Source: Chloroflexi bacterium HGW-Chloroflexi-2
GTDB taxonomy: Bacteria > Chloroflexota > Anaerolineae > Anaerolineales > Anaerolineaceae
Direction: 5' to 3'
Length of the DNA stretch: 61,871 nt
NCBI GenBank assembly: GCA_002840735.1
Contig: PHBY01000016.1
Span: 1 to 61,871 of the forward strand
The position numbers and the translations under genes are program-made. Of this stretch, positions 1-61,871 are shown in pieces (positions within the stretch are counted from its first letter, which is position 1; each line of letters starts with the position of its first letter). The notes under the pieces are model-generated. The model searched no databases and was not told the DNA's origin. It saw only the letters and a list, made by a program, of their open reading frames with translations.

Positions 1-300
1 GGGAAGGCTATTTTTGGTGCGTGGCACTTAGAGGGGATAAGGATGCACCAATCTCCGAAAACAAGACCCGTTAACCCAAAAACCAAAAGTGCCTTGCACC
101 TTGTATGTTTAACCCAGCCTCTCAGCCCAGGTGCAACGCACTTCTGGCGGATTGTTCATCGGATTGGTTTTGCAAAATGGTGTAGATTTTCGATCCCTAA
201 GTGCATCGCACCGGAGTACGAGTCGACGGTAAGATTGGTGTAGATTTTCGATTCCCAAGTGCATCGCACCAATTCACGTAAAATATTTTAACCAGATTGA
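1..300. repeat. Cluster of short GTGC-N3-GCAC palindromic repeats (left edge)
   Basis: This gene-free stretch contains at least five copies of a short imperfect palindrome, GTGC, three variable bases, GCAC, usually flanked by AA before and C(C/T)T after. Copies lie at about 16-28, 86-102, 129-145, 199-212 and 257-270. The last two sit inside a longer direct repeat (about 178-212 and 237-270) containing TGTAGATTTTCGAT. The same repeat family recurs at 58.86-59.10 kb. A short open frame at 43-243 is built from these repeats and resembles no protein, so it is not called as a gene. Confidence 0.75.
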
Positions 301-320
301 TCTGGTTTGATTCTGAGTAT

Positions 321-340
321 CCTCGGATTTTAATCCGAGG
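321..340 (-). terminator. Hairpin directly after the aldehyde oxidoreductase stop
   Basis: CCTCGGATT, TT, AATCCGAGG form a perfect 9-bp stem immediately downstream of the stop codon of the minus-strand aldehyde:ferredoxin oxidoreductase gene, the last gene of the long minus-strand string. There is no clear T-run after it on the minus strand, so it is either a weak intrinsic terminator or a 3-prime stabilising hairpin. Confidence 0.55.
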
Positions 341-2257
341 TTATATTACTCCAGAACTAAATTTCTCAATCTCCAACCGCTCCAACACTTCATCTGCCGG
401 AACACCCTGCTCACTCCAGCCCATGCGCTGGTAATACCGTTGCAATGCCTCCCGCAGATATTCCGGAGTCATTGCTTTTCCGGCAATCGGTCCATCCTGG
501 GTGGGTTGGAACAGCCTTGCTGATAACATATCATCTTCAGCAGTAAACCCTTCACGCAGAAGATACATTCGAGCAGCATTGATAATCCGTTCCCCTATCT
601 CTATAACCTCAGGCATATCCACATTCCAGCCACCAGCCCCATTGAGCGCATCGACCATATGATGAAATTCATAGGGATAAAAATGGCAGATCACTGCGCT
701 ATCCAGGAAGTTCTTGAAAGCAGTTTCATAGAAGAAGGCTTCAATTTTATGATCAGAGATACCCCACAATTTAAGAGGAGTTTCCATTCCCAATTCTCGT
801 AAGCGCACACAAATATCGGAACCATCCCAGGTGGCAAAGGTATCGTTCAGGTTGGCCATATGATCTGCACCGGTAGCTGAGACAGCATACCCCATTCCAA
901 TCGTATTCTTCAAACGTGGATCATGATAAGGCAATTCTTGTTTACGCGCTACTGCCAGGAATTGATCTGATCCCATGCCAATTTTTTCAGCCATGCGGGC
1001 ACTTCCCTCTGCCATCCAGTCGCCAAGATCTTCACGATGGACAATTTTTTCGATGCTTTCTAATAAAGTTTGTCCATCCCCAAATTTCGGTACAAAGTCA
1101 AATCCATCGACCAAACCTTTTTCCACACATTCCATGGCGAACGCAACGGTCCCGCCAGTGGAGATGGTGTCCAATCCATAAGCAGCACACAACTCATTCG
1201 CTTTTGTCACTACCAGGGGATCATTGATCTGGCACAATGGTCCCAAACCAGCTGTCGACTCGTATTCAGGTCCACCATAACGAGGATCAATGTTGATTTC
1301 TCCTTCGTGAGAAGCGACCAGCTTGCAGCGCACCGGGCAGCGATTACAGGTATCCCGGTCTTTAATCAACCATGTGAAAGTAGAAGTAGCATCCAGTTTT
1401 TCGATCCCTTCCAGACTGCCATCCTGATAATTGCGAATTCCGGTGACACCAGCATCATGATTGCCTTTGACAGAGCCAGAGGTGCCATACTGGATCGCCC
1501 ACCCCATCATGTCTTTATAATTCGAGGTGATCCATTTTTGAGTGATTTTCATCATTTCTTTATTTGCCAGACCGACCTTGAACTTGCCACGGACGGCAAC
1601 AGCCTTCAGGTTTTTGCTACCCATCAACGCCCCCAATCCTGAACGCCCAGCAGCACGATTTACATCATGCATCACAGCAGCAAATCGCACCAGATTTTCA
1701 CCAGCAGGTCCGATCTGGGCAACGCGGATTTTCTCATCATCCAATTCTTTGCGGATTTCTTCCTGGGAATCTCCGGTTTTCAATCCCCACAGGTGACTGG
1801 CATCACGAAGCTCTGCCCCACCATCCTTGATCCACAGATACACAGGTTTCTCAGCTTTTCCCTGGATAACCACTGCATCAAAACCAGCCTGTTTGCATTC
1901 AGCTCCCCACCAACCACCGGCTTCCCCGGATGCGAGTGCCCCGGTGAGTGGTGATTTTCCACCCACAGCATGTCTTCCCGTACCCGGTAGTACAGTACCG
2001 GTCAAAATCCCAGGCGCAAAGATCAATAAATTGTCTGGATCGAAAGGATCAATTTTAGGTTTTGTTTCTTTCAATAAATAATAAACGATCAAACCACGGC
2101 CACCAATCCATTTACGGTAGAAGTCATCATCATGTTCATCGACCCAGATTTCACCTGTGCTTAAATTTACCCGTAAAATTTTGCCCGAATAGGGACTATT
2201 GCCAGCCAGGAATTCTGATTTCATTTCAAATTGGGTAAAGCCCTGGTTTGTTTTCAT
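341..2257 (-). CDS. aor: Aldehyde:ferredoxin oxidoreductase (tungsten bis-pterin enzyme)
   Basis: 638 residues, normal length for the family, which oxidises aldehydes to acids with ferredoxin as acceptor using a tungsten bis-pterin and one [4Fe-4S] cluster in the cytoplasm. The N-terminal pterin-binding domain covers roughly 25-225 (GGRGL, GGKSPLTG, GSKNLKAV). Cluster cysteines are visible as C304-x2-C307-x3-C311, with C524 as the likely fourth ligand. ATGADHMAN at about 461-469 is the usual pterin-contact region. The start has a strong GGAGG site placed inside the last codons of the preceding MoaD-like gene, so the two are translationally coupled. The substrate cannot be read from sequence. 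In this cluster it may oxidise an aldehyde made by the upstream decarboxylase or dehydrogenases, or recycle reduced ferredoxin; that is inference. Confidence 0.93.
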   Translation of the reverse strand: MKTNQGFTQFEMKSEFLAGNSPYSGKILRVNLSTGEIWVDEHDDDFYRKWIGGRGLIVYYLLKETKPKIDPFDPDNLLIFAPGILTGTVLPGTGRHAVGGKSPLTGALASGEAGGWWGAECKQAGFDAVVIQGKAEKPVYLWIKDGGAELRDASHLWGLKTGDSQEEIRKELDDEKIRVAQIGPAGENLVRFAAVMHDVNRAAGRSGLGALMGSKNLKAVAVRGKFKVGLANKEMMKITQKWITSNYKDMMGWAIQYGTSGSVKGNHDAGVTGIRNYQDGSLEGIEKLDATSTFTWLIKDRDTCNRCPVRCKLVASHEGEINIDPRYGGPEYESTAGLGPLCQINDPLVVTKANELCAAYGLDTISTGGTVAFAMECVEKGLVDGFDFVPKFGDGQTLLESIEKIVHREDLGDWMAEGSARMAEKIGMGSDQFLAVARKQELPYHDPRLKNTIGMGYAVSATGADHMANLNDTFATWDGSDICVRLRELGMETPLKLWGISDHKIEAFFYETAFKNFLDSAVICHFYPYEFHHMVDALNGAGGWNVDMPEVIEIGERIINAARMYLLREGFTAEDDMLSARLFQPTQDGPIAGKAMTPEYLREALQRYYQRMGWSEQGVPADEVLERLEIEKFSSGVI

Positions 2258-2260
2258 TAT

Positions 2261-2524
2261 TTATCCTCCAATAATTTGTGGTACACAGCGAATTTCCACA
2301 CCCGGCTGTATGATCTCATTCTGATCAACAACTACCCCATCGACCAGCACTATATAAGCCACACCCGGTTTGGTAATATATCGCTTCAGTACATCTGTGT
2401 AACGCTGGCCAGCAGCAATCTCAGCTTCAACTCGTTGCGCCACCAATGGTTTATCCAGAATCAGGTGGGCTGATTCTATGAATTTGTTACTACTTACATT
2501 GTTCATTTGATTTTCATCGCACAC
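2261..2524 (-). CDS. MoaD/ThiS-like sulfur carrier protein paired with AOR
   Basis: 87 residues ending in Ile-Ile-Gly-Gly, the thiocarboxylate-forming tail of MoaD/ThiS sulfur carriers. MoaD-like proteins next to AOR genes are thought to supply the dithiolene sulfur of the tungsten pterin. The open frame begins at a GTG (2522-2524). An in-frame ATG at residue 7 (2506) is an alternative start, and neither has a good Shine-Dalgarno site. The codons for the terminal Gly-Gly (GGA GGA) are themselves the ribosome binding site of the following AOR gene. Partner and cofactor role are inferred from family and position. Confidence 0.82.
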   Translation of the reverse strand: MCDENQMNNVSSNKFIESAHLILDKPLVAQRVEAEIAAGQRYTDVLKRYITKPGVAYIVLVDGVVVDQNEIIQPGVEIRCVPQIIGG

Positions 2525-2526
2525 GA

Positions 2527-2558
2527 AGGTGTTTGCAGGACTTGTCCTACAAACACCT
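2527..2558 (-). terminator. Hairpin between carbamoyltransferase and MoaD-like genes
   Basis: AGGTGTTTGCAGGAC and GTCCTACAAACACCT form a 15-bp stem with one mismatch and a TT loop, 37 nt past the carbamoyltransferase stop and just ahead of the MoaD-like start. No T-run follows. It may attenuate transcription into the MoaD-AOR pair, or occlude the GTG start. Confidence 0.5.
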
Positions 2559-2595
2559 CATTTATGCAAATTGGTTTAATTTTACAACAAAAAAC

Positions 2596-3588
2596 CTAGA
2601 AACGACCACCCATAGTCAAAGCCATAAGGGCTTTCTGTACATGCAGGCGATTTTCAGCTTCGTCATAGATCACAGAATGTGGGCCATCCACGACGGCATT
2701 GGTGGCTTCGTAACCACGGTCAATGGGCATGCAGTGCATATAAATAGAGCTCTTTTTGGAGAGTTCCATGCGACGTTCATCAGCGATCCAATCCTTGTGT
2801 TGATCGCACATGGCCTGGACAGCAGCGGGTTCTTCGGTTTCCATGATGGGACCCCAGCTCTTGGCATAGATGATGTCGCCATCTTCGAAAGCAGCATCCA
2901 TGTCATCAATCACTTCGAATTTGGTGCCGTTCTCTTCAGCATGTTGTTTGGCTGAGTCGAGACATTTTGGCATCAATTCAAAACCTTTGGGGTGAGCCAA
3001 TGTAACATCCATGCCCCAGCGGGTCATTAACATGACCAGAGCCTGTGGAACAGAGAGAGGACGAACGTATTTTGGTGCGTAAGTCCAGGAAATAACGAAT
3101 TTGCGGCCGCGCAGGTCATTGCCGAACTTTTCACGAATGGTCATCAGGTCGGCCATTGCCTGGCAGGGATGGTCCACATCATCCTGCATGGAAATGACAG
3201 GAATATTGACATGACCGGCTAACTCATATTGATATGCCTGACCGATTCCGGTGCGGCAATCACGCACAGAGATGCCATGGCCATAGCGTTCCAGAACGCC
3301 ACCGGTGTCTTTGGAGTTTTCACCGTGACCAACCTGTGTGGCTGATGGGGTCAGGTAAATACCATGACCTCCCAATTGGGTGATACCGGATTCGAATGAA
3401 TTACGGGTGCGGGTTGATTCTTCGAAGAATAACATGAACAAAGTCTTGGCGCGCAGAATATGATCATGAGGTTCACCGACCGCGAATCGGCGTTTGAGAT
3501 CTCCAGCCATATCCATCATCGAGATCAGCTCATCATTCGTCCAATCTTCGGTGGTGATAAAATCTTTTCCAAATAGTGTAGTTTGCAT
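2596..3588 (-). CDS. ygeW: YgeW-type (knotted) carbamoyltransferase
   Basis: 330 residues of the aspartate/ornithine carbamoyltransferase superfamily. Carbamoyl-phosphate residues are present: ESTRTR at 57-62, DHPCQAMAD at 139-147 and HCMPIDRG at 285-292. Classical ornithine or aspartate transcarbamylase lies less well with these insert sequences, and the next gene upstream is a YgeY-type hydrolase, the usual partner of YgeW. In anaerobic purine degradation clusters YgeW is proposed to transfer a carbamoyl group from a ureido intermediate to phosphate, conserving energy as carbamoyl phosphate; its substrate is still not settled. No carbamate kinase lies in the window. The start has a clear AAGGAG site. 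Alternative: an acetylornithine or ornithine carbamoyltransferase. Confidence 0.85.
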   Translation of the reverse strand: MQTTLFGKDFITTEDWTNDELISMMDMAGDLKRRFAVGEPHDHILRAKTLFMLFFEESTRTRNSFESGITQLGGHGIYLTPSATQVGHGENSKDTGGVLERYGHGISVRDCRTGIGQAYQYELAGHVNIPVISMQDDVDHPCQAMADLMTIREKFGNDLRGRKFVISWTYAPKYVRPLSVPQALVMLMTRWGMDVTLAHPKGFELMPKCLDSAKQHAEENGTKFEVIDDMDAAFEDGDIIYAKSWGPIMETEEPAAVQAMCDQHKDWIADERRMELSKKSSIYMHCMPIDRGYEATNAVVDGPHSVIYDEAENRLHVQKALMALTMGGRF

Positions 3589-3616
3589 AAATTCTTTCTC
3601 CTTTATTTTGTTTTGA

Positions 3617-4837
3617 TTATTTTGATTTCGCTCCAGTGACCTCTTGGTAGATCACCGGGTAAAGCGCATAGAACATGGCAGCTTTTTTCAATTTTTCCAG
3701 GTTGACCTGATCCATAGCGGTGTGAACGTAGGGTTCTTCCTGCGGGCCAAACCCCAGTGTTGGGATGCCAGCCACACCGGCTGAATAGGTACCATCCGTG
3801 CTGAATTTCCAGACATCAACTTTAGGAGCCTGCTGCCACAAAGCTTCATAAGCCTCTTTGCCAATCTGAATGATTTCAGCATCTTCCTCAATTAACCAAC
3901 CGGGGTAAAATGAGGGTCCATCCAATAGTAATCCGGTATGTGATTTAACGGGTTGGATCGGTATTTCCACCGAAGCGCCTAATGGACCCACCACCTGACG
4001 GATCCCTTCCACAATCGATTCGGCAGTCTCACCTGGCACCAGCCGGCGATCCAGAGCGACCTCACACCAATCCGGAACGGAGTTGGGTGTATGCGGTCCG
4101 GCGATCAGGCTGACAACTTGTGTACCGGGTCCAAACACAGGATGCACCGGTAAATGTCCGTTCATGCCTTCCAGAGCTTCAATCACCGGTGCCATTTTGA
4201 CAATTGCATTCTCACCCAGGTGTGGGGTGCTGGCATGTACAGCTTTGCCTTTGGTGCGGATGTGCACCTCGCAACGGCCACGATGTCCACGACGCAGGGT
4301 CAAATCCGTCGCTTCCGCCAGCAGGACACATTCAGGTTTCAACCCATCGCGTTCCACCAGGGAACGCAGCGCAAAACCTTCCGCATCCTCTTCCAGTGTA
4401 GCTCCCATCACCACCACCGAGACATCTTCCAGCAATCCCAATTTATTTAGGATCGCAGCCCCATATACAATCGAAGCCACTCCGGCTTTGCAATCAGATG
4501 CCCCCAAACCGTAAAGGATGCCATCTTCAACCACCGGTTCCAAAGGAGGGTGTGGCCAATTGCTGGCATCACTGACTTCATTAGTATCCAGATGGGCGTT
4601 GAAGAGGATAATGCGTTCCCCTTTGCCTATACGACCCAATGCATTCCCAGCACTATCCATCCAGACCTCATCACAACCGATCTTGCGTAATTCTTCCAGC
4701 GTACGTTGCACAGCCGGGCCTTCTTTGCTGGTGTAACTCTGAATACGGATTATGTCCCCGAGGAATTGAACCATATCCTCGTTCATTTCATCAGCCAACG
4801 CTTCAATTTTTGTTTTTAATTCGTTCTTGTTTATCAT
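3617..4837 (-). CDS. ygeY: YgeY-family M20 metallohydrolase (selenium metabolism-linked type)
   Basis: 406 residues, M20 peptidase/deacylase fold with a dinuclear metal site: H82 and D84 in NAHLDT, D115 in GASDCKAG, the Glu pair at 149-150, an acidic residue near 175-178 and the C-terminal His in VHTAMDQV. An internal dimerisation domain is expected in the middle of the chain. Family members hydrolyse amide bonds of N-acyl or diamino acids. YgeY sits beside YgeW, SsnA and hydantoinase in anaerobic purine catabolism loci and is proposed to cleave a ureido or amide intermediate. The 28-nt gap to ygeW suggests cotranscription. Succinyl-diaminopimelate desuccinylase or ArgE are alternatives by fold, but context favours YgeY. 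Confidence 0.88.
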   Translation of the reverse strand: MINKNELKTKIEALADEMNEDMVQFLGDIIRIQSYTSKEGPAVQRTLEELRKIGCDEVWMDSAGNALGRIGKGERIILFNAHLDTNEVSDASNWPHPPLEPVVEDGILYGLGASDCKAGVASIVYGAAILNKLGLLEDVSVVVMGATLEEDAEGFALRSLVERDGLKPECVLLAEATDLTLRRGHRGRCEVHIRTKGKAVHASTPHLGENAIVKMAPVIEALEGMNGHLPVHPVFGPGTQVVSLIAGPHTPNSVPDWCEVALDRRLVPGETAESIVEGIRQVVGPLGASVEIPIQPVKSHTGLLLDGPSFYPGWLIEEDAEIIQIGKEAYEALWQQAPKVDVWKFSTDGTYSAGVAGIPTLGFGPQEEPYVHTAMDQVNLEKLKKAAMFYALYPVIYQEVTGAKSK

Positions 4838-4846
4838 ACTTTATCT

Positions 4847-5866
4847 CTAGAAACCATCAGCAAAGGCATCCACGACAGGTTTAATGTCATCCATCATCGG
4901 GTAGAGAATTGGGCAGGTTACACCGGCATCCACATATTCACGTACTTTCTTGCGGCATTCGTCCGAGGTACCCACCGCCATCAATTCGCGTACCACATCA
5001 TCCGGAATCACTTTGGAAGCCTTGATATAGTCTTCTTCGGTGGCTGGCCAGCTCATAATCGCCTGAACTTTCTCCAGTAATTCTTCACTCACACCGGAGG
5101 CTTTCATGATATGAGGTTCGGTTGCCAGGTAATAGGCAACCAGTTTCTTGCCCTCTGCCATTGCTGCTGCAGGGTCCTCATCCGAAAGACAGCAGACCAG
5201 TAATTCAGGTCGATCGATGTCAGTAAGCGTCTTCCCAACCTTCTGGGCACCTTTTTCAACCAAACCTACTGCCTTCTTGATGTAGTCCACGGAAACGACG
5301 TAATTCAGCACGACGCCATCACACAATTCACCGGCCATTTCGAGCATCTTATCGCCAGTGGCACCGATGTAAATCGGAATGTTACGGGGGCTGCGGTCAC
5401 CAAAAGCTACATCCAGTTTGACACGATCCAGTGTAACAAACTCACCCTGGTAAGAGACTTCTTCCATGGTGAATAACTGGCGTATGGCTTCCACATTCTC
5501 GCGCATAGCTTTCATTGGTTTAACGCGGTTGACACCCACACGGCTGGCTATCGGTTCCCACCAGGCACCCAGGCCTAACATCACACGGCTTTCACCATCC
5601 ACCAGACCACCTAATTCCCACATGGTGCTCCAGCTGGCGGCAATCACTGCCGGGTTACGCGTCCAGATCGGTAACACACCGGATCCATAACGCAATCGTT
5701 TGGTAGCTGTTAATAAAGCACTCATCATCACGATACAATCGCGTGCCAGACGGGTATCCGCCTGCCAGATTTCGCTGAATCCGCGTTCTTCAGCATATTT
5801 GGCAATTTCCAATTCATATTGAATATCGTGTTTATCCTGCAAATAAAGCGCTACTCTTTGGGTCAT
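4847..5866 (-). CDS. LLM-class flavin/F420-dependent oxidoreductase
   Basis: 339 residues from the ATG at 5866, chosen because GGAGG lies 7 nt upstream; the open frame continues upstream into the UbiD gene but that part is not protein-like for this family. It is a luciferase-like (alpha/beta)8 barrel resembling methylene-tetrahydromethanopterin reductase-type proteins: EIWQADTRL near the N-terminus, an [16 protein letters not shown] segment and a C-terminal [13 protein letters not shown] helix. Cofactor (FMN or F420) and substrate cannot be told from sequence. It overlaps nothing but starts one base from the UbiD stop, so coupling is strong. It may reduce or oxygen-independently dehydrogenate an intermediate of the catabolic string; this is inference. 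Confidence 0.85.
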
Positions 5867-5867
5867 A

Positions 5868-7241
5868 TTATCCTCCTTCATTTCGTGTATATTGGTTGAG
5901 ATCAACCATGGGATATCGGATTCTATCTCCGTAATTCCTTCGTTCGGGTTTATAGGTTGCATCGATCCCTATTTTGGTGTGCACACCCCGGATATCAGCG
6001 GTGGGATCCATCTCATGACCCTGTGAGCCTTCCACCAGGAAGATATCCTTTGACCAATCCACCCGGTTGGTCAATGCCCAGGTCACATCAGCGGGATCAT
6101 AGATATTCACATCCGGGTCCACCACAATTACCTGTTTAATATTAACGTGAGCCGTGAATGCCGCCATAGCAGCATTTTTAGGTTCACCAGGGTTACTCTT
6201 CTGAATCTGGACAATGGCTGAGAATCCATTCCCATAGGGTGGAATGTGCAATCCAGTTACATTCTGGCTGACATGCTTGACAAAGCGCAATAGCAAAGGT
6301 TCACGCGGCAGGACATTACCAATATAAATATGCTCATCCCATCCTGGAACAATGGTCTGGAAGATGGGTTGATTGCGATAGCAAATGGCGGTCACTTCAA
6401 ATATCGGCGATTCCCATAATTCGCCATAATAACCATGGAACTCTGCCAGCGGGCCTTCTGCCTGGCGAATATCTGGCGGTAAATAACCTTCGATCACAAT
6501 TTCTGCATGGGTGGGAATATCAATATCCACTGTGACACCTTTGGTGACTGGCACTGGTTCCCCCCGGATGGCACCGGCAATCGCCAGCTCGTCACCATCA
6601 TAGCGTGCGCCTGCGGCAATCATAATCGCCGGGTCCAGCCCAATCGCTACCGCCACCGGCAGGCTTTCGCCTTTGGCCTGCATGACTTTATAGAATTGCA
6701 TCACATGCCGCCATTCATTAACATTGAACCCGAAGGTATGCTCACCCAGAACCTGCATGCGATTGTATGATAAGTTCCCTCGCCCGGATACTGGATCTTT
6801 GGTAACAACCACCCCACCGGTGATGAAAGGACCGCCATCATGCAAACCGTGGGTTGGGATGGGTAGTTTATGCAGATTAATCTCACTCCCGGTAATGACA
6901 TTTTCTTTCCAGGCAGCTTCCGTCTCACTTGGTTTGGGTTGAATGCCATGTTTCAGATCCAGAGCAATATTCATTTTCTTGATAATATCTTCTTTTTTAC
7001 ATTCCAGCGCAAGGGCAGCTGTGTCGGGGCTGATGACGGCGTTAGTAAAAATTGGCCAGGGGAAACTCCCCTCAGCAGCCTTTGTCTGATTAAAAATGAC
7101 ACCGTTGCCCTTCATTCTTGCCAGGGTGGCAGCCACATTGGCCAGCTCATGCACCAGATCAACCGGTCGGTCAACAACCGCCAAACGGCCTTCTGTTTCC
7201 AACAATGACATATAACTTCTTAAATCTGTAATTTTTCCCAT
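5868..7241 (-). CDS. UbiD-family prenyl-FMN-dependent (de)carboxylase
   Basis: 457 residues, typical for UbiD enzymes, which (de)carboxylate aromatic or unsaturated acids using prenylated FMN. Hallmarks are NLSYNRMQ at 156-163 and [12 protein letters not shown] at 262-273, holding the conserved Glu residues, plus THAEIVIEG at 244-252. No UbiX flavin prenyltransferase is present in the window, so the cofactor must come from elsewhere. The start ATG overlaps the stop of the URO-D gene (TAATG) and its ribosome site is encoded by that gene's last Gly-Gly codons; its own last Gly-Gly codons supply the site for the LLM gene. A UbiD enzyme is not a usual member of ygeW/ygeY purine clusters. Confidence 0.92.
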
Positions 7242-8419
7242 TAATTTCCTCCTGATTGAATTGGATAGGTACCCATTTCCCGGGCAGTTTCCAGCATCGC
7301 CAGATAATATTCGGGTTTGACACCGGGATGAATGGAATTACTGCTCGAGATCAAAAAACCACCACCTGGTGCAGCTGCCTGAATGACAGCTTGAGTCTGT
7401 GCCTTTACAGCTTCAATGGGTCCATCCACCAGGACGGTCGAACAATCGACATTTCCGATAAGTGTTAATTGATCGCCATATTTTTGTTTAATTTCGGTAA
7501 TGTTCATATTCGCGCGTGGTTCAATGGCTTGAAAAGCATCGATACCACTGGCAATCATATCCTCTAATAAACTATTCACATTGCCATCCGTGTGTTTGAT
7601 ATAGGGAACACCGAAGCGATGGCAAAGATCCGTAATTTGCTGCATGCGCGGAAAAACAAATTTGCGGAAATGGCGCGGAGAGAAGATCGGCCCCTTATTG
7701 GCTGCCCAATCATAACCGCCGTGAATGCCGTGTACCCCACGTTCCAATAGCATCTCTGTGAGTTTTAATGTTGTCTTTAAACGGGCATCCAGATAGCGAT
7801 GGATCAGATCTGGCGCTTCCACCAGACCGATCAGGAAGGTCTCTGCCCAATCAAAGGTGGATCCGATTTCGACATCAGCAGATGCCAACACCATCCGGTT
7901 TTTACCCATACGCTCCAGCACCATATCGACGAAGGAAAAATCCCAGGCATCCGGGTCAAATGATTGGCTTTCCAGATGAGCCGTCAATTTTTCCAGTTCG
8001 GGTAGTCCCCCCTGGCGTAAAGACGAGTCCACCATATCATACACATCCGATTCAGCCGAATAATCGTAGATCACCCACTGGCCGGTTATTTCGTCAGTGA
8101 TCTTCCATTGTCGTTCGGAGATCTGATCCGGCACAGCAGGATTCCGGGGAGCTGGATCGCCATGGGGATATACATCCAGATCCAGCTTTTCCCATAATTC
8201 CATCTCGTCTAATTTTCTTTGTAAGAAGTAATCCTGTACACTTCCATTTAAAACAGCCTGGTTGTAAGCCAATCCTCTGGCTTTACCCCCAAATCCACAT
8301 AGATTCGACCTGCCAAGGACATACTCCGCCGTCGGGTTATCGATGGTTAATTCAAAAATCGGGACGTGGTCCGCTTCCTGATGGGCAAAAGCTGTTAACG
8401 CTCGTTCTTTACTGTTCAT
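7241..8419 (-). CDS. URO-D-type methyltransferase (MtaA/MtbA-like), not heme synthesis
   Basis: 392 residues with the uroporphyrinogen decarboxylase fold. The motifs H276-TDGN and GNVDC at 322-326 resemble the zinc/thiol region of cobalamin-dependent methyltransferases rather than HemE. No heme genes are nearby. Family members move methyl groups from methylated corrinoid protein or act on O-/N-methyl substrates. The window has a second methyl-transfer enzyme (20081-20947) but no corrinoid protein. The gene overlaps its upstream neighbour by an ATGA and its downstream neighbour by TAATG, so the three genes are tightly coupled. Function beyond methyltransferase-like is inference. Confidence 0.8.
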   Translation of the reverse strand: MNSKERALTAFAHQEADHVPIFELTIDNPTAEYVLGRSNLCGFGGKARGLAYNQAVLNGSVQDYFLQRKLDEMELWEKLDLDVYPHGDPAPRNPAVPDQISERQWKITDEITGQWVIYDYSAESDVYDMVDSSLRQGGLPELEKLTAHLESQSFDPDAWDFSFVDMVLERMGKNRMVLASADVEIGSTFDWAETFLIGLVEAPDLIHRYLDARLKTTLKLTEMLLERGVHGIHGGYDWAANKGPIFSPRHFRKFVFPRMQQITDLCHRFGVPYIKHTDGNVNSLLEDMIASGIDAFQAIEPRANMNITEIKQKYGDQLTLIGNVDCSTVLVDGPIEAVKAQTQAVIQAAAPGGGFLISSSNSIHPGVKPEYYLAMLETAREMGTYPIQSGGN

Positions 8420-9717
8420 GTATCGATCCCTGCCCGTTTCTTCAATATTTTCAGCGCTGAACTACATTCTTTAATGAGTATTTCTTCATCAATTCGGGTT
8501 AGTTTCCCATTCTGCATCAGGATTTCTCCAGCCACCATTACGGTGTCCACATCCCCGGAATGCGCACACAATGTCAGGGCAGAAGTGAAATCGTGCACCG
8601 GTGCGGATCGCAAGGTATTCAGATTGACCATCATCAAATCTGCGTCCGCTCCGACAGAAATCGTTCTGTCTGACAGGGACATCCGTAATGCCTGATCGTT
8701 GGTTACATTGGCAGCATCCTGATGCGCTGCTCTCGCCAGGCAGATAGCCATCTTGGTGTTTTCCAGACAATCCTGGGTATCATTGCTGGCTGATCCATCG
8801 GTTCCCAATCGCAAGCGGACACCTCGCTGTAGCATCTTTCCTATCGGGGCAATCCCGGAACCCAGCACAGAATTACTGACCGGGCAATGTACCACCAGGG
8901 CGTTGCGATCCTTGAGTAAATCGATTTCTGCATCATCCACCCAAACAGCGTGAACGATCTGAGCATGCTCATCCAGAATTCCCAGTTGATCCAGCCAGGT
9001 AACCGGTCGTAACCCGGTTTCATTCAGTGTCATTTCTACTTCTTCCAGCGTTTCAGACACATGGATATGGGTAAAACTGCCATGCTTCTTTGCCTGGGCA
9101 TGCGTCTTTTGCATCAAATCGCCGGTTGCCCGCCATGGAGTCAAAGGTCCTGAGGCAAAGGTCACCTTGCTTTCAGGATTCTGTAAGCTATACCAGTGTT
9201 CCATTTCGTCCAGAATGGCAGCTCCACTCTCGGGTTTATTTCCACGATCTGACCAGGCTCTGGCGATGGTGCAGCGGATGCCAATCTCCTCCGCCGCTCG
9301 TTTGACGGCCTCTGTATGCTGCGGGGAATGAGTGATTTTGTGATGATCGACAACATAGGTAACGCCACCCCGCAGGTTCTCTGCCAACCCTAACAGGGAT
9401 GCCAGATACATCTCGTCAGCCGAGAAGGCGGATTGCAACGGCCAGATCAATTCTTTCAACCACTGTAATAACGGCCTGCCACCGGCCAATCCACGCATAA
9501 AGGATTGGCTGAAATGCGAGTGACCATTCACCAGACCCGGAAGGACAGCCATCCCACCAGCATCGATGACCTGATCAGCCAGCACCAATGTTTCCTGATC
9601 TGGATTGCCTTCCTGCACTGCCGTAATCTTTCCGTTTTCGATCGAGAGATAGCCAGGTGTTAACCATGCGTCAGACTGGTAAATATTGCCATTATGGATG
9701 AGGATTTTTTTGGACAT
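8416..9717 (-). CDS. SsnA/TrzN-like metal-dependent amidohydrolase (deaminase type)
   Basis: 433 residues of the cytosine deaminase/chlorohydrolase group. Metal and catalytic residues are intact: HSH 66-68, H219 in HIHVSE, H256 in IVHAVW and D307 in LGTDGS. SsnA-type proteins occur with YgeW, YgeY and hydantoinase and are thought to deaminate or open a purine-derived ring. Oddity: after ALRM (about 346) the sequence goes straight to SLSDRTISVGADAD, lacking about 14 residues that usually carry the ATxxGAxALG helix, so the C-terminal part of the barrel may be altered. The gene overlaps the next one by four bases (ATGA). Confidence 0.87.
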   Translation of the reverse strand: MSKKILIHNGNIYQSDAWLTPGYLSIENGKITAVQEGNPDQETLVLADQVIDAGGMAVLPGLVNGHSHFSQSFMRGLAGGRPLLQWLKELIWPLQSAFSADEMYLASLLGLAENLRGGVTYVVDHHKITHSPQHTEAVKRAAEEIGIRCTIARAWSDRGNKPESGAAILDEMEHWYSLQNPESKVTFASGPLTPWRATGDLMQKTHAQAKKHGSFTHIHVSETLEEVEMTLNETGLRPVTWLDQLGILDEHAQIVHAVWVDDAEIDLLKDRNALVVHCPVSNSVLGSGIAPIGKMLQRGVRLRLGTDGSASNDTQDCLENTKMAICLARAAHQDAANVTNDQALRMSLSDRTISVGADADLMMVNLNTLRSAPVHDFTSALTLCAHSGDVDTVMVAGEILMQNGKLTRIDEEILIKECSSALKILKKRAGIDT

Positions 9718-9722
9718 TCTTC

Positions 9723-10454
9723 TTAGACCAGACTCCTGCCGCCATCGATAAAATACACCGAACCGGTGGCGAATTCATTTTCAATCAGAAATTCTGCCAG
9801 TTTGGCAACATCCATGGGGCTTCCTACGCGTTTTAACAACGAATTTTCGATCGCCCATTCCACCTTGGCTGGTGAAGGATCAGGGGGAAGAAGAACCGTG
9901 CCAGGTGCTATGGCATTCACCCGAATCTCCGGTGCCAGTTCAAAAGCCATGGATTTGGTCAAAGCAACCAATCCGGCTTTGCTCGCAGCGTGATGGGCAT
10001 TATCATTCCACACCTGAAAAGCAGATAGATCGGTGATATTGATGATCACACCCTGCCCCTGCTCTTTCATGATGGGAGCGACAGCCTGGGAACATAAGAA
10101 TGGTCCTTTGAGATTCACATCCTGCGCTAAGTCCCACTCTTCTTCAGTGATCTGCAAAAATGGTTTTCTTAACCACACGGAGGCATTGTTGAACAACACA
10201 TCAATGCGGCCAAAGACCTCTTTCGTTTCCTGCACGAATGCTCTGATATCTGGGTTACTGCGAATTTCGACCTTTTTTACAAAACACTTCACACCCAGCG
10301 CTTCAATTTCGGCTTTGGTTTCCTGCCAGGGTTCATTCTCTTCATAATAACTGAAAGCAATGTTGGCCCCCTTACTGGCAAAATAGAGCGCTACTTCTTT
10401 TCCTACACGCGTGGCAGCACCGGTAATGAGTATGACGGAATTTTCAAGTTTCAT
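9723..10454 (-). CDS. Short-chain dehydrogenase/reductase with His replacing catalytic Tyr (I)
   Basis: 243 residues from the ATG at 10454, chosen for the AAGGAG site and because the upstream extension is not SDR-like and overlaps the neighbouring gene. TGAATRVG at 11-18 is the NAD(P) loop (the TRVG form is seen in pteridine reductase-like SDRs), NNASVW at about 89-94 the stabilising segment and S144 the catalytic Ser. The position of the usual YxxxK tyrosine is H155 (HAASK, K159). The C-terminus VYFIDGG is normal. It is paralogous to the next SDR and shares the same substitution. Substrate unknown. Confidence 0.88.
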   Translation of the reverse strand: MKLENSVILITGAATRVGKEVALYFASKGANIAFSYYEENEPWQETKAEIEALGVKCFVKKVEIRSNPDIRAFVQETKEVFGRIDVLFNNASVWLRKPFLQITEEEWDLAQDVNLKGPFLCSQAVAPIMKEQGQGVIINITDLSAFQVWNDNAHHAASKAGLVALTKSMAFELAPEIRVNAIAPGTVLLPPDPSPAKVEWAIENSLLKRVGSPMDVAKLAEFLIENEFATGSVYFIDGGRSLV

Positions 10455-10465
10455 AATTTTTCTCC

Positions 10466-11200
10466 TTATTGTACGGTTGCGCCACCATCGACGACGATCA
10501 TCTGTCCGGTGACAAAATCTGCTTTGATGAGATACTCCACTGCCTGGCAAACATCTTCTGCTGAACCTAATTTACGCAATGGAATATTGGAAATCAATCC
10601 TTCCCAATATTCATCGGTATAATCAGGCGGTTTCAAAACAGCTCCTGGTAAAACAGCATTCACCCGAATGTGCGGTGCCAGCGCCATCGATCCGGAGCGG
10701 GTGATGTTCCAGAGAGCTGATTTGGAGGCGCCATGGTGAACCCATCGCAACGCAGGTTTAACGGCTGACTCATCAATAATATTGACGATCACACCACCAT
10801 CGCCTGCCAGCATCAGCGAAGCCGCTTTTTGCATGAAGAAAAATGGACCACGGGCGTTGATATTCATGACCTGATCCCAGTTTTCCGGTGTCACTTCATG
10901 AAACTCCCCTTCAAAAAGGACGGAAGCGCTGTTGATCAGAACATCCAGCCTGCCAAATCGCTTTTGAACCATTTCTAAGGTTGCATCAATTTGCTGGATA
11001 TCACTCTGGTCGCAGCGGATGGCCAGCACTTCACACCCAAAGCTGCGGATCTCCTGGGCTGATTTTTCAGCAGCTTCCACGGATGAATTAAAAGTGAAGA
11101 CCACCTGGGCTGCCCCCATCTTCGCTAAGGTGAGGGCAATTGCTTTGCCAACACGATGCGCTCCTCCTGTCACCAACACACAACCTCCGGATAAATCCAT
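10466..11200 (-). CDS. Short-chain dehydrogenase/reductase with His replacing catalytic Tyr (II)
   Basis: 244 residues. TGGAHRVG at 11-18 binds the nucleotide, NSASVL near 90-95, S145 the catalytic Ser, and HGASK at 156-160 shows His in place of the catalytic Tyr with Lys kept. The end MIVVDGGATVQ is typical. The ATG has an AAAGG site. It is a tandem paralog of the following gene with an 11-nt gap, suggesting a duplicated pair that may form a heteromer or act on successive intermediates. The RVG-type glycine loop hints at relation to pteridine reductase/FolM-type SDRs, but the missing Tyr makes a standard reductase mechanism uncertain. Confidence 0.88.
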   Translation of the reverse strand: MDLSGGCVLVTGGAHRVGKAIALTLAKMGAAQVVFTFNSSVEAAEKSAQEIRSFGCEVLAIRCDQSDIQQIDATLEMVQKRFGRLDVLINSASVLFEGEFHEVTPENWDQVMNINARGPFFFMQKAASLMLAGDGGVIVNIIDESAVKPALRWVHHGASKSALWNITRSGSMALAPHIRVNAVLPGAVLKPPDYTDEYWEGLISNIPLRKLGSAEDVCQAVEYLIKADFVTGQMIVVDGGATVQ

Positions 11201-11220
11201 TAAATGCTACCTTTCTGAAG

Positions 11221-12561
11221 TTACTTTTCCCATAATGACCATAGGAAGGGTTGCTCAATAAATTGCTTCACGCGTTGTAAGAAACGGGCTGCTGGCGCCC
11301 CATCCACCAGGCGATGATCGAATGATATACTGAGCGACATCATCTCACGTACCACGATCTGTCCATCCACAACAACTGGTTTTTCATGAATTCTTCCAAT
11401 ACCGAGTATCGCGCTCTCAGGTGGATTAATCAATGGGGTGAAGGCGTCGATTTCAAAGGCACCCAGATTGGTGATGGTAAAGGTTCCACCAGTGACATCA
11501 TCCCAGGTCGCTGTCCCTGCCAGTGTACGCTGGATGATTGCATCCAGATCCTGTTGAATGCATTCGAAATTTTTATGGTCTGCATCTCTCACGACCGGCA
11601 CCATCAATCCACGAGGAGTGTCGACCGCCAACCCGACATTCACCTGGTTGTGTTGCTGCAATCCTTCGGGTAGTAAACTGACATTTATATACGGATGTTC
11701 AGAGATTGCCTGCGCAACCAGTTTAATCAGAAGGGTATTATAGGATATCTTAATTTCTTTCTTACTCAACTCCTGATTGATCTGCATTCTGGCTTTTACA
11801 AATAAACTGGCATCCGCCTCGGTGGTCAGGTTGGCTTGTGGGCGTTCGTTCCAGCTCTTACCCAAGCGATCTGCAATCACTTTACGCAAACCACTCAATG
11901 GTTCAGGGGCTGCTGGTTCAACGGGTACGGGCACAGACTGCCTGCATTTTTCCACATCTTCTTTGCGTACCATACCACGAGGACCGGTGCCTGTTACGCC
12001 AGCCAGATCAACACCCGTTTCAGCCGCCATCTTGCGCGCTATAGGTGTGGCTTTAACCGCATGGAATTCTTGTGCTGCCTTTGCAGGGAGATCAACAGTC
12101 ACGATCATCCCGCGAATACCGCTGCCAGAGACCTGGCTCAGATCCAATCCGGCTTCGCGGGCAGCTTTTCGGGCTCGTGGTGAAATCCGAATCTGGTCAA
12201 AACTTTTTGTGGTTTCACCCACAGTAATTTTCTCGGCTGTAGAATCTGCCACAACAGCGCTTGGTTGCACTTCTTTATGCACAGCGTGATGCGAACTACT
12301 TTTCTCTCTGGTATGAATCAATCCCACCGGGCTGAGGATCGGTACAACAATGTCGGGTTCAATTTGAATTTCCAATTTTCCGCTGGCGGGAGATTCTATA
12401 TCCAGTGTTGCTTTTTCATTTTCAATGGAGAATAAAGGTTCACCTTTATCAACCCATTCCCCATCTTTTTTGTACCATTCAATAATTTTACCTTCCACCA
12501 TGGTTAGACCAAGGCGGGGCATCACTACCTGGTAACTGCTGGTAAATTCCTGATCACTCAT
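11221..12561 (-). CDS. 2-oxoacid (or acetoin) dehydrogenase E2 acyltransferase with two E3/E1-binding domains
   Basis: 446 residues. Lipoyl domain at about 10-85 with the lipoylated K50 in ENEKATLDI, then two peripheral subunit-binding domains, at about 124-158 (RISPRARKAA, GSGIRG) and 168-205 (TPIARKMAAE, GTGPRG), then the catalytic acyltransferase domain ending with the DHRLVDG motif. One binding domain is normal, so the second is unusual. With the two E1 genes just upstream it makes a complex that converts a 2-oxoacid or acetoin to acyl-CoA. No E3 dihydrolipoamide dehydrogenase is in the window. Confidence 0.93.
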   Translation of the reverse strand: MSDQEFTSSYQVVMPRLGLTMVEGKIIEWYKKDGEWVDKGEPLFSIENEKATLDIESPASGKLEIQIEPDIVVPILSPVGLIHTREKSSSHHAVHKEVQPSAVVADSTAEKITVGETTKSFDQIRISPRARKAAREAGLDLSQVSGSGIRGMIVTVDLPAKAAQEFHAVKATPIARKMAAETGVDLAGVTGTGPRGMVRKEDVEKCRQSVPVPVEPAAPEPLSGLRKVIADRLGKSWNERPQANLTTEADASLFVKARMQINQELSKKEIKISYNTLLIKLVAQAISEHPYINVSLLPEGLQQHNQVNVGLAVDTPRGLMVPVVRDADHKNFECIQQDLDAIIQRTLAGTATWDDVTGGTFTITNLGAFEIDAFTPLINPPESAILGIGRIHEKPVVVDGQIVVREMMSLSISFDHRLVDGAPAARFLQRVKQFIEQPFLWSLWEK

Positions 12562-12581
12562 CGAATTGAACCAACCCTTCT

Positions 12582-13565
12582 TTATGCTTTACCGCATAAT
12601 TTCAATGCAGCCTGGACAATATCATTTTCATTGGGCAAGACATGATTTTCCAATTCCGGACTATATGGTAATGGAACATTCATCGCGCCAATGCGGATGA
12701 TGGGTCCATCCAGATATTCAATCGCTTCCTCTGCCAGCATGGCGGAAATTTCCGCGCCGGGACCGGAGCGACGATGAGCTTCGTGCGCAATGATCACACG
12801 ACCTGTTTTTGCCACCGATTTGATCAGTGTATCTTTATCCAGTGGTACCAGGGTGCGCGGATCGATCACCTCGGCGTCGATACCTTTGCTGGATAACTGT
12901 TTTGCAGCCACCAGGGCTTTTTGCACCATAATACCAACACCAATAATGGTGACGTCCTTACCTTCGCGCACGACGGCAGCTTCACCGAATGGCACCATGA
13001 AATCCGGATCTTCCGGTACAGGTCCGGTCAATGCATACAACATTTTATGTTCAAAGAATAAAACCGGGTCTTCCCCGCGAATAGCGGTTCTTAATAAACC
13101 TTTGGCATCGGCTGGCGTGGCGGGTGTCACAATCTTTAATCCTGGAACATTCATAAACCAGGATTCCGGGCTCTGAGAGTGCTGGGCGGCGGAAGAACCG
13201 GGTGCACCACTGGCTATGCGAATGGTCAAGGGCACATTGGCTTTGCCACCGCTCATAAAGCGTGCTTTCGCCACCTGGTTAACCAGTTGATCTCCAGCAC
13301 ACATCAGAAAATCACCAAACATGATCTCCACAATCGGGCGCATCCCTACCAACGCAGCTCCCAGACCGCTACCGATGATGTTTAATTCGGAGATGGCTGT
13401 GTCGCGCACGCGTTCATGACCAAATTCGGCCAGCATTCCATTGGAGACACCCCAAACACCATTGAAAACTCCAACATCCTCCCCCATCAAGAAGACAGAA
13501 GGATTGGTGCGCATCTCTTCTACCATGGCTTCACGAATTGCTTCCGAGTATGTAATATTACGCAT
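12582..13565 (-). CDS. 2-oxoacid/acetoin dehydrogenase E1 beta subunit
   Basis: 327 residues, full length. The transketolase-like pyrimidine-binding domain is N-terminal (LMGEDVGVFNG, DTAISELNIIGSGLGAA) and the transketolase C-terminal domain follows (DPRTLVPLDKDTL, HEAHRRSG). It pairs with the alpha subunit to form the thiamine diphosphate decarboxylating component. It lies 20 nt upstream of E2 and 18 nt downstream of E1 alpha. Pyruvate, acetoin and branched-chain oxoacids are all possible substrates; sequence alone does not decide. Confidence 0.93.
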   Translation of the reverse strand: MRNITYSEAIREAMVEEMRTNPSVFLMGEDVGVFNGVWGVSNGMLAEFGHERVRDTAISELNIIGSGLGAALVGMRPIVEIMFGDFLMCAGDQLVNQVAKARFMSGGKANVPLTIRIASGAPGSSAAQHSQSPESWFMNVPGLKIVTPATPADAKGLLRTAIRGEDPVLFFEHKMLYALTGPVPEDPDFMVPFGEAAVVREGKDVTIIGVGIMVQKALVAAKQLSSKGIDAEVIDPRTLVPLDKDTLIKSVAKTGRVIIAHEAHRRSGPGAEISAMLAEEAIEYLDGPIIRIGAMNVPLPYSPELENHVLPNENDIVQAALKLCGKA

Positions 13566-13583
13566 TATAAACCTGCCTTCTAC

Positions 13584-14600
13584 CTAAAATACCAGACCGT
13601 TATGAGTATCTGCATAAACGCCTGCCAGTGCATCTTCGACCGCAGGTTTCTCTGCGGAGGCTGCAAATGCCACCGCTTCATCCAATTGTTCAATCACGGA
13701 ACCCTGGATCTCTTCCAGATCACCATCGTCGAATAAACCGGAATCCACCAGTTTTGCGCGGAAGCGTACAATCGCATCCTTACGCTGCCAGGATTGAATT
13801 TCCTCCTGTGTGCGGTAAACCTGAGGATCGCCCTCATAATGCCCACGGTAACGATAGGTCTTGGCTTCGATCATGGTGGGACCTTGCCCGGCAATGGCAC
13901 GTTCGCGCGCTTCACGTACTGCTTCATAGACAGCCAGAATATCCATCCCATCCACAATCACACCCGGGAATCCATATCCCTGCGCACGAATTGCCAGATC
14001 TTCAATCGGTGTGCAGCGATGCATGGCCGTTCCTTCACCATACAGATTGTTTTCCAGGAAGAAAATCACCGGCAATTTCCAGACACCGGCCTGATTGGCA
14101 GCTTCATGGAATGAACCCTCGTTGGTAGCTCCATCACCAAAGAACGCTAATGCAACCCGTTTTTCTTTGCGCATCTGGAAACCTAAAGCAGCACCAGTTG
14201 CCATGGGGAAACCACCGCCAACAATACCATTGGCACCCAGAATGCCTAACTCAAAATCTGCAATGTGCAGAGAACCACCGCGCCCATTACAATACCCCGG
14301 GCTACGGGCAGCCAGTTCAGCCATCATATATTTAGGATCTCCGCCCTTGCCAATCAAATGACCGTGCCCGCGATGGGTACTGGTGATCACATCTTCCTGG
14401 CTCAAAGCCATACAGGCACCGACTGCAGTCGCTTCCTGACCCACACAGGAGTGGATAAAACCAGGGATCAATCCCCCACGGCGTTCTTCAATCGCCCGTA
14501 ATTCGAATTCGCGTACCAATGTCATCCGGCGAAAGAATTCAGCCAGAATGTCACTCGCGTAGCGCTCTTTCATCTCATTTGCTTCAGGTCCAGTTCTCAT
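13584..14600 (-). CDS. 2-oxoacid/acetoin dehydrogenase E1 alpha subunit
   Basis: 338 residues. The thiamine diphosphate motif runs from GDG at 155-157 to NN at 184-185, and THRGHGH at about 75-81 and YRYRGHYEGD are typical of the family. The start at 14600 has a modest AGGAT site; an internal ATG at residue 10 is an alternative. First gene of the E1-E1-E2 set. Acetoin dehydrogenase (AcoA) and pyruvate dehydrogenase E1 alpha (PdhA) are the closest ideas. Its place between amidohydrolases suggests that it processes a carbon skeleton released from the nitrogen substrate, which is inference. Confidence 0.92.
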   Translation of the reverse strand: MRTGPEANEMKERYASDILAEFFRRMTLVREFELRAIEERRGGLIPGFIHSCVGQEATAVGACMALSQEDVITSTHRGHGHLIGKGGDPKYMMAELAARSPGYCNGRGGSLHIADFELGILGANGIVGGGFPMATGAALGFQMRKEKRVALAFFGDGATNEGSFHEAANQAGVWKLPVIFFLENNLYGEGTAMHRCTPIEDLAIRAQGYGFPGVIVDGMDILAVYEAVREARERAIAGQGPTMIEAKTYRYRGHYEGDPQVYRTQEEIQSWQRKDAIVRFRAKLVDSGLFDDGDLEEIQGSVIEQLDEAVAFAASAEKPAVEDALAGVYADTHNGLVF

Positions 14601-14624
14601 AATGATCCTTTTTCAGAAATTAAA

Positions 14625-15959
14625 TCAAGCAGCTTTCTGCCACAAACGTTCGGCTGCCTGTTGTGATCGCGCTCGTAATGTTTCGATATCTGCATCCAGC
14701 ACCATACCATTCACTTTTTTCACCTTCCCGGCAGCGAATACGGTATCCACATGGGATGCATTGCAATATAATAATAACTGTTCATAAATATTATGGGCAC
14801 TCAAAGGCGTGGGTAAGGTCGGTTTTACCAACATGAAATCCGCTTTCCAACCCGGTTTTACACAACCCAACTGTTCGATACCCATAGTTTGTGCTCCTCC
14901 AACGGTGGCCAGATGCCAGACTAAATTGGCTGGCATGACACGTGGATCGGTGTGGGCGGCCTTATGGATCAGGAACGCACCCCGCATCACTTCGAAGAAA
15001 TCAGTAATGTAGCCATCCGAACCCAAACCGACGGTTACACCAGCGGATGTAAGCTGCGGTAATGGTGCAATTCCACCACCCACTTCACAATTGGAGAGTG
15101 GCATGCTGGTGACGCGCGCACCGCGTTTTGCCAATAATTCGATTTCATGCTCGCTGATCTGGACACATTGCGAGACCAGCATTCCCGGTCCCAGCACGCC
15201 CAGCGCATCATAATGCTCGATGGTGCGCAATCCATTGCGTGCCAGCATCGCATTGGGTTCATAATAGCCTTCAGAGCAGTGCATATGCGTCAAGACACCC
15301 TGTTCTTTTGCCAGGGCAAATGCTTTCAGAATGAACTCATCCGAGCAGGTAAAGGTGGTATGGAAACACATCAAACCCTGCACCAGACCGCCATCTTGTT
15401 TCCCCCAGGCGATCATTTCCAGATTCTCCTGAAGCCCCAACTCGCCGTTTTCTTTGCTGACTCGTTCGGTCGCTTCAAAAGATAGAATGCCACGCAGTCC
15501 CCATTTTTTCACCACCTCAGCCTGTTTTATGAGTACACCAGGCAGGGAATATGGCGCTTCGGTGCAATCATAGAAAGCGGTCACACCGGAACGCAGCATC
15601 TGAGCGCAATTCCAATCCGTGGCTGCATTCACCAGATCGGAATCGAGTTGATCTTCCACCAAAGGCCACCAGAAGTCCTCCAGAAAGGGCATGAACCCAT
15701 CCGGTGCTTTGGTCAGTGGAATGCCATGTGCCAGTACCCCGTACAAATGGGTATGCGCATCCACAAATGCAGGCAGTAAAACCTGATCCGGTCGCTCCCA
15801 GACTTCATCCAGCGGATATTGCGCTAATAATTCTGCTTTGGGTGACACATCTGTGATCTGGTCATCCACAACCCGGATGCCAAAGCTCTGTTTGGGAGCT
15901 TCCATGGCTGCGGTTACCAACCATTGTGGAAAAATGAGTAAGCCATTTTTTGTCATCAT
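14625..15959 (-). CDS. SsnA-like amidohydrolase with altered metal site
   Basis: 444 residues from the ATG at 15959 (AAAGGA site 6 nt upstream; the frame opens at a TTG 6 nt earlier). Amidohydrolase barrel with HTH at about 69-71, HMHCSE and LGSDGYITD intact. The segment normally reading AHCVH reads VSQCVQ, so the third metal-binding His is Gln, and the later HCPxSN reads SMPLSN. This is a paralog of the intact enzyme at 8416-9717 with a partly lost metal site, so it may use a different metal arrangement or have another role. It follows the hydantoinase gene with a short gap. Confidence 0.85.
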   Translation of the reverse strand: MMTKNGLLIFPQWLVTAAMEAPKQSFGIRVVDDQITDVSPKAELLAQYPLDEVWERPDQVLLPAFVDAHTHLYGVLAHGIPLTKAPDGFMPFLEDFWWPLVEDQLDSDLVNAATDWNCAQMLRSGVTAFYDCTEAPYSLPGVLIKQAEVVKKWGLRGILSFEATERVSKENGELGLQENLEMIAWGKQDGGLVQGLMCFHTTFTCSDEFILKAFALAKEQGVLTHMHCSEGYYEPNAMLARNGLRTIEHYDALGVLGPGMLVSQCVQISEHEIELLAKRGARVTSMPLSNCEVGGGIAPLPQLTSAGVTVGLGSDGYITDFFEVMRGAFLIHKAAHTDPRVMPANLVWHLATVGGAQTMGIEQLGCVKPGWKADFMLVKPTLPTPLSAHNIYEQLLLYCNASHVDTVFAAGKVKKVNGMVLDADIETLRARSQQAAERLWQKAA

Positions 15960-15989
15960 TTCCAATCCTTTACCTTTGATTCCTTCCCA

Positions 15990-17375
15990 TTAAGCAGGGA
16001 TGACGGGAGTTCCACATTTCAGATAATTTCCAGTTGGTTTATCCATTAGAACTTCACCGTTTTCAATCAACTTTCTTCCTTTAATAAAGGTCATCACGGG
16101 AAATCCCCTCAGGGCGAAGCCTTCATAGGGTGTGTAATCGACTTTTTCGTGTAAATGCTCGGCGGTCACAGAAAATTCCTTGTTCGGATCAAACAAGACC
16201 AGATCGGCATCAGCACCCACCAGCAGACTGCCTTTTTGTGGCCAGATGCCGAAGGCTTTGGCTGGATTGGTGCTGCATAGAGCCACCCACTGTTCCGGGG
16301 AGAGCATCCCGGATCGTACACCAAAATGATACAACATTGGGTAACGCAGTTCAATCCCCGGTATACCGCCTGGAATGGTTCGAAAATCACTCAGGGCTGC
16401 TTTTTTCTGTGGGTCAATCGTGAAAGCACAATGGTCACTGCCGATGCTCAACACGGTTCGTTGCCGCAAGGCATGCCAGATGGCTTGCTGATCATTGGGA
16501 TTTCTTAAAGGAGGTGAACATACAAAACCAGCTGCCACTTCCGGGTTCTCATCCTGATAGCGTTCGCGGTTGAGCAGCAAATATTGTGGGCAGGTTTCAG
16601 CCACCAGATTCTGGCCATCTCGTAAGGCTTTACCAGCTGCTTTGACTGCCCCACCCGTGGAAAGGTGTACCAGATATAGATTCGTACCCGAAACGCGCGC
16701 CAGGTAAATCATTCTTTGAACAGCTTCCACCTCTGCCAGCGCCGGACGGCTATGTGGGTGCCAGCGTGGTTCCAGCTTGCCTTCATTCACCAGGGTCTGG
16801 GTAGCATGCCGGACAACAGCGTCATTTTCAGCGTGCACCATCACAATCCCATGGATTGCTCTGACAGCTTCCAGAACAGCCACGATCTCATAATCGTTTA
16901 ATTGCATGTCCCCATAGGTTGTATATACTTTAAAGGAAGAAACACCCTCTGCAACGAGGGATTCGATCTGTGGTATAAGCTTTGCATCCGCGATGGTCAT
17001 GTGCAATCCGTAATCCAGCCAAGCCCGACCATCCGCTTCAGCCTGGCGATCCCGCAGTGCTTCCTGTAATGATTGATCGGGGAGTGGTTCCACAAAATCC
17101 AGGACAGTGGTGGTGCCACCATGGGCTGCTGCCAACGTACCGGAAAACCAATCCTCACTGGTTCTGGTGGTGGCAGTCGGCATATTCAAATGCACATGCG
17201 GATCAACCCCACCCGGGATAACCAGTAATCCACTGGCATCCAGCTCTTCTTTTCCGGATAAGTTCAAACCAACAACTGCAATCTTGCCATCTTTAATACC
17301 CAGATCAGCTTTCTGTGAACCCGAATCGCTGACCAGTAAACCACCATGAATTACCAGATCAAATTCATTCATCAT
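15990..17375 (-). CDS. hyuA: Dihydropyrimidinase/hydantoinase (HyuA-like)
   Basis: About 461 residues from the paired ATG ATG at 17375/17372; GGAG lies 6 nt upstream and the frame further upstream lies inside the GH31 gene. Cyclic amidohydrolase with DPHVHLN for the first metal, the carboxylated Lys in SSFKVYTTYG, HAEN, VHLSTGG and GSDHCAF for the remaining ligands. It opens hydantoin or dihydropyrimidine-like rings to N-carbamoyl acids. HyuA/HydA accompanies YgeW, YgeY and SsnA in purine catabolism clusters. The start overlaps the GH31 stop by a few bases. Allantoinase is a related alternative. Confidence 0.92.
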   Translation of the reverse strand: MMNEFDLVIHGGLLVSDSGSQKADLGIKDGKIAVVGLNLSGKEELDASGLLVIPGGVDPHVHLNMPTATTRTSEDWFSGTLAAAHGGTTTVLDFVEPLPDQSLQEALRDRQAEADGRAWLDYGLHMTIADAKLIPQIESLVAEGVSSFKVYTTYGDMQLNDYEIVAVLEAVRAIHGIVMVHAENDAVVRHATQTLVNEGKLEPRWHPHSRPALAEVEAVQRMIYLARVSGTNLYLVHLSTGGAVKAAGKALRDGQNLVAETCPQYLLLNRERYQDENPEVAAGFVCSPPLRNPNDQQAIWHALRQRTVLSIGSDHCAFTIDPQKKAALSDFRTIPGGIPGIELRYPMLYHFGVRSGMLSPEQWVALCSTNPAKAFGIWPQKGSLLVGADADLVLFDPNKEFSVTAEHLHEKVDYTPYEGFALRGFPVMTFIKGRKLIENGEVLMDKPTGNYLKCGTPVIPA

Positions 17376-19816
17376 AACGACTCCAAATCCAGAACCATGC
17401 TTGTGCCGGATCGTCCATCCAGTTGAACCCGGGAACCAGATGCACCCTGGGTAACTTCCAATGCTATATTCGCCATGCGGGCTGATTGGATCCGTTCCCC
17501 CATCAGAACGATTTCTACATCTCCAGGGGCAGCACTGATTTCCACCAACAACTGACTTCCATTGCGCGTATAGGAAACCGCAACGGGTTCGCATTCTTCA
17601 TCTTCAACCAGGATCTTTTCACTCCCCGCTGGAAGATAGATCTCAATCGTCAAAGGATCCATTGGCTTTTGGTTGACATAATCCATCTCCGGTCCCATCG
17701 GGATGATAGAACCAGCTTTCACCCACAGGGGTAAGGTCTCCAGCGGTACATCAATGGTTAACCACTGCCGACCACTCAACACTTCTTTCGACCAGTAATC
17801 CACCCAGGTGCCGGCGGGCAGATACACCTTGGTGCGTCCATCACGGGTTAACACAGGTGCCACCAGGAAGCGATCGCCAAACATATACTGCAGATCAACG
17901 TGCTGGGTGGTGGGATCATCCTGAAATTCAAGCACCATCGGACGTGCCATCGGGATGCCAGTGCGGGTGGATTGAACAGCCTGTGAATAGATGTAGGGTA
18001 ACAGACGGTAGCGTAATTTCAAATACTTCATTGAAATCTGCTCCACTTCTTCCCCAAACGTCCACGGTTCTCGCGCTTGTTTACCATGCGCGCGTACATG
18101 CGAAGAAAAGACGCCTACCTGCATCCAGCGCGCATAAACCACTTCATCCTTGGGAAAAGAATCTTTAACTTCTTCTTTGTAAGACTCATTAAAATCCACG
18201 TGGAAACAATCATCGAAGAAATGGGGTGAATAATCAAATCCGCCCACATCATGGCTGCTGAAAGGCACACCCGACATACCGTAACCCAACATCGCCCGCA
18301 CCTGACAGGCTAGTTGATTCAACGTCGAGTAACTGTCCCCACCCCACTGCACCGGATAGCGCTGCGAGCCGGCATAGGCAGAACGACCCCACACCAATCC
18401 TCTACCAAATTTCTTTTTGGTTAATTCAAAGGCGGTGCGATTATAGATCAAAGGATACAGATTATGCATTTCCAGGCCATTGCGGCCATCGTAGTAAAGG
18501 CCATCAATCGGAGCCTGTTCACCGAAATCAGTCTTAAAAACCGCTGCCCCCAGGTCGATTAATTTTTCTAATTTTCCCTGCCACCATGTGCAAGCCTCCG
18601 GATTGGTGAAATCCACCGCTGCCAGACCTTGTTTGTCACTCGAGAAAGCCTCCATCACGTTGCAGACTTCTCCATTCGCATCTTTAACGAACACACCCAG
18701 GGCTTTGCCTTCTTCAAACAGCGGGTGACTCTTAGGCACATACGGGTGAATCCACAGACAGGTGCGAATGCCTTGCTCACGCATCCAGGCCATCATCTCA
18801 GCCGGTTGTGGGAATTGTTTCTCATCCCACTCATAATGACACCAAGGTCCCTCTCCCATCCACCAGGGATCCAGGCTCAACACATCACAGGGGAAACCGC
18901 GCCTGCGCATCTCGGTCACCACCTCTTCCACCTCCTGGCGATTACGATAACCGGCTCGTGAAATCCAGAAACCAAATGACCACTTGGGGGGAATGGGGGC
19001 AAACCCAGTTAATTCTGCATAGCGTTTCAAAATGTGTTTATAACTGGGACCATAAATCAGGAATAAATCCAGCTGGGAATCCCGTAAATGGATGGAATAG
19101 CTGACCGAAGAATCACTGCCCAGCCGGAATAACATCGGATAGGACGAATGCATAAACAAGGCGTAACCGGAACTGCTCAACAACAGAGGTACATTTTTAT
19201 ACGAGCGCGATGTGCTCACATTGCCACTATCCACCGCCCATAAGGGAATTTCATGCTTCCATTTATCCAGGGAGGTGAATTTTTCACCCAACCCATAAAA
19301 CGATTCACCGGGTTGGATCGAAACACTCTGACGCACAAAATAATCACCGGATTCTGAGACTTCAAAGCCCGTTGGTGGCACTTCGAAACCGGGTCCGTAG
19401 GCACGATCTTCGGTGCTCTCCTGATAAAATATGTGACCTTTACCAGACTCAGGATGATCATAAGCTGTCACCTGCCAATTGCGGGGGAATTCCACCCGAA
19501 TTCTTGAGGTGGATATAATCAACCGATCATCCTGCTGATCTATAGAAAAAGGTACTGGTGGAAATTCACAGCGTACAAGCATATCCGATCCGCATTCAAT
19601 GATGCCCTGAAGATTCATGCGCATACGGAATACATCCTCCGCGATGACATCCACCTGATAGGTCAATGGTTCGCCGGTAGCCAGGGCACAATTAAAAACC
19701 ACACCTGATTCTGTTTTTTGATATGAATTCCAGGTGCGGATATAGTGCCGCGGCGCATAGATGTTGGTCACATCCAATGGTTCAGCAATTGACTTCCAAT
19801 CAATATTTTTTTTCAT
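17372..19816 (-). CDS. Glycoside hydrolase family 31 (alpha-xylosidase/alpha-glucosidase)
   Basis: 814 residues, complete. The (beta/alpha)8 catalytic domain is central, with the nucleophile D430 in KTDFGE and acid/base D494 in WGGDSYST; both contexts resemble the YicI alpha-xylosidase subgroup. N-terminal beta-sandwich and C-terminal beta domains are present, and there is no signal peptide, so it is cytoplasmic. Its place in a nitrogen-heterocycle cluster is odd: it might free an aglycone from a glycoside, or simply be a neighbour. An inverted-repeat operator candidate lies about 180 nt upstream. The start has only a weak ribosome site. Confidence 0.92.
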   Translation of the reverse strand: MKKNIDWKSIAEPLDVTNIYAPRHYIRTWNSYQKTESGVVFNCALATGEPLTYQVDVIAEDVFRMRMNLQGIIECGSDMLVRCEFPPVPFSIDQQDDRLIISTSRIRVEFPRNWQVTAYDHPESGKGHIFYQESTEDRAYGPGFEVPPTGFEVSESGDYFVRQSVSIQPGESFYGLGEKFTSLDKWKHEIPLWAVDSGNVSTSRSYKNVPLLLSSSGYALFMHSSYPMLFRLGSDSSVSYSIHLRDSQLDLFLIYGPSYKHILKRYAELTGFAPIPPKWSFGFWISRAGYRNRQEVEEVVTEMRRRGFPCDVLSLDPWWMGEGPWCHYEWDEKQFPQPAEMMAWMREQGIRTCLWIHPYVPKSHPLFEEGKALGVFVKDANGEVCNVMEAFSSDKQGLAAVDFTNPEACTWWQGKLEKLIDLGAAVFKTDFGEQAPIDGLYYDGRNGLEMHNLYPLIYNRTAFELTKKKFGRGLVWGRSAYAGSQRYPVQWGGDSYSTLNQLACQVRAMLGYGMSGVPFSSHDVGGFDYSPHFFDDCFHVDFNESYKEEVKDSFPKDEVVYARWMQVGVFSSHVRAHGKQAREPWTFGEEVEQISMKYLKLRYRLLPYIYSQAVQSTRTGIPMARPMVLEFQDDPTTQHVDLQYMFGDRFLVAPVLTRDGRTKVYLPAGTWVDYWSKEVLSGRQWLTIDVPLETLPLWVKAGSIIPMGPEMDYVNQKPMDPLTIEIYLPAGSEKILVEDEECEPVAVSYTRNGSQLLVEISAAPGDVEIVLMGERIQSARMANIALEVTQGASGSRVQLDGRSGTSMVLDLESL

Positions 19817-19997
19817 TGAATCATTCCATTAAAGTCTTTGTTTTGTAGTTTGAATTTCTGCCCTACCATTGAATCCACCAAAGCACATTCCTGAAGATTT
19901 TTGGATTGAAACACTCAATTAACAAACAAAATTTCCTGATCCGGGATATGAACACCAGATTGAAAGCAGCATTGGAAAAAGAACGAGTTTAACGATT

Positions 19998-20026
19998 AAT
20001 GTAAAGCCTTACTTTACATTGTAAAG
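19998..20026 (-). promoter_or_regulatory. Inverted-repeat operator candidate upstream of the GH31 gene
   Basis: AATGTAAAG (19998-20006), a 5-nt spacer and CTTTACATT (20012-20020) form a perfect 9-bp inverted repeat, followed at once by a third half-site TGTAAAG (20020-20026). It sits in the 264-nt gap between the methyltransferase and GH31 genes. The rest of that gap is AT-rich and featureless. The regulator is not identifiable. Confidence 0.5.
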
Positions 20027-20080
20027 TTTAACATAAATCAAGGCGAAATTCAACTATTTTTAAGAAATTTTATAACCGAA

Positions 20081-20947
20081 TCAATGTGATTTTCTTCTCT
20101 GAGCACGCCAATAATTAATGTAGCGTTTTCCACCCACATCATGATTCATCAAAAAATCCATGGCACGCACTGTGCTCACCAATCCAGCCGTATCAGGGTT
20201 GACAATCGCCGAATGCAGACCCCAGGGAATGGCGCCAATCAGATAAGCCAGGTCAATTACCGTCTGATCCGGCATGCCAAACCCGGCATTGCCTATTCCC
20301 AGAATGGTGGAAACTTTCAACTCATCCTGAAAGCGTTTGAGGGTTTGCAGGGTGATTTCAAAGGTCTCGGGTTCTGCTGAAGAAGCCAGGCAGACACCAT
20401 CCATCACCAGATCATCACGCGAAATTCCCATCCCCTCACAGGCATCGATGATCACCTGGGCTTCATACACGCGCTCATCCACCACCTTGGGAAGTCCATA
20501 GGTATCGCCAATGGGCATCCCAACCATGGCTGCGCCAAATTTTTTAGCGATGGGTAAAAGCTCATCCAGAACTTTTCGTTCCGCAGAAACTGAGTTGATC
20601 AGCGCTTTATCCGGATAAATTTCCTGTAAGGCAGCTTCCAAAGCCTGCACATTTCGGGTATCCAGCGCAATCGGGCACCCTACTTCCTGCTTGATAGACC
20701 ATGCAATGCGCGGTAACAACTCCACCTCATCCAGATCCTGATGAAAGATGAGAATATCGACCATATCCAATCCTGCAGCGTGTCCCGCACGAGCAATTTC
20801 AATTAATCTACTTACGTCATTCTTCTGTAATTGTTCAAAAATAGCTGGATCCTGATCCATGATCCGTAATTGGTCGTTGATTAATACAGTGGGAAGACCT
20901 TTTCCAATCAAAAGATCACCATTGGGTGATGTTAATCGTGTTGTCAA
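20081..20947 (-). CDS. Pterin-dependent methyltransferase (DHPS-fold, MeTr/MtrH-like)
   Basis: About 288 residues of the pterin-binding TIM-barrel family that includes AcsE-type methyltetrahydrofolate:corrinoid methyltransferase and MtrH. LDTRN, INSVSAE and GIGNAGFG match the pterin-binding strands (LDT, NSV, GxSNxxFG positions). The frame has no early ATG; it opens at TTG 20965, but an AAAGGA site lies ahead of a second TTG at 20947, which I prefer. First gene of the long minus-strand string. It would pass a methyl group between tetrahydrofolate and a corrinoid protein, though no corrinoid protein gene is seen here. Confidence 0.82.
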   Translation of the reverse strand: MTTRLTSPNGDLLIGKGLPTVLINDQLRIMDQDPAIFEQLQKNDVSRLIEIARAGHAAGLDMVDILIFHQDLDEVELLPRIAWSIKQEVGCPIALDTRNVQALEAALQEIYPDKALINSVSAERKVLDELLPIAKKFGAAMVGMPIGDTYGLPKVVDERVYEAQVIIDACEGMGISRDDLVMDGVCLASSAEPETFEITLQTLKRFQDELKVSTILGIGNAGFGMPDQTVIDLAYLIGAIPWGLHSAIVNPDTAGLVSTVRAMDFLMNHDVGGKRYINYWRAQRRKSH

Positions 20948-21179
20948 TTTGTTAGGTCCTTTCAAATTAATAAATTAATTATGGATGTGTTCAATTAAAC
21001 CAATCCTTTTTTAATAATTTCGAAAGCTTGCTAAAACCCTTATTTATTCCTGAATGATTGGTTGTGTTGACAATTCAAACCTCTACTTGATAGGAAGTAT
21101 TGGAATGACATAGATAATTTCAAAAGTAATCTAATAAATACGATCCAATCCTATGGATTTACTAAAAAGTGAGATCAAT

Positions 21180-23387
21180 TCAATCACTCAACCAAACAGC
21201 ATGCTCAATAATAGAATATTGCTTCAACGAAATTGACTCTATTAATATATCAAATTCTGCATAATGATTTTCAAGATCTGCTCCAAAAATTTCTAAGTCA
21301 AATTCAGTTTCATTTTCACTATTAATCATTAGAAGAATGATTTGATCACTATCCGGTGACCACACCGCTTGCGGATTTAAGCTACCATACGACCCTTTTA
21401 TTTTTCCGTGGTCAAATGCCATTCTCATTTCCAAATCCTCTATAAAAAAATGTAAGGCTAAAGATTTTTCAAAGTAATTACTGTATTCATCATACAGAAC
21501 AAATAATTTATGTCCATCTGCTGAAAAGACATAATCAGCTACTTTTGGATTTACTCGAAACCCTCCTGGATGAGGAAAATAGAACACCCGGCGGGAAAGC
21601 AAACCTAATTCTCTCTCTTCCACCAATAAAACCGGGTTTTGAAAGTAATTGTATTTATTCGCATGCTTGGGATCCTGAAAAGCGTAAAATTCACCTGAAC
21701 CTGAAAACACTAGATTTTCTTTCTCCATTATTTCTTGTGTGCTGGATGTCTCAAGATTCGTAACCCACAAACCATCTTGCTGACAAAAATCAAATGCAGA
21801 GCAAGCGCCACTCTCCCAATAAATTTTTTCTGGCGGTCGATATTTAATAAGTCGTATTGGGTTTATTTCTTCTTGTTCAAAAATAACTTCTCTGTCGTTA
21901 CTATCAATATCCATCCGATTAATTCGCGTTTGAATATCTTCCTCTGTGATAACGATAATTGAATTTCCATATAGATCAAAAAAGGCTGTATCAACACCAT
22001 TAACAAAAAAATCATGAAGGATTAACCGAACGGACTGATCTTTGCGATTGATGAGGTATAAATTAGATCCTTTATTGACTAATACAAATTTTTGATCAAC
22101 AGAAACATCTTGAATGCTATAACCAGGTTCGGAGATTAATTTCACTGTTTTAGTAAGATATTCCAATTTATAAATTCCTTGTGAAGTTAATCCATCTCCG
22201 TTATTGCTGAAAAGATCATAATAAATGCAATCACCTTCGCACTCAAATTCAAAGGTTGGTAAATTTACATCCACAAGGTCTTCATTTTCATTAACAATCA
22301 ATTCATGTTCAGAAATATCTTCTTCTGCTTTCTTTTCAAGCTTGGATTGATTAGTCCATGACCAAATTTTATATAATGTCCGCAATGCCAGTATTTGTTT
22401 AAGGTCATAGCCAGCATCACTTAAATGAAAACCTTCGCGATTTGGATCAATCCCATAATTTTCTAAATATTGAGCTGCCTGATAAAAATTAATCAATGGA
22501 ACGTCATATTCAAAAGCAATTCGCGCCATTGCCGGGTTAATCACATGAGTTTCTGCTTCTGCTTTATCTGCTTTGGTTATAATAATCGGTAATGTCCCTT
22601 GATTAATGCTAAATTCAACGATTGTTCGTAAATAACTCTCATAACGGTCAACAGTTCCATTTTCACGCCAGGTTTCCATATTAATGAAAGCAATGCTCGG
22701 GTTTTGTTCCCGCCATTCACATTCCAATGGTGTTTCTCCACGAATACAATGGTCTGGATCGGAACGGATTGATGTCAAGACGGATGCTGCTGTAAATCCT
22801 CCCCGCACAGCATTTCCTTCGCGGGTAAAAGATGGACGATAGTATTCGATCATATCTTCCAAATACTGGTCAGACGGGGATAAAGAATACTGATGGATGC
22901 CAAATTTTCCTAAAAACACAAAGGGTATCGCCTGGCAATCACCAACTACTGAAATATTTTGCGGGTTTCTTCCGGATAAAATACCAGATTGGTATATAGA
23001 AAAAGCATTCTCACTGATCTCAGGTAGAATTGGTAAACCTTTCCAATTAAAACTATCGGGAATTTCGCGCTTGTTAATTTCAAGCAGAGCAGAGTAACTC
23101 TCTTCAATATTCACATCCGCATTGTCCTCAATAATCTCAGGTGATATCAATTCAAAATTATTTTGGATTTCATTCTCTGTTAATTCATCTTGCGTTTCTT
23201 TAATTTGCGATTTTACACCTGAATTTTCCCAACTATTTAATTGTTGTACCCCCTGCACTTGTTGTGTTTGATTTTGTTTTGAATCGGCTGGGGAACAAGA
23301 AACAATTATAACAACCAGGAAACTTAAGAAAATTATTACAGTTGTTCGTAAATTGAATAATATTCGCAAAAAGAAAGAAATATTCAT
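21180..23387 (-). CDS. SGNH-hydrolase-like lipoprotein with C-terminal propeller-like region
   Basis: 735 residues. A hydrophobic leader with lipobox IVSC (C31) predicts an exported lipoprotein. Residues 30-110 are low-complexity and acidic. At about 145-345 an SGNH-like domain is suggested by VVGDCQ (GDS-type block with C151 in the Ser position) and by GFHLSDAGY with H321 as catalytic His candidate. From about 370 onward beta-rich repeats resemble a TolB/WD40-type propeller (WSPDSDQIILL near the end). Clearly AT-richer than its neighbours. Probably an extracellular carbohydrate or envelope-associated protein. The 200-nt gap downstream of it (20966-21179) holds nothing recognisable. Confidence 0.72.
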   Translation of the reverse strand: MNISFFLRILFNLRTTVIIFLSFLVVIIVSCSPADSKQNQTQQVQGVQQLNSWENSGVKSQIKETQDELTENEIQNNFELISPEIIEDNADVNIEESYSALLEINKREIPDSFNWKGLPILPEISENAFSIYQSGILSGRNPQNISVVGDCQAIPFVFLGKFGIHQYSLSPSDQYLEDMIEYYRPSFTREGNAVRGGFTAASVLTSIRSDPDHCIRGETPLECEWREQNPSIAFINMETWRENGTVDRYESYLRTIVEFSINQGTLPIIITKADKAEAETHVINPAMARIAFEYDVPLINFYQAAQYLENYGIDPNREGFHLSDAGYDLKQILALRTLYKIWSWTNQSKLEKKAEEDISEHELIVNENEDLVDVNLPTFEFECEGDCIYYDLFSNNGDGLTSQGIYKLEYLTKTVKLISEPGYSIQDVSVDQKFVLVNKGSNLYLINRKDQSVRLILHDFFVNGVDTAFFDLYGNSIIVITEEDIQTRINRMDIDSNDREVIFEQEEINPIRLIKYRPPEKIYWESGACSAFDFCQQDGLWVTNLETSSTQEIMEKENLVFSGSGEFYAFQDPKHANKYNYFQNPVLLVEERELGLLSRRVFYFPHPGGFRVNPKVADYVFSADGHKLFVLYDEYSNYFEKSLALHFFIEDLEMRMAFDHGKIKGSYGSLNPQAVWSPDSDQIILLMINSENETEFDLEIFGADLENHYAEFDILIESISLKQYSIIEHAVWLSD

Positions 23388-23478
23388 TATGAGATAAGGT
23401 GAGATAATATTATTTAAATTATAGCATGACTAAACAAATTCTATTTCCTACCGAGACTTTGCAGAAGAGCATTTAAAC

Positions 23479-23508
23479 CCAGATCGCCCGCTTTTGCGGG
23501 CGATCTGG
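23479..23508 (-). terminator. Strong hairpin after the fasciclin remnant
   Basis: CCAGATCGCCCGC, TTTT, GCGGGCGATCTGG gives a perfect 13-bp GC-rich stem. It lies 33 nt past the stop codon of the decayed fasciclin reading frame and is probably that gene's old terminator. No T-run follows on the minus strand. Confidence 0.6.
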
Positions 23509-23540
23509 TCTACCAATAATTTTGTCTGTACGAACCTAAC

Positions 23541-23612
23541 CTATTTGGGGAGAAGGACTGTATCAATCACGTGGATGATACCATTGCTAGTGACAAAGGC
23601 GGTTATAAGAGA
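23541..23612 (-). pseudogene. Remnant of a fasciclin (FAS1) domain protein, C-terminal end
   Basis: Reading the minus strand from about 23612 to a TAG at 23541-23543 gives TAFVTSNGIIHVIDTVLLPK, the highly characteristic C-terminal strand of FAS1 domains (SNGxIHVID, VLLP). Upstream the frame loses similarity and meets a TAA within about 15 codons, and no start or earlier FAS1 motifs are present. So only the last 20 or so codons remain, with the hairpin terminator still behind them. FAS1 proteins are secreted adhesion or envelope proteins. The gene was presumably removed by deletion near the present metallo-beta-lactamase gene. Confidence 0.75.
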
Positions 23613-23678
23613 CCCACAAGAAATCTCCTGTGAATTCCCAAATTAAAAAGATCAGAAAAGAAAGAAATTTAACCGCGG

Positions 23679-24512
23679 TTATTCTGGAAATTCCACCGTG
23701 TTACCCGCATTAATCATATGGATTCTATCTCCTAATTTTTCCATCAGTCTGTCAATCGCATTTTTACCAGTACAATGATTCAGATAAAAGTTGCAATCCG
23801 GGTAACGATCCTGAAAAACATCAACGATATGATCAAGATACTGATCATCTGCTGAAATTAGATGGGTACCACCAATCACCCCAATGATGGGGCCGCCAAA
23901 CACTTTCTCAGTATGATACAGGGTATTTAATATGCCCGCATGGCTGCACCCGCAAATCAGCACATTTCCTGCCGATGTTTTTAACACCAGCGAAAGATCA
24001 TCCTGATAAGGATCATGCTCCCAACCTGCCTGCGTGTGAACCATGTGATGTTTACTGATACCCATTCTTTCAGGTCTTTCCAGGATGGTGCCGGTTGTCC
24101 ATAAGCCAGGTTTGACTTCTACAGGATCATCGCTCAGTTTCAGGTAAAAATAGTGTGACAAATCTGATTCCTTCATGGTCATCCCAATCGATTTATACAC
24201 ATCATCTTTACTTGAATAGCGGGCTCTGAATAGATCACTGTTTGCATACAATGGGATCGTGGTTCGCTCAGGAAAAATCGCCGCCACCCCACCGGAGTGA
24301 TCATAATGCGCATGGCTAAAAACCAATGCATCAATGTTGATGGGTAAGAGCCCCAACACTTGTAGATTATGAGATAAAACCTCCGGGCTCTGACCGGTAT
24401 CAAAGAGCACATTGGCGTGCTGCATTTCTATCCAGAATGATACCCCATGCTCTTTTTTAAGACCTGAGCCTTCCATAACTTCGTCATTTACTACACAGAT
24501 TATTTTTGTCAT
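23679..24512 (-). CDS. Metallo-beta-lactamase-fold hydrolase of the COG1237 (dihydropterin-related) family
   Basis: 277 residues. Metal motif HAHYDH at 67-72, further ligands in CGCSHAG and GGTHLIS, and FYLNHCTG near the C-terminus. This pattern matches the family annotated as 7,8-dihydropterin-6-yl-methyl-aminobenzene-phosphate synthase-like. It is cytoplasmic. The gene has an AGGAGG site and follows the molybdenum hydroxylase gene by 12 nt, so it is likely an operon partner, perhaps in hydroxylase maturation or product handling; that role is inference. Confidence 0.85.
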   Translation of the reverse strand: MTKIICVVNDEVMEGSGLKKEHGVSFWIEMQHANVLFDTGQSPEVLSHNLQVLGLLPINIDALVFSHAHYDHSGGVAAIFPERTTIPLYANSDLFRARYSSKDDVYKSIGMTMKESDLSHYFYLKLSDDPVEVKPGLWTTGTILERPERMGISKHHMVHTQAGWEHDPYQDDLSLVLKTSAGNVLICGCSHAGILNTLYHTEKVFGGPIIGVIGGTHLISADDQYLDHIVDVFQDRYPDCNFYLNHCTGKNAIDRLMEKLGDRIHMINAGNTVEFPE

Positions 24513-24524
24513 TTCTCCTCCTGT

Positions 24525-27428
24525 TTATAATTTATTCTGCAAAGCAGCTTTTATTCTTTCCGGTGTATACGGTAACTCTCTCATCCACACACCGCTAGCA
24601 TCATGGAGTGCACTTGCCATTGCGGGTGAAACTCCATCGATAGATATCTCCGCCACTGATTTAGCCCCAAATGGGCCTGTAGGTTCATCTGTCTGAACAA
24701 AGATGACATCCATGACAGGTGTTTCATTTGCACGGAAAATTTTATAGTCACTCAAATTGGGATTCAAAGGATTACCATTTTCATCAAAAAGCATTTCCTC
24801 TGTAAGCGCAAATCCCAATGCTTGCAACATACCACCTTCCACCTGCCCGGAAGCCGTGATGGGATTAATCACCCTGCCACAATCCACAACCATCAGCAAT
24901 CGTTCAACCTGCACCTCTCCGGTTTGCGTGTCCAGGACGATTTCAACAAATTGTGCTGCTGTTGGCGGTGGGCTGACCGGGCTAACATGCGATGCAGTGG
25001 TCCCAATTTGGTGCTGGTTTAGTTGGTGAATACTACTCAAAGCAATTTCCTCCAGTGTCAATTGTCTGCCATCCTGACTGATCACCTGTTTATTTTTCAG
25101 TTCTAACAGGTCAATATCAGGGATTTCCAGCATTAAGGCCGCATGTTCCAGAATCTGTTTCCTCACTTCCAGAGCTGCTTTTTTCACAGCACCACCACTG
25201 ACATAGGTGGTGCTACTGGCATAAGCCCCTTTGTCAAAGGGGGTAAAATCAGTATCCGATGAGTAAACAATAATGTCATCCAAAGGGACACCCAACACCT
25301 CTGCTGCAATTTGCCCCAATATCGTGTCAGACCCAGTTCCCAGGTCAGTTGCACCGATCAATAAATTAAATGAACCGTCATCATTCATTTTGATCGTGGC
25401 CGCCCCCATATCCAGATTGGCGATACCACTGCCATGGATCACTACCGCCATACCAATCCCTTTGCGATATCTTCCATCCTGATTTTGGTACATAGTTCTT
25501 TTTTCTCTAAATTGGGTGGCTTGCATGCCAATTTCCACACATTGTTGCATGCCGCTGGACTGCAATGCCTGCTTTACGCCCTTTCTCCCTTCACCCAATT
25601 GTTCAGACAGATACATTGTCTCGCCAATTTTCAGCCAATTCTCACGTTTGAATTCCACCACATCGATACCCAGATGATTGGCAATCTCTTCCATCATGAC
25701 TTCCATGCCATACTGGCATTGCATCGCTCCATAGCCCCTGAAAGCCCCGGCCGGTGGTGTGTTGGTATATACCACATCACAAATAAAGCGTGCGTTGGGT
25801 GGGTTGTAAAGCGTAAGTCCTTTAAAGCCACCAACCATATTGACAGTCAACCCATGACTCCCATACGCACCGGTATCGCCAATCAAATACAATTGGGCAA
25901 CGGTCATTTTCCGGTCTTTGATACCGACCTTGTAACGAATGACATTTGCATGCCGGCTGCGTGAGCTGGTAAATTCCTGGGTGCGCGTATACTCCATACG
26001 AACGGGTCGCCTGGTAAACATTGTCAGCTGAGCGCAAAGATCTTCCAGTAACATTTCCTGCTTATTGCCGAATCCACCACCGATACGCGGCTTGATAACC
26101 CGAATTCGCTTTACAGGTACATTAATCAACGGGGACAGCATTCTACGGATGTGAAATGGAACCTGGGTGCTTGTGCGCACAACAAGACGATCATCTTCAT
26201 CAAAATAAGTGATGCATACATGTGGTTCAAGATGAACATGTTGTTGTTTAGGTGTGCGATATTCTCCTTCAAAAACAAAATCTGCTTCTGAAAATACCTG
26301 ATCCACATTCCCGACTTCTGCTTCAATATGGTGGACAATATTGTGTTGCGCATCGTGAATCCCAATGCTATCTTCTTCATCGTGAATCACTGGAGCGTTT
26401 GCGCTCATTGCCTGTTCCATATCCACCACAACTGGCAGCAATTCATACTCAACTTCAATCAAATTCAACGCCCGATAAGCGATTTCCAAAGTATCTGCAG
26501 CTACTATTGCTACTCGATCGCCCACATGACGCACTTTATCATCCAGACAGACCTGATCATAGGGCAAAGGTTGCGGATAACTCTGCCCACCACTGGCAAA
26601 CTTTACCCTGGGAAGATCTTTATATGTTAATACAGCATGCACCCCAGGCAAGCTCCTGGCTTTAATAACATCAATATTTTTGATGCGAGCATGGGCATGG
26701 GGACTTGTTAACAGCGCACCATATAACATTCCCTCCGGATGAACATCATCTGTAAACACTGGTTTTCCCAATGCAAGCTTTTTAGCATCCACTTTGATTT
26801 CCGACTTTCCCACCACTGCCACATTTTCCATCTCTTTTGGCGTATAAACGATCGGGGGTAAAGGGTTTTTCTTTCCATCCTTGCGATAATATTCAGGTGG
26901 TAGATCGATGTCCTGAGTGTTTTCCGGTAATGTTAAAGCGATGTGTTGGTACGGCTTCAATGACTCTCCTCTCATTTCGGCTGCTGCTCTTTTTACCGCA
27001 TCAACACCTCGAACATACCCAGTACAACGACACAAAACACCATTCAGCGCTTTGCGAATCTCATCCTCTGTTGGATTCGAATTTTTGTTCATCAAGGCCT
27101 TCGCTGAAAGAATTTGAGCTGGTGTGCAGTATCCACATTGGATTGCACCTGTTTCAATAAATGCTTTTTGTAACGGATCAGGTGTTTCTGCATCTCCCAA
27201 CCCTTCCAGTGTGACGATGGACATATTATTTGCCTCAATAGCCTTGATGAGACAGCTCTTAACTGGTTTACCATTTAACAACACGGTACATACACCACAG
27301 GTGCCATCATCACAACCAGATTTTACACTCTTGTATCCCGCTTCACGCAAGACATCCAGTAAAGAATCCTTTTCACTTACTTCGAATTTTTTAATTTTTT
27401 CGTTTATTGTCAGTTTTATTTGTTTCAT
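24525..27428 (-). CDS. Single-chain molybdenum hydroxylase (XdhD/MOP-type xanthine or aldehyde dehydrogenase)
   Basis: 967 residues joining a 2x[2Fe-2S] N-terminal part to the molybdopterin subunit. First cluster: C39, C44, C47, C59; second: C98, C101, C133, C135. The molybdopterin part shows RIGGGFGN, GAFRGYGAMQ and, near the end, GAKSVAE carrying the probable catalytic Glu. No FAD subunit is encoded, so electrons leave through the iron-sulfur clusters, as in Desulfovibrio MOP or E. coli XdhD. Given the YgeW/YgeY/SsnA/HyuA cluster at 2.6-17.4 kb, a purine or selenium-dependent xanthine dehydrogenase role is attractive; an aldehyde oxidoreductase is the alternative. The 255-nt upstream gap is AT-rich and has no gene. 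Confidence 0.9.
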   Translation of the reverse strand: MKQIKLTINEKIKKFEVSEKDSLLDVLREAGYKSVKSGCDDGTCGVCTVLLNGKPVKSCLIKAIEANNMSIVTLEGLGDAETPDPLQKAFIETGAIQCGYCTPAQILSAKALMNKNSNPTEDEIRKALNGVLCRCTGYVRGVDAVKRAAAEMRGESLKPYQHIALTLPENTQDIDLPPEYYRKDGKKNPLPPIVYTPKEMENVAVVGKSEIKVDAKKLALGKPVFTDDVHPEGMLYGALLTSPHAHARIKNIDVIKARSLPGVHAVLTYKDLPRVKFASGGQSYPQPLPYDQVCLDDKVRHVGDRVAIVAADTLEIAYRALNLIEVEYELLPVVVDMEQAMSANAPVIHDEEDSIGIHDAQHNIVHHIEAEVGNVDQVFSEADFVFEGEYRTPKQQHVHLEPHVCITYFDEDDRLVVRTSTQVPFHIRRMLSPLINVPVKRIRVIKPRIGGGFGNKQEMLLEDLCAQLTMFTRRPVRMEYTRTQEFTSSRSRHANVIRYKVGIKDRKMTVAQLYLIGDTGAYGSHGLTVNMVGGFKGLTLYNPPNARFICDVVYTNTPPAGAFRGYGAMQCQYGMEVMMEEIANHLGIDVVEFKRENWLKIGETMYLSEQLGEGRKGVKQALQSSGMQQCVEIGMQATQFREKRTMYQNQDGRYRKGIGMAVVIHGSGIANLDMGAATIKMNDDGSFNLLIGATDLGTGSDTILGQIAAEVLGVPLDDIIVYSSDTDFTPFDKGAYASSTTYVSGGAVKKAALEVRKQILEHAALMLEIPDIDLLELKNKQVISQDGRQLTLEEIALSSIHQLNQHQIGTTASHVSPVSPPPTAAQFVEIVLDTQTGEVQVERLLMVVDCGRVINPITASGQVEGGMLQALGFALTEEMLFDENGNPLNPNLSDYKIFRANETPVMDVIFVQTDEPTGPFGAKSVAEISIDGVSPAMASALHDASGVWMRELPYTPERIKAALQNKL

Positions 27429-27683
27429 CCTTGATTCCTCTTATTTGTTTGAAATTCTGGGAAGTTTTAATTTCTTGACTTTTTTGGGTTAGGAAATTTG
27501 ACCAGCATTAAGATACAAATTTGTGAATTTTTAAATATCAAAAAAAATACATTTTTATTTCATCAACTATCAATCATATAGAAGGTGAATTTCTCGTCAC
27601 AGGAGAATTCATTCGAACCATTTCAATTAGACAATAATTATAATAATTTCCAAAACTTCCAAAGTATTCAATCCATTAAAGAT

Positions 27684-28106
27684 TTATTCTTCTGATTCCA
27701 ACAACACACACGCTCTGAAGATGTCACTTTCTGTGATTATTCCCACGACCTGATCATCTATCATCACCGGTAAAGTACTAATATCATTGGATATCATGGT
27801 TTTTGCAGCATCAAGCAAGGTTGTTTCTGGTGTGGTTGTAATCAATTTATGAGACATCACCAGACGAACCGGCATTCTATCTAGAAAATCATTGGTAACT
27901 TCTGTACTTAAAGCAAACGTTGACCATGGAACCTTCTGAGTAAGATCTTCAATGGTTACAACACCTACTAAAATTCCTTCATCAACCACCAGAAGTCTCC
28001 TGACATCTTTTTTTATCATTTTCCAATATGCATCAGGCATTGTATCGTTACTACTTATGGTAAGTAGATTTTGGGTCATCCAATCCTTCACCAGATTGCC
28101 TTTCAT
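27684..28106 (-). CDS. CBS-domain pair protein (copy 1)
   Basis: 140 residues from the ATG at 28106, chosen because AAGGAGG precedes it and the paralog at 28352-28774 begins at the same point; the frame is open 19 codons further upstream. Two CBS repeats, the second ending VVGIITESDIFRA, form a Bateman module that usually binds adenosyl nucleotides and signals energy or redox state. No other domain is attached. It is a tandem duplicate of the next upstream gene, leader included (identical GGAGGACGAAATGAAAGG context), with the 75-nt palindromic element lying between the copies. Confidence 0.9.
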   Translation of the reverse strand: MKGNLVKDWMTQNLLTISSNDTMPDAYWKMIKKDVRRLLVVDEGILVGVVTIEDLTQKVPWSTFALSTEVTNDFLDRMPVRLVMSHKLITTTPETTLLDAAKTMISNDISTLPVMIDDQVVGIITESDIFRACVLLESEE

Positions 28107-28170
28107 TTCGTCCTCCTTTCTAGAAAAATTTTCGATTTGTTTCATAAAGAAAACTCGTGTCATTTCAATA

Positions 28171-28245
28171 ATTAGCGGTCAGGGTGTTTTTGGCGTGCGT
28201 CCGCACGCCAAAAACACCCGCTTGCCCCGATTTATTGAGATGATA
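28171..28245. repeat. 75-nt palindromic element, left copy
   Basis: The core is an 18-bp perfect inverted repeat, GGGTGTTTTTGGCGTGCG and its complement, with a 2-nt loop, flanked by ATTAGCGGTCA on the left and CGCTTGCCCCGATTTATT to the right. An almost identical copy lies in the opposite orientation at 43071-43145. It falls between the two tandem CBS genes, 65 nt upstream of copy 1. It could be a mobile palindromic (REP/MITE-like) unit or a transcription terminator for the upstream CBS gene. Confidence 0.9.
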
Positions 28246-28351
28246 CGAAAACTCTTTCTACTATCAGTTATCATTCATATTTCTTCGTTTAATTAAATGC
28301 AGAAAATAAGGTTGAACAGAATAACTACTGCAGTTTGAAAGCGAAATTGTT

Positions 28352-28774
28352 TTATTCTTCCGATGCAAGCTCCACAAAAGCTCTGAAAATATCACTTTCC
28401 GTTATGATGCCCACAACTTGATCGTCTTGCAGAACCGGTAATGTACTGATTTCATTTGAGATCATTGAGTTTGCTGCGTCAAACAAGGATGTTTCCGGTG
28501 TCGTCGTGATCAATTTCTGGGTCATTACCAAACGAACCGGGAATTTCGATAAAATGTCACTGGCATGAACAGCATTCAGGGCAAATGCAGTCCAGGGAAT
28601 TTTTTGTTGAAGATCGTCAATGGTAACAATGCCGGTCAAAATTCCATCATCAATAACTAACAGTCGCCTGATTTTGTTATTGATCATCTTCCAATATGCA
28701 TCAGGCATGGTAACGTTACTGCCTACTGAAATCGGATTTTGAGTCATCCAATCCTTTACCAGACCGCCTTTCAT
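28352..28774 (-). CDS. CBS-domain pair protein (copy 2)
   Basis: 140 residues, highly similar to the adjacent downstream copy over its whole length (VKDWMTQN start, VVGIITESDIFRA end). Two CBS motifs only. The AGGAGGACGAAATG leader is shared with the paralog. The two probably arose by tandem duplication and may form homo- or heterodimers sensing nucleotides. They head the minus-strand string downstream of the cyclic-nucleotide-binding gene. Confidence 0.92.
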   Translation of the reverse strand: MKGGLVKDWMTQNPISVGSNVTMPDAYWKMINNKIRRLLVIDDGILTGIVTIDDLQQKIPWTAFALNAVHASDILSKFPVRLVMTQKLITTTPETSLFDAANSMISNEISTLPVLQDDQVVGIITESDIFRAFVELASEE

Positions 28775-28838
28775 TTCGTCCTCCTCTCCTAAAAATAATG
28801 GAAACCTTTAACTTTTCTGGTAATTTACATAAAACACA

Positions 28839-29288
28839 TCATTGTTGTAATAGATTAATTCTGAAATCCAGGATCCGCTTCATTAATTTTTTTAATAATT
28901 GTTGTTGGATTAACAAACCCAATTGACAATCTTTTTGAATAAGCTCTCTTAATGCTTGGTTGTCCACTTCTAAAACTTCTACTTCGGTGAGAGTCTTTTC
29001 AGTCGCTGAATAGATGTAGGGTTCAACTAAGGCAGAACATCCTGCTATTTCTTCACCAAATAAAGTATCAACCCTGACCTGCCCTTCCTCACCAATGTTG
29101 AATAATACTTCTAGTTCACCTTTACGAAGAAAGTACAGCTTTTTGCCAACTTCTCCTTCCTTAAAAAGGATTTTGTTGGCTGGATAACAAACAGCATCTG
29201 AGAATTCAGCAATTGTGTCAATCTGTTCGTCTGTTAAATCATCAAAGCAAGAAAACTCCCGGAAATATTTTGGAAAAGTTGCCATCAT
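28839..29288 (-). CDS. Cyclic nucleotide-binding domain protein without DNA-binding domain
   Basis: 149 residues holding one CAP-type effector domain: FKEGEVGKKLYFLRKGELEVL, shown here across two strands, then a phosphate-binding-like FGEEIAGCSALVEP segment and a C-terminal helix. There is no helix-turn-helix, so it is a stand-alone sensor rather than a Crp-type regulator. The start is one of two adjacent ATGs with GGAGG just upstream. It sits with the two CBS proteins, making a small nucleotide-sensing group of three. Confidence 0.82.
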   Translation of the reverse strand: MMATFPKYFREFSCFDDLTDEQIDTIAEFSDAVCYPANKILFKEGEVGKKLYFLRKGELEVLFNIGEEGQVRVDTLFGEEIAGCSALVEPYIYSATEKTLTEVEVLEVDNQALRELIQKDCQLGLLIQQQLLKKLMKRILDFRINLLQQ

Positions 29289-29434
29289 TTACCTCCATTT
29301 CTTACTCGTCTTAGAATAAATATTTTGTTTAAGAAGTAATCACCATAACTCTATTCATTTCATAATAATTTTTTTCTCATCACCTCCTCGCAAGCAATCC
29401 ACATCTTTTTTGTGCTCACTGTTAAATCTGAAAT

Positions 29435-30382
29435 TCAATCTGGATAATGTGAGAGTATTGCACTCCAATAGCGTTCACCGTACCGGGTAACAACCTGTGC
29501 CTTTCTACTTTTTTCAAGAATAATCAAAGTATTCTGTACATTTCCCTTTGAATATTTTTTTAATGTTTCCAATAATTCACTTTCTTTCATCGGGTGACGG
29601 GTAATGATGTCAACCACAGCATCCACTAAATTTTCATTTTCTGCCAGTTCAAAGACTCCGTCCGTTGTGTTGACCACTCTGGCAATTGAGCCAAAAATAT
29701 CTCGTGCTCGTTGAATCCCTTCTTGGTCGGCTGGTTTTACCCAGGGTTCTACGGGTGGTCGAGTTGGCAGCAAAATATGAACCTCATCTGGTTGAATAAC
29801 CCTGAGATGAGAGGCGATTTCGGTTAAAGTTTCTACAGAGTCATTTAAGTCTTTCATCAACATCACTTCAATCCATAATTTTCCATGGTATTCTTGCCGA
29901 AATAGCTTCAAACCATTCACAAGACGATTGAAAGTTACCTGCGGATGAGGTCGGTTGATCCTTTTGTAAAGCTTGGCATTTCCTGCATCTAAAGAAGGGA
30001 GGACTGCATCTGCCATCAATAATTCCTGTCTTACCTCAGGTAGATACAGTAACGATCCATTTGTTATGACTGCAATAGGAATCTTTGTAATTTGTTTTAT
30101 TTGCTCGATGAGGATACCAACATTCGATGCCAGCATTGTTTCTCCAGATCCTACAAAGGTGATCCAGTCGGCTCCCCCTTTTTGGTGATCCTCCAAAGCC
30201 TGTTCTAACTGAGATGATATATCTTGTGTTGGTATATATTCTTTTCTTTGGTTGGTCAAAGGAATGGTTCTGCCAAGCTGGCAATAAACACAATTCCAAT
30301 TACATGTCTTCAGGATAACAGGATCAATGCCTAACGATTGTCCCAATCTTCGAGAAGGAACCGGACCAAATACATATTTCAT
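29435..30382 (-). CDS. Radical SAM protein of the COG0731 type
   Basis: 315 residues. The [4Fe-4S]-SAM motif is CNWNCVYC (C-x3-C-x2-C) near residue 27-34, preceded by FGPVPSRRLG typical of this uncharacterised family distantly related to wyosine synthase TYW1. The C-terminal 80 residues look like a winged-helix segment (MKESELLETLKKY). AAAGGAG precedes the ATG. COG0731 proteins often neighbour Mrp- and NifX-type genes, but their reaction is not established. The 146-nt gap before the cyclic-nucleotide gene has no feature. Confidence 0.88.
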   Translation of the reverse strand: MKYVFGPVPSRRLGQSLGIDPVILKTCNWNCVYCQLGRTIPLTNQRKEYIPTQDISSQLEQALEDHQKGGADWITFVGSGETMLASNVGILIEQIKQITKIPIAVITNGSLLYLPEVRQELLMADAVLPSLDAGNAKLYKRINRPHPQVTFNRLVNGLKLFRQEYHGKLWIEVMLMKDLNDSVETLTEIASHLRVIQPDEVHILLPTRPPVEPWVKPADQEGIQRARDIFGSIARVVNTTDGVFELAENENLVDAVVDIITRHPMKESELLETLKKYSKGNVQNTLIILEKSRKAQVVTRYGERYWSAILSHYPD

Positions 30383-30396
30383 CAGTCTCCTTTCTA

Positions 30397-31062
30397 CTAA
30401 CGTTCTCCAAAGAGTTTTGTCCCAATTCTGATAATGTTTGATCCCTCTTCTATGGCAACCAGATAGCTATTGCTCATCCCCATGGATAAGTATTCCATGG
30501 TTGTGTCAGGTAGATTTAATTTCCTCAAATGCTCAAACATTTTATAAGTTGTTTGATAATATGGACGACTGTCTTCGGGGTCTCCGAAGCGTGGTCCCAT
30601 TGTCATCAATCCTTTTACCTGAACATATTTCAAACCAGACATTTGAACGACCAGGTCTTCCACTTTTTCCGGGAATAAACCCGTCTTATTTTCTTCTCGC
30701 CCACTATTGATTTCAATCAGTACCGGCATTGATTTTTGGGTTTTTTCACAATGCCGCTCAAGCGTTAAAGCCAGTTTCCAGGAATCAACAGTTTCGATGA
30801 TGTCAAAGTTCTCAACAGTAATTTTGGCTTTATTAATTTGTAAATGACCAATCATATGCCAGATTGCTTTGGCACCAATTTTGCTAATAAAAGGCAAGGC
30901 TTCCTGAACGTAGTTATACCCAATATGCGTCACACCAGCCTGAATGATTGCTTCGACCTCTTCCGGTGTTCTGGTTTTCGCCGCAGCCAACAATGTCACA
31001 TGGGATGGGATTGTTTTTCGTATTTGTTTGACTGATTTTTCTATTTCTAAAGCTGTAGACAT
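30397..31062 (-). CDS. YggS/PROSC-family pyridoxal phosphate homeostasis protein
   Basis: 221 residues, alanine-racemase-like barrel. AAAKTRTPEEV holds the PLP-binding Lys, HMIGHLQINK and SMGMSNSYLVAIEEGS are the diagnostic segments and IRIGTKLFGER the end. The otherwise common GENRVQE motif reads GYNYVQE. Homologs bind PLP without a known catalytic reaction and buffer the cofactor. Only 3 nt separate it from the ZIP gene stop, showing cotranscription. Confidence 0.93.
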   Translation of the reverse strand: MSTALEIEKSVKQIRKTIPSHVTLLAAAKTRTPEEVEAIIQAGVTHIGYNYVQEALPFISKIGAKAIWHMIGHLQINKAKITVENFDIIETVDSWKLALTLERHCEKTQKSMPVLIEINSGREENKTGLFPEKVEDLVVQMSGLKYVQVKGLMTMGPRFGDPEDSRPYYQTTYKMFEHLRKLNLPDTTMEYLSMGMSNSYLVAIEEGSNIIRIGTKLFGER

Positions 31063-31065
31063 TAC

Positions 31066-31800
31066 TTAACCTTTTGATAAAACAATTATTACAGCAATGG
31101 CAATGCCCGCCAATAATGAAAAGATGGTGTATTTTTTTGCTTCTTTTTCCACTGCTGGTAATAAATGAGTAGCTCCCACATATACCAGCGCACCAGCAGA
31201 AATAGCTAACAGAATTCCTAGAGATGAGGAGTTGATGGAACTAATAAATGGAAACGAAACGATCGTTCCAATGGGCGTGGATAAAGCAGCAGCCAAAAAA
31301 GCGAATATTACCGATTTTTTATGTGAGAAACCAGCTCTTTCAAGGAGTAAAAATGTCACGATTCCTTCTGGAAATTCATGCAACACCATTCCAATAGCTG
31401 TCAGGACACCTGTAAAGATGCTGACATTAAATGTGACAGAATAGATAACCCCATCAATAAATGAATGTAATCCAATCCCAATCATGGGTATTACACCAAT
31501 GGCAAGATTGTCACAATTTCGATCATGACATACCATCATGTTAATGAAACGATTAATCAGATACATACCCATAAATCCCGCGAGAAGATATACCGGTGCA
31601 TTCTGATTCATAGAAATAGATTTAGGAATGATGTGAATAAACGATACCGAGATTAGTACACCAGCAGCGAAACTAATAAAATACGCAATATTTTTGCTTC
31701 CCCATTGTTCGTACTTGAAGATTACATAAATTCCAATGGAGGTAACCAGACAGGCTAATAAGCTTGTGAGTAAAACGGCCCAAAAAGTACTTAAATTCAT
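31066..31800 (-). CDS. ZIP-family divalent metal transporter
   Basis: 244 residues from the ATG at 31800 (GGAG 7 nt upstream; the frame opens at a TTG 15 nt earlier). About eight hydrophobic segments. The two metal-pathway helices are present: GLHSFIDGVIYS in TM4 and VLHEFPEGIVTF in TM5. Inner membrane import of Zn, Fe or Mn is expected. Its place in an island of Fe-S and metal-cofactor genes suggests it supplies iron or another metal for them (inference). Confidence 0.9.
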   Translation of the reverse strand: MNLSTFWAVLLTSLLACLVTSIGIYVIFKYEQWGSKNIAYFISFAAGVLISVSFIHIIPKSISMNQNAPVYLLAGFMGMYLINRFINMMVCHDRNCDNLAIGVIPMIGIGLHSFIDGVIYSVTFNVSIFTGVLTAIGMVLHEFPEGIVTFLLLERAGFSHKKSVIFAFLAAALSTPIGTIVSFPFISSINSSSLGILLAISAGALVYVGATHLLPAVEKEAKKYTIFSLLAGIAIAVIIVLSKG

Positions 31801-31817
31801 GTCACACTCCAACAATA

Positions 31818-32375
31818 TTACAAAGGATTAATTTTTACACCAATGGGTACTTTTACTATTTCACCACTGGGTTTTTTATGCATTCGGTATAAATCCTCCG
31901 GCGATTTTATTCGATCAATAAATAGAATTCCGTCTAAATGATCAATTTCGTGATGGACAATAACGGCATTGAAACCTTGAAACACTTCATCGAATGAATG
32001 ACCGCTTTCATCTAACCCAATCACTCGCAGCTTATGTGGTCGAATTGTCTCTCCATACAATCCTGGAAAACTCAAGCAACCATCAAAATCTTTTCTCTCA
32101 TCAGCTTCCATTATTATTTGTGGATTGATCAAAGCTCTGGGAGTACCGGCCTCCCAATCGCCATTCTGGTCATTTCCGAGACAGACAATCACCACCCGTT
32201 TATGAATATTAATCTGGGGAGCAGCTAAACCAATTCCTTCTTCATGTTCTTTTATTGTGTCTTTGAGATCTTTAATTATTTTTTTCACACCGGAAGAAAC
32301 AGATTCAACAGGCTCACTCTTCATCCGTAATTTATTTTTAGATTCGGGGTAAATTAAGATTTTTCGTTCCGTCAT
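31818..32375 (-). CDS. def: Peptide deformylase
   Basis: 185 residues with all three motifs: GIGLAAPQ at about 67-74, DGCLSFPG (EGCLS type, metal Cys) and HHEIDHLDG (two metal His and catalytic Glu). It removes formyl groups from nascent proteins using Fe or Zn. It is co-oriented with the metal island genes and 17 nt from the ZIP gene. It may be an extra copy rather than the housekeeping one, since no fmt or ribosomal genes are nearby. Confidence 0.95.
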   Translation of the reverse strand: MTERKILIYPESKNKLRMKSEPVESVSSGVKKIIKDLKDTIKEHEEGIGLAAPQINIHKRVVIVCLGNDQNGDWEAGTPRALINPQIIMEADERKDFDGCLSFPGLYGETIRPHKLRVIGLDESGHSFDEVFQGFNAVIVHHEIDHLDGILFIDRIKSPEDLYRMHKKPSGEIVKVPIGVKINPL

Positions 32376-32414
32376 TTTTTCATCTCAAACTTTTCCAGAC
32401 AGCGCCTTAAGTGG

Positions 32415-33737
32415 TTAATTTTTGAGGTTGGTAGCACTCAGTTTTTCCATTGCCTGATTTACTGCTGCACGTAATGTTGACACAGCCAAAGAGAGACAGT
32501 GTTCGTGATCCTCTGGAATGCTGATCAACTCGGTTAAAAGATCATCTGGTGATATTTTCATTGCTTCTGAGAGAGGCTTCGAGTGCGCCATTTTCGTGAG
32601 CATGCTTCCACAGGCAATGGTAGCTCCACATCCATCGGTCATAAATCTGGCTTCTTTGATCACATCTCCATCTAACATTAATTGAATTTCCATTGTGTCA
32701 CCGCACCAACCAGTAACCTTTCCACAGGCATCCGGTTTTTCGAAACAACCCATGTTTTCTTTGAGACGGATTAATTGGCGAGCGACATCAGAAAATGCTT
32801 TATCATGATCATTTACAATCGCATCAGACTCAATCAACGGCTTTTTTGGATCATCAATTGCACCTGCAAAAACCCACTTATTTTCTTTAACAGATTCTGA
32901 TACAACCTTTTCATCCGTTTTCCCCTGGATCGGCATAGCTTTTTCGAAAGCCTCCATTAGAGTGATTGTTTCTGCAAATTCGATGTCTTCAATCTCTCCG
33001 AAATCACATAATTGAGTCAGAACCGGATTGATCGGAATTTGTGCTAAAAGTGGTGCATGAGCTGCCTTAGCAACTTTTTCGCCATTGCTTTCACCGAAAA
33101 TCATGTGCCGTTTGCCAGTATCCGGGCAGGGATAATAGGCCATATTTTCGACTACTCCAATAATCGGCACACCAACCCGAATTGCCATGTTCACAGCTTT
33201 GTTGACGATCATTGTGGCTAATGACTGTGGTGTGGTGACCATCACAATGCCATCCACCGGTAGCAGGTGCATGATGGTTAAAGCCGCATCAGACGTTCCA
33301 GGTGGTAAATCAATCAACAAATAATCGAGATTGCCCCACATCACATCACCCCATAATTGCGTGATTGCTTTTGCAATCAGTGGTCCACGCCAGATGAGAG
33401 GATTATCTTCGCCTTCGATCAGCAAATTCATCGAAATAACTTTGATTCCGGTTTTACTGGTTAGTGGAAGAATGCCGTATTGCCCTGAGTTAACCGGTCC
33501 ACGTAATCCAAATAAGGTTGGCATGCTAGGCCCGGTGATATCGGCATCCAGTACACCAACTTCGTAACCTTCTCTTGCCAGACTGGTTGCCAATAAACCG
33601 GTCACAAAAGATTTTCCTACACCACCTTTTCCACTCATCACAGCAATTACTTTTTTTATTTTATTGTATTCGGATGCTGATCCTGTTGCCTTGGTAGGTT
33701 TTTTTTCATTATTTTCCTGGTTTGTTGTGTTGATCAT
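32415..33737 (-). CDS. Mrp/NBP35-type Fe-S ATPase fused to an IscU/NifU-like scaffold domain
   Basis: 440 residues. The N-terminal P-loop ATPase has SGKGGVGKS at 35-43, GPSMPTLFG and the Mrp segment CPDTGKRH. From about 339 to 440 follows a domain with the three cysteines of IscU/NifU-N scaffolds in the right order: C345 (GWCGD), C370 (GCGATIA) and C414 in EHCLSLA, equivalent to the HCSxLA motif. A 60-residue acidic linker joins them. Mrp carriers and U-type scaffolds are normally separate proteins; the fusion would build and transfer Fe-S clusters in one chain. Weak ribosome site. Confidence 0.93.
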   Translation of the reverse strand: MINTTNQENNEKKPTKATGSASEYNKIKKVIAVMSGKGGVGKSFVTGLLATSLAREGYEVGVLDADITGPSMPTLFGLRGPVNSGQYGILPLTSKTGIKVISMNLLIEGEDNPLIWRGPLIAKAITQLWGDVMWGNLDYLLIDLPPGTSDAALTIMHLLPVDGIVMVTTPQSLATMIVNKAVNMAIRVGVPIIGVVENMAYYPCPDTGKRHMIFGESNGEKVAKAAHAPLLAQIPINPVLTQLCDFGEIEDIEFAETITLMEAFEKAMPIQGKTDEKVVSESVKENKWVFAGAIDDPKKPLIESDAIVNDHDKAFSDVARQLIRLKENMGCFEKPDACGKVTGWCGDTMEIQLMLDGDVIKEARFMTDGCGATIACGSMLTKMAHSKPLSEAMKISPDDLLTELISIPEDHEHCLSLAVSTLRAAVNQAMEKLSATNLKN

Positions 33738-33844
33738 GTTTGTTTTCTTTTCTGAAAAAAATTTAGTAACTTTAATTGAAACTCTCTCATTTCATCTGTT
33801 AGATTGAAGATTATGAGAATCTTTTCAGCGATTTATCAGAACCT

Positions 33845-34039
33845 TTATTCTCGTTCCATTTGTGAGCCACATTTAGGACATTTTTTATCCATACAACGTT
33901 CGTTTACTTGATGGGCAATTTTATGCCCACAGGATGGGCACACACAAAAACCTGTCGGACCTGCACCAGGTTTATTACCGCCTCCCATACCTTTCCCTCC
34001 CTGTTTACCCTGTCTTCTACCAAAAATTCTATCAAACAT
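33845..34039 (-). CDS. Small double-zinc-ribbon protein
   Basis: 64 residues with a basic, Gly-rich N-terminal half and four CxxC-like knuckles: CVCPSCG and, later, CMDKKCPKCG. It probably binds one zinc or iron as a rubredoxin-like ribbon. AAGGAGG lies just upstream of the ATG. Similar small proteins occur near NifX- and Mrp-type genes of anaerobes; function unknown. Confidence 0.8.
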   Translation of the reverse strand: MFDRIFGRRQGKQGGKGMGGGNKPGAGPTGFCVCPSCGHKIAHQVNERCMDKKCPKCGSQMERE

Positions 34040-34108
34040 GACTACCTCCTTCAGTTTGAGAGGTTTATTCCTCTCTATATTTCTTTCGCTTTAATGCCTT
34101 ATTTGTAA

Positions 34109-34819
34109 TTAAGCTTTTATCGTGCCTCTATTCTCTAAATGCTGATTTACAGATCGATCACTGCTATCAGACGGACAAATGATAAATATACAATGGGTTA
34201 TATGATCAGTTCTATTCTCCCATCGATGTGGGATGTGTGCCTGAAAGATCAAACTATCACCTTGCTCCAAAACAAATTCCTCCTGTCTAACAATATAAAC
34301 CAGACTACCTTGAAGACAATAAATAAATTCCTGACCGGTATGAACATAAGTTTCTACACCACTACTGGTATTAGGTTTAGAAGTCATCAGAAGAGGTGTT
34401 GCTTCCCCCAAAGCCAAACCTCCACCTAAATCCTCAAGTTCACCATGTGGAAATAGAGTTCGCGGTCTTTCTTTATGTTTTTGGAAAACGATTTCTTTAT
34501 AGGTATCGCTCGTTTCAAAAAAAGCTGTAATCGGAACGTTCAGGGCTGAGGCGAGTTGCTGTAAAGTGCTTACATTGGGTGATGTCTTTTCATTTTCAAT
34601 TAAACTGAGCGTATTGAAGTTCAAACCACTCATTTCAGCCAGTGATCGAATAGACAATTTCTGCATTAATCTGAGTTCCTGTAACCGTCTGCCTACATTA
34701 ATTTCTTTTTCATTGGCTGAAACGATGGATGATTGCATTACTGCTTGCAAACTTTCGCGCCAATGACTTTGCCTGAAAGCATTTCGAGGTTTATTTTTTC
34801 CTTGAGTTGATGATGGCAT
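34109..34819 (-). CDS. XRE-family regulator with C-terminal cupin
   Basis: 236 residues. A helix-turn-helix at about 44-100 (RSLAEMSGLNFNTLSLIE) is followed by a cupin sensor domain at about 150-215 (HTGQEFIYCLQG, GDSLIFQAHIPH). Closely related to the regulator part of the protein encoded at 39260-40309 (shared TLQQLASALNVPIT type segment). Its promoter shares a distinctive sequence with that gene's promoter. The N-terminal 40 residues are basic and unstructured. It may control the surrounding metal-cofactor genes and itself. Confidence 0.9.
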   Translation of the reverse strand: MPSSTQGKNKPRNAFRQSHWRESLQAVMQSSIVSANEKEINVGRRLQELRLMQKLSIRSLAEMSGLNFNTLSLIENEKTSPNVSTLQQLASALNVPITAFFETSDTYKEIVFQKHKERPRTLFPHGELEDLGGGLALGEATPLLMTSKPNTSSGVETYVHTGQEFIYCLQGSLVYIVRQEEFVLEQGDSLIFQAHIPHRWENRTDHITHCIFIICPSDSSDRSVNQHLENRGTIKA

Positions 34820-34848
34820 GGAAAAATCCTTTCGTTGTTTATACTATT

Positions 34849-34876
34849 ATTATAGTACATTAAAGGATTATTTCAA
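34849..34876 (-). promoter_or_regulatory. Sigma-70-type promoter of the XRE-cupin gene
   Basis: Read on the minus strand: TTGAAA (34876-34871), 16 nt, TATAAT (34854-34849), 30 nt before the start codon. The spacer end plus -10 box, TAATGTACTATAAT, is repeated exactly in the promoter of the related regulator gene at 40.35 kb, suggesting a common operator. Confidence 0.6.
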
Positions 34877-34948
34877 CCATTATTTTATTACATTCATCAC
34901 CAAAATCATGGTTTTTTGGATCATTCCCTGCAAGCGAAAAATTGAGGA

Positions 34949-35671
34949 TTATTTCACCATCGTGACCAATCGAATACCATTGACTTGGGGTAAGGATGCC
35001 CCTTGAACAATCGTGTTAATAGCAGAAACAGGATCATCCACACGAGCACCGGATAAAAATGAAACACCTGAATCAAATAGTTTGGGCAACATCGGGGTGG
35101 AAGGTCCCAATATCATTACGGTCGCATCTTTTTTACAGAGAGAAAGCAATTTTTCTATGGTATGGTTGATGAAAGCTGTCCCGGTGATGGCCACAATATC
35201 CGATTGGGGAATATAGTCCTCTGCTGCTTCTTCCGGAAAATCATCTCCAAATGGCTTCTTTTCGATTACCCAGCAGTGCCTGGGGATGGATTTAATCTGC
35301 TCAACAAACGGAAAATGCCCAACAATAGTGACGTTTTTTCCTTTACCTTCTTCAGCAATAACCGCAGATGCATTTTTTTGTACCAATTTCTTTTCATCGA
35401 CTGCGATCATCGAATTAATAGCTGCCATACCGACACTGGCTTCCAGAAAATTATCAGAAAGAATCCATTCAGCCAGTTGTTGGGCGGTTTTTTCTTCAAG
35501 CTTGCCAACATCCCGCATTTTTGCATGGCCATGCGGACCACAATTGGTTAGTGTCGATGACAAACCACAATAAGCACTGCAGACCAATGTCCAATGTACA
35601 CCTACAACAACTTTTCTGACCGGTATCGGTTCCTTTGGGAGAGATTTTAAGAGCAATTCGTACAGATTCAT
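34949..35671 (-). CDS. DUF364 putative heavy-metal-chelation Rossmann-like protein
   Basis: 240 residues. The N-terminal half has the DUF4213-like segment (VVVGVHWTLVCS, GPHGH) and the C-terminal half the DUF364 Rossmann-like fold (IVGHFPFVEQI, ITGTAFINHTIEKLL, ILGPSTPMLP). Homologs sit near metal and molybdenum-cofactor genes and are predicted to bind a metal or anion; no reaction is proven. The start has a GAGG site. Transcribed with the flanking minus-strand genes. Confidence 0.85.
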   Translation of the reverse strand: MNLYELLLKSLPKEPIPVRKVVVGVHWTLVCSAYCGLSSTLTNCGPHGHAKMRDVGKLEEKTAQQLAEWILSDNFLEASVGMAAINSMIAVDEKKLVQKNASAVIAEEGKGKNVTIVGHFPFVEQIKSIPRHCWVIEKKPFGDDFPEEAAEDYIPQSDIVAITGTAFINHTIEKLLSLCKKDATVMILGPSTPMLPKLFDSGVSFLSGARVDDPVSAINTIVQGASLPQVNGIRLVTMVK

Positions 35672-35724
35672 TTTTCCTCATTTGTGATGATAGAACAATG
35701 ATGATTAATTTGATACTTCAGATA

Positions 35725-36171
35725 TTAATCATATGCTTTGCGAATTTTTTCAGTAGTCATGGTTGGCTCCAGCAGTGCTTGCCATTTAATATCATTCCAG
35801 GTTCCCAGTTCAAAATGAGTATCCCGATATTTTTGTGGAATGGGATGGGTACCAGAAACAACCTTTATCCTGTACCTGTGTTCGAGAAAATTCTTGAATG
35901 TTTCAATATAGGGACAGGGCGGATATCCAACCAGCATCCCAGTCGCAAAGTGAATAACTTCAGCACCATTTCGCATCATTTCATCGGCTGTATATTCAAT
36001 ATTGCCACCAGGACAGCCATCACAGGTTGTGTATCCAACCAGTTCTACGTCTTTTCCCTCATAAATACTGAAAGCACCCTCCCGGTTTCTCAATGCCCGA
36101 AAACATTTACCCCCAGCACATGTTCGATAGCGATCACAAATAATGATTCCTATTTTTATTTTTGATTCCAT
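35725..36171 (-). CDS. CGGC-domain metal-binding protein
   Basis: 148 residues from the ATG at 36171, which has AGGAG upstream; the frame opens 17 codons earlier without protein-like sequence. The domain carries IIICDRYRTCAGGKC, TTCDGCPGGN (the name motif) and CPYIETFK, Cys-rich segments that likely bind a metal or redox group. Function is unknown in the family; it is common in anaerobes with Fe-S machinery. Confidence 0.85.
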   Translation of the reverse strand: MESKIKIGIIICDRYRTCAGGKCFRALRNREGAFSIYEGKDVELVGYTTCDGCPGGNIEYTADEMMRNGAEVIHFATGMLVGYPPCPYIETFKNFLEHRYRIKVVSGTHPIPQKYRDTHFELGTWNDIKWQALLEPTMTTEKIRKAYD

Positions 36172-36214
36172 CTCACTCTCCTGATTGATCTTCACAAAAC
36201 CATTCTTTGTATAA

Positions 36215-36511
36215 TTACACAATCGTTTTTAATATTTCATTCAATTGATCTGCCTGAACATAATCTTTGACAGTGATCGCTTGTCCGGAAATCCCAGGTA
36301 CTTCTTTGATGGCATCAATGATCGCCAGAGCTAACGGAACCGCAATGGGACATAACGGGGAAGAAGGACGAAACACATAGATTATTTTTCCGGTGTCATC
36401 AAATTGAATGTCCTGAATCAAACGCATTTTAACCACATCCACGCCAGTCTCAGGATCAATAACTTCGGTTAATTTTTCTAACACTGCTCTTTCTAATTCT
36501 TGTTTATACAT
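36215..36511 (-). CDS. MIP18/DUF59-family Fe-S assembly protein
   Basis: 98 residues from the ATG at 36511, preceded by GAGAAG; an ATG at 36523 is an alternative. VIDPETGVDVVKM is the DUF59 signature and PLCPIAVPLA holds its conserved Cys. Bacterial SufT/PaaD-type and eukaryotic MIP18 members help place Fe-S clusters into targets. The start overlaps the end of the MinD-ferredoxin gene, so the two are coupled and probably work together. Confidence 0.88.
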   Translation of the reverse strand: MYKQELERAVLEKLTEVIDPETGVDVVKMRLIQDIQFDDTGKIIYVFRPSSPLCPIAVPLALAIIDAIKEVPGISGQAITVKDYVQADQLNEILKTIV

Positions 36512-37439
36512 TTTGCTTCTCATATTGAAACAGTTTGTTTACAGTCTGATGCCAGATTTTATGAATTGCTCTGGCTGCGGGTGATTCCGGATAAAGAACC
36601 TGAATAGGGACACCCTGCAACATGGATAAAGGGATGCTCTCATCAAATGGGATTTCCCCAACAACTTCAATGCCCTGTGTTTCAGCAAACTCATAAATTT
36701 CTTTTGTGCCTTGTGGATATAGGTCTGCTTTATTAATACAGATAACAGTTGGAATCCTGAAGTGTCTTAATGTGCCCAGCACCCGTTGCAAATCATGCAT
36801 CCCGGCCTGTCCCGGCTCGGCAACAATGAGACCGAGGTCTGTTCCTGCACAGGCTGATATCACCGGGCATCCAATCCCGGGAGGACCGTCGATCACAATC
36901 AGTTGAACGCTCTGATCATCTGCAGCTAAGCGTGCATTTTGTTTGATTAATGTGACCAATTTCCCTGAATTCTCTCTACCAGGAAAAAGTTCTGCATGGA
37001 AAAATTTTCCATATGGCGTTTCGGATCGATACCAGAAACCTTCCTGCTGAGGAATCATGCTGATGGCGTCTTCTGGACAGGCATAAACACAGGCCGCACA
37101 TCCATCACATGCAATCGGGTCAATCCAATTCACACCTGGAATTTCGGAATGGGGGAAAATGGCATCATAGCGACAAACCGATTCACAGGATCCACAACCA
37201 GTACATTTTTGTACATCAATTTCAGCCTGTGAGCTACCCCAGAACTCGTGTTGTTCTGCCACCTGAGCTTCAAGCACCAGACTGAGATTAGCTGCATCGA
37301 CATCAGCATCGACAAAAAAAGTTTTGTAATTCATCCCAGCATGAGTGCTCTCATAGGCGAAGGCTGCACTTAAACTGGTTTTACCTGTGCCTCCTTTTCC
37401 ACTTAATATGACAAGTTGTTTTGCTCTTTGTTGTGTCAT
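36504..37439 (-). CDS. MinD-superfamily ATPase with inserted ferredoxin domain (I)
   Basis: 311 residues, COG1149 type. P-loop SGKGGTGKT at 13-21, then an inserted 2x[4Fe-4S] ferredoxin (CTGCGSCESVC and CDGCAACVYACP), then the rest of the ATPase (VIDGPPGIGCP, INKADLYP). These proteins are close to NifX-like genes in many anaerobes and are believed to insert or move metal clusters with ATP; this is not proven. It overlaps the second such gene by four bases (ATGA). Confidence 0.93.
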   Translation of the reverse strand: MTQQRAKQLVILSGKGGTGKTSLSAAFAYESTHAGMNYKTFFVDADVDAANLSLVLEAQVAEQHEFWGSSQAEIDVQKCTGCGSCESVCRYDAIFPHSEIPGVNWIDPIACDGCAACVYACPEDAISMIPQQEGFWYRSETPYGKFFHAELFPGRENSGKLVTLIKQNARLAADDQSVQLIVIDGPPGIGCPVISACAGTDLGLIVAEPGQAGMHDLQRVLGTLRHFRIPTVICINKADLYPQGTKEIYEFAETQGIEVVGEIPFDESIPLSMLQGVPIQVLYPESPAARAIHKIWHQTVNKLFQYEKQNV

Positions 37440-38311
37440 GACCTGCCATCACTTTTATCAATTATTTGATTTATTTTTTGATACATATCCTTAAACTTTT
37501 CATGGTAATTCGGATCGATCACCACCAGTGGTTTTCCTGCAGCTATTCCCCTGGCAATTTCTTTATCAAATGGAATTCTCATTAAAATGGGTATTCCTTT
37601 TTGCTCTAAATACCGATCCAACTCAGCATTACCAATACCTTCTCTATTGATCACGACCCCGTATCGAATCCGCATGTCCTCCAGAATACCCAACATTTGC
37701 TTGAGATCATGCAAGCCAAATGGGGTGGGTTCAGTCACCAGAATGACAAAGTCTACTCCCCGCACGGTCTCAACGACTGAACAAGACGCGCCTGGTGGAG
37801 AATCGATGACAGTGATTGTCCCATTGGATGATTTTTCAAGTTTTTTCAACTGCCGAATGATGGGGGTCGCCATCGGCTCGCTCAGGGTTAATTTTCCATG
37901 GGTAAAATCGATTCCAGATATGGTAGTGCCTTTTTCAATCACCCCGATAGGATTGGGAATCTCTTCAATAGCTCCTTCCGGGCAATTCCAGGTGCAGCTG
38001 CCACAGCCATGGCAGAGTTGCGGGAACACCATGATGGTTTTTCCGACTTTCGCCAGGGCATGAAACTGACACACTTCAACACATTGTCCACACAGTGTGC
38101 AGCGTTCAGGGTCTATTTTGGGAATTCGAATGACAGCTGGAATTTCCTGTGTAAAGGTCGGGTGCAGAAACAAATGAGCATTCGGTGCTTCCACATCACA
38201 ATCCAACAATTTCACCTGGTTTGTTTCAATCAGACTGAGTGCCAGACTGGTTGCCACCATTGTCTTACCCGTTCCCCCTTTTCCACTTGCTACCGCTATT
38301 TTCATGTTCAT
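37436..38311 (-). CDS. MinD-superfamily ATPase with inserted ferredoxin domain (II)
   Basis: 291 residues, paralog of the next gene. P-loop SGKGGTGKT near the N-terminus, ferredoxin insert CTLCGQCVEVC and CHGCGSCTWNCP, and IDSPPGASCSV further on. Two such ATPases in tandem are typical of COG1149 loci and suggest a heterodimer. It lies 15 nt downstream of the NifX-like gene. The start is ATG with a second ATG two codons on; no good ribosome site. Confidence 0.93.
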   Translation of the reverse strand: MNMKIAVASGKGGTGKTMVATSLALSLIETNQVKLLDCDVEAPNAHLFLHPTFTQEIPAVIRIPKIDPERCTLCGQCVEVCQFHALAKVGKTIMVFPQLCHGCGSCTWNCPEGAIEEIPNPIGVIEKGTTISGIDFTHGKLTLSEPMATPIIRQLKKLEKSSNGTITVIDSPPGASCSVVETVRGVDFVILVTEPTPFGLHDLKQMLGILEDMRIRYGVVINREGIGNAELDRYLEQKGIPILMRIPFDKEIARGIAAGKPLVVIDPNYHEKFKDMYQKINQIIDKSDGRS

Positions 38312-38326
38312 TTTACCGATGCCGAA

Positions 38327-38662
38327 TCAAAAAGCCGGCAATTTACCCTCCAAAAATGTATCAATTACATCATCCACGTTGTTCAGGTTACCATCAAAAA
38401 GATACATTTTCACATCAGCAGCACGCAAAGCATTGGCAGCATTGGGTCCAAAATCACCACTGATGACTACATCAGCTGCCTGATCAATGACGAATTGAGC
38501 AGCTGCTACACCTGCACCACCTGATTGGCGTCCACCCGGATTGGGAAGTGCCTGGTTCTCTTTTGTCTCCGTATCATACTTAATCAGCCAGGGGCTACGC
38601 CCAAAGCGATGTTCAATGGGACTTTCAAGATTCTGTCCCTGTGATGAAATCAGTAATATCAT
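38327..38662 (-). CDS. NifX/NifB-type dinitrogenase iron-molybdenum cofactor-binding protein
   Basis: 111 residues of the COG1433 family (RNase H-like fold). The segment EHRFGRSPWLIKYD and the GGAGVAAAQFVID, ISGDFGPNAANAL region are typical. Family members bind Fe-S or FeMo-cofactor precursors. No nitrogenase genes are present, so it is one of the nif-independent members that accompany MinD-ferredoxin ATPases. GGAGG precedes the ATG. Confidence 0.92.
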   Translation of the reverse strand: MILLISSQGQNLESPIEHRFGRSPWLIKYDTETKENQALPNPGGRQSGGAGVAAAQFVIDQAADVVISGDFGPNAANALRAADVKMYLFDGNLNNVDDVIDTFLEGKLPAF

Positions 38663-38685
38663 TAATCCTCCTATAATTTATTCGA

Positions 38686-39135
38686 CTATTTTTCAACCAA
38701 TATCGCCCCAGCGGCTACCGGGTCAAATCCATCCGGCCAGATCGTGTCTCTGTCATATTTTGCATTTCCAAAATAGGCGTCTTCCATGCTGGCTCCTTTT
38801 AAATTCGTTCCACGCAGGTCGGCATCATCAAAATTACAACCTTTTAAGAAAGTACCTTCCATATTGGCATTTTTTAAATTGGCACTGGCGAAACAAGCAC
38901 GTTTCATATTGGCCGCTTTCAGGTTTGCACCTTCCAGGTTGATACCCATAATATTGGAACGTTTAAAACTGGTTGCTTCCAGATTTGCCCCGGCCAGATT
39001 GACATTGGAAAAATCGGTGCCATAAAAGTCACCACCGCTTAATTCTGCTCGCACGCCACCTTCTTCACCTGCCAGGTATTTACGATGCAACTCAAAAATT
39101 TTTATTAATTCTTCATATAAAATCTTTTTATACAT
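38686..39135 (-). CDS. Pentapeptide repeat protein
   Basis: 149 residues. From about 28 to 120 runs an uninterrupted series of A(D/N)LxG-type pentapeptides (NLAGANLEAT, NLEGANLKAAN, NLRGTNLKGAS style), predicting a right-handed beta helix. No signal peptide. GAGGAG precedes the ATG. Such proteins can mimic DNA or serve as scaffolds; no function is assignable. It is 24 nt upstream of the NifX-like gene in the same direction. Confidence 0.9.
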   Translation of the reverse strand: MYKKILYEELIKIFELHRKYLAGEEGGVRAELSGGDFYGTDFSNVNLAGANLEATSFKRSNIMGINLEGANLKAANMKRACFASANLKNANMEGTFLKGCNFDDADLRGTNLKGASMEDAYFGNAKYDRDTIWPDGFDPVAAGAILVEK

Positions 39136-39259
39136 GATTCTCCTCTTATTTCAGAAAAGATCAACCTCACGCATTCGAAGTACCTTTAATTTTGAAGAGC
39201 TTTTTCCTTCCAAGATAAAAGGATTCCAACGGAAAGAAAAAGCTATTCAGTTTGCATTA

Positions 39260-40309
39260 TTAATGTAAAAGTTCTGTATGATCGATTAACTTGCCATCTA
39301 TTAATGCCTGCACGGCTAATTCAATATCACGTAAATCCGTGACAACTGGTTTTATATTGAACTGGCGCATGCTTTCATAAGCTCCCATGCCCATACCACC
39401 ACAAATCAATGCTTTGCAATCAGAGATCGTTTCTGCCATACTGGCATGTTTTTGATGCGATCCTGCATCCATGCCATGACCTGCACCGCCATGGTCATTT
39501 TCCTCATGTTGTGCGACAAAATGTGTGTGACCCATTTTCTCACGCATTTCAGTTTGAGTCACCTTTCCTTCTTCAATAGTCACCACAAGATAATAAGGTG
39601 CCCGGCCAAAATGTTGGCTGATAGTCTTTCCGTCATTTGTAATTACTGCGATCTTCATAGATATCTCCTTTTGTAAGGTTTCAAGTGAAAAGTGCCTGCC
39701 ACCAGGCTCTTCCCGTTCATCCGTTGGATAGAGCGTTAACAAAATTTGCGCAACTTCTTCCCCTTTGTTTTCCCAACAATGTGGAAGATGAGCCTCGAAC
39801 ACAATACTGTCCCCTCTTTGTAAATTGAATTCCTCCTGGCCAATTTGATAATGAATACTCCCCTCGAGGCAATAAACAAACTCATGCCCGGTGTGTACGA
39901 TCATGCGATCACCACTTCCCATTCCCGGTTGTAAGGTAACCACAAAAGGCTGAACCACTTTACCTACCAGATCCTTACCCAGATTCTGCATCTGTGTGCT
40001 TCCAAACGCAGCAAAAGGTCTTTGTTCGGCTGGGGTGTATACCACCCTTTTTTCAACCTGTTCCGTTTCAAAAAAAGTAGTGATCGGTACGTCCAATGCC
40101 TGCGCTAATTGTTGCAAGGTGCCCACAGAAGGAGAGGATTTTCCATTCTCAACCAGACTCAAGGTATTGACATTCAAGCCACTGCGTTCTGCCAATGCCC
40201 TCAATGAAAGCCCACGCCGATTGCGTAAATCACGCAGGTTTCGCCCGACCAACATTTCAGCAGGAGTCCGAGTAGTTAAGTCTTCATTCTGATCAAATAA
40301 TAAGTTCAA
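39260..40309 (-). CDS. XRE-cupin regulator fused in frame to a NifX-like domain
   Basis: 349 residues. HTH at about 25-80 (RALAERSGLNVNTLSLVE), cupin at about 130-200 (HTGHEFVYCLEG, GDSIVFEAHLPH), then from residue 218 a NifX/NifB-like domain (KIAVITNDGKTISQHFGRA, CKALICGGMGMGAYESM) with a His-rich loop around 275-300. An excellent AAGGAG ribosome site lies inside the coding sequence ahead of Met218, so a separate NifX-like protein is probably also made. The regulator part resembles the one at 34109-34819. The cofactor-binding domain would let the regulator sense metal-cluster status (inference). Confidence 0.9.
   Translation of the reverse strand: MNLLFDQNEDLTTRTPAEMLVGRNLRDLRNRRGLSLRALAERSGLNVNTLSLVENGKSSPSVGTLQQLAQALDVPITTFFETEQVEKRVVYTPAEQRPFAAFGSTQMQNLGKDLVGKVVQPFVVTLQPGMGSGDRMIVHTGHEFVYCLEGSIHYQIGQEEFNLQRGDSIVFEAHLPHCWENKGEEVAQILLTLYPTDEREEPGGRHFSLETLQKEISMKIAVITNDGKTISQHFGRAPYYLVVTIEEGKVTQTEMREKMGHTHFVAQHEENDHGGAGHGMDAGSHQKHASMAETISDCKALICGGMGMGAYESMRQFNIKPVVTDLRDIELAVQALIDGKLIDHTELLH
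39656..39670 (-). promoter_or_regulatory. Internal ribosome binding site and start inside the regulator-NifX fusion
   Basis: On the minus strand AAGGAG (39670-39665) lies 6 nt ahead of an ATG (39658-39656) that begins the NifX-like domain at its natural N-terminus (MKIAVITNDG). There is no stop codon between the cupin part and this ATG. It would yield a 132-residue stand-alone protein ending at 39260. Confidence 0.75.
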
Positions 40310-40346
40310 TTTGGCGATCCAAGTGGAAATTAAATTTTATACCAAA

Positions 40347-40374
40347 ATTATAGTACATTATTGATAAATTACAA
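40347..40374 (-). promoter_or_regulatory. Sigma-70-type promoter of the regulator-NifX fusion gene
   Basis: On the minus strand TTGTAA (40374-40369), 16 nt, TATAAT (40352-40347), 37 nt before the ATG. It shares TAATGTACTATAAT with the promoter at 34.85 kb. Confidence 0.6.
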
Positions 40375-40444
40375 TGTTTTGTCTTATTATAATGATATAT
40401 GTCACATTTATTGATGATTATTATGTGTATTCCCTTATTGTCTA

Positions 40445-40473
40445 TTGATTATTAGAGAATAGTCTGTTATGAT
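40445..40473 (+). promoter_or_regulatory. Promoter of the PadR gene
   Basis: TTGATT (40445-40450), 17 nt, TATGAT (40468-40473), 23 nt before the PadR ATG and divergent from the regulator-NifX gene. The 187-nt region between the two genes is AT-rich and holds both promoters. Confidence 0.5.
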
Positions 40474-40496
40474 ATTGATGATTGATGGAGGTTTTT

Positions 40497-40892
40497 ATGC
40501 CAAGGAGACGTAGAGGATGGGCGATGAATGGTCATCATGGTGAACATCATAGCCAACATACCCCGCTTACCATTTCTTTATTAGAACCAACCCTATTATT
40601 GCTGATCAGTCAAAAAGAACGGCATGGTTATACGCTGTTGAATGATCTTGAACAGATGAATATGGGCACCATTCATCCCAGCGTGATATATCGGACGCTA
40701 CGTGAGTTGGAAGAATTATGTTGGATTCAATCCACATGGGAAATGGATCAGACACAGGGCCCCCCAAGAAGGATATATTCCCTTACCCCTTTGGGTGAAG
40801 AAGCCTTGATCAACTGGCAACACCAGTTGGAGTTACATCAAAAATCCATCGATCAATTGTTGTTAATGTTCAAATCAAATCACTCTGAGTAA
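40497..40892 (+). CDS. PadR-family transcriptional regulator
   Basis: 131 residues from the ATG at 40497, chosen for GGAGG 5 nt upstream (the frame opens 15 nt earlier). Basic, His-rich N-terminus (GHHGEHHSQH), then the winged helix of PadR (RHGYTLLNDLEQM, SVIYRTLRELEE, YSLTPLGEEAL) and a C-terminal dimerisation helix. The His-rich leader may bind metal. It precedes and probably cotranscribes the DUF5320 gene. Confidence 0.92.
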   Translation: MPRRRRGWAMNGHHGEHHSQHTPLTISLLEPTLLLLISQKERHGYTLLNDLEQMNMGTIHPSVIYRTLRELEELCWIQSTWEMDQTQGPPRRIYSLTPLGEEALINWQHQLELHQKSIDQLLLMFKSNHSE

Positions 40893-40933
40893 GGAAAAAA
40901 ACCTGAAAGGAGATCTAAGAAAAGGAGAAAATA

Positions 40934-41200
40934 ATGCCTGGTTTTGATGGTTCTGGTCCTTATGGAGATGGCCCTCGTGGTAGAGGGTTTGGTCCCTGCC
41001 GTAATAGTCAGACTGACCTGCGGTATGGTCGCGGTTTTGGTCGCCGTGGCTGGTCTGGCCGTGGTTGGTTTGGATGGGGAAGAAATGCACCTTACTACGC
41101 ACCTCAGGATGAAATCGTTGACTTAGAACGCGAGAAATCTTTTTTGGAAAAACGGCTGGAAGATATCCGTCAGTTGTTGAATAAAAAAGAAGAATATTAA
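40934..41200 (+). CDS. DUF5320-type small Gly/Arg-rich protein with coiled coil
   Basis: 88 residues. The first half is Gly/Arg/Trp-rich (GDGPRGRGFGPC, GRRGWSGRGW), the second half a charged coiled coil (DLEREKSFLEKRLEDI). Such proteins are regularly found with NifX-like and PadR genes in anaerobes; function unknown. AAGGAG precedes the ATG and the gap to padR is 41 nt. Confidence 0.85.
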   Translation: MPGFDGSGPYGDGPRGRGFGPCRNSQTDLRYGRGFGRRGWSGRGWFGWGRNAPYYAPQDEIVDLEREKSFLEKRLEDIRQLLNKKEEY

Positions 41201-41347
41201 ATTCTGGAAAATTATTAATTTTTTCTCATTAGATATTTGAACCTATTTCTTGTTACTTCAAGTTATTACTACTTTACAAACAGGAATAGAATATTTTTCT
41301 GTTATATACTTATATAAAATATTTTTCATTCTATTAGCAGGGGAAAG

Positions 41348-43066
41348 ATGGCAATTAATTTTTCCGAAAATTACCTAATAAAGAAATTTTTCTTTCCGGG
41401 TTACCAATTGCTATTATGCATTCTCTTTTCGATTATTTTCAGTGGACAATTTCTTGGAGTACTTCGAATATACAAAGATGTTTATGCGATTATTCTTAGT
41501 TTGGGTTTAAGTGCATTCATTTTTTGGATTTGGAGAAGAAAAAGTAATTTTATACCATTCACAAAAGAAAACATTTCAGAAAAGAAGAAAAAAATCTCAA
41601 ATAGAGCAATTATTAATAGCACTGCATATTTATTTGCACTTCTATTGGCTGTTTTAATTTTCATTCCTAATATTAATTGGCCTAACAATACAATGGAAGA
41701 TCGTCTTGATTGGGATGCAGGAGAATATCACTTTCCAAAAGCAATCGAATTGTACAAAACGGGTTCTGTGTGGGATTTTTCTTTTTCTTACGGTGAATAC
41801 CCATTTGGATTTGAGTCTTTACTAAGTTTTAATTTGCTGTTAACCGATAACTTAGACCTCTTTAGCTTTACCCATTCAATAATTGTCCTTTTATTTATCA
41901 TAAGTATCTGGTTACTTGGGATGAAATATACCAATGTTCCAGGAGGAATTATTTTTCTATTAAGTACAATTCTAATTCTTTCAGGTTTTTTACCTGTATT
42001 TAACCCATGGTATTTTCTAAGATTTGTTGTTTTTACTGTAGGAAAAAATGATTTATTTTTGGCTGCCGCTCTGTTATCAGCAATGGTTTTTTCACCATTA
42101 GGAAAAAAATCAGATAATCAGTATGATTTAATCGGTTTAGGAGTTACGAGCGCCATTGCCATCAGTATTAAACCTAATAGTGCATTGATACTATTATTCA
42201 TATGGTTATTTACATTCATTAGTCACCGAAAATCTCAAAAAAGAATTTTGTTAACAATTCGTTCATCTGCTTTTGGCATTTTTCTGGCATTTACTGGCGG
42301 AATCTGGATTGTTCGAAATTTGTTTGGTTTAGGGAAATTATTTGATGAGAACACTTATAGAATTTCTAGTTGGTCTATTGCCAGCAATGCAACAAATCCT
42401 ACATTTTTTTTAAATATTCCTAACGAATTAAAATTCAGTATTTTCGTTCTTATTATTGTGTTTGTTTTGGTAATCTTCAAATATTCAAACCTTCAGTGGA
42501 GAGATTTTCTTTTAATTTTTGTATCATTTCTAAGTTTCATCATCACACCTGCAACTAGTAGTCTTTCTAATCCCACACTGATTGCTTGGCGTTTTGGGAT
42601 AGTTTTGTTAATTGTTCAGTTTATTTTATTGATCGTTATCCTTGAGCCTATGGTTTTACCTTTTCTGAATTGGATTCTGAATAGGAAGTTATTAACCTTT
42701 GCAAGTGTTTTGATTATTGCTATACCATCCATATTATTAATTGGATGGCAATTCGATCTTCTTCGTTTTGTTCCAGAGAAATCCAGCATTTTAGAAAGAC
42801 CATATTCAGTAAATAATGCCCAGTTTCTCAGTGTTTTTGATTTCATTGATGAAAACATACACAATTCCATAATTTGGGTTGAAGGTGCTCAATCCTTTTT
42901 TGCTTATGACCCTGATTTTTCAAATTCGATATCAAGAGAAAAACCTAGTGACTATATTATATTTGTGGATATTAAAGAGCAGGATATTTGGATAGATAAA
43001 GATAAATGGCAAAAAATATACGAAGACGAACGTGGAATGATATTTCAAAGATTAGTATATGAATAA
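41348..43066 (+). CDS. Polytopic membrane protein, possibly GT-C glycosyltransferase-like
   Basis: 572 residues with about 10-12 hydrophobic segments and a C-terminal soluble tail of about 100 residues. An early loop after TM3 contains acidic pairs (EDRLDWDAGEYHFP) as in GT-C enzymes, and a later GKNDLF and ISIKPNSAL resemble dolichyl-phosphate-sugar-type transferases found in Chloroflexota. I cannot assign a substrate. Much AT-richer than its neighbours. It ends five bases before the right copy of the 75-nt palindromic element, whose hairpin may serve as its terminator. Confidence 0.7.
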   Translation: MAINFSENYLIKKFFFPGYQLLLCILFSIIFSGQFLGVLRIYKDVYAIILSLGLSAFIFWIWRRKSNFIPFTKENISEKKKKISNRAIINSTAYLFALLLAVLIFIPNINWPNNTMEDRLDWDAGEYHFPKAIELYKTGSVWDFSFSYGEYPFGFESLLSFNLLLTDNLDLFSFTHSIIVLLFIISIWLLGMKYTNVPGGIIFLLSTILILSGFLPVFNPWYFLRFVVFTVGKNDLFLAAALLSAMVFSPLGKKSDNQYDLIGLGVTSAIAISIKPNSALILLFIWLFTFISHRKSQKRILLTIRSSAFGIFLAFTGGIWIVRNLFGLGKLFDENTYRISSWSIASNATNPTFFLNIPNELKFSIFVLIIVFVLVIFKYSNLQWRDFLLIFVSFLSFIITPATSSLSNPTLIAWRFGIVLLIVQFILLIVILEPMVLPFLNWILNRKLLTFASVLIIAIPSILLIGWQFDLLRFVPEKSSILERPYSVNNAQFLSVFDFIDENIHNSIIWVEGAQSFFAYDPDFSNSISREKPSDYIIFVDIKEQDIWIDKDKWQKIYEDERGMIFQRLVYE

Positions 43067-43070
43067 TTTG

Positions 43071-43145
43071 TATCATCTCAATAAATCGGGGCAAGCGGGT
43101 GTTTTTGGCATGCGTCCGCACGCCAAAAACACCCTGACCGCTAAT
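43071..43145. repeat. 75-nt palindromic element, right copy (inverted)
   Basis: Reverse complement of the element at 28171-28245 over its full 75 nt, including the non-palindromic arms. The few differences fall in the centre of the palindrome, where this copy has one stem mismatch (GGCATGCG) and the loop appears flipped. It starts 5 nt after the membrane protein stop. Confidence 0.9.
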
Positions 43146-43205
43146 TATTAAAAGGACACAATAATTTTTTAGTTGAGCAAATTCACCCTCTCAAATTTTT
43201 TCCTG

Positions 43206-43245
43206 TCAAGTAGGGCTTGACTTACCTGGCATTCTATATTAATCT
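43206..43245 (+). promoter_or_regulatory. Promoter/operator candidate of the third XRE-cupin gene
   Basis: TTGACT (43217-43222), 17 nt, TAATCT (43240-43245). An inverted repeat TCAAG, TAGGG, CTTGA (43206-43220) overlaps the -35 box and could be an autoregulatory operator. Distance to the ATG is about 84 nt. Confidence 0.35.
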
Positions 43246-43328
43246 ATTATTATTACAATCTATCATGTGGGAAATTCAATTTATCCTCACGCCTTTCTAA
43301 AAATTCATATTTATCTCCCCGAGGTACC

Positions 43329-43949
43329 ATGACACCAGATTACAACCCCGGAAAGCAACTCAATAAATTGCGCAAAGAACGAGGCTTAAGTTTACGAGAG
43401 GTAGCACGGCGCACCGATTTGACCGCCTCGTTCCTCAGCCAGGTCGAACATGGCTCTTCCAATGTTTCCATTGATTCTCTGCGAAGAATTTCAGAAGCGC
43501 TGGATGTGCCTATGATGCATTTTCTGGAAGAAATACCGGTCGATATCGAAGATATTACCGAACACATTGATCCGGAGCCGTGCGAAGATGATGACCGCAC
43601 GAGAGTCTACTCACCGGTTGTACGAGCAGGCTGTCGACCGCGTTTGATCCTGCCGCCATCCGGTTTGGAATATCAGCTTCTGGTCCCCAACCTGAGCACC
43701 AAATTAGAAGCCTTCATCGGACGAGCTTCCCCAGGCACAGGAAATATTGCCCGTAAATTGCGCAGTGAAACGGAAGAGTTTATTTATGTTCTATCCGGTG
43801 AGGTTCTGATCGGGTTGGATGAGGAAGAGTATATCCTTCGAACCGGCGATTCGATCTCATTCCATGGTGATCAATTAACCAAATTAGCGTGTGCATCGGT
43901 AGATCGCGAAGCCTCCTGGATCTCGGTGATCACACCACCTATTTTCTAA
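43329..43949 (+). CDS. XRE-family regulator with cupin domain (PuuR-like)
   Basis: 206 residues. HTH at about 9-63 (REVARRTDLTASFLSQVEHG) and a cupin at about 130-200 (EFIYVLSGEVLIGLDEEEY, GDSISFHGD). This arrangement is the one seen in regulators of polyamine, amino acid and sugar acid catabolism; it is only distantly like the two regulators of the metal island. Likely target is the downstream 2-hydroxyacid dehydrogenase region or itself. Codon use is less AT-rich than the membrane protein before it. Confidence 0.88.
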   Translation: MTPDYNPGKQLNKLRKERGLSLREVARRTDLTASFLSQVEHGSSNVSIDSLRRISEALDVPMMHFLEEIPVDIEDITEHIDPEPCEDDDRTRVYSPVVRAGCRPRLILPPSGLEYQLLVPNLSTKLEAFIGRASPGTGNIARKLRSETEEFIYVLSGEVLIGLDEEEYILRTGDSISFHGDQLTKLACASVDREASWISVITPPIF

Positions 43950-44106
43950 ACTAAATATTTTCTTTCCCCATTCACTTGGTTGGTAAAGTAAGAACCTTCT
44001 GCCAGCAGTTATGGATGCAATGGGTAAAACTGGGAGATTGCCACAAGATTAATTCCACTCTGTTTTTTCCAATTATTTAGTATTACTTTACAATTGGAAT
44101 TCCTAC

Positions 44107-44136
44107 TTGACATTTAAGGGGTAAATCCTGTATCTT
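44107..44136 (+). promoter_or_regulatory. Promoter candidate ahead of the gene fragment
   Basis: TTGACA (44107-44112), 18 nt, TATCTT (44131-44136). It precedes the truncated reading frame and the 2-hydroxyacid dehydrogenase gene. Confidence 0.45.
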
Positions 44137-44189
44137 TAATGTACTCATTGGTAGTTTTCGTTTTAAATTTTTCATTCTTCAGGAACCAA

Positions 44190-44450
44190 ATGGCCGATTC
44201 AGTTTTTCCTAATCCCAATCTGTCAACCACTTTTGTAAATGATCATAATCAGGAAGCCCAGGCTGTTTGGGATGCCTTTCATACGGAAAAATCCATTCGT
44301 CCTCCAGTCGGGCTTGGAACCAGTGCCCAATTCTTCATTTTTAACCATGAACTCAATCCGAATGAACTGGTTACTTTCGAGAATTACATGACACAGGCTA
44401 AAGTCATGCTGGGTTTCAGCCTGATAGCAGCAGTCTGGCGGGCACACTAA
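44190..44450 (+). pseudogene. N-terminal fragment of a URO-D-superfamily-like protein
   Basis: 86 codons from the ATG at 44190 (AGGA just upstream). The stretch VWDAFHTEKSIRPPVGLG, FFIFNHELNPNEL and TFENYM resembles the start of long URO-D-type methyltransferase-like proteins of Chloroflexota, then stops after VWRAH at 44450, far too early. In another frame, 44432-44540 is open without stops (LAGTLIAKAALITREH) and may be the tail of a different gene joined by deletion. So this 595-nt space between the regulator and dehydrogenase genes looks like a deletion scar. Identification is tentative. Confidence 0.45.
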
Positions 44451-44544
44451 TTGCAAAAGCAGCGCTTATCACCCGTGAGCATTGCAAAATCCATCTTTGT
44501 GGCGTCGCCAGCCGTCACTTTAAGACACTAAAAAAGGAGAGAAT

Positions 44545-45570
44545 ATGTCTCAAAAACATGCAACATTATTTATCACCCATCGTGGGGAACGACACCAGCA
44601 GGATGCGCTGGGAGCCGCACCGGCAGAGCTGGAGGTTACCATGTTACGCTCACCCTCCAAAGAGGAAATTATGGCTGCTTTACCCGGAAAAGAATTTCTC
44701 ATCAGCGAGCGCACCGGTGTTATTGATGCTGACATCATCCAGGCTGGGAAAGACCTGCGTTTGATTCAAAGACTGGGTTCCCAGACCTATGATATTGATC
44801 TGAAGGCAGCTAAGCAAGCAGGCCTCCCGGTTTGTTATCTGCCAGTGCGCAGCTGCATCATGGTGGCGGAGCATATGGTGCTGCAAATTCTGGCGCTCGC
44901 CAAACGGCTGCGTGAGGTCATGGATCTGACAGAAGAAGCCAATGATTTCGGACATCCGCCCCAATTATGCGACGAGGATTACTTTGCCTACAACTGGACG
45001 GGGCGTGAAAACCTGCTGGGACTGTGGGAATCAACGGTCGGCATCCTGGGTTTCGGCGAGATCGGTACTGAACTCGCCCGGCGATTGCAGGGATACGGTT
45101 GTGACATTCTTTACAACAAACGCAACCCCCTGCCACAGGAAGCTGAACAGGAATTACACATTCAATATGCCAGCGTGGATGAATTATTGGAAAAGAGCGA
45201 TTTCCTGTGCATGCTATTGCCTTACTTCCCGGAAACGGCTCTCTCTCTGAATGCCGAATTCTTTGCCAGGATGAAACCAGGCGCTTGTTTTGTCAGTTGC
45301 GGTGGCAGTGGCGTGGTCGATGACCAGGCATTGGCCGATGCGCTTGCCCGTGGGCACCTTTACGGAGCGGCAGTCGATACCTTCATGTATGAACCAATTT
45401 CCAAAGAAAGTCCCTTCCTGCTCATTGCCCGACAACCCCGCAGTAACCTCGTCATCACTCCTCACACAGCTGCCGGCAGCGCATCCGCGTCCAGCAAATC
45501 CCGCGCTGGTGATTACACCAATATCCAGCGCATCCTGGCTGGTGAAAAATTGGTTGGACGTCTGGTGTAA
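44545..45570 (+). CDS. D-2-hydroxyacid dehydrogenase-like NAD-binding protein lacking the catalytic Arg
   Basis: 341 residues of the D-isomer-specific 2-hydroxyacid dehydrogenase family. The Rossmann loop GILGFGEIG is at about 166-174, the catalytic Glu is in TFMYEP and the His in ITPHTAAG. The strand that normally reads N(T/S)(A/S)RGxxVDE reads SCGGSGVVDD, so the substrate-binding Arg is missing. The N-terminal substrate domain is normal. AAGGAG precedes the ATG. It may be an oxidoreductase with a non-carboxylate substrate or a repurposed NAD-binding protein. Confidence 0.88.
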   Translation: MSQKHATLFITHRGERHQQDALGAAPAELEVTMLRSPSKEEIMAALPGKEFLISERTGVIDADIIQAGKDLRLIQRLGSQTYDIDLKAAKQAGLPVCYLPVRSCIMVAEHMVLQILALAKRLREVMDLTEEANDFGHPPQLCDEDYFAYNWTGRENLLGLWESTVGILGFGEIGTELARRLQGYGCDILYNKRNPLPQEAEQELHIQYASVDELLEKSDFLCMLLPYFPETALSLNAEFFARMKPGACFVSCGGSGVVDDQALADALARGHLYGAAVDTFMYEPISKESPFLLIARQPRSNLVITPHTAAGSASASSKSRAGDYTNIQRILAGEKLVGRLV

Positions 45571-45627
45571 AAAATTTATCAATTTCTTTCATTTCAGTTT
45601 TCCTCCGATTTCTGAAATCCCCTGTTC

Positions 45628-45660
45628 AAACCTCTGGTGATTAATCTCATCAGAGGTTTT
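45628..45660. terminator. Bidirectional terminator between convergent genes
   Basis: AAACCTCTG (45628-45636), a 14-nt loop, CAGAGGTTT (45651-45659) followed by T. It lies between the convergent dehydrogenase (+) and phosphodiesterase (-) genes and has A/T tails on both sides. Confidence 0.65.
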
Positions 45661-45700
45661 GAATTAATCAGAATAAAACAAAACATTTAATTTATTCTGA

Positions 45701-46645
45701 TTATGGATTAAACAAGGTGAAAGCTCGTTGAGGAAAATCTGTGATAATGCCTGTGACTCCCATTTCGATCAATTTCTGCATATCAGATTCTTCATTCACT
45801 GTCCACACATTAATAGCGTATCCTTCTTCCAATAATAATTTTACCTGTTTCTCATATGTCACTTTCATACCCGGATGAAATGCCTGGGCATCTAACTCTT
45901 TCATTAATGCGAGAGGATCCATAATAATTTTATTAACCAAAACGCCTGTTGGTAAATCTTTATTTAAACTTTTTACCTGTTTCAAATATTCCATATTAAA
46001 TGAAGAAATCAGAACTTGATCTTGCATTTCCAACTCTTCCACTAATGCAACAATTTTTGAAACGATGACAGAATCCGCTGGCGTTTCACTGGCATCTTTT
46101 ATTTCAATATTCACCCACCATTGATTGTCTTTTGTATAAATCAACGCCTCACGCAGGGTAGGTATTGATTCTCCTTTGTATTCAGCTATGTTTTCTGAGG
46201 AGACAATTCCCAGGGCAATCTGTTTAAAAGGATCACTATCAACGAACCAACTACCTACATCCAATTTTTTTAAGTCTTCCAAAGAAAAGTCATATACTGA
46301 CCAGGGGGAACGGTCTGGGAATACTTCTGCAACATTGGAAGTTCTTTCCAAGGTATCATCATGCAAAACAACCAGCTCACCGTCCACACTCATAGCCACA
46401 TCCAATTCCCAACCATCTGCATGATTTTCAAAAGCCCTTTTGGCCGCGGAAATTGTGTTTTCTGGAGCGAGCGAGCGTGCTCCTCGATGTGCGATGATGG
46501 TTATTTTCGAGTCATTTGCAGTCATAGGCTTTTCCTCCAAATTTGGGTCAATTGAAGTAGTCTGAACGGTTAAACATGCCACCAGACTTAACGCAAATAA
46601 TGTTAATAATAACAAAATAAAGAATGTATGTTTGGTCATTATCAT
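45701..46645 (-). CDS. Glycerophosphodiester phosphodiesterase lipoprotein (UgpQ/GlpQ-like)
   Basis: About 314 residues from the ATG at 46645 (ATG 46639 is equally possible; the longer frame from 46681 starts inside a hairpin). Signal sequence with lipobox LVAC, then the GDPD barrel: AHRGARSLAPENT (catalytic His, Arg and Glu), ELDVAMSVDGELVVLHDDTLERT (in two strands: metal Glu/Asp and second His) and GITDFP at the end. It hydrolyses glycerophosphodiesters to glycerol-3-phosphate outside the membrane, feeding the adjacent transporter. Confidence 0.92.
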   Translation of the reverse strand: MIMTKHTFFILLLLTLFALSLVACLTVQTTSIDPNLEEKPMTANDSKITIIAHRGARSLAPENTISAAKRAFENHADGWELDVAMSVDGELVVLHDDTLERTSNVAEVFPDRSPWSVYDFSLEDLKKLDVGSWFVDSDPFKQIALGIVSSENIAEYKGESIPTLREALIYTKDNQWWVNIEIKDASETPADSVIVSKIVALVEELEMQDQVLISSFNMEYLKQVKSLNKDLPTGVLVNKIIMDPLALMKELDAQAFHPGMKVTYEKQVKLLLEEGYAINVWTVNEESDMQKLIEMGVTGIITDFPQRAFTLFNP

Positions 46646-46657
46646 ATTTATAAGTTG

Positions 46658-46685
46658 CAGGGTGTCCAGGAATTTGGACACCCTG
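46658..46685 (-). terminator. Hairpin after the solute-binding protein gene
   Basis: CAGGGTGTCCA, 6-nt loop, TGGACACCCTG: an 11-bp perfect stem between ugpB-like and ugpQ-like genes on the minus strand. It probably gives partial termination or mRNA stabilisation that keeps solute-binding protein levels high relative to the phosphodiesterase. Confidence 0.6.
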
Positions 46686-46724
46686 CCCTTTTCAATTAAT
46701 TAATCGAGGGTCAATTTACTCAGT

Positions 46725-48176
46725 CTAGTCCAGACCCATTGATATATTGTACTCAACAATCGCATCCGTCACAATCTGTGCCGCTTTATCTAAAGCTTCC
46801 TGTGGGGTTGCCACACCAGCCAGGACTTCTTCTATGGCTGCTTCAATTGTCTGGCGTGCAGTCGGAAATACACCAATTAAACCACCCTGGGTAACACGAT
46901 TATTCGGTGCCAGATGTAACTGGTTGACAGCGGTTTCAAATTGTGGATATTGGGCTCTCCAATCCTTTGCCAACGGAACATCATAGGCAGTTTGTCGAAT
47001 CGGGAAGTAACCAGACATTGTATGCCAATAAGCTTGTTGATCTGGAGAGCTTTGGAATTTGATGAATTCCCAGGCACAATCCAATTCTTCTTGTGGTCTG
47101 TCACTGATCATCCATAAGGATCCTCCACCAATGATTGTTCCGGATGTATCAAAGGCTTCTTCATTGGGGCGAGGGAGATAAGCTGTGCCAATTTCGAATT
47201 TTCCGGCGACAGTATCCATTGCACCACGCAGTACTGCAGTAGAGTCAATGAACATGGCTGTTTGCTCAGCGTAAAAAGCTGTACGTACATCAGCGTTTGC
47301 TCGCCCGTAATTACCCATAATACCTTCGTCGTACATACCTTTCCACCACTCAAGAACTGCTACACCTTCCGGGCTATTGAAAGTTGCTTCCGTTGCAAGT
47401 GCATCACGACCATTTGCGTTATTGACATAATAACCACCGGAAACAGCTAACAATTGTTCAAAGAACCAGCCGTAAATGCTCATGGATATGCCAGAAACAG
47501 ATACATTTCCAGCGGCATCTTTTTGAGTCAAAACTCGTGCAGCCTCCCAAACCTCTTCAAAAGTCCTTGGGGGATTTTCTGGATCCAACCCTGCTGCTGC
47601 AAACATATCTTTGTTGTAATACAACATGGGGGTTGATGAATTAAATGGCATGGAAGCCTGTTTACCTTCAACTGTATAGTACGCCAACACATTCGGTTCA
47701 AGGTCAGAGACATCATAATTTTCCCGGTCAATGAAATCCTGTACTGGGACAATTACTTTCAAGTCAACCATCAATCGTGTGCCGATATCATAGAGTTGCA
47801 TAACAGCGGGAGTATCTTTGGATTGAAGACCAGCTTTTAATTTATTCAAGGCATCATCATAAGAACCCTGAAAAATAGGCTCTACATAACATTGAGTTTG
47901 TGATGCATTGAAATCATTCGCCATCTGGGGAATCGCAATACCTCCAAGGTCTCCACCCATACTATGCCAGAAGTCGATTTTTACTACTTCTTCAGTAGTT
48001 GGTGGAGCCAACGTTGGGGTAGGTTCAGCCACTGGTTCTTCGATTGCTGGTTCCTCAGCTGCTGGCTCTTCAGCTACTGGTTCTTCTAACGGCGCTTCGG
48101 CAGCCGGTGCGCATGCTGATAATACCATTGCTATTAATACCAGCAAGCTAACAATATAATATAAACTTTTCTTCAT
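46725..48176 (-). CDS. ABC transporter solute-binding lipoprotein (UgpB-like)
   Basis: 483 residues. Leader with lipobox LSAC (C22), then an acidic Pro/Glu linker to about 65, then a family 1 extracellular binding domain (KIDFWHSMGG, PFNSSTPMLYYNKDMF, GGSLWMISDRP). The NSSTPMLYYN segment and the GDPD neighbour favour glycerol-3-phosphate or glycerophosphodiesters over a sugar. AGGAGG precedes the ATG, 43 nt after the ugpE-like gene. Confidence 0.88.
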   Translation of the reverse strand: MKKSLYYIVSLLVLIAMVLSACAPAAEAPLEEPVAEEPAAEEPAIEEPVAEPTPTLAPPTTEEVVKIDFWHSMGGDLGGIAIPQMANDFNASQTQCYVEPIFQGSYDDALNKLKAGLQSKDTPAVMQLYDIGTRLMVDLKVIVPVQDFIDRENYDVSDLEPNVLAYYTVEGKQASMPFNSSTPMLYYNKDMFAAAGLDPENPPRTFEEVWEAARVLTQKDAAGNVSVSGISMSIYGWFFEQLLAVSGGYYVNNANGRDALATEATFNSPEGVAVLEWWKGMYDEGIMGNYGRANADVRTAFYAEQTAMFIDSTAVLRGAMDTVAGKFEIGTAYLPRPNEEAFDTSGTIIGGGSLWMISDRPQEELDCAWEFIKFQSSPDQQAYWHTMSGYFPIRQTAYDVPLAKDWRAQYPQFETAVNQLHLAPNNRVTQGGLIGVFPTARQTIEAAIEEVLAGVATPQEALDKAAQIVTDAIVEYNISMGLD

Positions 48177-48219
48177 TTCTAACTCCTCCTGCTTACATTT
48201 TGATAATATCCGCTGGAGT

Positions 48220-49059
48220 TTACCCTTTCACGGCACCAGCGGTTAAACCACGAATTAATTGACGATTACTGAACACAAACAACGTAAGTGTAGGAATCAA
48301 GATGAAAATCACGCCTGCCATAACAATATTAATCATCAGACGTTCCTCGTCTTGTAATAGGGTTATTCCAATTTGTACTGTTCTCATTGAAGAATTATTT
48401 GTTATTAACAAAGGCCATAAGTATTGGTTATATGTCTGTAAAAAGCTATAAACTGCCAGGGTTCCCAAGGCTGGACGTGCCAGGGGCAATACGATTGTCG
48501 TTAAAAATCGGAAGCTTCCACAACCATCCATTGTGGCGGCGTCTTTTAATTCATGTGGGATTTTTAAGAAGAATTGACGCAATAGAAATGTTCCGAAACC
48601 TGTAGCCATAAAAGGTATTGCCAAACCCTGAAATGTGTCAGTCCAACCCAATGTTTTGATAAACAAATAATTTGGGATAATCGTGGCTTCCCAGGGAATC
48701 ATCATAGTTGATAAAAAGACCAGGAAGAAAAAATTTCGCCATTTGAATTCAATGAATGCAAAAGCGTAAGCAGCCAGACAAGCTGTGATCAATTGTCCAA
48801 CCATAACCAATGTAGATTGAACAACACTATTGAAAAGATAACGTCCTAAAGGAGCTTGCGAAAGTGCACGTTGAATATTTTCAAATCGAATTGCAGTGGG
48901 AAATTGAAGAGGTGGATAAGACCCCATTTCGGTGTCAGACATCATGGCAATATTGAAAGCTGACCATATTGGATACAGGATAATAATCGAAGCAATGATA
49001 AGGATCAAATATTGGCTGATTGAACTCCATAGGCGTCTACTGAAAATTTGATTCTTCAT
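48220..49059 (-). CDS. ABC transporter permease (UgpE/MalG-like)
   Basis: 279 residues with six predicted membrane helices; the EAA loop reads ELKDAATMDGCGSFRFLTTIVLPLARPAL in two adjoining halves (EAA loop then LPLARP). Start overlaps the ugpA-like stop by ATGA. Pairs with the next permease. Confidence 0.9.
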   Translation of the reverse strand: MKNQIFSRRLWSSISQYLILIIASIIILYPIWSAFNIAMMSDTEMGSYPPLQFPTAIRFENIQRALSQAPLGRYLFNSVVQSTLVMVGQLITACLAAYAFAFIEFKWRNFFFLVFLSTMMIPWEATIIPNYLFIKTLGWTDTFQGLAIPFMATGFGTFLLRQFFLKIPHELKDAATMDGCGSFRFLTTIVLPLARPALGTLAVYSFLQTYNQYLWPLLITNNSSMRTVQIGITLLQDEERLMINIVMAGVIFILIPTLTLFVFSNRQLIRGLTAGAVKG

Positions 49060-50006
49060 TCGTAATGCACCTTTCGCTCAACAAAGACAAATTGCAGAAT
49101 GGTTAACAACAACATGATGAAGAATAGCATGATCGCCTGAGATGCGGCAAAACCATATTTTCCATTAAAATAAAACTCACGATAGATGGAATATACCAAT
49201 AAATTGGTCGATTCTAACGGACCCCCTTTTGTCATAACATGAATTGGTGTAAACGTTTGAAATGCTGCCAGCGTATCAACCACCATTAAAAAGAAAAAGG
49301 TCGATGATAACATTGGCAATGTGATGTGTAAGAATTTATTCCAGCTATTTGCGCCATCAATCATGGCACTTTCGAAAAGTTCTTCAGGAATTGTCTGTCT
49401 TGCAGCAAGAAGAATAACAGTATTCAACCCAATTTGTAACCAAACTGTTGTCAACGCAACCGAGAGTAAGGCTGTCTTTTGACTGACCAACCAGGTCATG
49501 TTATGTATTCCTACCAGATTCAGTAAGTAGTTTACACCAATTGTAGGATGGTAAATATAAAGGAACATTAAGGATGCTGTCGCACCAGAAATAGCAATAG
49601 AAATTGAGAAGATCATTCTAAATACAGAAATCCCTTTGAGGCGAAGATCACCTAATAAAGCTAACCCAAGCGAAATTAAGATCGTTGTTGGAACAGTATA
49701 GAGAACAAACAACAAGGTTCTGCTAAAACTATTCATGAAAGTTGTGGTTTGAAACAAGCGTTCGTAATTCATCAATCCAACAAATTTTGCTAAGCGACCA
49801 ATCGGATCGGTAATATAAGCACTTATTTCAAAGGATCGAATCAGTGGAATGAACACAAATGTAATAAACAAGATTAGAGCTGGACTTAAATACAGTATGG
49901 CCTGGAAAAATGTTTTAACTGCCCGTTTTTGACGACCTCTTTTTCCAAATTTACTTGAAAACGATAATTCAGGTGTTAAAGCAGTTTGAGGTATATTTTG
50001 ATCCAT
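49056..50006 (-). CDS. ABC transporter permease (UgpA/MalF-like)
   Basis: 316 residues from the ATG at 50006 (GAGG 9 nt upstream; the frame opens at a TTG 15 nt earlier). Basic N-terminus, six membrane helices, EAA loop EELFESAMIDGANSWNKF. First gene of the minus-strand operon ugpA-ugpE-ugpB-ugpQ. No ATPase gene is in this operon; a shared ATPase such as the one at 54302-55369 or an unlinked one must serve it. Confidence 0.9.
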   Translation of the reverse strand: MDQNIPQTALTPELSFSSKFGKRGRQKRAVKTFFQAILYLSPALILFITFVFIPLIRSFEISAYITDPIGRLAKFVGLMNYERLFQTTTFMNSFSRTLLFVLYTVPTTILISLGLALLGDLRLKGISVFRMIFSISIAISGATASLMFLYIYHPTIGVNYLLNLVGIHNMTWLVSQKTALLSVALTTVWLQIGLNTVILLAARQTIPEELFESAMIDGANSWNKFLHITLPMLSSTFFFLMVVDTLAAFQTFTPIHVMTKGGPLESTNLLVYSIYREFYFNGKYGFAASQAIMLFFIMLLLTILQFVFVERKVHYE

Positions 50007-50091
50007 ACTTTGTGTCCTCAAGACCTATGAATGCATTAATTTTTAAATTATTTAATTTTAAATAATGTGTGGAAAAATTTTATGTTTAAAA

Positions 50092-50119
50092 ATTATAGCA
50101 TGCATCATTTTATTTACAA
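50092..50119 (-). promoter_or_regulatory. Sigma-70-type promoter of the ugp-like operon
   Basis: On the minus strand TTGTAA (50119-50114), 16 nt, TATAAT (50097-50092), about 86 nt before the first permease start. It lies in the 285-nt divergent region shared with the GntR gene; the rest of that region is AT-rich. Confidence 0.6.
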
Positions 50120-50226
50120 GCCAATTATTATTATATCTTTTTTATATGATTCACAAAAATTTCTCATATGAGGGTGTTGAAAAACAAGTAATTAATTAAC
50201 AAAATTCAAATTTGAAATTAAGGTTA

Positions 50227-50265
50227 TTGACATTTCCACCAAAATTTGTTAGGATGTACGTACAT
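50227..50265 (+). promoter_or_regulatory. GntR promoter with overlapping ATGTACGTACAT operator
   Basis: TTGACA (50227-50232), 17 nt, TAGGAT (50250-50255). The perfect 12-bp palindrome ATGTACGTACAT (50254-50265) overlaps the -10 box and is a fitting GntR/HutC-type operator, implying autorepression. Confidence 0.65.
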
Positions 50266-50291
50266 TTCAATGATTCCCCGTTTTGAAAAAC

Positions 50292-51029
50292 ATGAAAATA
50301 ATCGACAGAAGATCCCCCCTACCTTTGTATAGTCAGCTAAAAAATATCCTGCTCCAGGATTTGGACGAAGGAATGTATCCTCCTGGCTCGGTTCTACCGC
50401 CAGAAATGACGTTGGTAAACCATTTCGGACTCAGCCGTGCCACGGTGCGACAGGCCATCAAAGAACTGGAACATGAAGGTTATATCAGTCGAATTCAGGG
50501 AAAAGGCACGATCGTCATTCGTGAAAAAAGTTCACTTAATCGTGGATTATCCCAATTAACCAGCTTTACAGAAGATATGAAAGCCCATGGATATGAGACG
50601 GCAACACAAATCCTCGATTTTGAAATTGTAGAACCACCACCAAAAATTTCGGATATGCTCAGAATTCCAATTGAAAAATCTGTCATTCACATTAACCGTC
50701 TCCGAATAGTGAATAAAATCCCTGTGGCAATCAACACTTCCTACGTCAACCTGCCACCTGAGATTTCAATGTCCCGAGAAGATCTTGAGCGTACTGAATC
50801 CCTTTATTCATTTTTTGAAATGAAACGCATTCCTCTGGTGGAATCAGATAAAACCATTGAAGCCATTTCTGCCAGCGAAGAACAAGCCACGTTATTGGGT
50901 GTACCAATGGGCAATCCATTATTAAAAGTAGAAGGTGTTGTTTACACTTTGAACCATCAACCTTTAGAACACCATGTCGTCATCAGCCGGAGTGATATGT
51001 ACAAATATTCACTGCATTTGCTCCGGTGA
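50292..51029 (+). CDS. GntR-family (HutC subfamily) transcriptional regulator
   Basis: 245 residues from the ATG at 50292 (a TTG 9 nt earlier is an alternative). Winged helix at about 5-75 (LPLYSQLKNILL, GLSRATVRQAIKELEHEGY) and a UTRA effector domain at about 95-240. It sits divergent from the ugp-like operon and ahead of the polyol transporter operon, and may regulate one or both in response to the phosphorylated sugar or sugar-phosphate substrate. Confidence 0.92.
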   Translation: MKIIDRRSPLPLYSQLKNILLQDLDEGMYPPGSVLPPEMTLVNHFGLSRATVRQAIKELEHEGYISRIQGKGTIVIREKSSLNRGLSQLTSFTEDMKAHGYETATQILDFEIVEPPPKISDMLRIPIEKSVIHINRLRIVNKIPVAINTSYVNLPPEISMSREDLERTESLYSFFEMKRIPLVESDKTIEAISASEEQATLLGVPMGNPLLKVEGVVYTLNHQPLEHHVVISRSDMYKYSLHLLR

Positions 51030-51173
51030 AGAAGCAAACTAAACATTCGCCTGGTTTGATTTCGGTTTTCTAACACATTGAAAGGAGGATTATCAATAAG
51101 AAAGGAGAAGAAGAAAGTTTTAACTTGTATTAACTGGTACAAATTTTTACCCACAATACTTATTAAGGAGAAT

Positions 51174-52349
51174 ATGATGAAAAAACAAACTACTAAAGCC
51201 AGTATCTTTTATTTGTTTCTGGCTATCGTGCTGTTAGTTGGAATGGTTGGCTGTGCTCAACAAGCAACACCCGAAGAACCAGTAGCACCCGTTGAAGAAC
51301 CAGCCGCGCCTGTAGAGGAACCTGCTGCACCCGTTGAAGAACCTGTTGCACCCACTGATGTACCTGCTCCGACCGAAATACCTCCAAAAATCGGAGAAGG
51401 TAGAACGCTTGTTGTTGGTATTTGGGGCGCTGAACAGGAACAGATCGTTCGAGAGTTCTTAATTCCAGAATTTACAGAAATCACCGGCGCTGATGTGGAG
51501 TTGGTGTTAGGCGGTTCTTCTGACCGATATGCCCGTATTTATGCCGAAGTGGACGCACCCACAATGGATGTTGTTTACCTCAGTATTTCTCAAACCCAAC
51601 AAGCATCGAAAGACGCAGTGATATTACCTCCAAATCCTGCTGGTGTTCCGGAGTTTAACAACCTCTACCCACAAGCCCAAGAATATGGCGGTTATGGAGT
51701 TTCCTTCATGTCCATCGGTTTGATGGTGAACACAGAATACGTTACCGACATGCCTACTTCCTGGTTAGACCTGTGGAAGCCAGAATACAAAGGCAAAGTA
51801 GCACCCTTTGTTTTCCCAGGCACTCAGGGAACTGCATTTCTGGTAATGGCTGCCCGCGTCCATGGTGGTGGGGAGACGAATATTGACCCTGGATTTGAAG
51901 CATTGAAAGAACTCAAACCATTCCCCATGATTTTATCTGGTATTGATGAAACAAATCTGGCATTTGAACAAGGAGATGTATGGTTTGCTCCTCAAATTCG
52001 TGGTTATGTTGAATCCTACAAATCACAGGGTGGCAAAGTTGAATTTGTAACACCGGAAGAAGGCACTCCGTTGGCTATGAATGCAGCTTCCATACCGATA
52101 AATTCTAAAAATGTTGATCTGGCAGAAGTTTGGATTAATCTCCATCTGAGTCAGGCTGTTCAGGAAGCTTATGCCAAGGTTCTGTTCTACGCACCAACCA
52201 ACAAAACGGTTGTTCTTGATGCTGACTTAGCAGCAATTATGCCTTATGGCGAGGATCAAGTTGCAAAATTGTTAATGCTTGATAACCTGACCATTTCTAC
52301 AAATCAATCAGAATGGGTTGATCGCTGGAATCGAGAAATTTTAGACTAA
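51174..52349 (+). CDS. ABC solute-binding lipoprotein (PotD/FutA-like)
   Basis: About 391 residues; ATG 51174 or the next codon, with AAGGAG upstream. Leader with lipobox VGC (VGMVGC), Pro/Glu/Val repeat linker to about 70, then a type 2 periplasmic binding fold (VGIWGAEQEQIVREF, SWLDLWKPEYKGKVA, NAASIPINSKN). The binding protein of the following fused permease and ATPase; related families bind polyamines, iron or thiamine, but the catabolic genes downstream suggest a polyol or sugar. Confidence 0.88.
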   Translation: MMKKQTTKASIFYLFLAIVLLVGMVGCAQQATPEEPVAPVEEPAAPVEEPAAPVEEPVAPTDVPAPTEIPPKIGEGRTLVVGIWGAEQEQIVREFLIPEFTEITGADVELVLGGSSDRYARIYAEVDAPTMDVVYLSISQTQQASKDAVILPPNPAGVPEFNNLYPQAQEYGGYGVSFMSIGLMVNTEYVTDMPTSWLDLWKPEYKGKVAPFVFPGTQGTAFLVMAARVHGGGETNIDPGFEALKELKPFPMILSGIDETNLAFEQGDVWFAPQIRGYVESYKSQGGKVEFVTPEEGTPLAMNAASIPINSKNVDLAEVWINLHLSQAVQEAYAKVLFYAPTNKTVVLDADLAAIMPYGEDQVAKLLMLDNLTISTNQSEWVDRWNREILD

Positions 52350-52376
52350 TCGATTAACAGCATCACAAATTCAATC

Positions 52377-52408
52377 AAATTGGAGAGGACATTAGTCCTC
52401 TCCAATTT
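52377..52408 (+). terminator. Intercistronic terminator/attenuator after the binding-protein gene
   Basis: AAATTGGAGAGGAC, ATTA, GTCCTCTCCAATTT: a perfect 14-bp stem 28 nt past the solute-binding protein stop and 78 nt before the permease gene. It likely makes most transcripts end here so that binding protein exceeds permease. Confidence 0.75.
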
Positions 52409-52485
52409 CTGAACGAAGATTTATTGTTGAGGATCTTAATATTTTTGAAGCATAATATTCTTAATGATTTGGAGGGTGTAATTGA

Positions 52486-54288
52486 ATGAAACAACACGTT
52501 CGTAAAATAAATATAACTCCTTACCTGTTTATTACCCCTGGACTCCTCATAATAGCCTTTGGTTTCTTAATTCCAATGATCATGCTATTTGCCATTAGTT
52601 TTTTTAAAGGGATTCCTGGTAGTGGTTTGATAGACAGAACATTTACACTAGAGAATTACACTCGATTTGCTGATCCTTATTATTTCAAAGTTCTATTTGT
52701 TACTTTTAGAATTGCACTCGGTACCACATTATTATCTTTGATATTAGGATATCCGCTGGCTCTTTTAATTAACCGTACACGCGGATTTGCCAAAACTATT
52801 TTATTAGTCACTATCTTGACACCATTATTGACGAATGTAGTTGCGCGTACACTCGGCTTGATGATTGTTTTGGGTAGACACGGGCCCATTAATCAACTCC
52901 TGGATTTATTAAGTATTCCAAAATTTACATTTATTCCTAGCGAACTTGGTATCATAATTGGTTTAACTCAGGTTTTTATGCCTTATATGATTATGTCAAT
53001 TAACAGTGTTCTTTCGAACATTGATTTTTCTTTACAGGAAGCTGCTAGAGATCTGGGTAGTAGTGCAACCGGAGCATTCTGGAAAGTAATTTTTCCTCTC
53101 AGTGTTCCCGGTATCATTGCAGGTAGTCTTTTTGTCTTTTTATTAAGTTTCAGTTCTTATGTAACTCCTCGCTTATTAGGTGGTGGCCAAATTATGGTGA
53201 TGACCATGTTAATTTATCAACAGGCTACCGCCTTACTAAATTGGCCATTTGCAGCAGCAGCATCTTTAATATTACTGGTATTCACCATCATTCTGGTAAC
53301 ATCATATACAAAAATTGCATCCAGTGGAGATCTTCGCCAGGATGATGCAAAACAAAGCACTGATAAATCAAAAACTACATGGAAGAAAATCAATAGTGAT
53401 CTCCGGGAATTCTTATATTCAATCAACGCGTTAGTCTCCCGTTCATTGATGAAGATTACCATACTCAAAAACGCAATGACATCGAGTGGAAAATTCTTCA
53501 GTGTCATCAGTCCGGTCATATCAAAAATAGTAATTATTTTGATAATAATTTTTATAATTCTTCCGCTACCGCTTGTTATACTCAGTTCATTTTCAGAATC
53601 CAGTATGATAAGTTTTCCCCCGAAAAGTTATTCAACCAGATGGTATACAGGTCTCCTTGATCGCCCTGAATACATACGATCTTTCCTGTTGAGTGTGCGA
53701 TTGGCTTCCATATCAATGATAGTGTCATTAATCTTCGGCACATTAGCAAGTTTAGGGCTTGCTCGATATAAATTTCCCGGGCGAGAATTCATTCGGTCCA
53801 TTTTTCTCTCACCCTTAATGTTGCCTGCGGTAATCGTTGGTATTGCATTATTAAGGTTTTTAGTAGAGATCCGTCAAACAGCAACATTTCAAGGTCTTTT
53901 GCTTGCACATCTAGTTCTTACTACTGCTTATGTTGTCAGAACGATATCTTCCAGTCTGGTTGGGTTTGATAATTCCCTTCAAGAAGCCGCCAGGGATTTA
54001 GGCGCCAGCGCATTTCATGCCTTTAGAACAATTACCTTACCGCTAATCAAACCAGGGTTGATCGTCGCTGCCATCTTCTCGTTTATCACTTCATTTGACG
54101 AAACCACAGTGAGCATATTTATTACTGGAGGTAGAACAATAACCCTGCCTGTCAGGATCTTTTCCCAATTAGAATATGGTTTAGATCCTACCGTAACTGC
54201 AATTTCCAGTTTATTGATTGTGATGGCTTTGATCGCAATAACAATTATTGGTAAAGTATTTGGTTTAGAAAAATTTAGTATCCAATGA
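52486..54288 (+). CDS. Fused ABC permease (PotB-PotC-like, two permeases in one chain)
   Basis: 600 residues, twelve membrane helices in two homologous halves (about 10-275 and 340-600) joined by a charged linker. Each half has its EAA loop: LQEAARDLGSSATGAFWK and LQEAARDLGASAFHAFRT. Separate PotB and PotC proteins are the norm for polyamine systems; fused ones occur in some iron (FbpB) transporters. GGAGG lies ahead of the ATG. Confidence 0.92.
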   Translation: MKQHVRKINITPYLFITPGLLIIAFGFLIPMIMLFAISFFKGIPGSGLIDRTFTLENYTRFADPYYFKVLFVTFRIALGTTLLSLILGYPLALLINRTRGFAKTILLVTILTPLLTNVVARTLGLMIVLGRHGPINQLLDLLSIPKFTFIPSELGIIIGLTQVFMPYMIMSINSVLSNIDFSLQEAARDLGSSATGAFWKVIFPLSVPGIIAGSLFVFLLSFSSYVTPRLLGGGQIMVMTMLIYQQATALLNWPFAAAASLILLVFTIILVTSYTKIASSGDLRQDDAKQSTDKSKTTWKKINSDLREFLYSINALVSRSLMKITILKNAMTSSGKFFSVISPVISKIVIILIIIFIILPLPLVILSSFSESSMISFPPKSYSTRWYTGLLDRPEYIRSFLLSVRLASISMIVSLIFGTLASLGLARYKFPGREFIRSIFLSPLMLPAVIVGIALLRFLVEIRQTATFQGLLLAHLVLTTAYVVRTISSSLVGFDNSLQEAARDLGASAFHAFRTITLPLIKPGLIVAAIFSFITSFDETTVSIFITGGRTITLPVRIFSQLEYGLDPTVTAISSLLIVMALIAITIIGKVFGLEKFSIQ

Positions 54289-54301
54289 GGAGAAATAATA
54301 A

Positions 54302-55369
54302 ATGGTTAAATTAGAAGGTATTCACAAAACTTTTGGGAAAGTCAAAGCCGTAGATGGGGTCGACCTTCAGGTTCAGAAAGGGGAAATGCTTTGTTTACTT
54401 GGTCCAAGTGGTTGTGGAAAAACTACATTATTACGAGTACTATCCGGATTCGAACAACCCGAAGGAGGAAAAATCATAATGGATGACAAAGATGTCACTA
54501 AATTACCACCCGACAAACGCCCAACCTCTTTGGTATTTCAAAATTATGCCCTCTTTCCTCATATGACTGTATTCGAAAATATTGCCTATGGATTAAGAGT
54601 AAAAAAAATACCATCAAAGGAAATCCGTAAACTTGTTTTTGATGCACTTGAGATGGTTGGATTATCAGATCTCGAAGATAGATCCATTCGGCAGCTCTCT
54701 GGAGGGCAACAACAAAGGGTAGCATTAGCTCGTGGTCTGGTGATGAAGCCTGCTGTCTTACTCCTGGATGAACCATTATCAAATCTGGATGCCAAATTAA
54801 GGGTAGAAACACGCATTCAAATCAGAGATCTCCAAAGAAATCTGGGGATAACATCCATTTTTGTAACCCATGATCAGGAAGAAGCACTCACCATTTCAGA
54901 TCGAATTGCAGTAATGAATAAAGGAAAAATTATTCAAATAGGCACACCAGAAGAGATTTACAACCATCCAAATTCCGAGTTTGTTGCGGACTTTATTGGC
55001 AAATCAAATATTCTGGAAGGTGAATACAAATCTAATACGGAAGGAAAAGCATATTTTGTTTTATCTAATAGCAATCTATCCATCCAGATCCAGCCAGTGG
55101 AAAATATTGGTGAACAGCCCAGGTTAATCTTAAGACCAGAACAAATCCATATTTCAGAAGATGAAATTACAAACCCTGAAGTCAATTGCCTAACTGCCAC
55201 GGTAGAGCATATAACTTTTCTTGGAGAAATGATTTATTATCATGTACGACTAGAAAATGATGCAAAATTGCTTGTTCCGGTTTATTATGCTTCCACCAGG
55301 AAATATAAAGAAGATGATCAAATTTTCATTTATTGGGAAATTAATTCCGGGAAAATACTTGTGAAATAA
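54302..55369 (+). CDS. ABC transporter ATPase (PotA/MalK-type)
   Basis: 355 residues: Walker A GPSGCGKTT, Q-loop FQNYALFPH, signature LSGGQQQRVALARG, Walker B LLLDEPLSNLD, H-loop VTHDQEEA, then a TOBE-type regulatory domain from about 235. Thirteen nt after the permease. It is the only ABC ATPase in the window, so it could also energise the ugp-like permeases. Confidence 0.95.
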   Translation: MVKLEGIHKTFGKVKAVDGVDLQVQKGEMLCLLGPSGCGKTTLLRVLSGFEQPEGGKIIMDDKDVTKLPPDKRPTSLVFQNYALFPHMTVFENIAYGLRVKKIPSKEIRKLVFDALEMVGLSDLEDRSIRQLSGGQQQRVALARGLVMKPAVLLLDEPLSNLDAKLRVETRIQIRDLQRNLGITSIFVTHDQEEALTISDRIAVMNKGKIIQIGTPEEIYNHPNSEFVADFIGKSNILEGEYKSNTEGKAYFVLSNSNLSIQIQPVENIGEQPRLILRPEQIHISEDEITNPEVNCLTATVEHITFLGEMIYYHVRLENDAKLLVPVYYASTRKYKEDDQIFIYWEINSGKILVK

Positions 55370-55433
55370 TATCAAAGAAAACTTTAATTAGCTTCAGTTC
55401 AGTAAAATTAGATATTATAGGAGAAAAATTCGC

Positions 55434-56474
55434 ATGACAGAAAAAACCTACCGCGTGATGTGGGCAGAAAAACCGAATGAATTGGAAGTACGTAACCTTC
55501 CTCTTAAAGAAGTGGGTGTTAATGATGTCTTAATCCAGGTGGGGAAAGCCGGTATTTGCCCCTGGGATTTAAGAGCTTTTTCGGGTTTATCCTCTTCAGT
55601 GGCATTTCCACGTGTGCTCGGGCATGAAATGGCCGGTGTGGTGGTGGCTGTGGGAGAAAATGTAAAATTCATCAAACCTGGTCAGCGGGTCGTACCGGAC
55701 ATGGGCGTCAAATGTGGCGTTTGCAAAGCCTGCCGCAGTGGTCGCGAAAATCGCTGCCAGAACCCACACTTCCAGCAATTTGGTGGTGGATTTGCGGATT
55801 ATGTGCGTGTTCCGGAAAAGAATGTACACATCATTAAACAGGCATCCACCAGTTTAAAAGCAGCTGCTTTCACCGAACCACTCTCCTGTGTGGTGCGTGG
55901 ACAAAATATGCTGCGTCTCTACCCGGGAGAGGTGGAACTGGTGGCTGGGTTAGGCCCAATTGGTTTAATGCATTTGCAGGTGGCAAAAGCCTTTGGTGCG
56001 CGTGTGCTCGCTTCTGATCCAGTGCAGGAACGCCTGGAAAAAGCCAAAGAACTGGGTGCGGATTGGGTTGTCAACCCGAAAGAAACCGATGTGGCGACCT
56101 TGGTCAAAGACCTCACATCCGGTTGGGGTGTGGATGCTGCTGTGGTAACGGTCGGATCAGCCCGTCTGGTGGAGGAAATCATCCCAATGTTAGCCCCCGG
56201 TGGACGATTAAACATTTTCGCAGGTATTTACCCCAAAGATCAATTGCACATTGATCCCAACCTGATCCATTATGGTGAATTCATCATCACCGGTTCCGCG
56301 GATAGCACGCCTGCTGATTTTAACGTTGCTCTCAATATGATCGAGAGTGGACAGGTCAATACTGAAACATTGATCAGCCATATGCTTCCACTGGAAGAAT
56401 TGGGTAAAGGCTTTGAGATTGTTAAGAGTCTCAAAGGTTTGAAAGTCATGTTAGATATTAACGATCTGGAGTAA
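55434..56474 (+). CDS. Zinc-dependent medium-chain alcohol/polyol dehydrogenase
   Basis: 346 residues. Catalytic zinc Cys in AGICPWD, GHEMAGVV with the zinc His and Glu, structural zinc loop CGVCKACRSGRENRC and NAD loop GLGPIG. Resembles sorbitol and threonine dehydrogenases. Within the transporter-kinase-aldolase operon it most likely oxidises the imported polyol to a ketose. Confidence 0.92.
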   Translation: MTEKTYRVMWAEKPNELEVRNLPLKEVGVNDVLIQVGKAGICPWDLRAFSGLSSSVAFPRVLGHEMAGVVVAVGENVKFIKPGQRVVPDMGVKCGVCKACRSGRENRCQNPHFQQFGGGFADYVRVPEKNVHIIKQASTSLKAAAFTEPLSCVVRGQNMLRLYPGEVELVAGLGPIGLMHLQVAKAFGARVLASDPVQERLEKAKELGADWVVNPKETDVATLVKDLTSGWGVDAAVVTVGSARLVEEIIPMLAPGGRLNIFAGIYPKDQLHIDPNLIHYGEFIITGSADSTPADFNVALNMIESGQVNTETLISHMLPLEELGKGFEIVKSLKGLKVMLDINDLE

Positions 56475-56480
56475 TTTGTC

Positions 56481-57944
56481 TTGAAACCTTTTGTGCTGGC
56501 AATGGATGTGGGTACTTCTTCCTTTAAAGCAGTCGTATATGCTGTTGATGGAAGAATTTTGGCATCCGAATCCAGTTCTTATGAATATGCATCACCGCAG
56601 GCCGGTTGGGCAGAAGCTTCCCCGCAGGATTGGCAGCAAGCCATGGAAGAATGTCTGACCAGATTATCCAAAATGCCACACCTTTTACAACAAATTGAAG
56701 TGATTGCTTTCACTGGGCAGATGCATACAGCAGTCTTGCTGGATGCTGACCTGAAACCGCTGGAACCTACTATTTTATGGCTGGATCGACGGGCAGCTGC
56801 AGAAACCAGTGAACTGCAATCAGCTTTTCAAATGCCGCCTTTTCAACTGAATTCAACTTACACATTGCCGAAATTGTATTGGATGAGGAAACATATACCG
56901 GAGGTTATTCACAAAGCCCGGCATTTACTGTGGCCAAAGGATTATTTACGTTTCCTGGTTACCGGTGAAATTTTTACGGATATCACCGAACCCGGCGGGG
57001 CTGCGTTACTGAATTGGGATGCCATGGATTGGGCAAAAGAACGTCTGGTTTTCATTGGTCTAAATCCGGAAATTCTACCACCCATTCTGCAGCCAGAAGA
57101 TGAAGCCGGTTTCTTGTTGCCACAGGTGGCTGAGCGATTTAATATCAATCCACAGGCAAAAGTCATTGCCGGTGCAGGCGATGTATTGGCGCTTATCTCC
57201 AGTGCCCCACCAGCCAAAGGCAGACTGAATTGTTCTCTGGGAAGTTCATCAATGATTTTTTGCCCTCTGGAACCACATGAAACCGTTGTGGATCCACGCA
57301 ACCGAATATACACCTATCCATTATTACGGGTTCCCATGCTGGGCGGTGTTTCCTCCACCACCGGCGCGGCCTTACAATGGGCATGGAAAAATCTTTATCC
57401 GGGTGTATCCTTTGAATCCGCCATAGTAGAAGCATTGGATGTGCCTGCCGGTAGCGATGGTGTTTACTTTCTGCCATTCCTGTCCGGGGAACGTTCGCCC
57501 TTCTGGAATGATCAGCTACGCGGCAGTTTTCATGGGTTATCCCTGGCGCATTCACGAGCTCATCTACTCCGGGCTGTCATGGAAGGTGTGGGGTTGAGTC
57601 TGTCCTATATGATTCAAATAATTCACGAACTCGGTGTGGGCATCCATGAAATCGCCCTGGCAGGCGGAGGTACGAAGACACCTGGTTGGCCTCAAATGAT
57701 CGCAGATATTTGCCAGATGCCAGTCTGCGTTTATTCCGGGCAGGAAACGGTTACGCATGCCTTGTTTGCGTATGCCTGCCTGGCAAAGCAGGGTGGTCGT
57801 TCGTTTGAACAGGCACTGTTGGATACATTCGAAGAGCCTGACTGGTTATATCCAAACGCAAAAACAGCCAGTATTTATCAAAAACTATATACCCACTATA
57901 AAGCTCAGGCTGAATTTAATCAGGAATTATTTAAATCTAATTAA
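56481..57944 (+). CDS. FGGY-family carbohydrate kinase (xylulokinase-like)
   Basis: 487 residues starting at TTG (56481), since the next ATG would cut off the phosphate-binding DVGTSS motif; GGAG lies 9 nt upstream. Two actin-like domains: FTGQMHTAVLLD, LWLDRRAA and the C-terminal FLPFLSGERSPFW, LAGGGTKTPGWPQMIADI. It would phosphorylate the ketose made by the preceding dehydrogenase. Six-nt gap to that gene. Confidence 0.93.
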   Translation: MKPFVLAMDVGTSSFKAVVYAVDGRILASESSSYEYASPQAGWAEASPQDWQQAMEECLTRLSKMPHLLQQIEVIAFTGQMHTAVLLDADLKPLEPTILWLDRRAAAETSELQSAFQMPPFQLNSTYTLPKLYWMRKHIPEVIHKARHLLWPKDYLRFLVTGEIFTDITEPGGAALLNWDAMDWAKERLVFIGLNPEILPPILQPEDEAGFLLPQVAERFNINPQAKVIAGAGDVLALISSAPPAKGRLNCSLGSSSMIFCPLEPHETVVDPRNRIYTYPLLRVPMLGGVSSTTGAALQWAWKNLYPGVSFESAIVEALDVPAGSDGVYFLPFLSGERSPFWNDQLRGSFHGLSLAHSRAHLLRAVMEGVGLSLSYMIQIIHELGVGIHEIALAGGGTKTPGWPQMIADICQMPVCVYSGQETVTHALFAYACLAKQGGRSFEQALLDTFEEPDWLYPNAKTASIYQKLYTHYKAQAEFNQELFKSN

Positions 57945-57984
57945 GCTGTTTTGTAATTATTATTTCGTTAAAGAAGGAGAAAAT

Positions 57985-58737
57985 ATGTTCGGAAAAAATA
58001 GAAGGTTAAACAGGTTATTCGTCGGAAATGAAAAATTATGTCTGCTCTCACCCCTGGATCATGGTGGCTGGCTGGGACCGGTAAAAGGTCTCGATAATCC
58101 GGAATGGATTGTGGGAGAAGTCGTGGCTGGAGGTGCCAATGCCGTTTTGGCATCCCCAGGCTTCCTGCAAGCTGCCCAGAAATCATTGAAACCAGAGACC
58201 GGCCTGGTTTTGAGAGTCAGCCTGACCGCTGGACTCAGCAAACAAGGCACTCAGGAAACACCGATTGCCACACTTGATTCCGCTATCCGCATGGATGCAG
58301 ATGCTGTGGTTGTCTCGGTCTTCTTTGGAAGAGAAGGGGATATCGAGATCTATCAATGGCTGGCTGCATTAGTTGAAGAGTGCCATCCGTATGGTATGCC
58401 GGTGATCGCAGAAATGATGCCACCTGAAAATGTTTCCTATGACCCGATTGCGATCGCGCATGCAGCCCGTATCGGTATGGAAATCGGCGCTGATGTGATT
58501 AAAACCAATTTCTCGGGTGATGTCGAATCCTTCCGCTCTGTTGTGAAATCCGTCCCCATCCCGATTATCGTTGCTGGCGGCCCCAAAACCGGAAACGAAG
58601 GCGATGATGCCACAGTAAAAATGGCAAAAGCTGCCATCGAAGCCGGAGCCAAAGGGGTTGCCATTGGCCGGCGTGTCTGGCAATCCGACAATCCCAGAGA
58701 AGTCACCCGCCAGGTTGCCTCCGCTTTTTGGAAATAA
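57985..58737 (+). CDS. DhnA/FbaB/LsrF-type class I aldolase
   Basis: 250 residues from the ATG at 57985 (AAGGAG 6 nt upstream; the frame is open far into the kinase gene but that part is shadow). SPLDHGGWLGP at the start, Schiff-base Lys in DVIKTNFSGD and phosphate-binding GGPKTGNEGD and GVAIGRRVWQ. Closest to fructose-bisphosphate class I DhnA-type aldolases, LsrF and related ketose-phosphate lyases. Last step of the operon: cleavage of the phosphorylated ketose. Confidence 0.9.
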   Translation: MFGKNRRLNRLFVGNEKLCLLSPLDHGGWLGPVKGLDNPEWIVGEVVAGGANAVLASPGFLQAAQKSLKPETGLVLRVSLTAGLSKQGTQETPIATLDSAIRMDADAVVVSVFFGREGDIEIYQWLAALVEECHPYGMPVIAEMMPPENVSYDPIAIAHAARIGMEIGADVIKTNFSGDVESFRSVVKSVPIPIIVAGGPKTGNEGDDATVKMAKAAIEAGAKGVAIGRRVWQSDNPREVTRQVASAFWK

Positions 58738-59160
58738 TCAAAATTAATGATAAACCTTTTTCAGGTCTCTGAGACCTTAATAAATTTTCAGAAATTGATT
58801 GATGAATGGTAATCGTTTTTTATCGTACTTTTATTATTTCCCAAAATTCGGATCATATGGTTCCTCCCTAAGTGCAACGTACCAGTCTAGTCTTAAGGTG
58901 CGATGCACTTAGGGAGAAAAAGTCGCCATCGAATGGGCACTAATCATCATGAATCTGTAATCCAAAAGTGCGTTGCACCTTGCCTTAAGACAACGATTTG
59001 TGATCAGGTGCATCGCACTTCTGGATGATTGTTCACCAGATTTATTCTCAAATTCAGATTATAGGGTCTATCCCTAAGTGCAACGCACCAGCCGGCAGGC
59101 TATTGTTAGTGCGTAGTAATTTCTTGTGGTTCTAAATGTACTCAAAAAATATCGATAAAT
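58738..59160. repeat. Cluster of short GTGC-N3-GCAC palindromic repeats (right)
   Basis: Intergenic space between the aldolase and rubrerythrin genes. Five repeat copies lie at about 58870-58883, 58897-58911, 58966-58981, 59006-59022 and 59076-59089. The first two face each other, TCCCTAAGTGC at 58865 and GCACTTAGGGA ending at 58915, making a larger hairpin. A copy here with following context (GCACTTCTGG then GATTGTTCA) matches one at 129-168. A small palindrome AGGTC, TCTGA, GACCT (58763-58777) just after the aldolase may be its terminator. No gene seen. Confidence 0.75.
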
Positions 59161-59164
59161 GACA

Positions 59165-59194
59165 ATTGACATACTTAAGTCAATTTTATACAAT
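59165..59194 (+). promoter_or_regulatory. Rubrerythrin promoter with inverted repeat
   Basis: TTGACA (59166-59171), 17 nt, TACAAT (59189-59194). ATTGAC, 8-nt spacer, GTCAAT (59165-59184) is an inverted repeat covering the -35 box and spacer, a likely redox or metal regulator site. Confidence 0.55.
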
Positions 59195-59231
59195 ATTGGA
59201 GATGACAAATTTTAATAATGAGGAGAATTAA

Positions 59232-59729
59232 ATGACAAAAACCACTGAAAATTTAAAAACCGCCTTTGCCGGTGAAAGCCAGGCATTCCAAAAATACAGG
59301 GCATTTTCCAAAAAAGCAGCCTCCGAAGGTTTTGCCAACATTGCCAAACTGTTCGAAACCACCGCTGAAGCAGAACGGATTCATGCCGAAGGACATCTCA
59401 AAGCCTTGGATGGTATTAAAGACACTTTAGCCAATCTGGAAGAAGCCATCTCCGGTGAAACCTACGAATATACCGAAATGTACCCTCCCATGCTTGAAGA
59501 CGCTAAAGAAACAGGACACAAAGCCAGCAGAATGTTTGGGTATGCATCAGCGGCAGAAGAAGTGCATGCGCGCATCTATACGTTGGCATTGGAAGCAATC
59601 AAACAAGGTAAGGATTTGGATGTAACCGAATTTTATCTGTGCCCGGTGTGTGGTTACATTGAATTGGGAGCGCCACCTGAGAGTTGCCCGGTTTGTGGCA
59701 CGCTCGGAAAAAAATTCATTACACTCTAG
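59232..59729 (+). CDS. rbr: Rubrerythrin
   Basis: 165 residues. Ferritin-like di-iron domain with paired ExxH-type motifs (AGESQAFQKY, EAERIHAEGH, EEVHARIY) and a C-terminal rubredoxin domain with CPVCGYIELG and CPVCGTLG. It reduces hydrogen peroxide with electrons from rubredoxin or NADH systems in anaerobes. AGGAG precedes the ATG. Confidence 0.96.
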   Translation: MTKTTENLKTAFAGESQAFQKYRAFSKKAASEGFANIAKLFETTAEAERIHAEGHLKALDGIKDTLANLEEAISGETYEYTEMYPPMLEDAKETGHKASRMFGYASAAEEVHARIYTLALEAIKQGKDLDVTEFYLCPVCGYIELGAPPESCPVCGTLGKKFITL

Positions 59730-59754
59730 AATTTCTGTCTCCTTCAATCTTATC

Positions 59755-59792
59755 AGGTACACCTATTTCCAAAAGAAGAAAAAGGTGTACCT
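59755..59792 (+). terminator. Hairpin after rubrerythrin
   Basis: AGGTACACCT and AGGTGTACCT form a perfect 10-bp stem with an 18-nt A-rich loop, flanked by CTTAT and ATAAG which can extend it. The rest of the 343-nt gap up to 60073 is AT-rich with no other feature seen. Confidence 0.5.
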
Positions 59793-60072
59793 ATAAGCAA
59801 TTAATTACCAAAAAGATCTATGCTTTTCTTCTAAAATTTTTTCAATTATTGTTCAGTATCACAAATTTTCATCTAAGTCCTGTTAACCATTTCTTTACAA
59901 ATCCATTATAATTTTATTATCATTCAACCATGACTAATTTAATTTAATTCCGGATTAAATTTGTCATTTCTCACTATTATTTTTCTAAGATAATATGTAT
60001 GATTGAAAGTGTTCTTTCCAATAAAAATTAAATAAAAAAATAGATCTAAAATCACAAAAAAAGAGGTGCCAA

Positions 60073-61212
60073 ATGAGTTTTACATTCTACTTTCCCACTA
60101 AATTAGTATTTTCAGAGGAGGCTGGTAGTGATCTCCTCGTGGAACTGGCTTCTGCTGCCCCGGATGGTGTATTACTCCTGACCGATAAAGGCATCATTCA
60201 GGCGGGGATTGCAAGTAAAATCCTGAGCAAATTAGAGGAAAAAGGGTTCACACCGGTTGTGTTCGATGACATTCCCGGTAACCCCAATATACCGGATGTA
60301 AAGAAAGCCCTGGCAGCCATCGAAGGTAAACACATCACGCATGTGGTGGCTCTGGGTGGTGGTTCGGTGCTGGATGTCGCCAAAGCGGTCGGTCTGCTGT
60401 TGGGAGACCCGGAATTGGACTACGAAGAAGTGCAATGGCATCGCCAAGCCATCAAAAAAACACCTCTGCCCGTGATTGGTATTCCCACCACCGCGGGTAC
60501 CGGCAGCGAAGTGACGCATGTGGCTGTGGTGGGTGATAGCAAAGGTTTCAAGATGGGTGTGTTGCATCCAGCCATGTTTATGAAAACAGCCATCATTGAT
60601 GGCAGTCTGATGCTTTCCTTACCACCCCAAATGACATCTACCACCGGTATGGACTCTCTGGTGCATGCCATTGAAGCCTTCCTGAGCAGGAAAGCTAATC
60701 CAGTCTCAGATATGTTCGCCCTGTCTGCCATCCGCAGTATTGTAAAATGGTTGCCGGAAGCTTACAAAAACGGCTCCAATCTGGAAGCTCGTAAGCAGAT
60801 GGCAATGGCAGCCACACTGGCTGGAATATCGTTTGATCAATCCTCTCTGGGATTGGTGCATGCCCTGGCCGGTCCACTATGCGGCACCTACCACCTGCAT
60901 CATGGTTTAGGTGTGGCAACTCTGCTGCCAGCGACCATTGAATTTGACGCCCCTGCCATTCCCACCGAACGATGGGTATCGTTGCGGGATGCATTGGGAT
61001 TACCCCAGGATGCTAAACCGGAAGGATTGGGAAATTTTGCCCGAAAACTCTTGAAAACCCTGGACATGCCCACCCGATTATCGGAAGTTGGCTTGAAGGC
61101 AGAAGATATCCCTGTAATTGCTGAAACAGCCACCAAAATGGCGATGATTGGCCTCAATGTTCGACCCGCAGATGTAGAAGATTGCAAAAAAGTCCTGGAG
61201 GCCGGATTATGA
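60073..61212 (+). CDS. Iron-dependent (group III) alcohol dehydrogenase
   Basis: 379 residues. GGGSVLDVAKA binds NAD(P), GIPTTAGTGSEVT follows, and the metal ligands lie in TGMDSLVHAIEAF (Asp, His) and VHALAGPLCGTYHLHHGLG (two His). Interconverts an alcohol and aldehyde. The next gene, aldehyde:ferredoxin oxidoreductase, overlaps its stop by ATGA, so alcohol to aldehyde to acid oxidation is a natural reading of the pair. Confidence 0.94.
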   Translation: MSFTFYFPTKLVFSEEAGSDLLVELASAAPDGVLLLTDKGIIQAGIASKILSKLEEKGFTPVVFDDIPGNPNIPDVKKALAAIEGKHITHVVALGGGSVLDVAKAVGLLLGDPELDYEEVQWHRQAIKKTPLPVIGIPTTAGTGSEVTHVAVVGDSKGFKMGVLHPAMFMKTAIIDGSLMLSLPPQMTSTTGMDSLVHAIEAFLSRKANPVSDMFALSAIRSIVKWLPEAYKNGSNLEARKQMAMAATLAGISFDQSSLGLVHALAGPLCGTYHLHHGLGVATLLPATIEFDAPAIPTERWVSLRDALGLPQDAKPEGLGNFARKLLKTLDMPTRLSEVGLKAEDIPVIAETATKMAMIGLNVRPADVEDCKKVLEAGL

Positions 61213-61871
61213 AGATTTTAGTTGTAAATTTATCTACCGGTGAAAAACACGAACGGGAACTATCAGATCCTCTTATGGGTGGTCGGTACCTATCCGGTAC
61301 CCTGGTCACTGAATTCGTTGATACAAAAACTGATCCGTTGAGTCCCGAGAATGCTTTAGTCCTGGCTGCAGGGGTTCTGGCCAACAGCCGCACCTCCACC
61401 GGATCTCGTCTCTCGATCGGTTGCAAAAGTCCGCTCACCAAAGGCATCAAGGAATCCAATGCCGGTGGTATGGCGGGTGACTCCCTGGCTGGTTTGGGAT
61501 ATCGTGCGGTTGTCTTCCTGAGTGTTGTGCCTGAAGGCAAGTTGGCTGTCTATCATCTTGATCAGGACGGTGGCCATCTGGATTACGAATCCGCAGCCGA
61601 TTGCCAGGGTAAGGGCAATGAGGATACAACTGCGTATCTGTTGGAAAAATTCGGCAAGGACACCTGTGTGATCAGTATCGGTCAGGCGGGTGAACAACTG
61701 ATGGGCGCTGCCGGCATCGCGGTCACCGATGCGGAAGGTAATCCCTTCCGTCTGGCTGCCCGGGGTGGCGTTGGGGCAGTCATGGGATCCAAAGGTCTGA
61801 AAGCGATTACGGTTCCTTTGCCGCCGCGTAGTGGCAGAGAACTCAGCAAGGAAGCCCGACAACCGATCACA
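61209..61871 (+). CDS. Aldehyde:ferredoxin oxidoreductase, N-terminal part (cut by window end)
   Basis: 221 codons from ATG 61209, open to the window edge. N-terminal AOR domain: KILVVNLSTGE, GGRYLSGTLV, CKSPLTKGIKESNAGG, RGGVGAVMGSKGLKAI. The cysteine cluster and C-terminal domain lie beyond the window. Diverged from the complete AOR at 341-2257, and lacking its own adjacent MoaD-like gene upstream. Coupled to the iron alcohol dehydrogenase by a four-base overlap. Confidence 0.9.
   Translation, partial: MKILVVNLSTGEKHERELSDPLMGGRYLSGTLVTEFVDTKTDPLSPENALVLAAGVLANSRTSTGSRLSIGCKSPLTKGIKESNAGGMAGDSLAGLGYRAVVFLSVVPEGKLAVYHLDQDGGHLDYESAADCQGKGNEDTTAYLLEKFGKDTCVISIGQAGEQLMGAAGIAVTDAEGNPFRLAARGGVGAVMGSKGLKAITVPLPPRSGRELSKEARQPIT

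Follow-up and report, generated by a model that had tools for sequence, protein, structure and literature searches.

In a 61,871-nucleotide stretch of DNA from Chloroflexi bacterium HGW-Chloroflexi-2 (contig PHBY01000016.1; hereafter referred to as the window), a single gene very probably makes two proteins, to judge from comparison with its relatives: a regulator, consisting of an XRE helix-turn-helix and a cupin domain, fused to a NifX-like domain, and the NifX-like protein in free form, translated from an internal start codon. A nested gene of this kind, from which little of the fused regulator and much of the free NifX-like protein would be made, provides the best overall explanation of our findings, and one that we consider probable. 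Internal initiation is strongly supported by the conservation of the Shine-Dalgarno sequence and ATG beyond what the protein itself appears to need, which strengthens the suggestion, made in a preliminary description of this DNA, that both the fused and the free protein are likely to be made.

The minus-strand frame running from 40309 to 39260 consists of 349 codons, with no internal stops. HTH_3, Cupin_2 and Nitro_FeMo-Co matches were all above their respective Pfam cut-offs, the last of these spanning residues 226-337 with a score of 62.6 bits (cut-off 26.3), and the preliminary description of a regulator running without a stop into a NifX-like domain therefore holds. HTH_3 precedes Cupin_2, the order that defines XRE-cupin proteins, and this half of the protein matches 1y9q, the nearest solved structure, and HppE-type structures. 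The whole fused protein scored only 23.4 bits with the NifX equivalog profile TIGR02663, for which membership requires more than 112 bits; on the basis of this score, the C-terminal domain is classed as NifX-like, distinct from NifX proper. Histidine and cysteine residues invariant across 17 aligned NifX-like domains are suggestive of metal-sulfur cluster binding. One relative (G007) has an ATG at the codon equivalent to the TTG start of the window gene.

Met218 is preceded by CAA AAG GAG ATA TCT, such that AAGGAG and ATG, separated by six bases, occupy 39670-39656. According to an AlphaFold2 model based on 33 sequences (mean pLDDT 78.2, pTM 0.44, with unreliable domain placement), this residue opens the first strand of the NifX-like domain, in agreement with the earlier claim that the two signals lie at the natural start of this domain. 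The linker around the internal Shine-Dalgarno sequence is predicted to be disordered. It also contains, 5' of this sequence, a terminator-like hairpin with a T-rich sequence on its 3' side (39694-39707, minus strand), which could affect access to the site.

Table 1. Positions of the fused gene, its component parts and the neighboring genes in the window.
Feature	Position	Strand	Details
Fused gene, XRE helix-turn-helix + cupin + NifX-like	39260..40309	-	349 aa, TTG start
XRE helix-turn-helix (HTH_3)	40076..40237	-	residues 25-78, PF01381, E 1.2e-15
Cupin domain (Cupin_2)	39737..39943	-	residues 123-191, PF07883, E 2.9e-17
Linker	39659..39706	-	residues 202-217; pLDDT < 50 for 202-215
Internal Shine-Dalgarno sequence AAGGAG	39665..39670	-	read as Lys-Glu within the fusion
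Internal start codon ATG	39656..39658	-	Met218, where the first NifX strand begins
NifX-like domain (Nitro_FeMo-Co)	39263..39658	-	PF02579, E 4.4e-17; proposed free 132-aa product
His-rich insert of the NifX-like domain	39461..39529	-	residues 261-283, pLDDT < 50, invariant His
Pentapeptide-repeat protein, next gene downstream of the fused gene	38686..39135	-	
Second, shorter free NifX-like protein	38327..38662	-	PF02579, E 4e-15
MinD/ParA-type ATPase	37436..38311	-	ferredoxin-like 4Fe-4S motifs
Second MinD/ParA-type ATPase	36504..37439	-	4Fe-4S motifs
FeS_assembly_P protein	36215..36523	-	PF01883
CGGC-domain protein	35725..36222	-	PF08821
Putative heavy-metal chelation protein, DUF4213 + DUF364	34949..35671	-	PF13938 + PF04016
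Second XRE-cupin regulator, without NifX	34109..34819	-	same gene run; contrast within the window
Divergent PadR-type regulator	40482..40892	+	
DUF5320 protein behind PadR	40934..41200	+	

The search covered four overlapping genome sets (41 relatives, then 147 genomes at the family level, 400 at the order level and 396 at the class level), yielding at least 36 distinct fused genes after the removal of identical genes. The order and class searches covered the best five candidates, at most, per genome and matches to E 1e-50, so distant or second copies may be missing from this count, and NifX matches stopping short of the domain start were left unclassified. The 36 genes include one with its 5' end cut by a contig end (L102), and exclude L152 and L106, the latter being a further fused gene (in G129) with its 3' side cut by a contig end. 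Thirty-four belong to the window's own family and two to another family of the same order (L054 in G261 and L053 in G306); these two nest inside the main clade of the tree, which suggests that they were acquired by horizontal transfer. In a second genome collection, 78 of 80 loci could be classified (L218 and L223 being partial), and 34 of these carried a fused gene; 33 of the fused genes had an identical NifX part and one (L152) was new. The NifX alignment was also used to scan viral contigs, and there was no relative among the 24 pattern matches obtained.

The window's genome and most of those of its relatives are draft assemblies, in which the loss of a stop codon through a sequencing or assembly error might create an open junction. 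The same open junction is nevertheless present in 36 distinct genes from separate assemblies, six of which are from named isolates: Leptolinea sp. HRD-7, which has a complete genome, Ornatilinea apprima P3M-1, Levilinea saccharolytica KIBI-1, Leptolinea tardivitalis YMTK-2, Anaerolinea thermolimosa IMO-1 and Longilinea arvoryzae KOME-1. The probability of such an error is therefore negligible, and we reject this explanation. The fused genes reach down to 52-58% identity to that of the window. Comparison supports a fusion that is both real and old.

On the two strands of the window's genome (4,106,884 bases), there are 128 copies of AAGGAG-N6-ATG, versus 38 of the reversed pattern. By simple arithmetic, the chance frequency is about 4.6e-6 per position per strand, corresponding to about 0.0016 in-frame occurrences per 350-codon gene. 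Conservation across relatives is more telling than this single-gene estimate. The internal ATG is present in 36/36 fused genes and, when Shine-Dalgarno strength was calculated as the duplex energy of the preceding 20 nt with the anti-Shine-Dalgarno tail, all 36 sites were at -5 kcal/mol or below (mean -8.3). The window gene and its 35 fused relatives thus have a same-frame start codon with a ribosome-binding site, as expected of in-frame nested genes. The difference from other ATGs is large: 32/36 internal sites were at -7 kcal/mol or below, versus 35/321 of the remaining in-frame ATGs located beyond codon 30 in these frames. AAGGAG itself lies within 20 nt of the ATG in 29 fused genes, in the window's register in 28, and is replaced in the other seven by AAGGAT (L035), AAGGAA (L043), CAGGAT (L044), CAGGAGG (L045), CAGGAG (L047), CAGGAGGAAG (L048) or TTGGAG (L103). 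The weakest sites are those of L035 (-5.4 kcal/mol) and L043 (-5.6 kcal/mol). Several genes have changed the encoded amino acid while mostly retaining the signal (L055, CAA AAA GGA GCA; L045 and L047, CAG GAG; L103, TTG GAG; L048, CAG GAG GAA).

The lysine codon of the Shine-Dalgarno sequence is AAG in 30/30 cases, versus 37% of 463 lysine codons elsewhere in the fused genes, and the glutamate codon is GAG in 31/33, versus 29% of 910. Synonymous changes were scored by parsimony on the tree, for 95 two-fold degenerate columns of the codon alignment. The two Shine-Dalgarno columns, with one and two changes, ranked second and third for rarity of synonymous change per sequence, and the minority synonym is present in 30/31 and 31/33 of their sequences. 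In the column ranked first, the codon is the majority one (GAA, 30/30); outside the Shine-Dalgarno columns, the share of AAG or GAG in a lysine or glutamate column peaked at 14/26. Resampling tests on single genes were individually weak (p 0.003-0.60); the strength of the synonymous signal lies in its repetition across genes, and the 36 genes are relatives rather than independent trials. Since the linker is predicted to be disordered and the first NifX strand to begin at residue 218, the start signal seems to be conserved beyond any apparent need of the protein, and the Lys-Glu pair looks like a translated Shine-Dalgarno sequence rather than a structural motif. The comparison of relatives supports selection on the internal start as a start.

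The fusion probably arose from neighboring genes by stop loss, because unfused neighbors with a Shine-Dalgarno sequence before NifX exist (L008, L051, L101, L095 and L015), and the Shine-Dalgarno sequence and ATG might be mere leftovers of that event, with an unimportant free protein. Such a relic would not be expected to keep its ATG in 36/36 genes and its minority synonyms nearly frozen down to 52-58% identity while other linker codons vary, and we judge this reading very unlikely. The position of AAGGAG, exactly at the domain border and within a linker predicted to be disordered, would also suit a ribosome pause site assisting regulator folding before NifX synthesis, without initiation. A pause requires neither an ATG at start spacing, which all 36 genes have, nor an open start region, and the internal start regions are predicted to have less pairing than sites chosen at random within the genes (0.585 vs 0.438; 36 vs 183 sites, p 3.5e-7, with base composition unmatched). 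Moreover, separate genes also start from a site of this kind, with an energy of -5 kcal/mol or below for 21/21 standalone or truncated genes and 17/17 paired genes from hand-picked lists. Pausing alone is thus a highly improbable explanation.

The phylogeny shows how fused and separate forms are related. A 53-row tree, from which L100 (in G327, at a contig end and containing stops) and standalone genes were left out, placed 35 fused and seven split genes on one side of a branch (98/92), and 10 split pairs together with a diverged fusion (L104) on the other. The split genes nest within the fused clade, and a stop before the ATG in all homologs, which the preliminary description had set as grounds for its refutation, did not occur. 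Three of the seven split members have a stop overlapping the Shine-Dalgarno sequence: L008 (CCA TAG GAG AAT ATG ATG), L051 (GAA TAA GGA GTA ACC ATG) and L095 (GAA TAA GGAGCAAC ATG, in another frame, with TAAGGAG). Either part may be lost. L105 retains an XRE-cupin gene (frame 422-1120) with 74-75% identity but no NifX; its linker still reads KKEIT, with the codons AAG GAA, and the ATG is absent, the pattern predicted had selection on the site ceased with the loss of NifX, although this is a single case. Conversely, Bellilinea caldifistulae (L207 in G010) has lost the XRE part and retained AAGGAG-ATG-NifX. Among the 34 genomes of the family with the fusion, and with at most 14 best candidates considered per genome, another NifX-only match (E <= 1e-35) was found in only two (G162 and G097), and the internal start is therefore likely to be the only source of free protein of this subfamily in most of these genomes. 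G097 has the fusion at one locus and a free NifX gene heading an ORP-like operon at another, an arrangement suggesting a place for the free form in the chemistry of the operon.

These patterns raise the question of whether the fused product itself matters, or whether the free NifX-like protein and the XRE-cupin protein are the important products, with a read-through fusion that is tolerated and drifts in and out. The fused label requires five changes on the tree, with at least three of these changes forced by well-supported branches, and both the split state of 7/42 clade members and the retention of XRE-cupin without NifX in L105 are consistent with drift. When nine linker codons were nevertheless simulated as evolving neutrally on the tree, with a base composition derived from stop-free linkers, an in-frame stop was predicted in 17.5 of 42 tips, whereas four such tips were observed (P 0.0085), or seven if all split tips are counted (P 0.0485). 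The in-frame joining of NifX-like domains to proteins of another family, DUF134, also argues against a tolerated by-product, which we consider unlikely. Maintenance of the fused product is moderately supported by this sequence comparison, but the split state in seven of 42 genes indicates that the fusion is not indispensable.

One DUF134 fusion was encountered in a spirochaete (L219/L224, Spirochaetales DFE_TRE1), in a phylum different from that of the window, with a His-rich NifX-like domain in frame behind DUF134 and, in L219, a Shine-Dalgarno sequence before the NifX ATG at 5001. DUF134 is a Pfam family of unknown function; weak matches to helix-turn-helix and sigma-region-4 profiles make DNA binding likely. 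Seven in-frame DUF134::NifX genes were found in seven genomes, four from the phylum of L219 and three from Chloroflexota. In each, PF02001 and PF02579 were both above Pfam cut-offs, and the Shine-Dalgarno sequence before the NifX start (ATG in six, TTG in one) was at -5.6 kcal/mol or below. Split DUF134 and NifX neighbors also exist. These genes share with that of the window a helix-turn-helix-like domain followed by an in-frame NifX domain with its own Shine-Dalgarno sequence and start, but the N-terminal domain is unrelated, and the seven scattered cases are too few for a test of selection.

The genes around the fused gene (Table 1) resemble ORP/Mrp-type clusters in content. Neither the fusion (33.0 bits) nor the two ATPases (61.1 and 52.3 bits) reached the 450 bits of the MrpORP profile NF041136. 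The compact minus-strand run from 34109 to 38662 forms an ORP-like cluster with two regulators. The gap at 40310-40481 would be the expected promoter region of the fused gene. Inverted repeats upstream differed among the three genomes compared and established no operator, and promoter-like sites numbered nine, versus 6.2 expected, an uninformative difference. The neighbors of the fused gene differ among relatives. In L090 (7957-8406, minus strand) and L114 (4487-4918, minus strand), an OsmC-like gene (Pfam) runs up to within a few bases of the fused gene or into its start, and the two genes may therefore be translationally coupled. In L112, the fused gene lies beside XdhC/CoxI and FmdE genes (Pfam; 7443-8525, plus strand, and 9392-9991, minus strand), two families linked to molybdenum enzymes.

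We propose that the weak upstream site, a TTG with a poor Shine-Dalgarno sequence, would direct synthesis of the XRE-cupin-NifX protein in full, as a local regulator of transcription with a domain for binding a metal or a metal-sulfur cluster, and that the strong internal AAGGAG-ATG would yield a free protein of 132 residues consisting only of the NifX-like domain, probably in excess. The free protein may serve as the functional carrier in the cluster chemistry of the operon, the attached copy may enable the regulator to read the same ligand, and free copies might compete with the sensor or buffer it; we infer the ligand, the DNA target, the competition and the product ratio. The internal Shine-Dalgarno sequence of the window gene (-8.7) is stronger than the best upstream candidate (-3.2), and the same is true for 30/35 genes with an upstream candidate. 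Since the upstream sequence is the stronger in the other five (L007, L035, L040, L047 and L056), and upstream starts are uncertain, an excess of free protein is an expectation that does not extend to every gene.

Sensing through the NifX tail is suggested by two known systems. Six of seven Pseudomonas XRE-cupin factors studied regulate the adjacent gene (PMC7901475). MrpORP, in which a PF02579 domain has become fused to an ATPase several times independently, is described as binding Fe-S clusters through both domains (PMC6345978). The window gene shares the helix-turn-helix and cupin architecture of XRE-cupin (PuuR-like) factors, which are named for these two domains, but adds a third, NifX-like domain with its own ribosome site (PMC7901475). 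It has the PF02579 domain in common with MrpORP, NifX, NifB and ORP-type proteins, but its partner is a DNA-binding regulator rather than an ATPase and the domain carries a His-rich insert; the portion of the MrpORP report available mentions no internal start (PMC6345978). The orp operons of Desulfovibrio vulgaris resemble the window in that a local regulator accompanies the ORP cluster; there, it is the sigma54 activator DVU2106, a separate protein rather than a fusion (PMC3897727).

In-frame nested genes are a known kind. AerR of Rhodobacter capsulatus is likewise a single gene with an in-frame internal start and two forms, long and short, with opposite regulatory effects; its short form starts at Leu41 and two promoters are involved, whereas the window gene would release a whole C-terminal domain (PMC6199135). 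Cas8/Cas11 (PMC11899642) and lysA of mycobacteriophage Ms6 (PMC3111421) also have a shorter same-frame protein started within a longer gene, but the products are a complex subunit or an enzyme, rather than a regulator and its ligand-binding partner. Among the open-licence titles listed with the terms used, we found none describing a regulator-NifX fusion with a conserved internal start.

A broader reading, which we advance tentatively and only as a whole, is that of a recurrent design in which the operon's cluster-binding protein forms the tail of its own regulator and keeps an internal ribosome site, so that one frame would provide a sensor and a free carrier in a ratio set by translation, the free form would deprive the sensor of ligand by titration, the N-terminal partner would have been recruited from two unrelated families (XRE-cupin and DUF134), and small changes in the overlap of stop and Shine-Dalgarno sequence (TAG GAG vs AAG GAG) would shift lineages between the split and fused states.

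A gene caller keeping one start per frame would report a single protein here, whereas the evolutionary record indicates two. The family would offer a means of reading dual products from the freezing of synonymous codons alone, and a clean case of a fusion and a free domain coexisting through an internal start, with lineages moving between split and fused states by small changes. For the ORP-like metal-cluster operon of these anaerobic Chloroflexota, the arrangement also suggests the class of ligand to which the regulator may respond.
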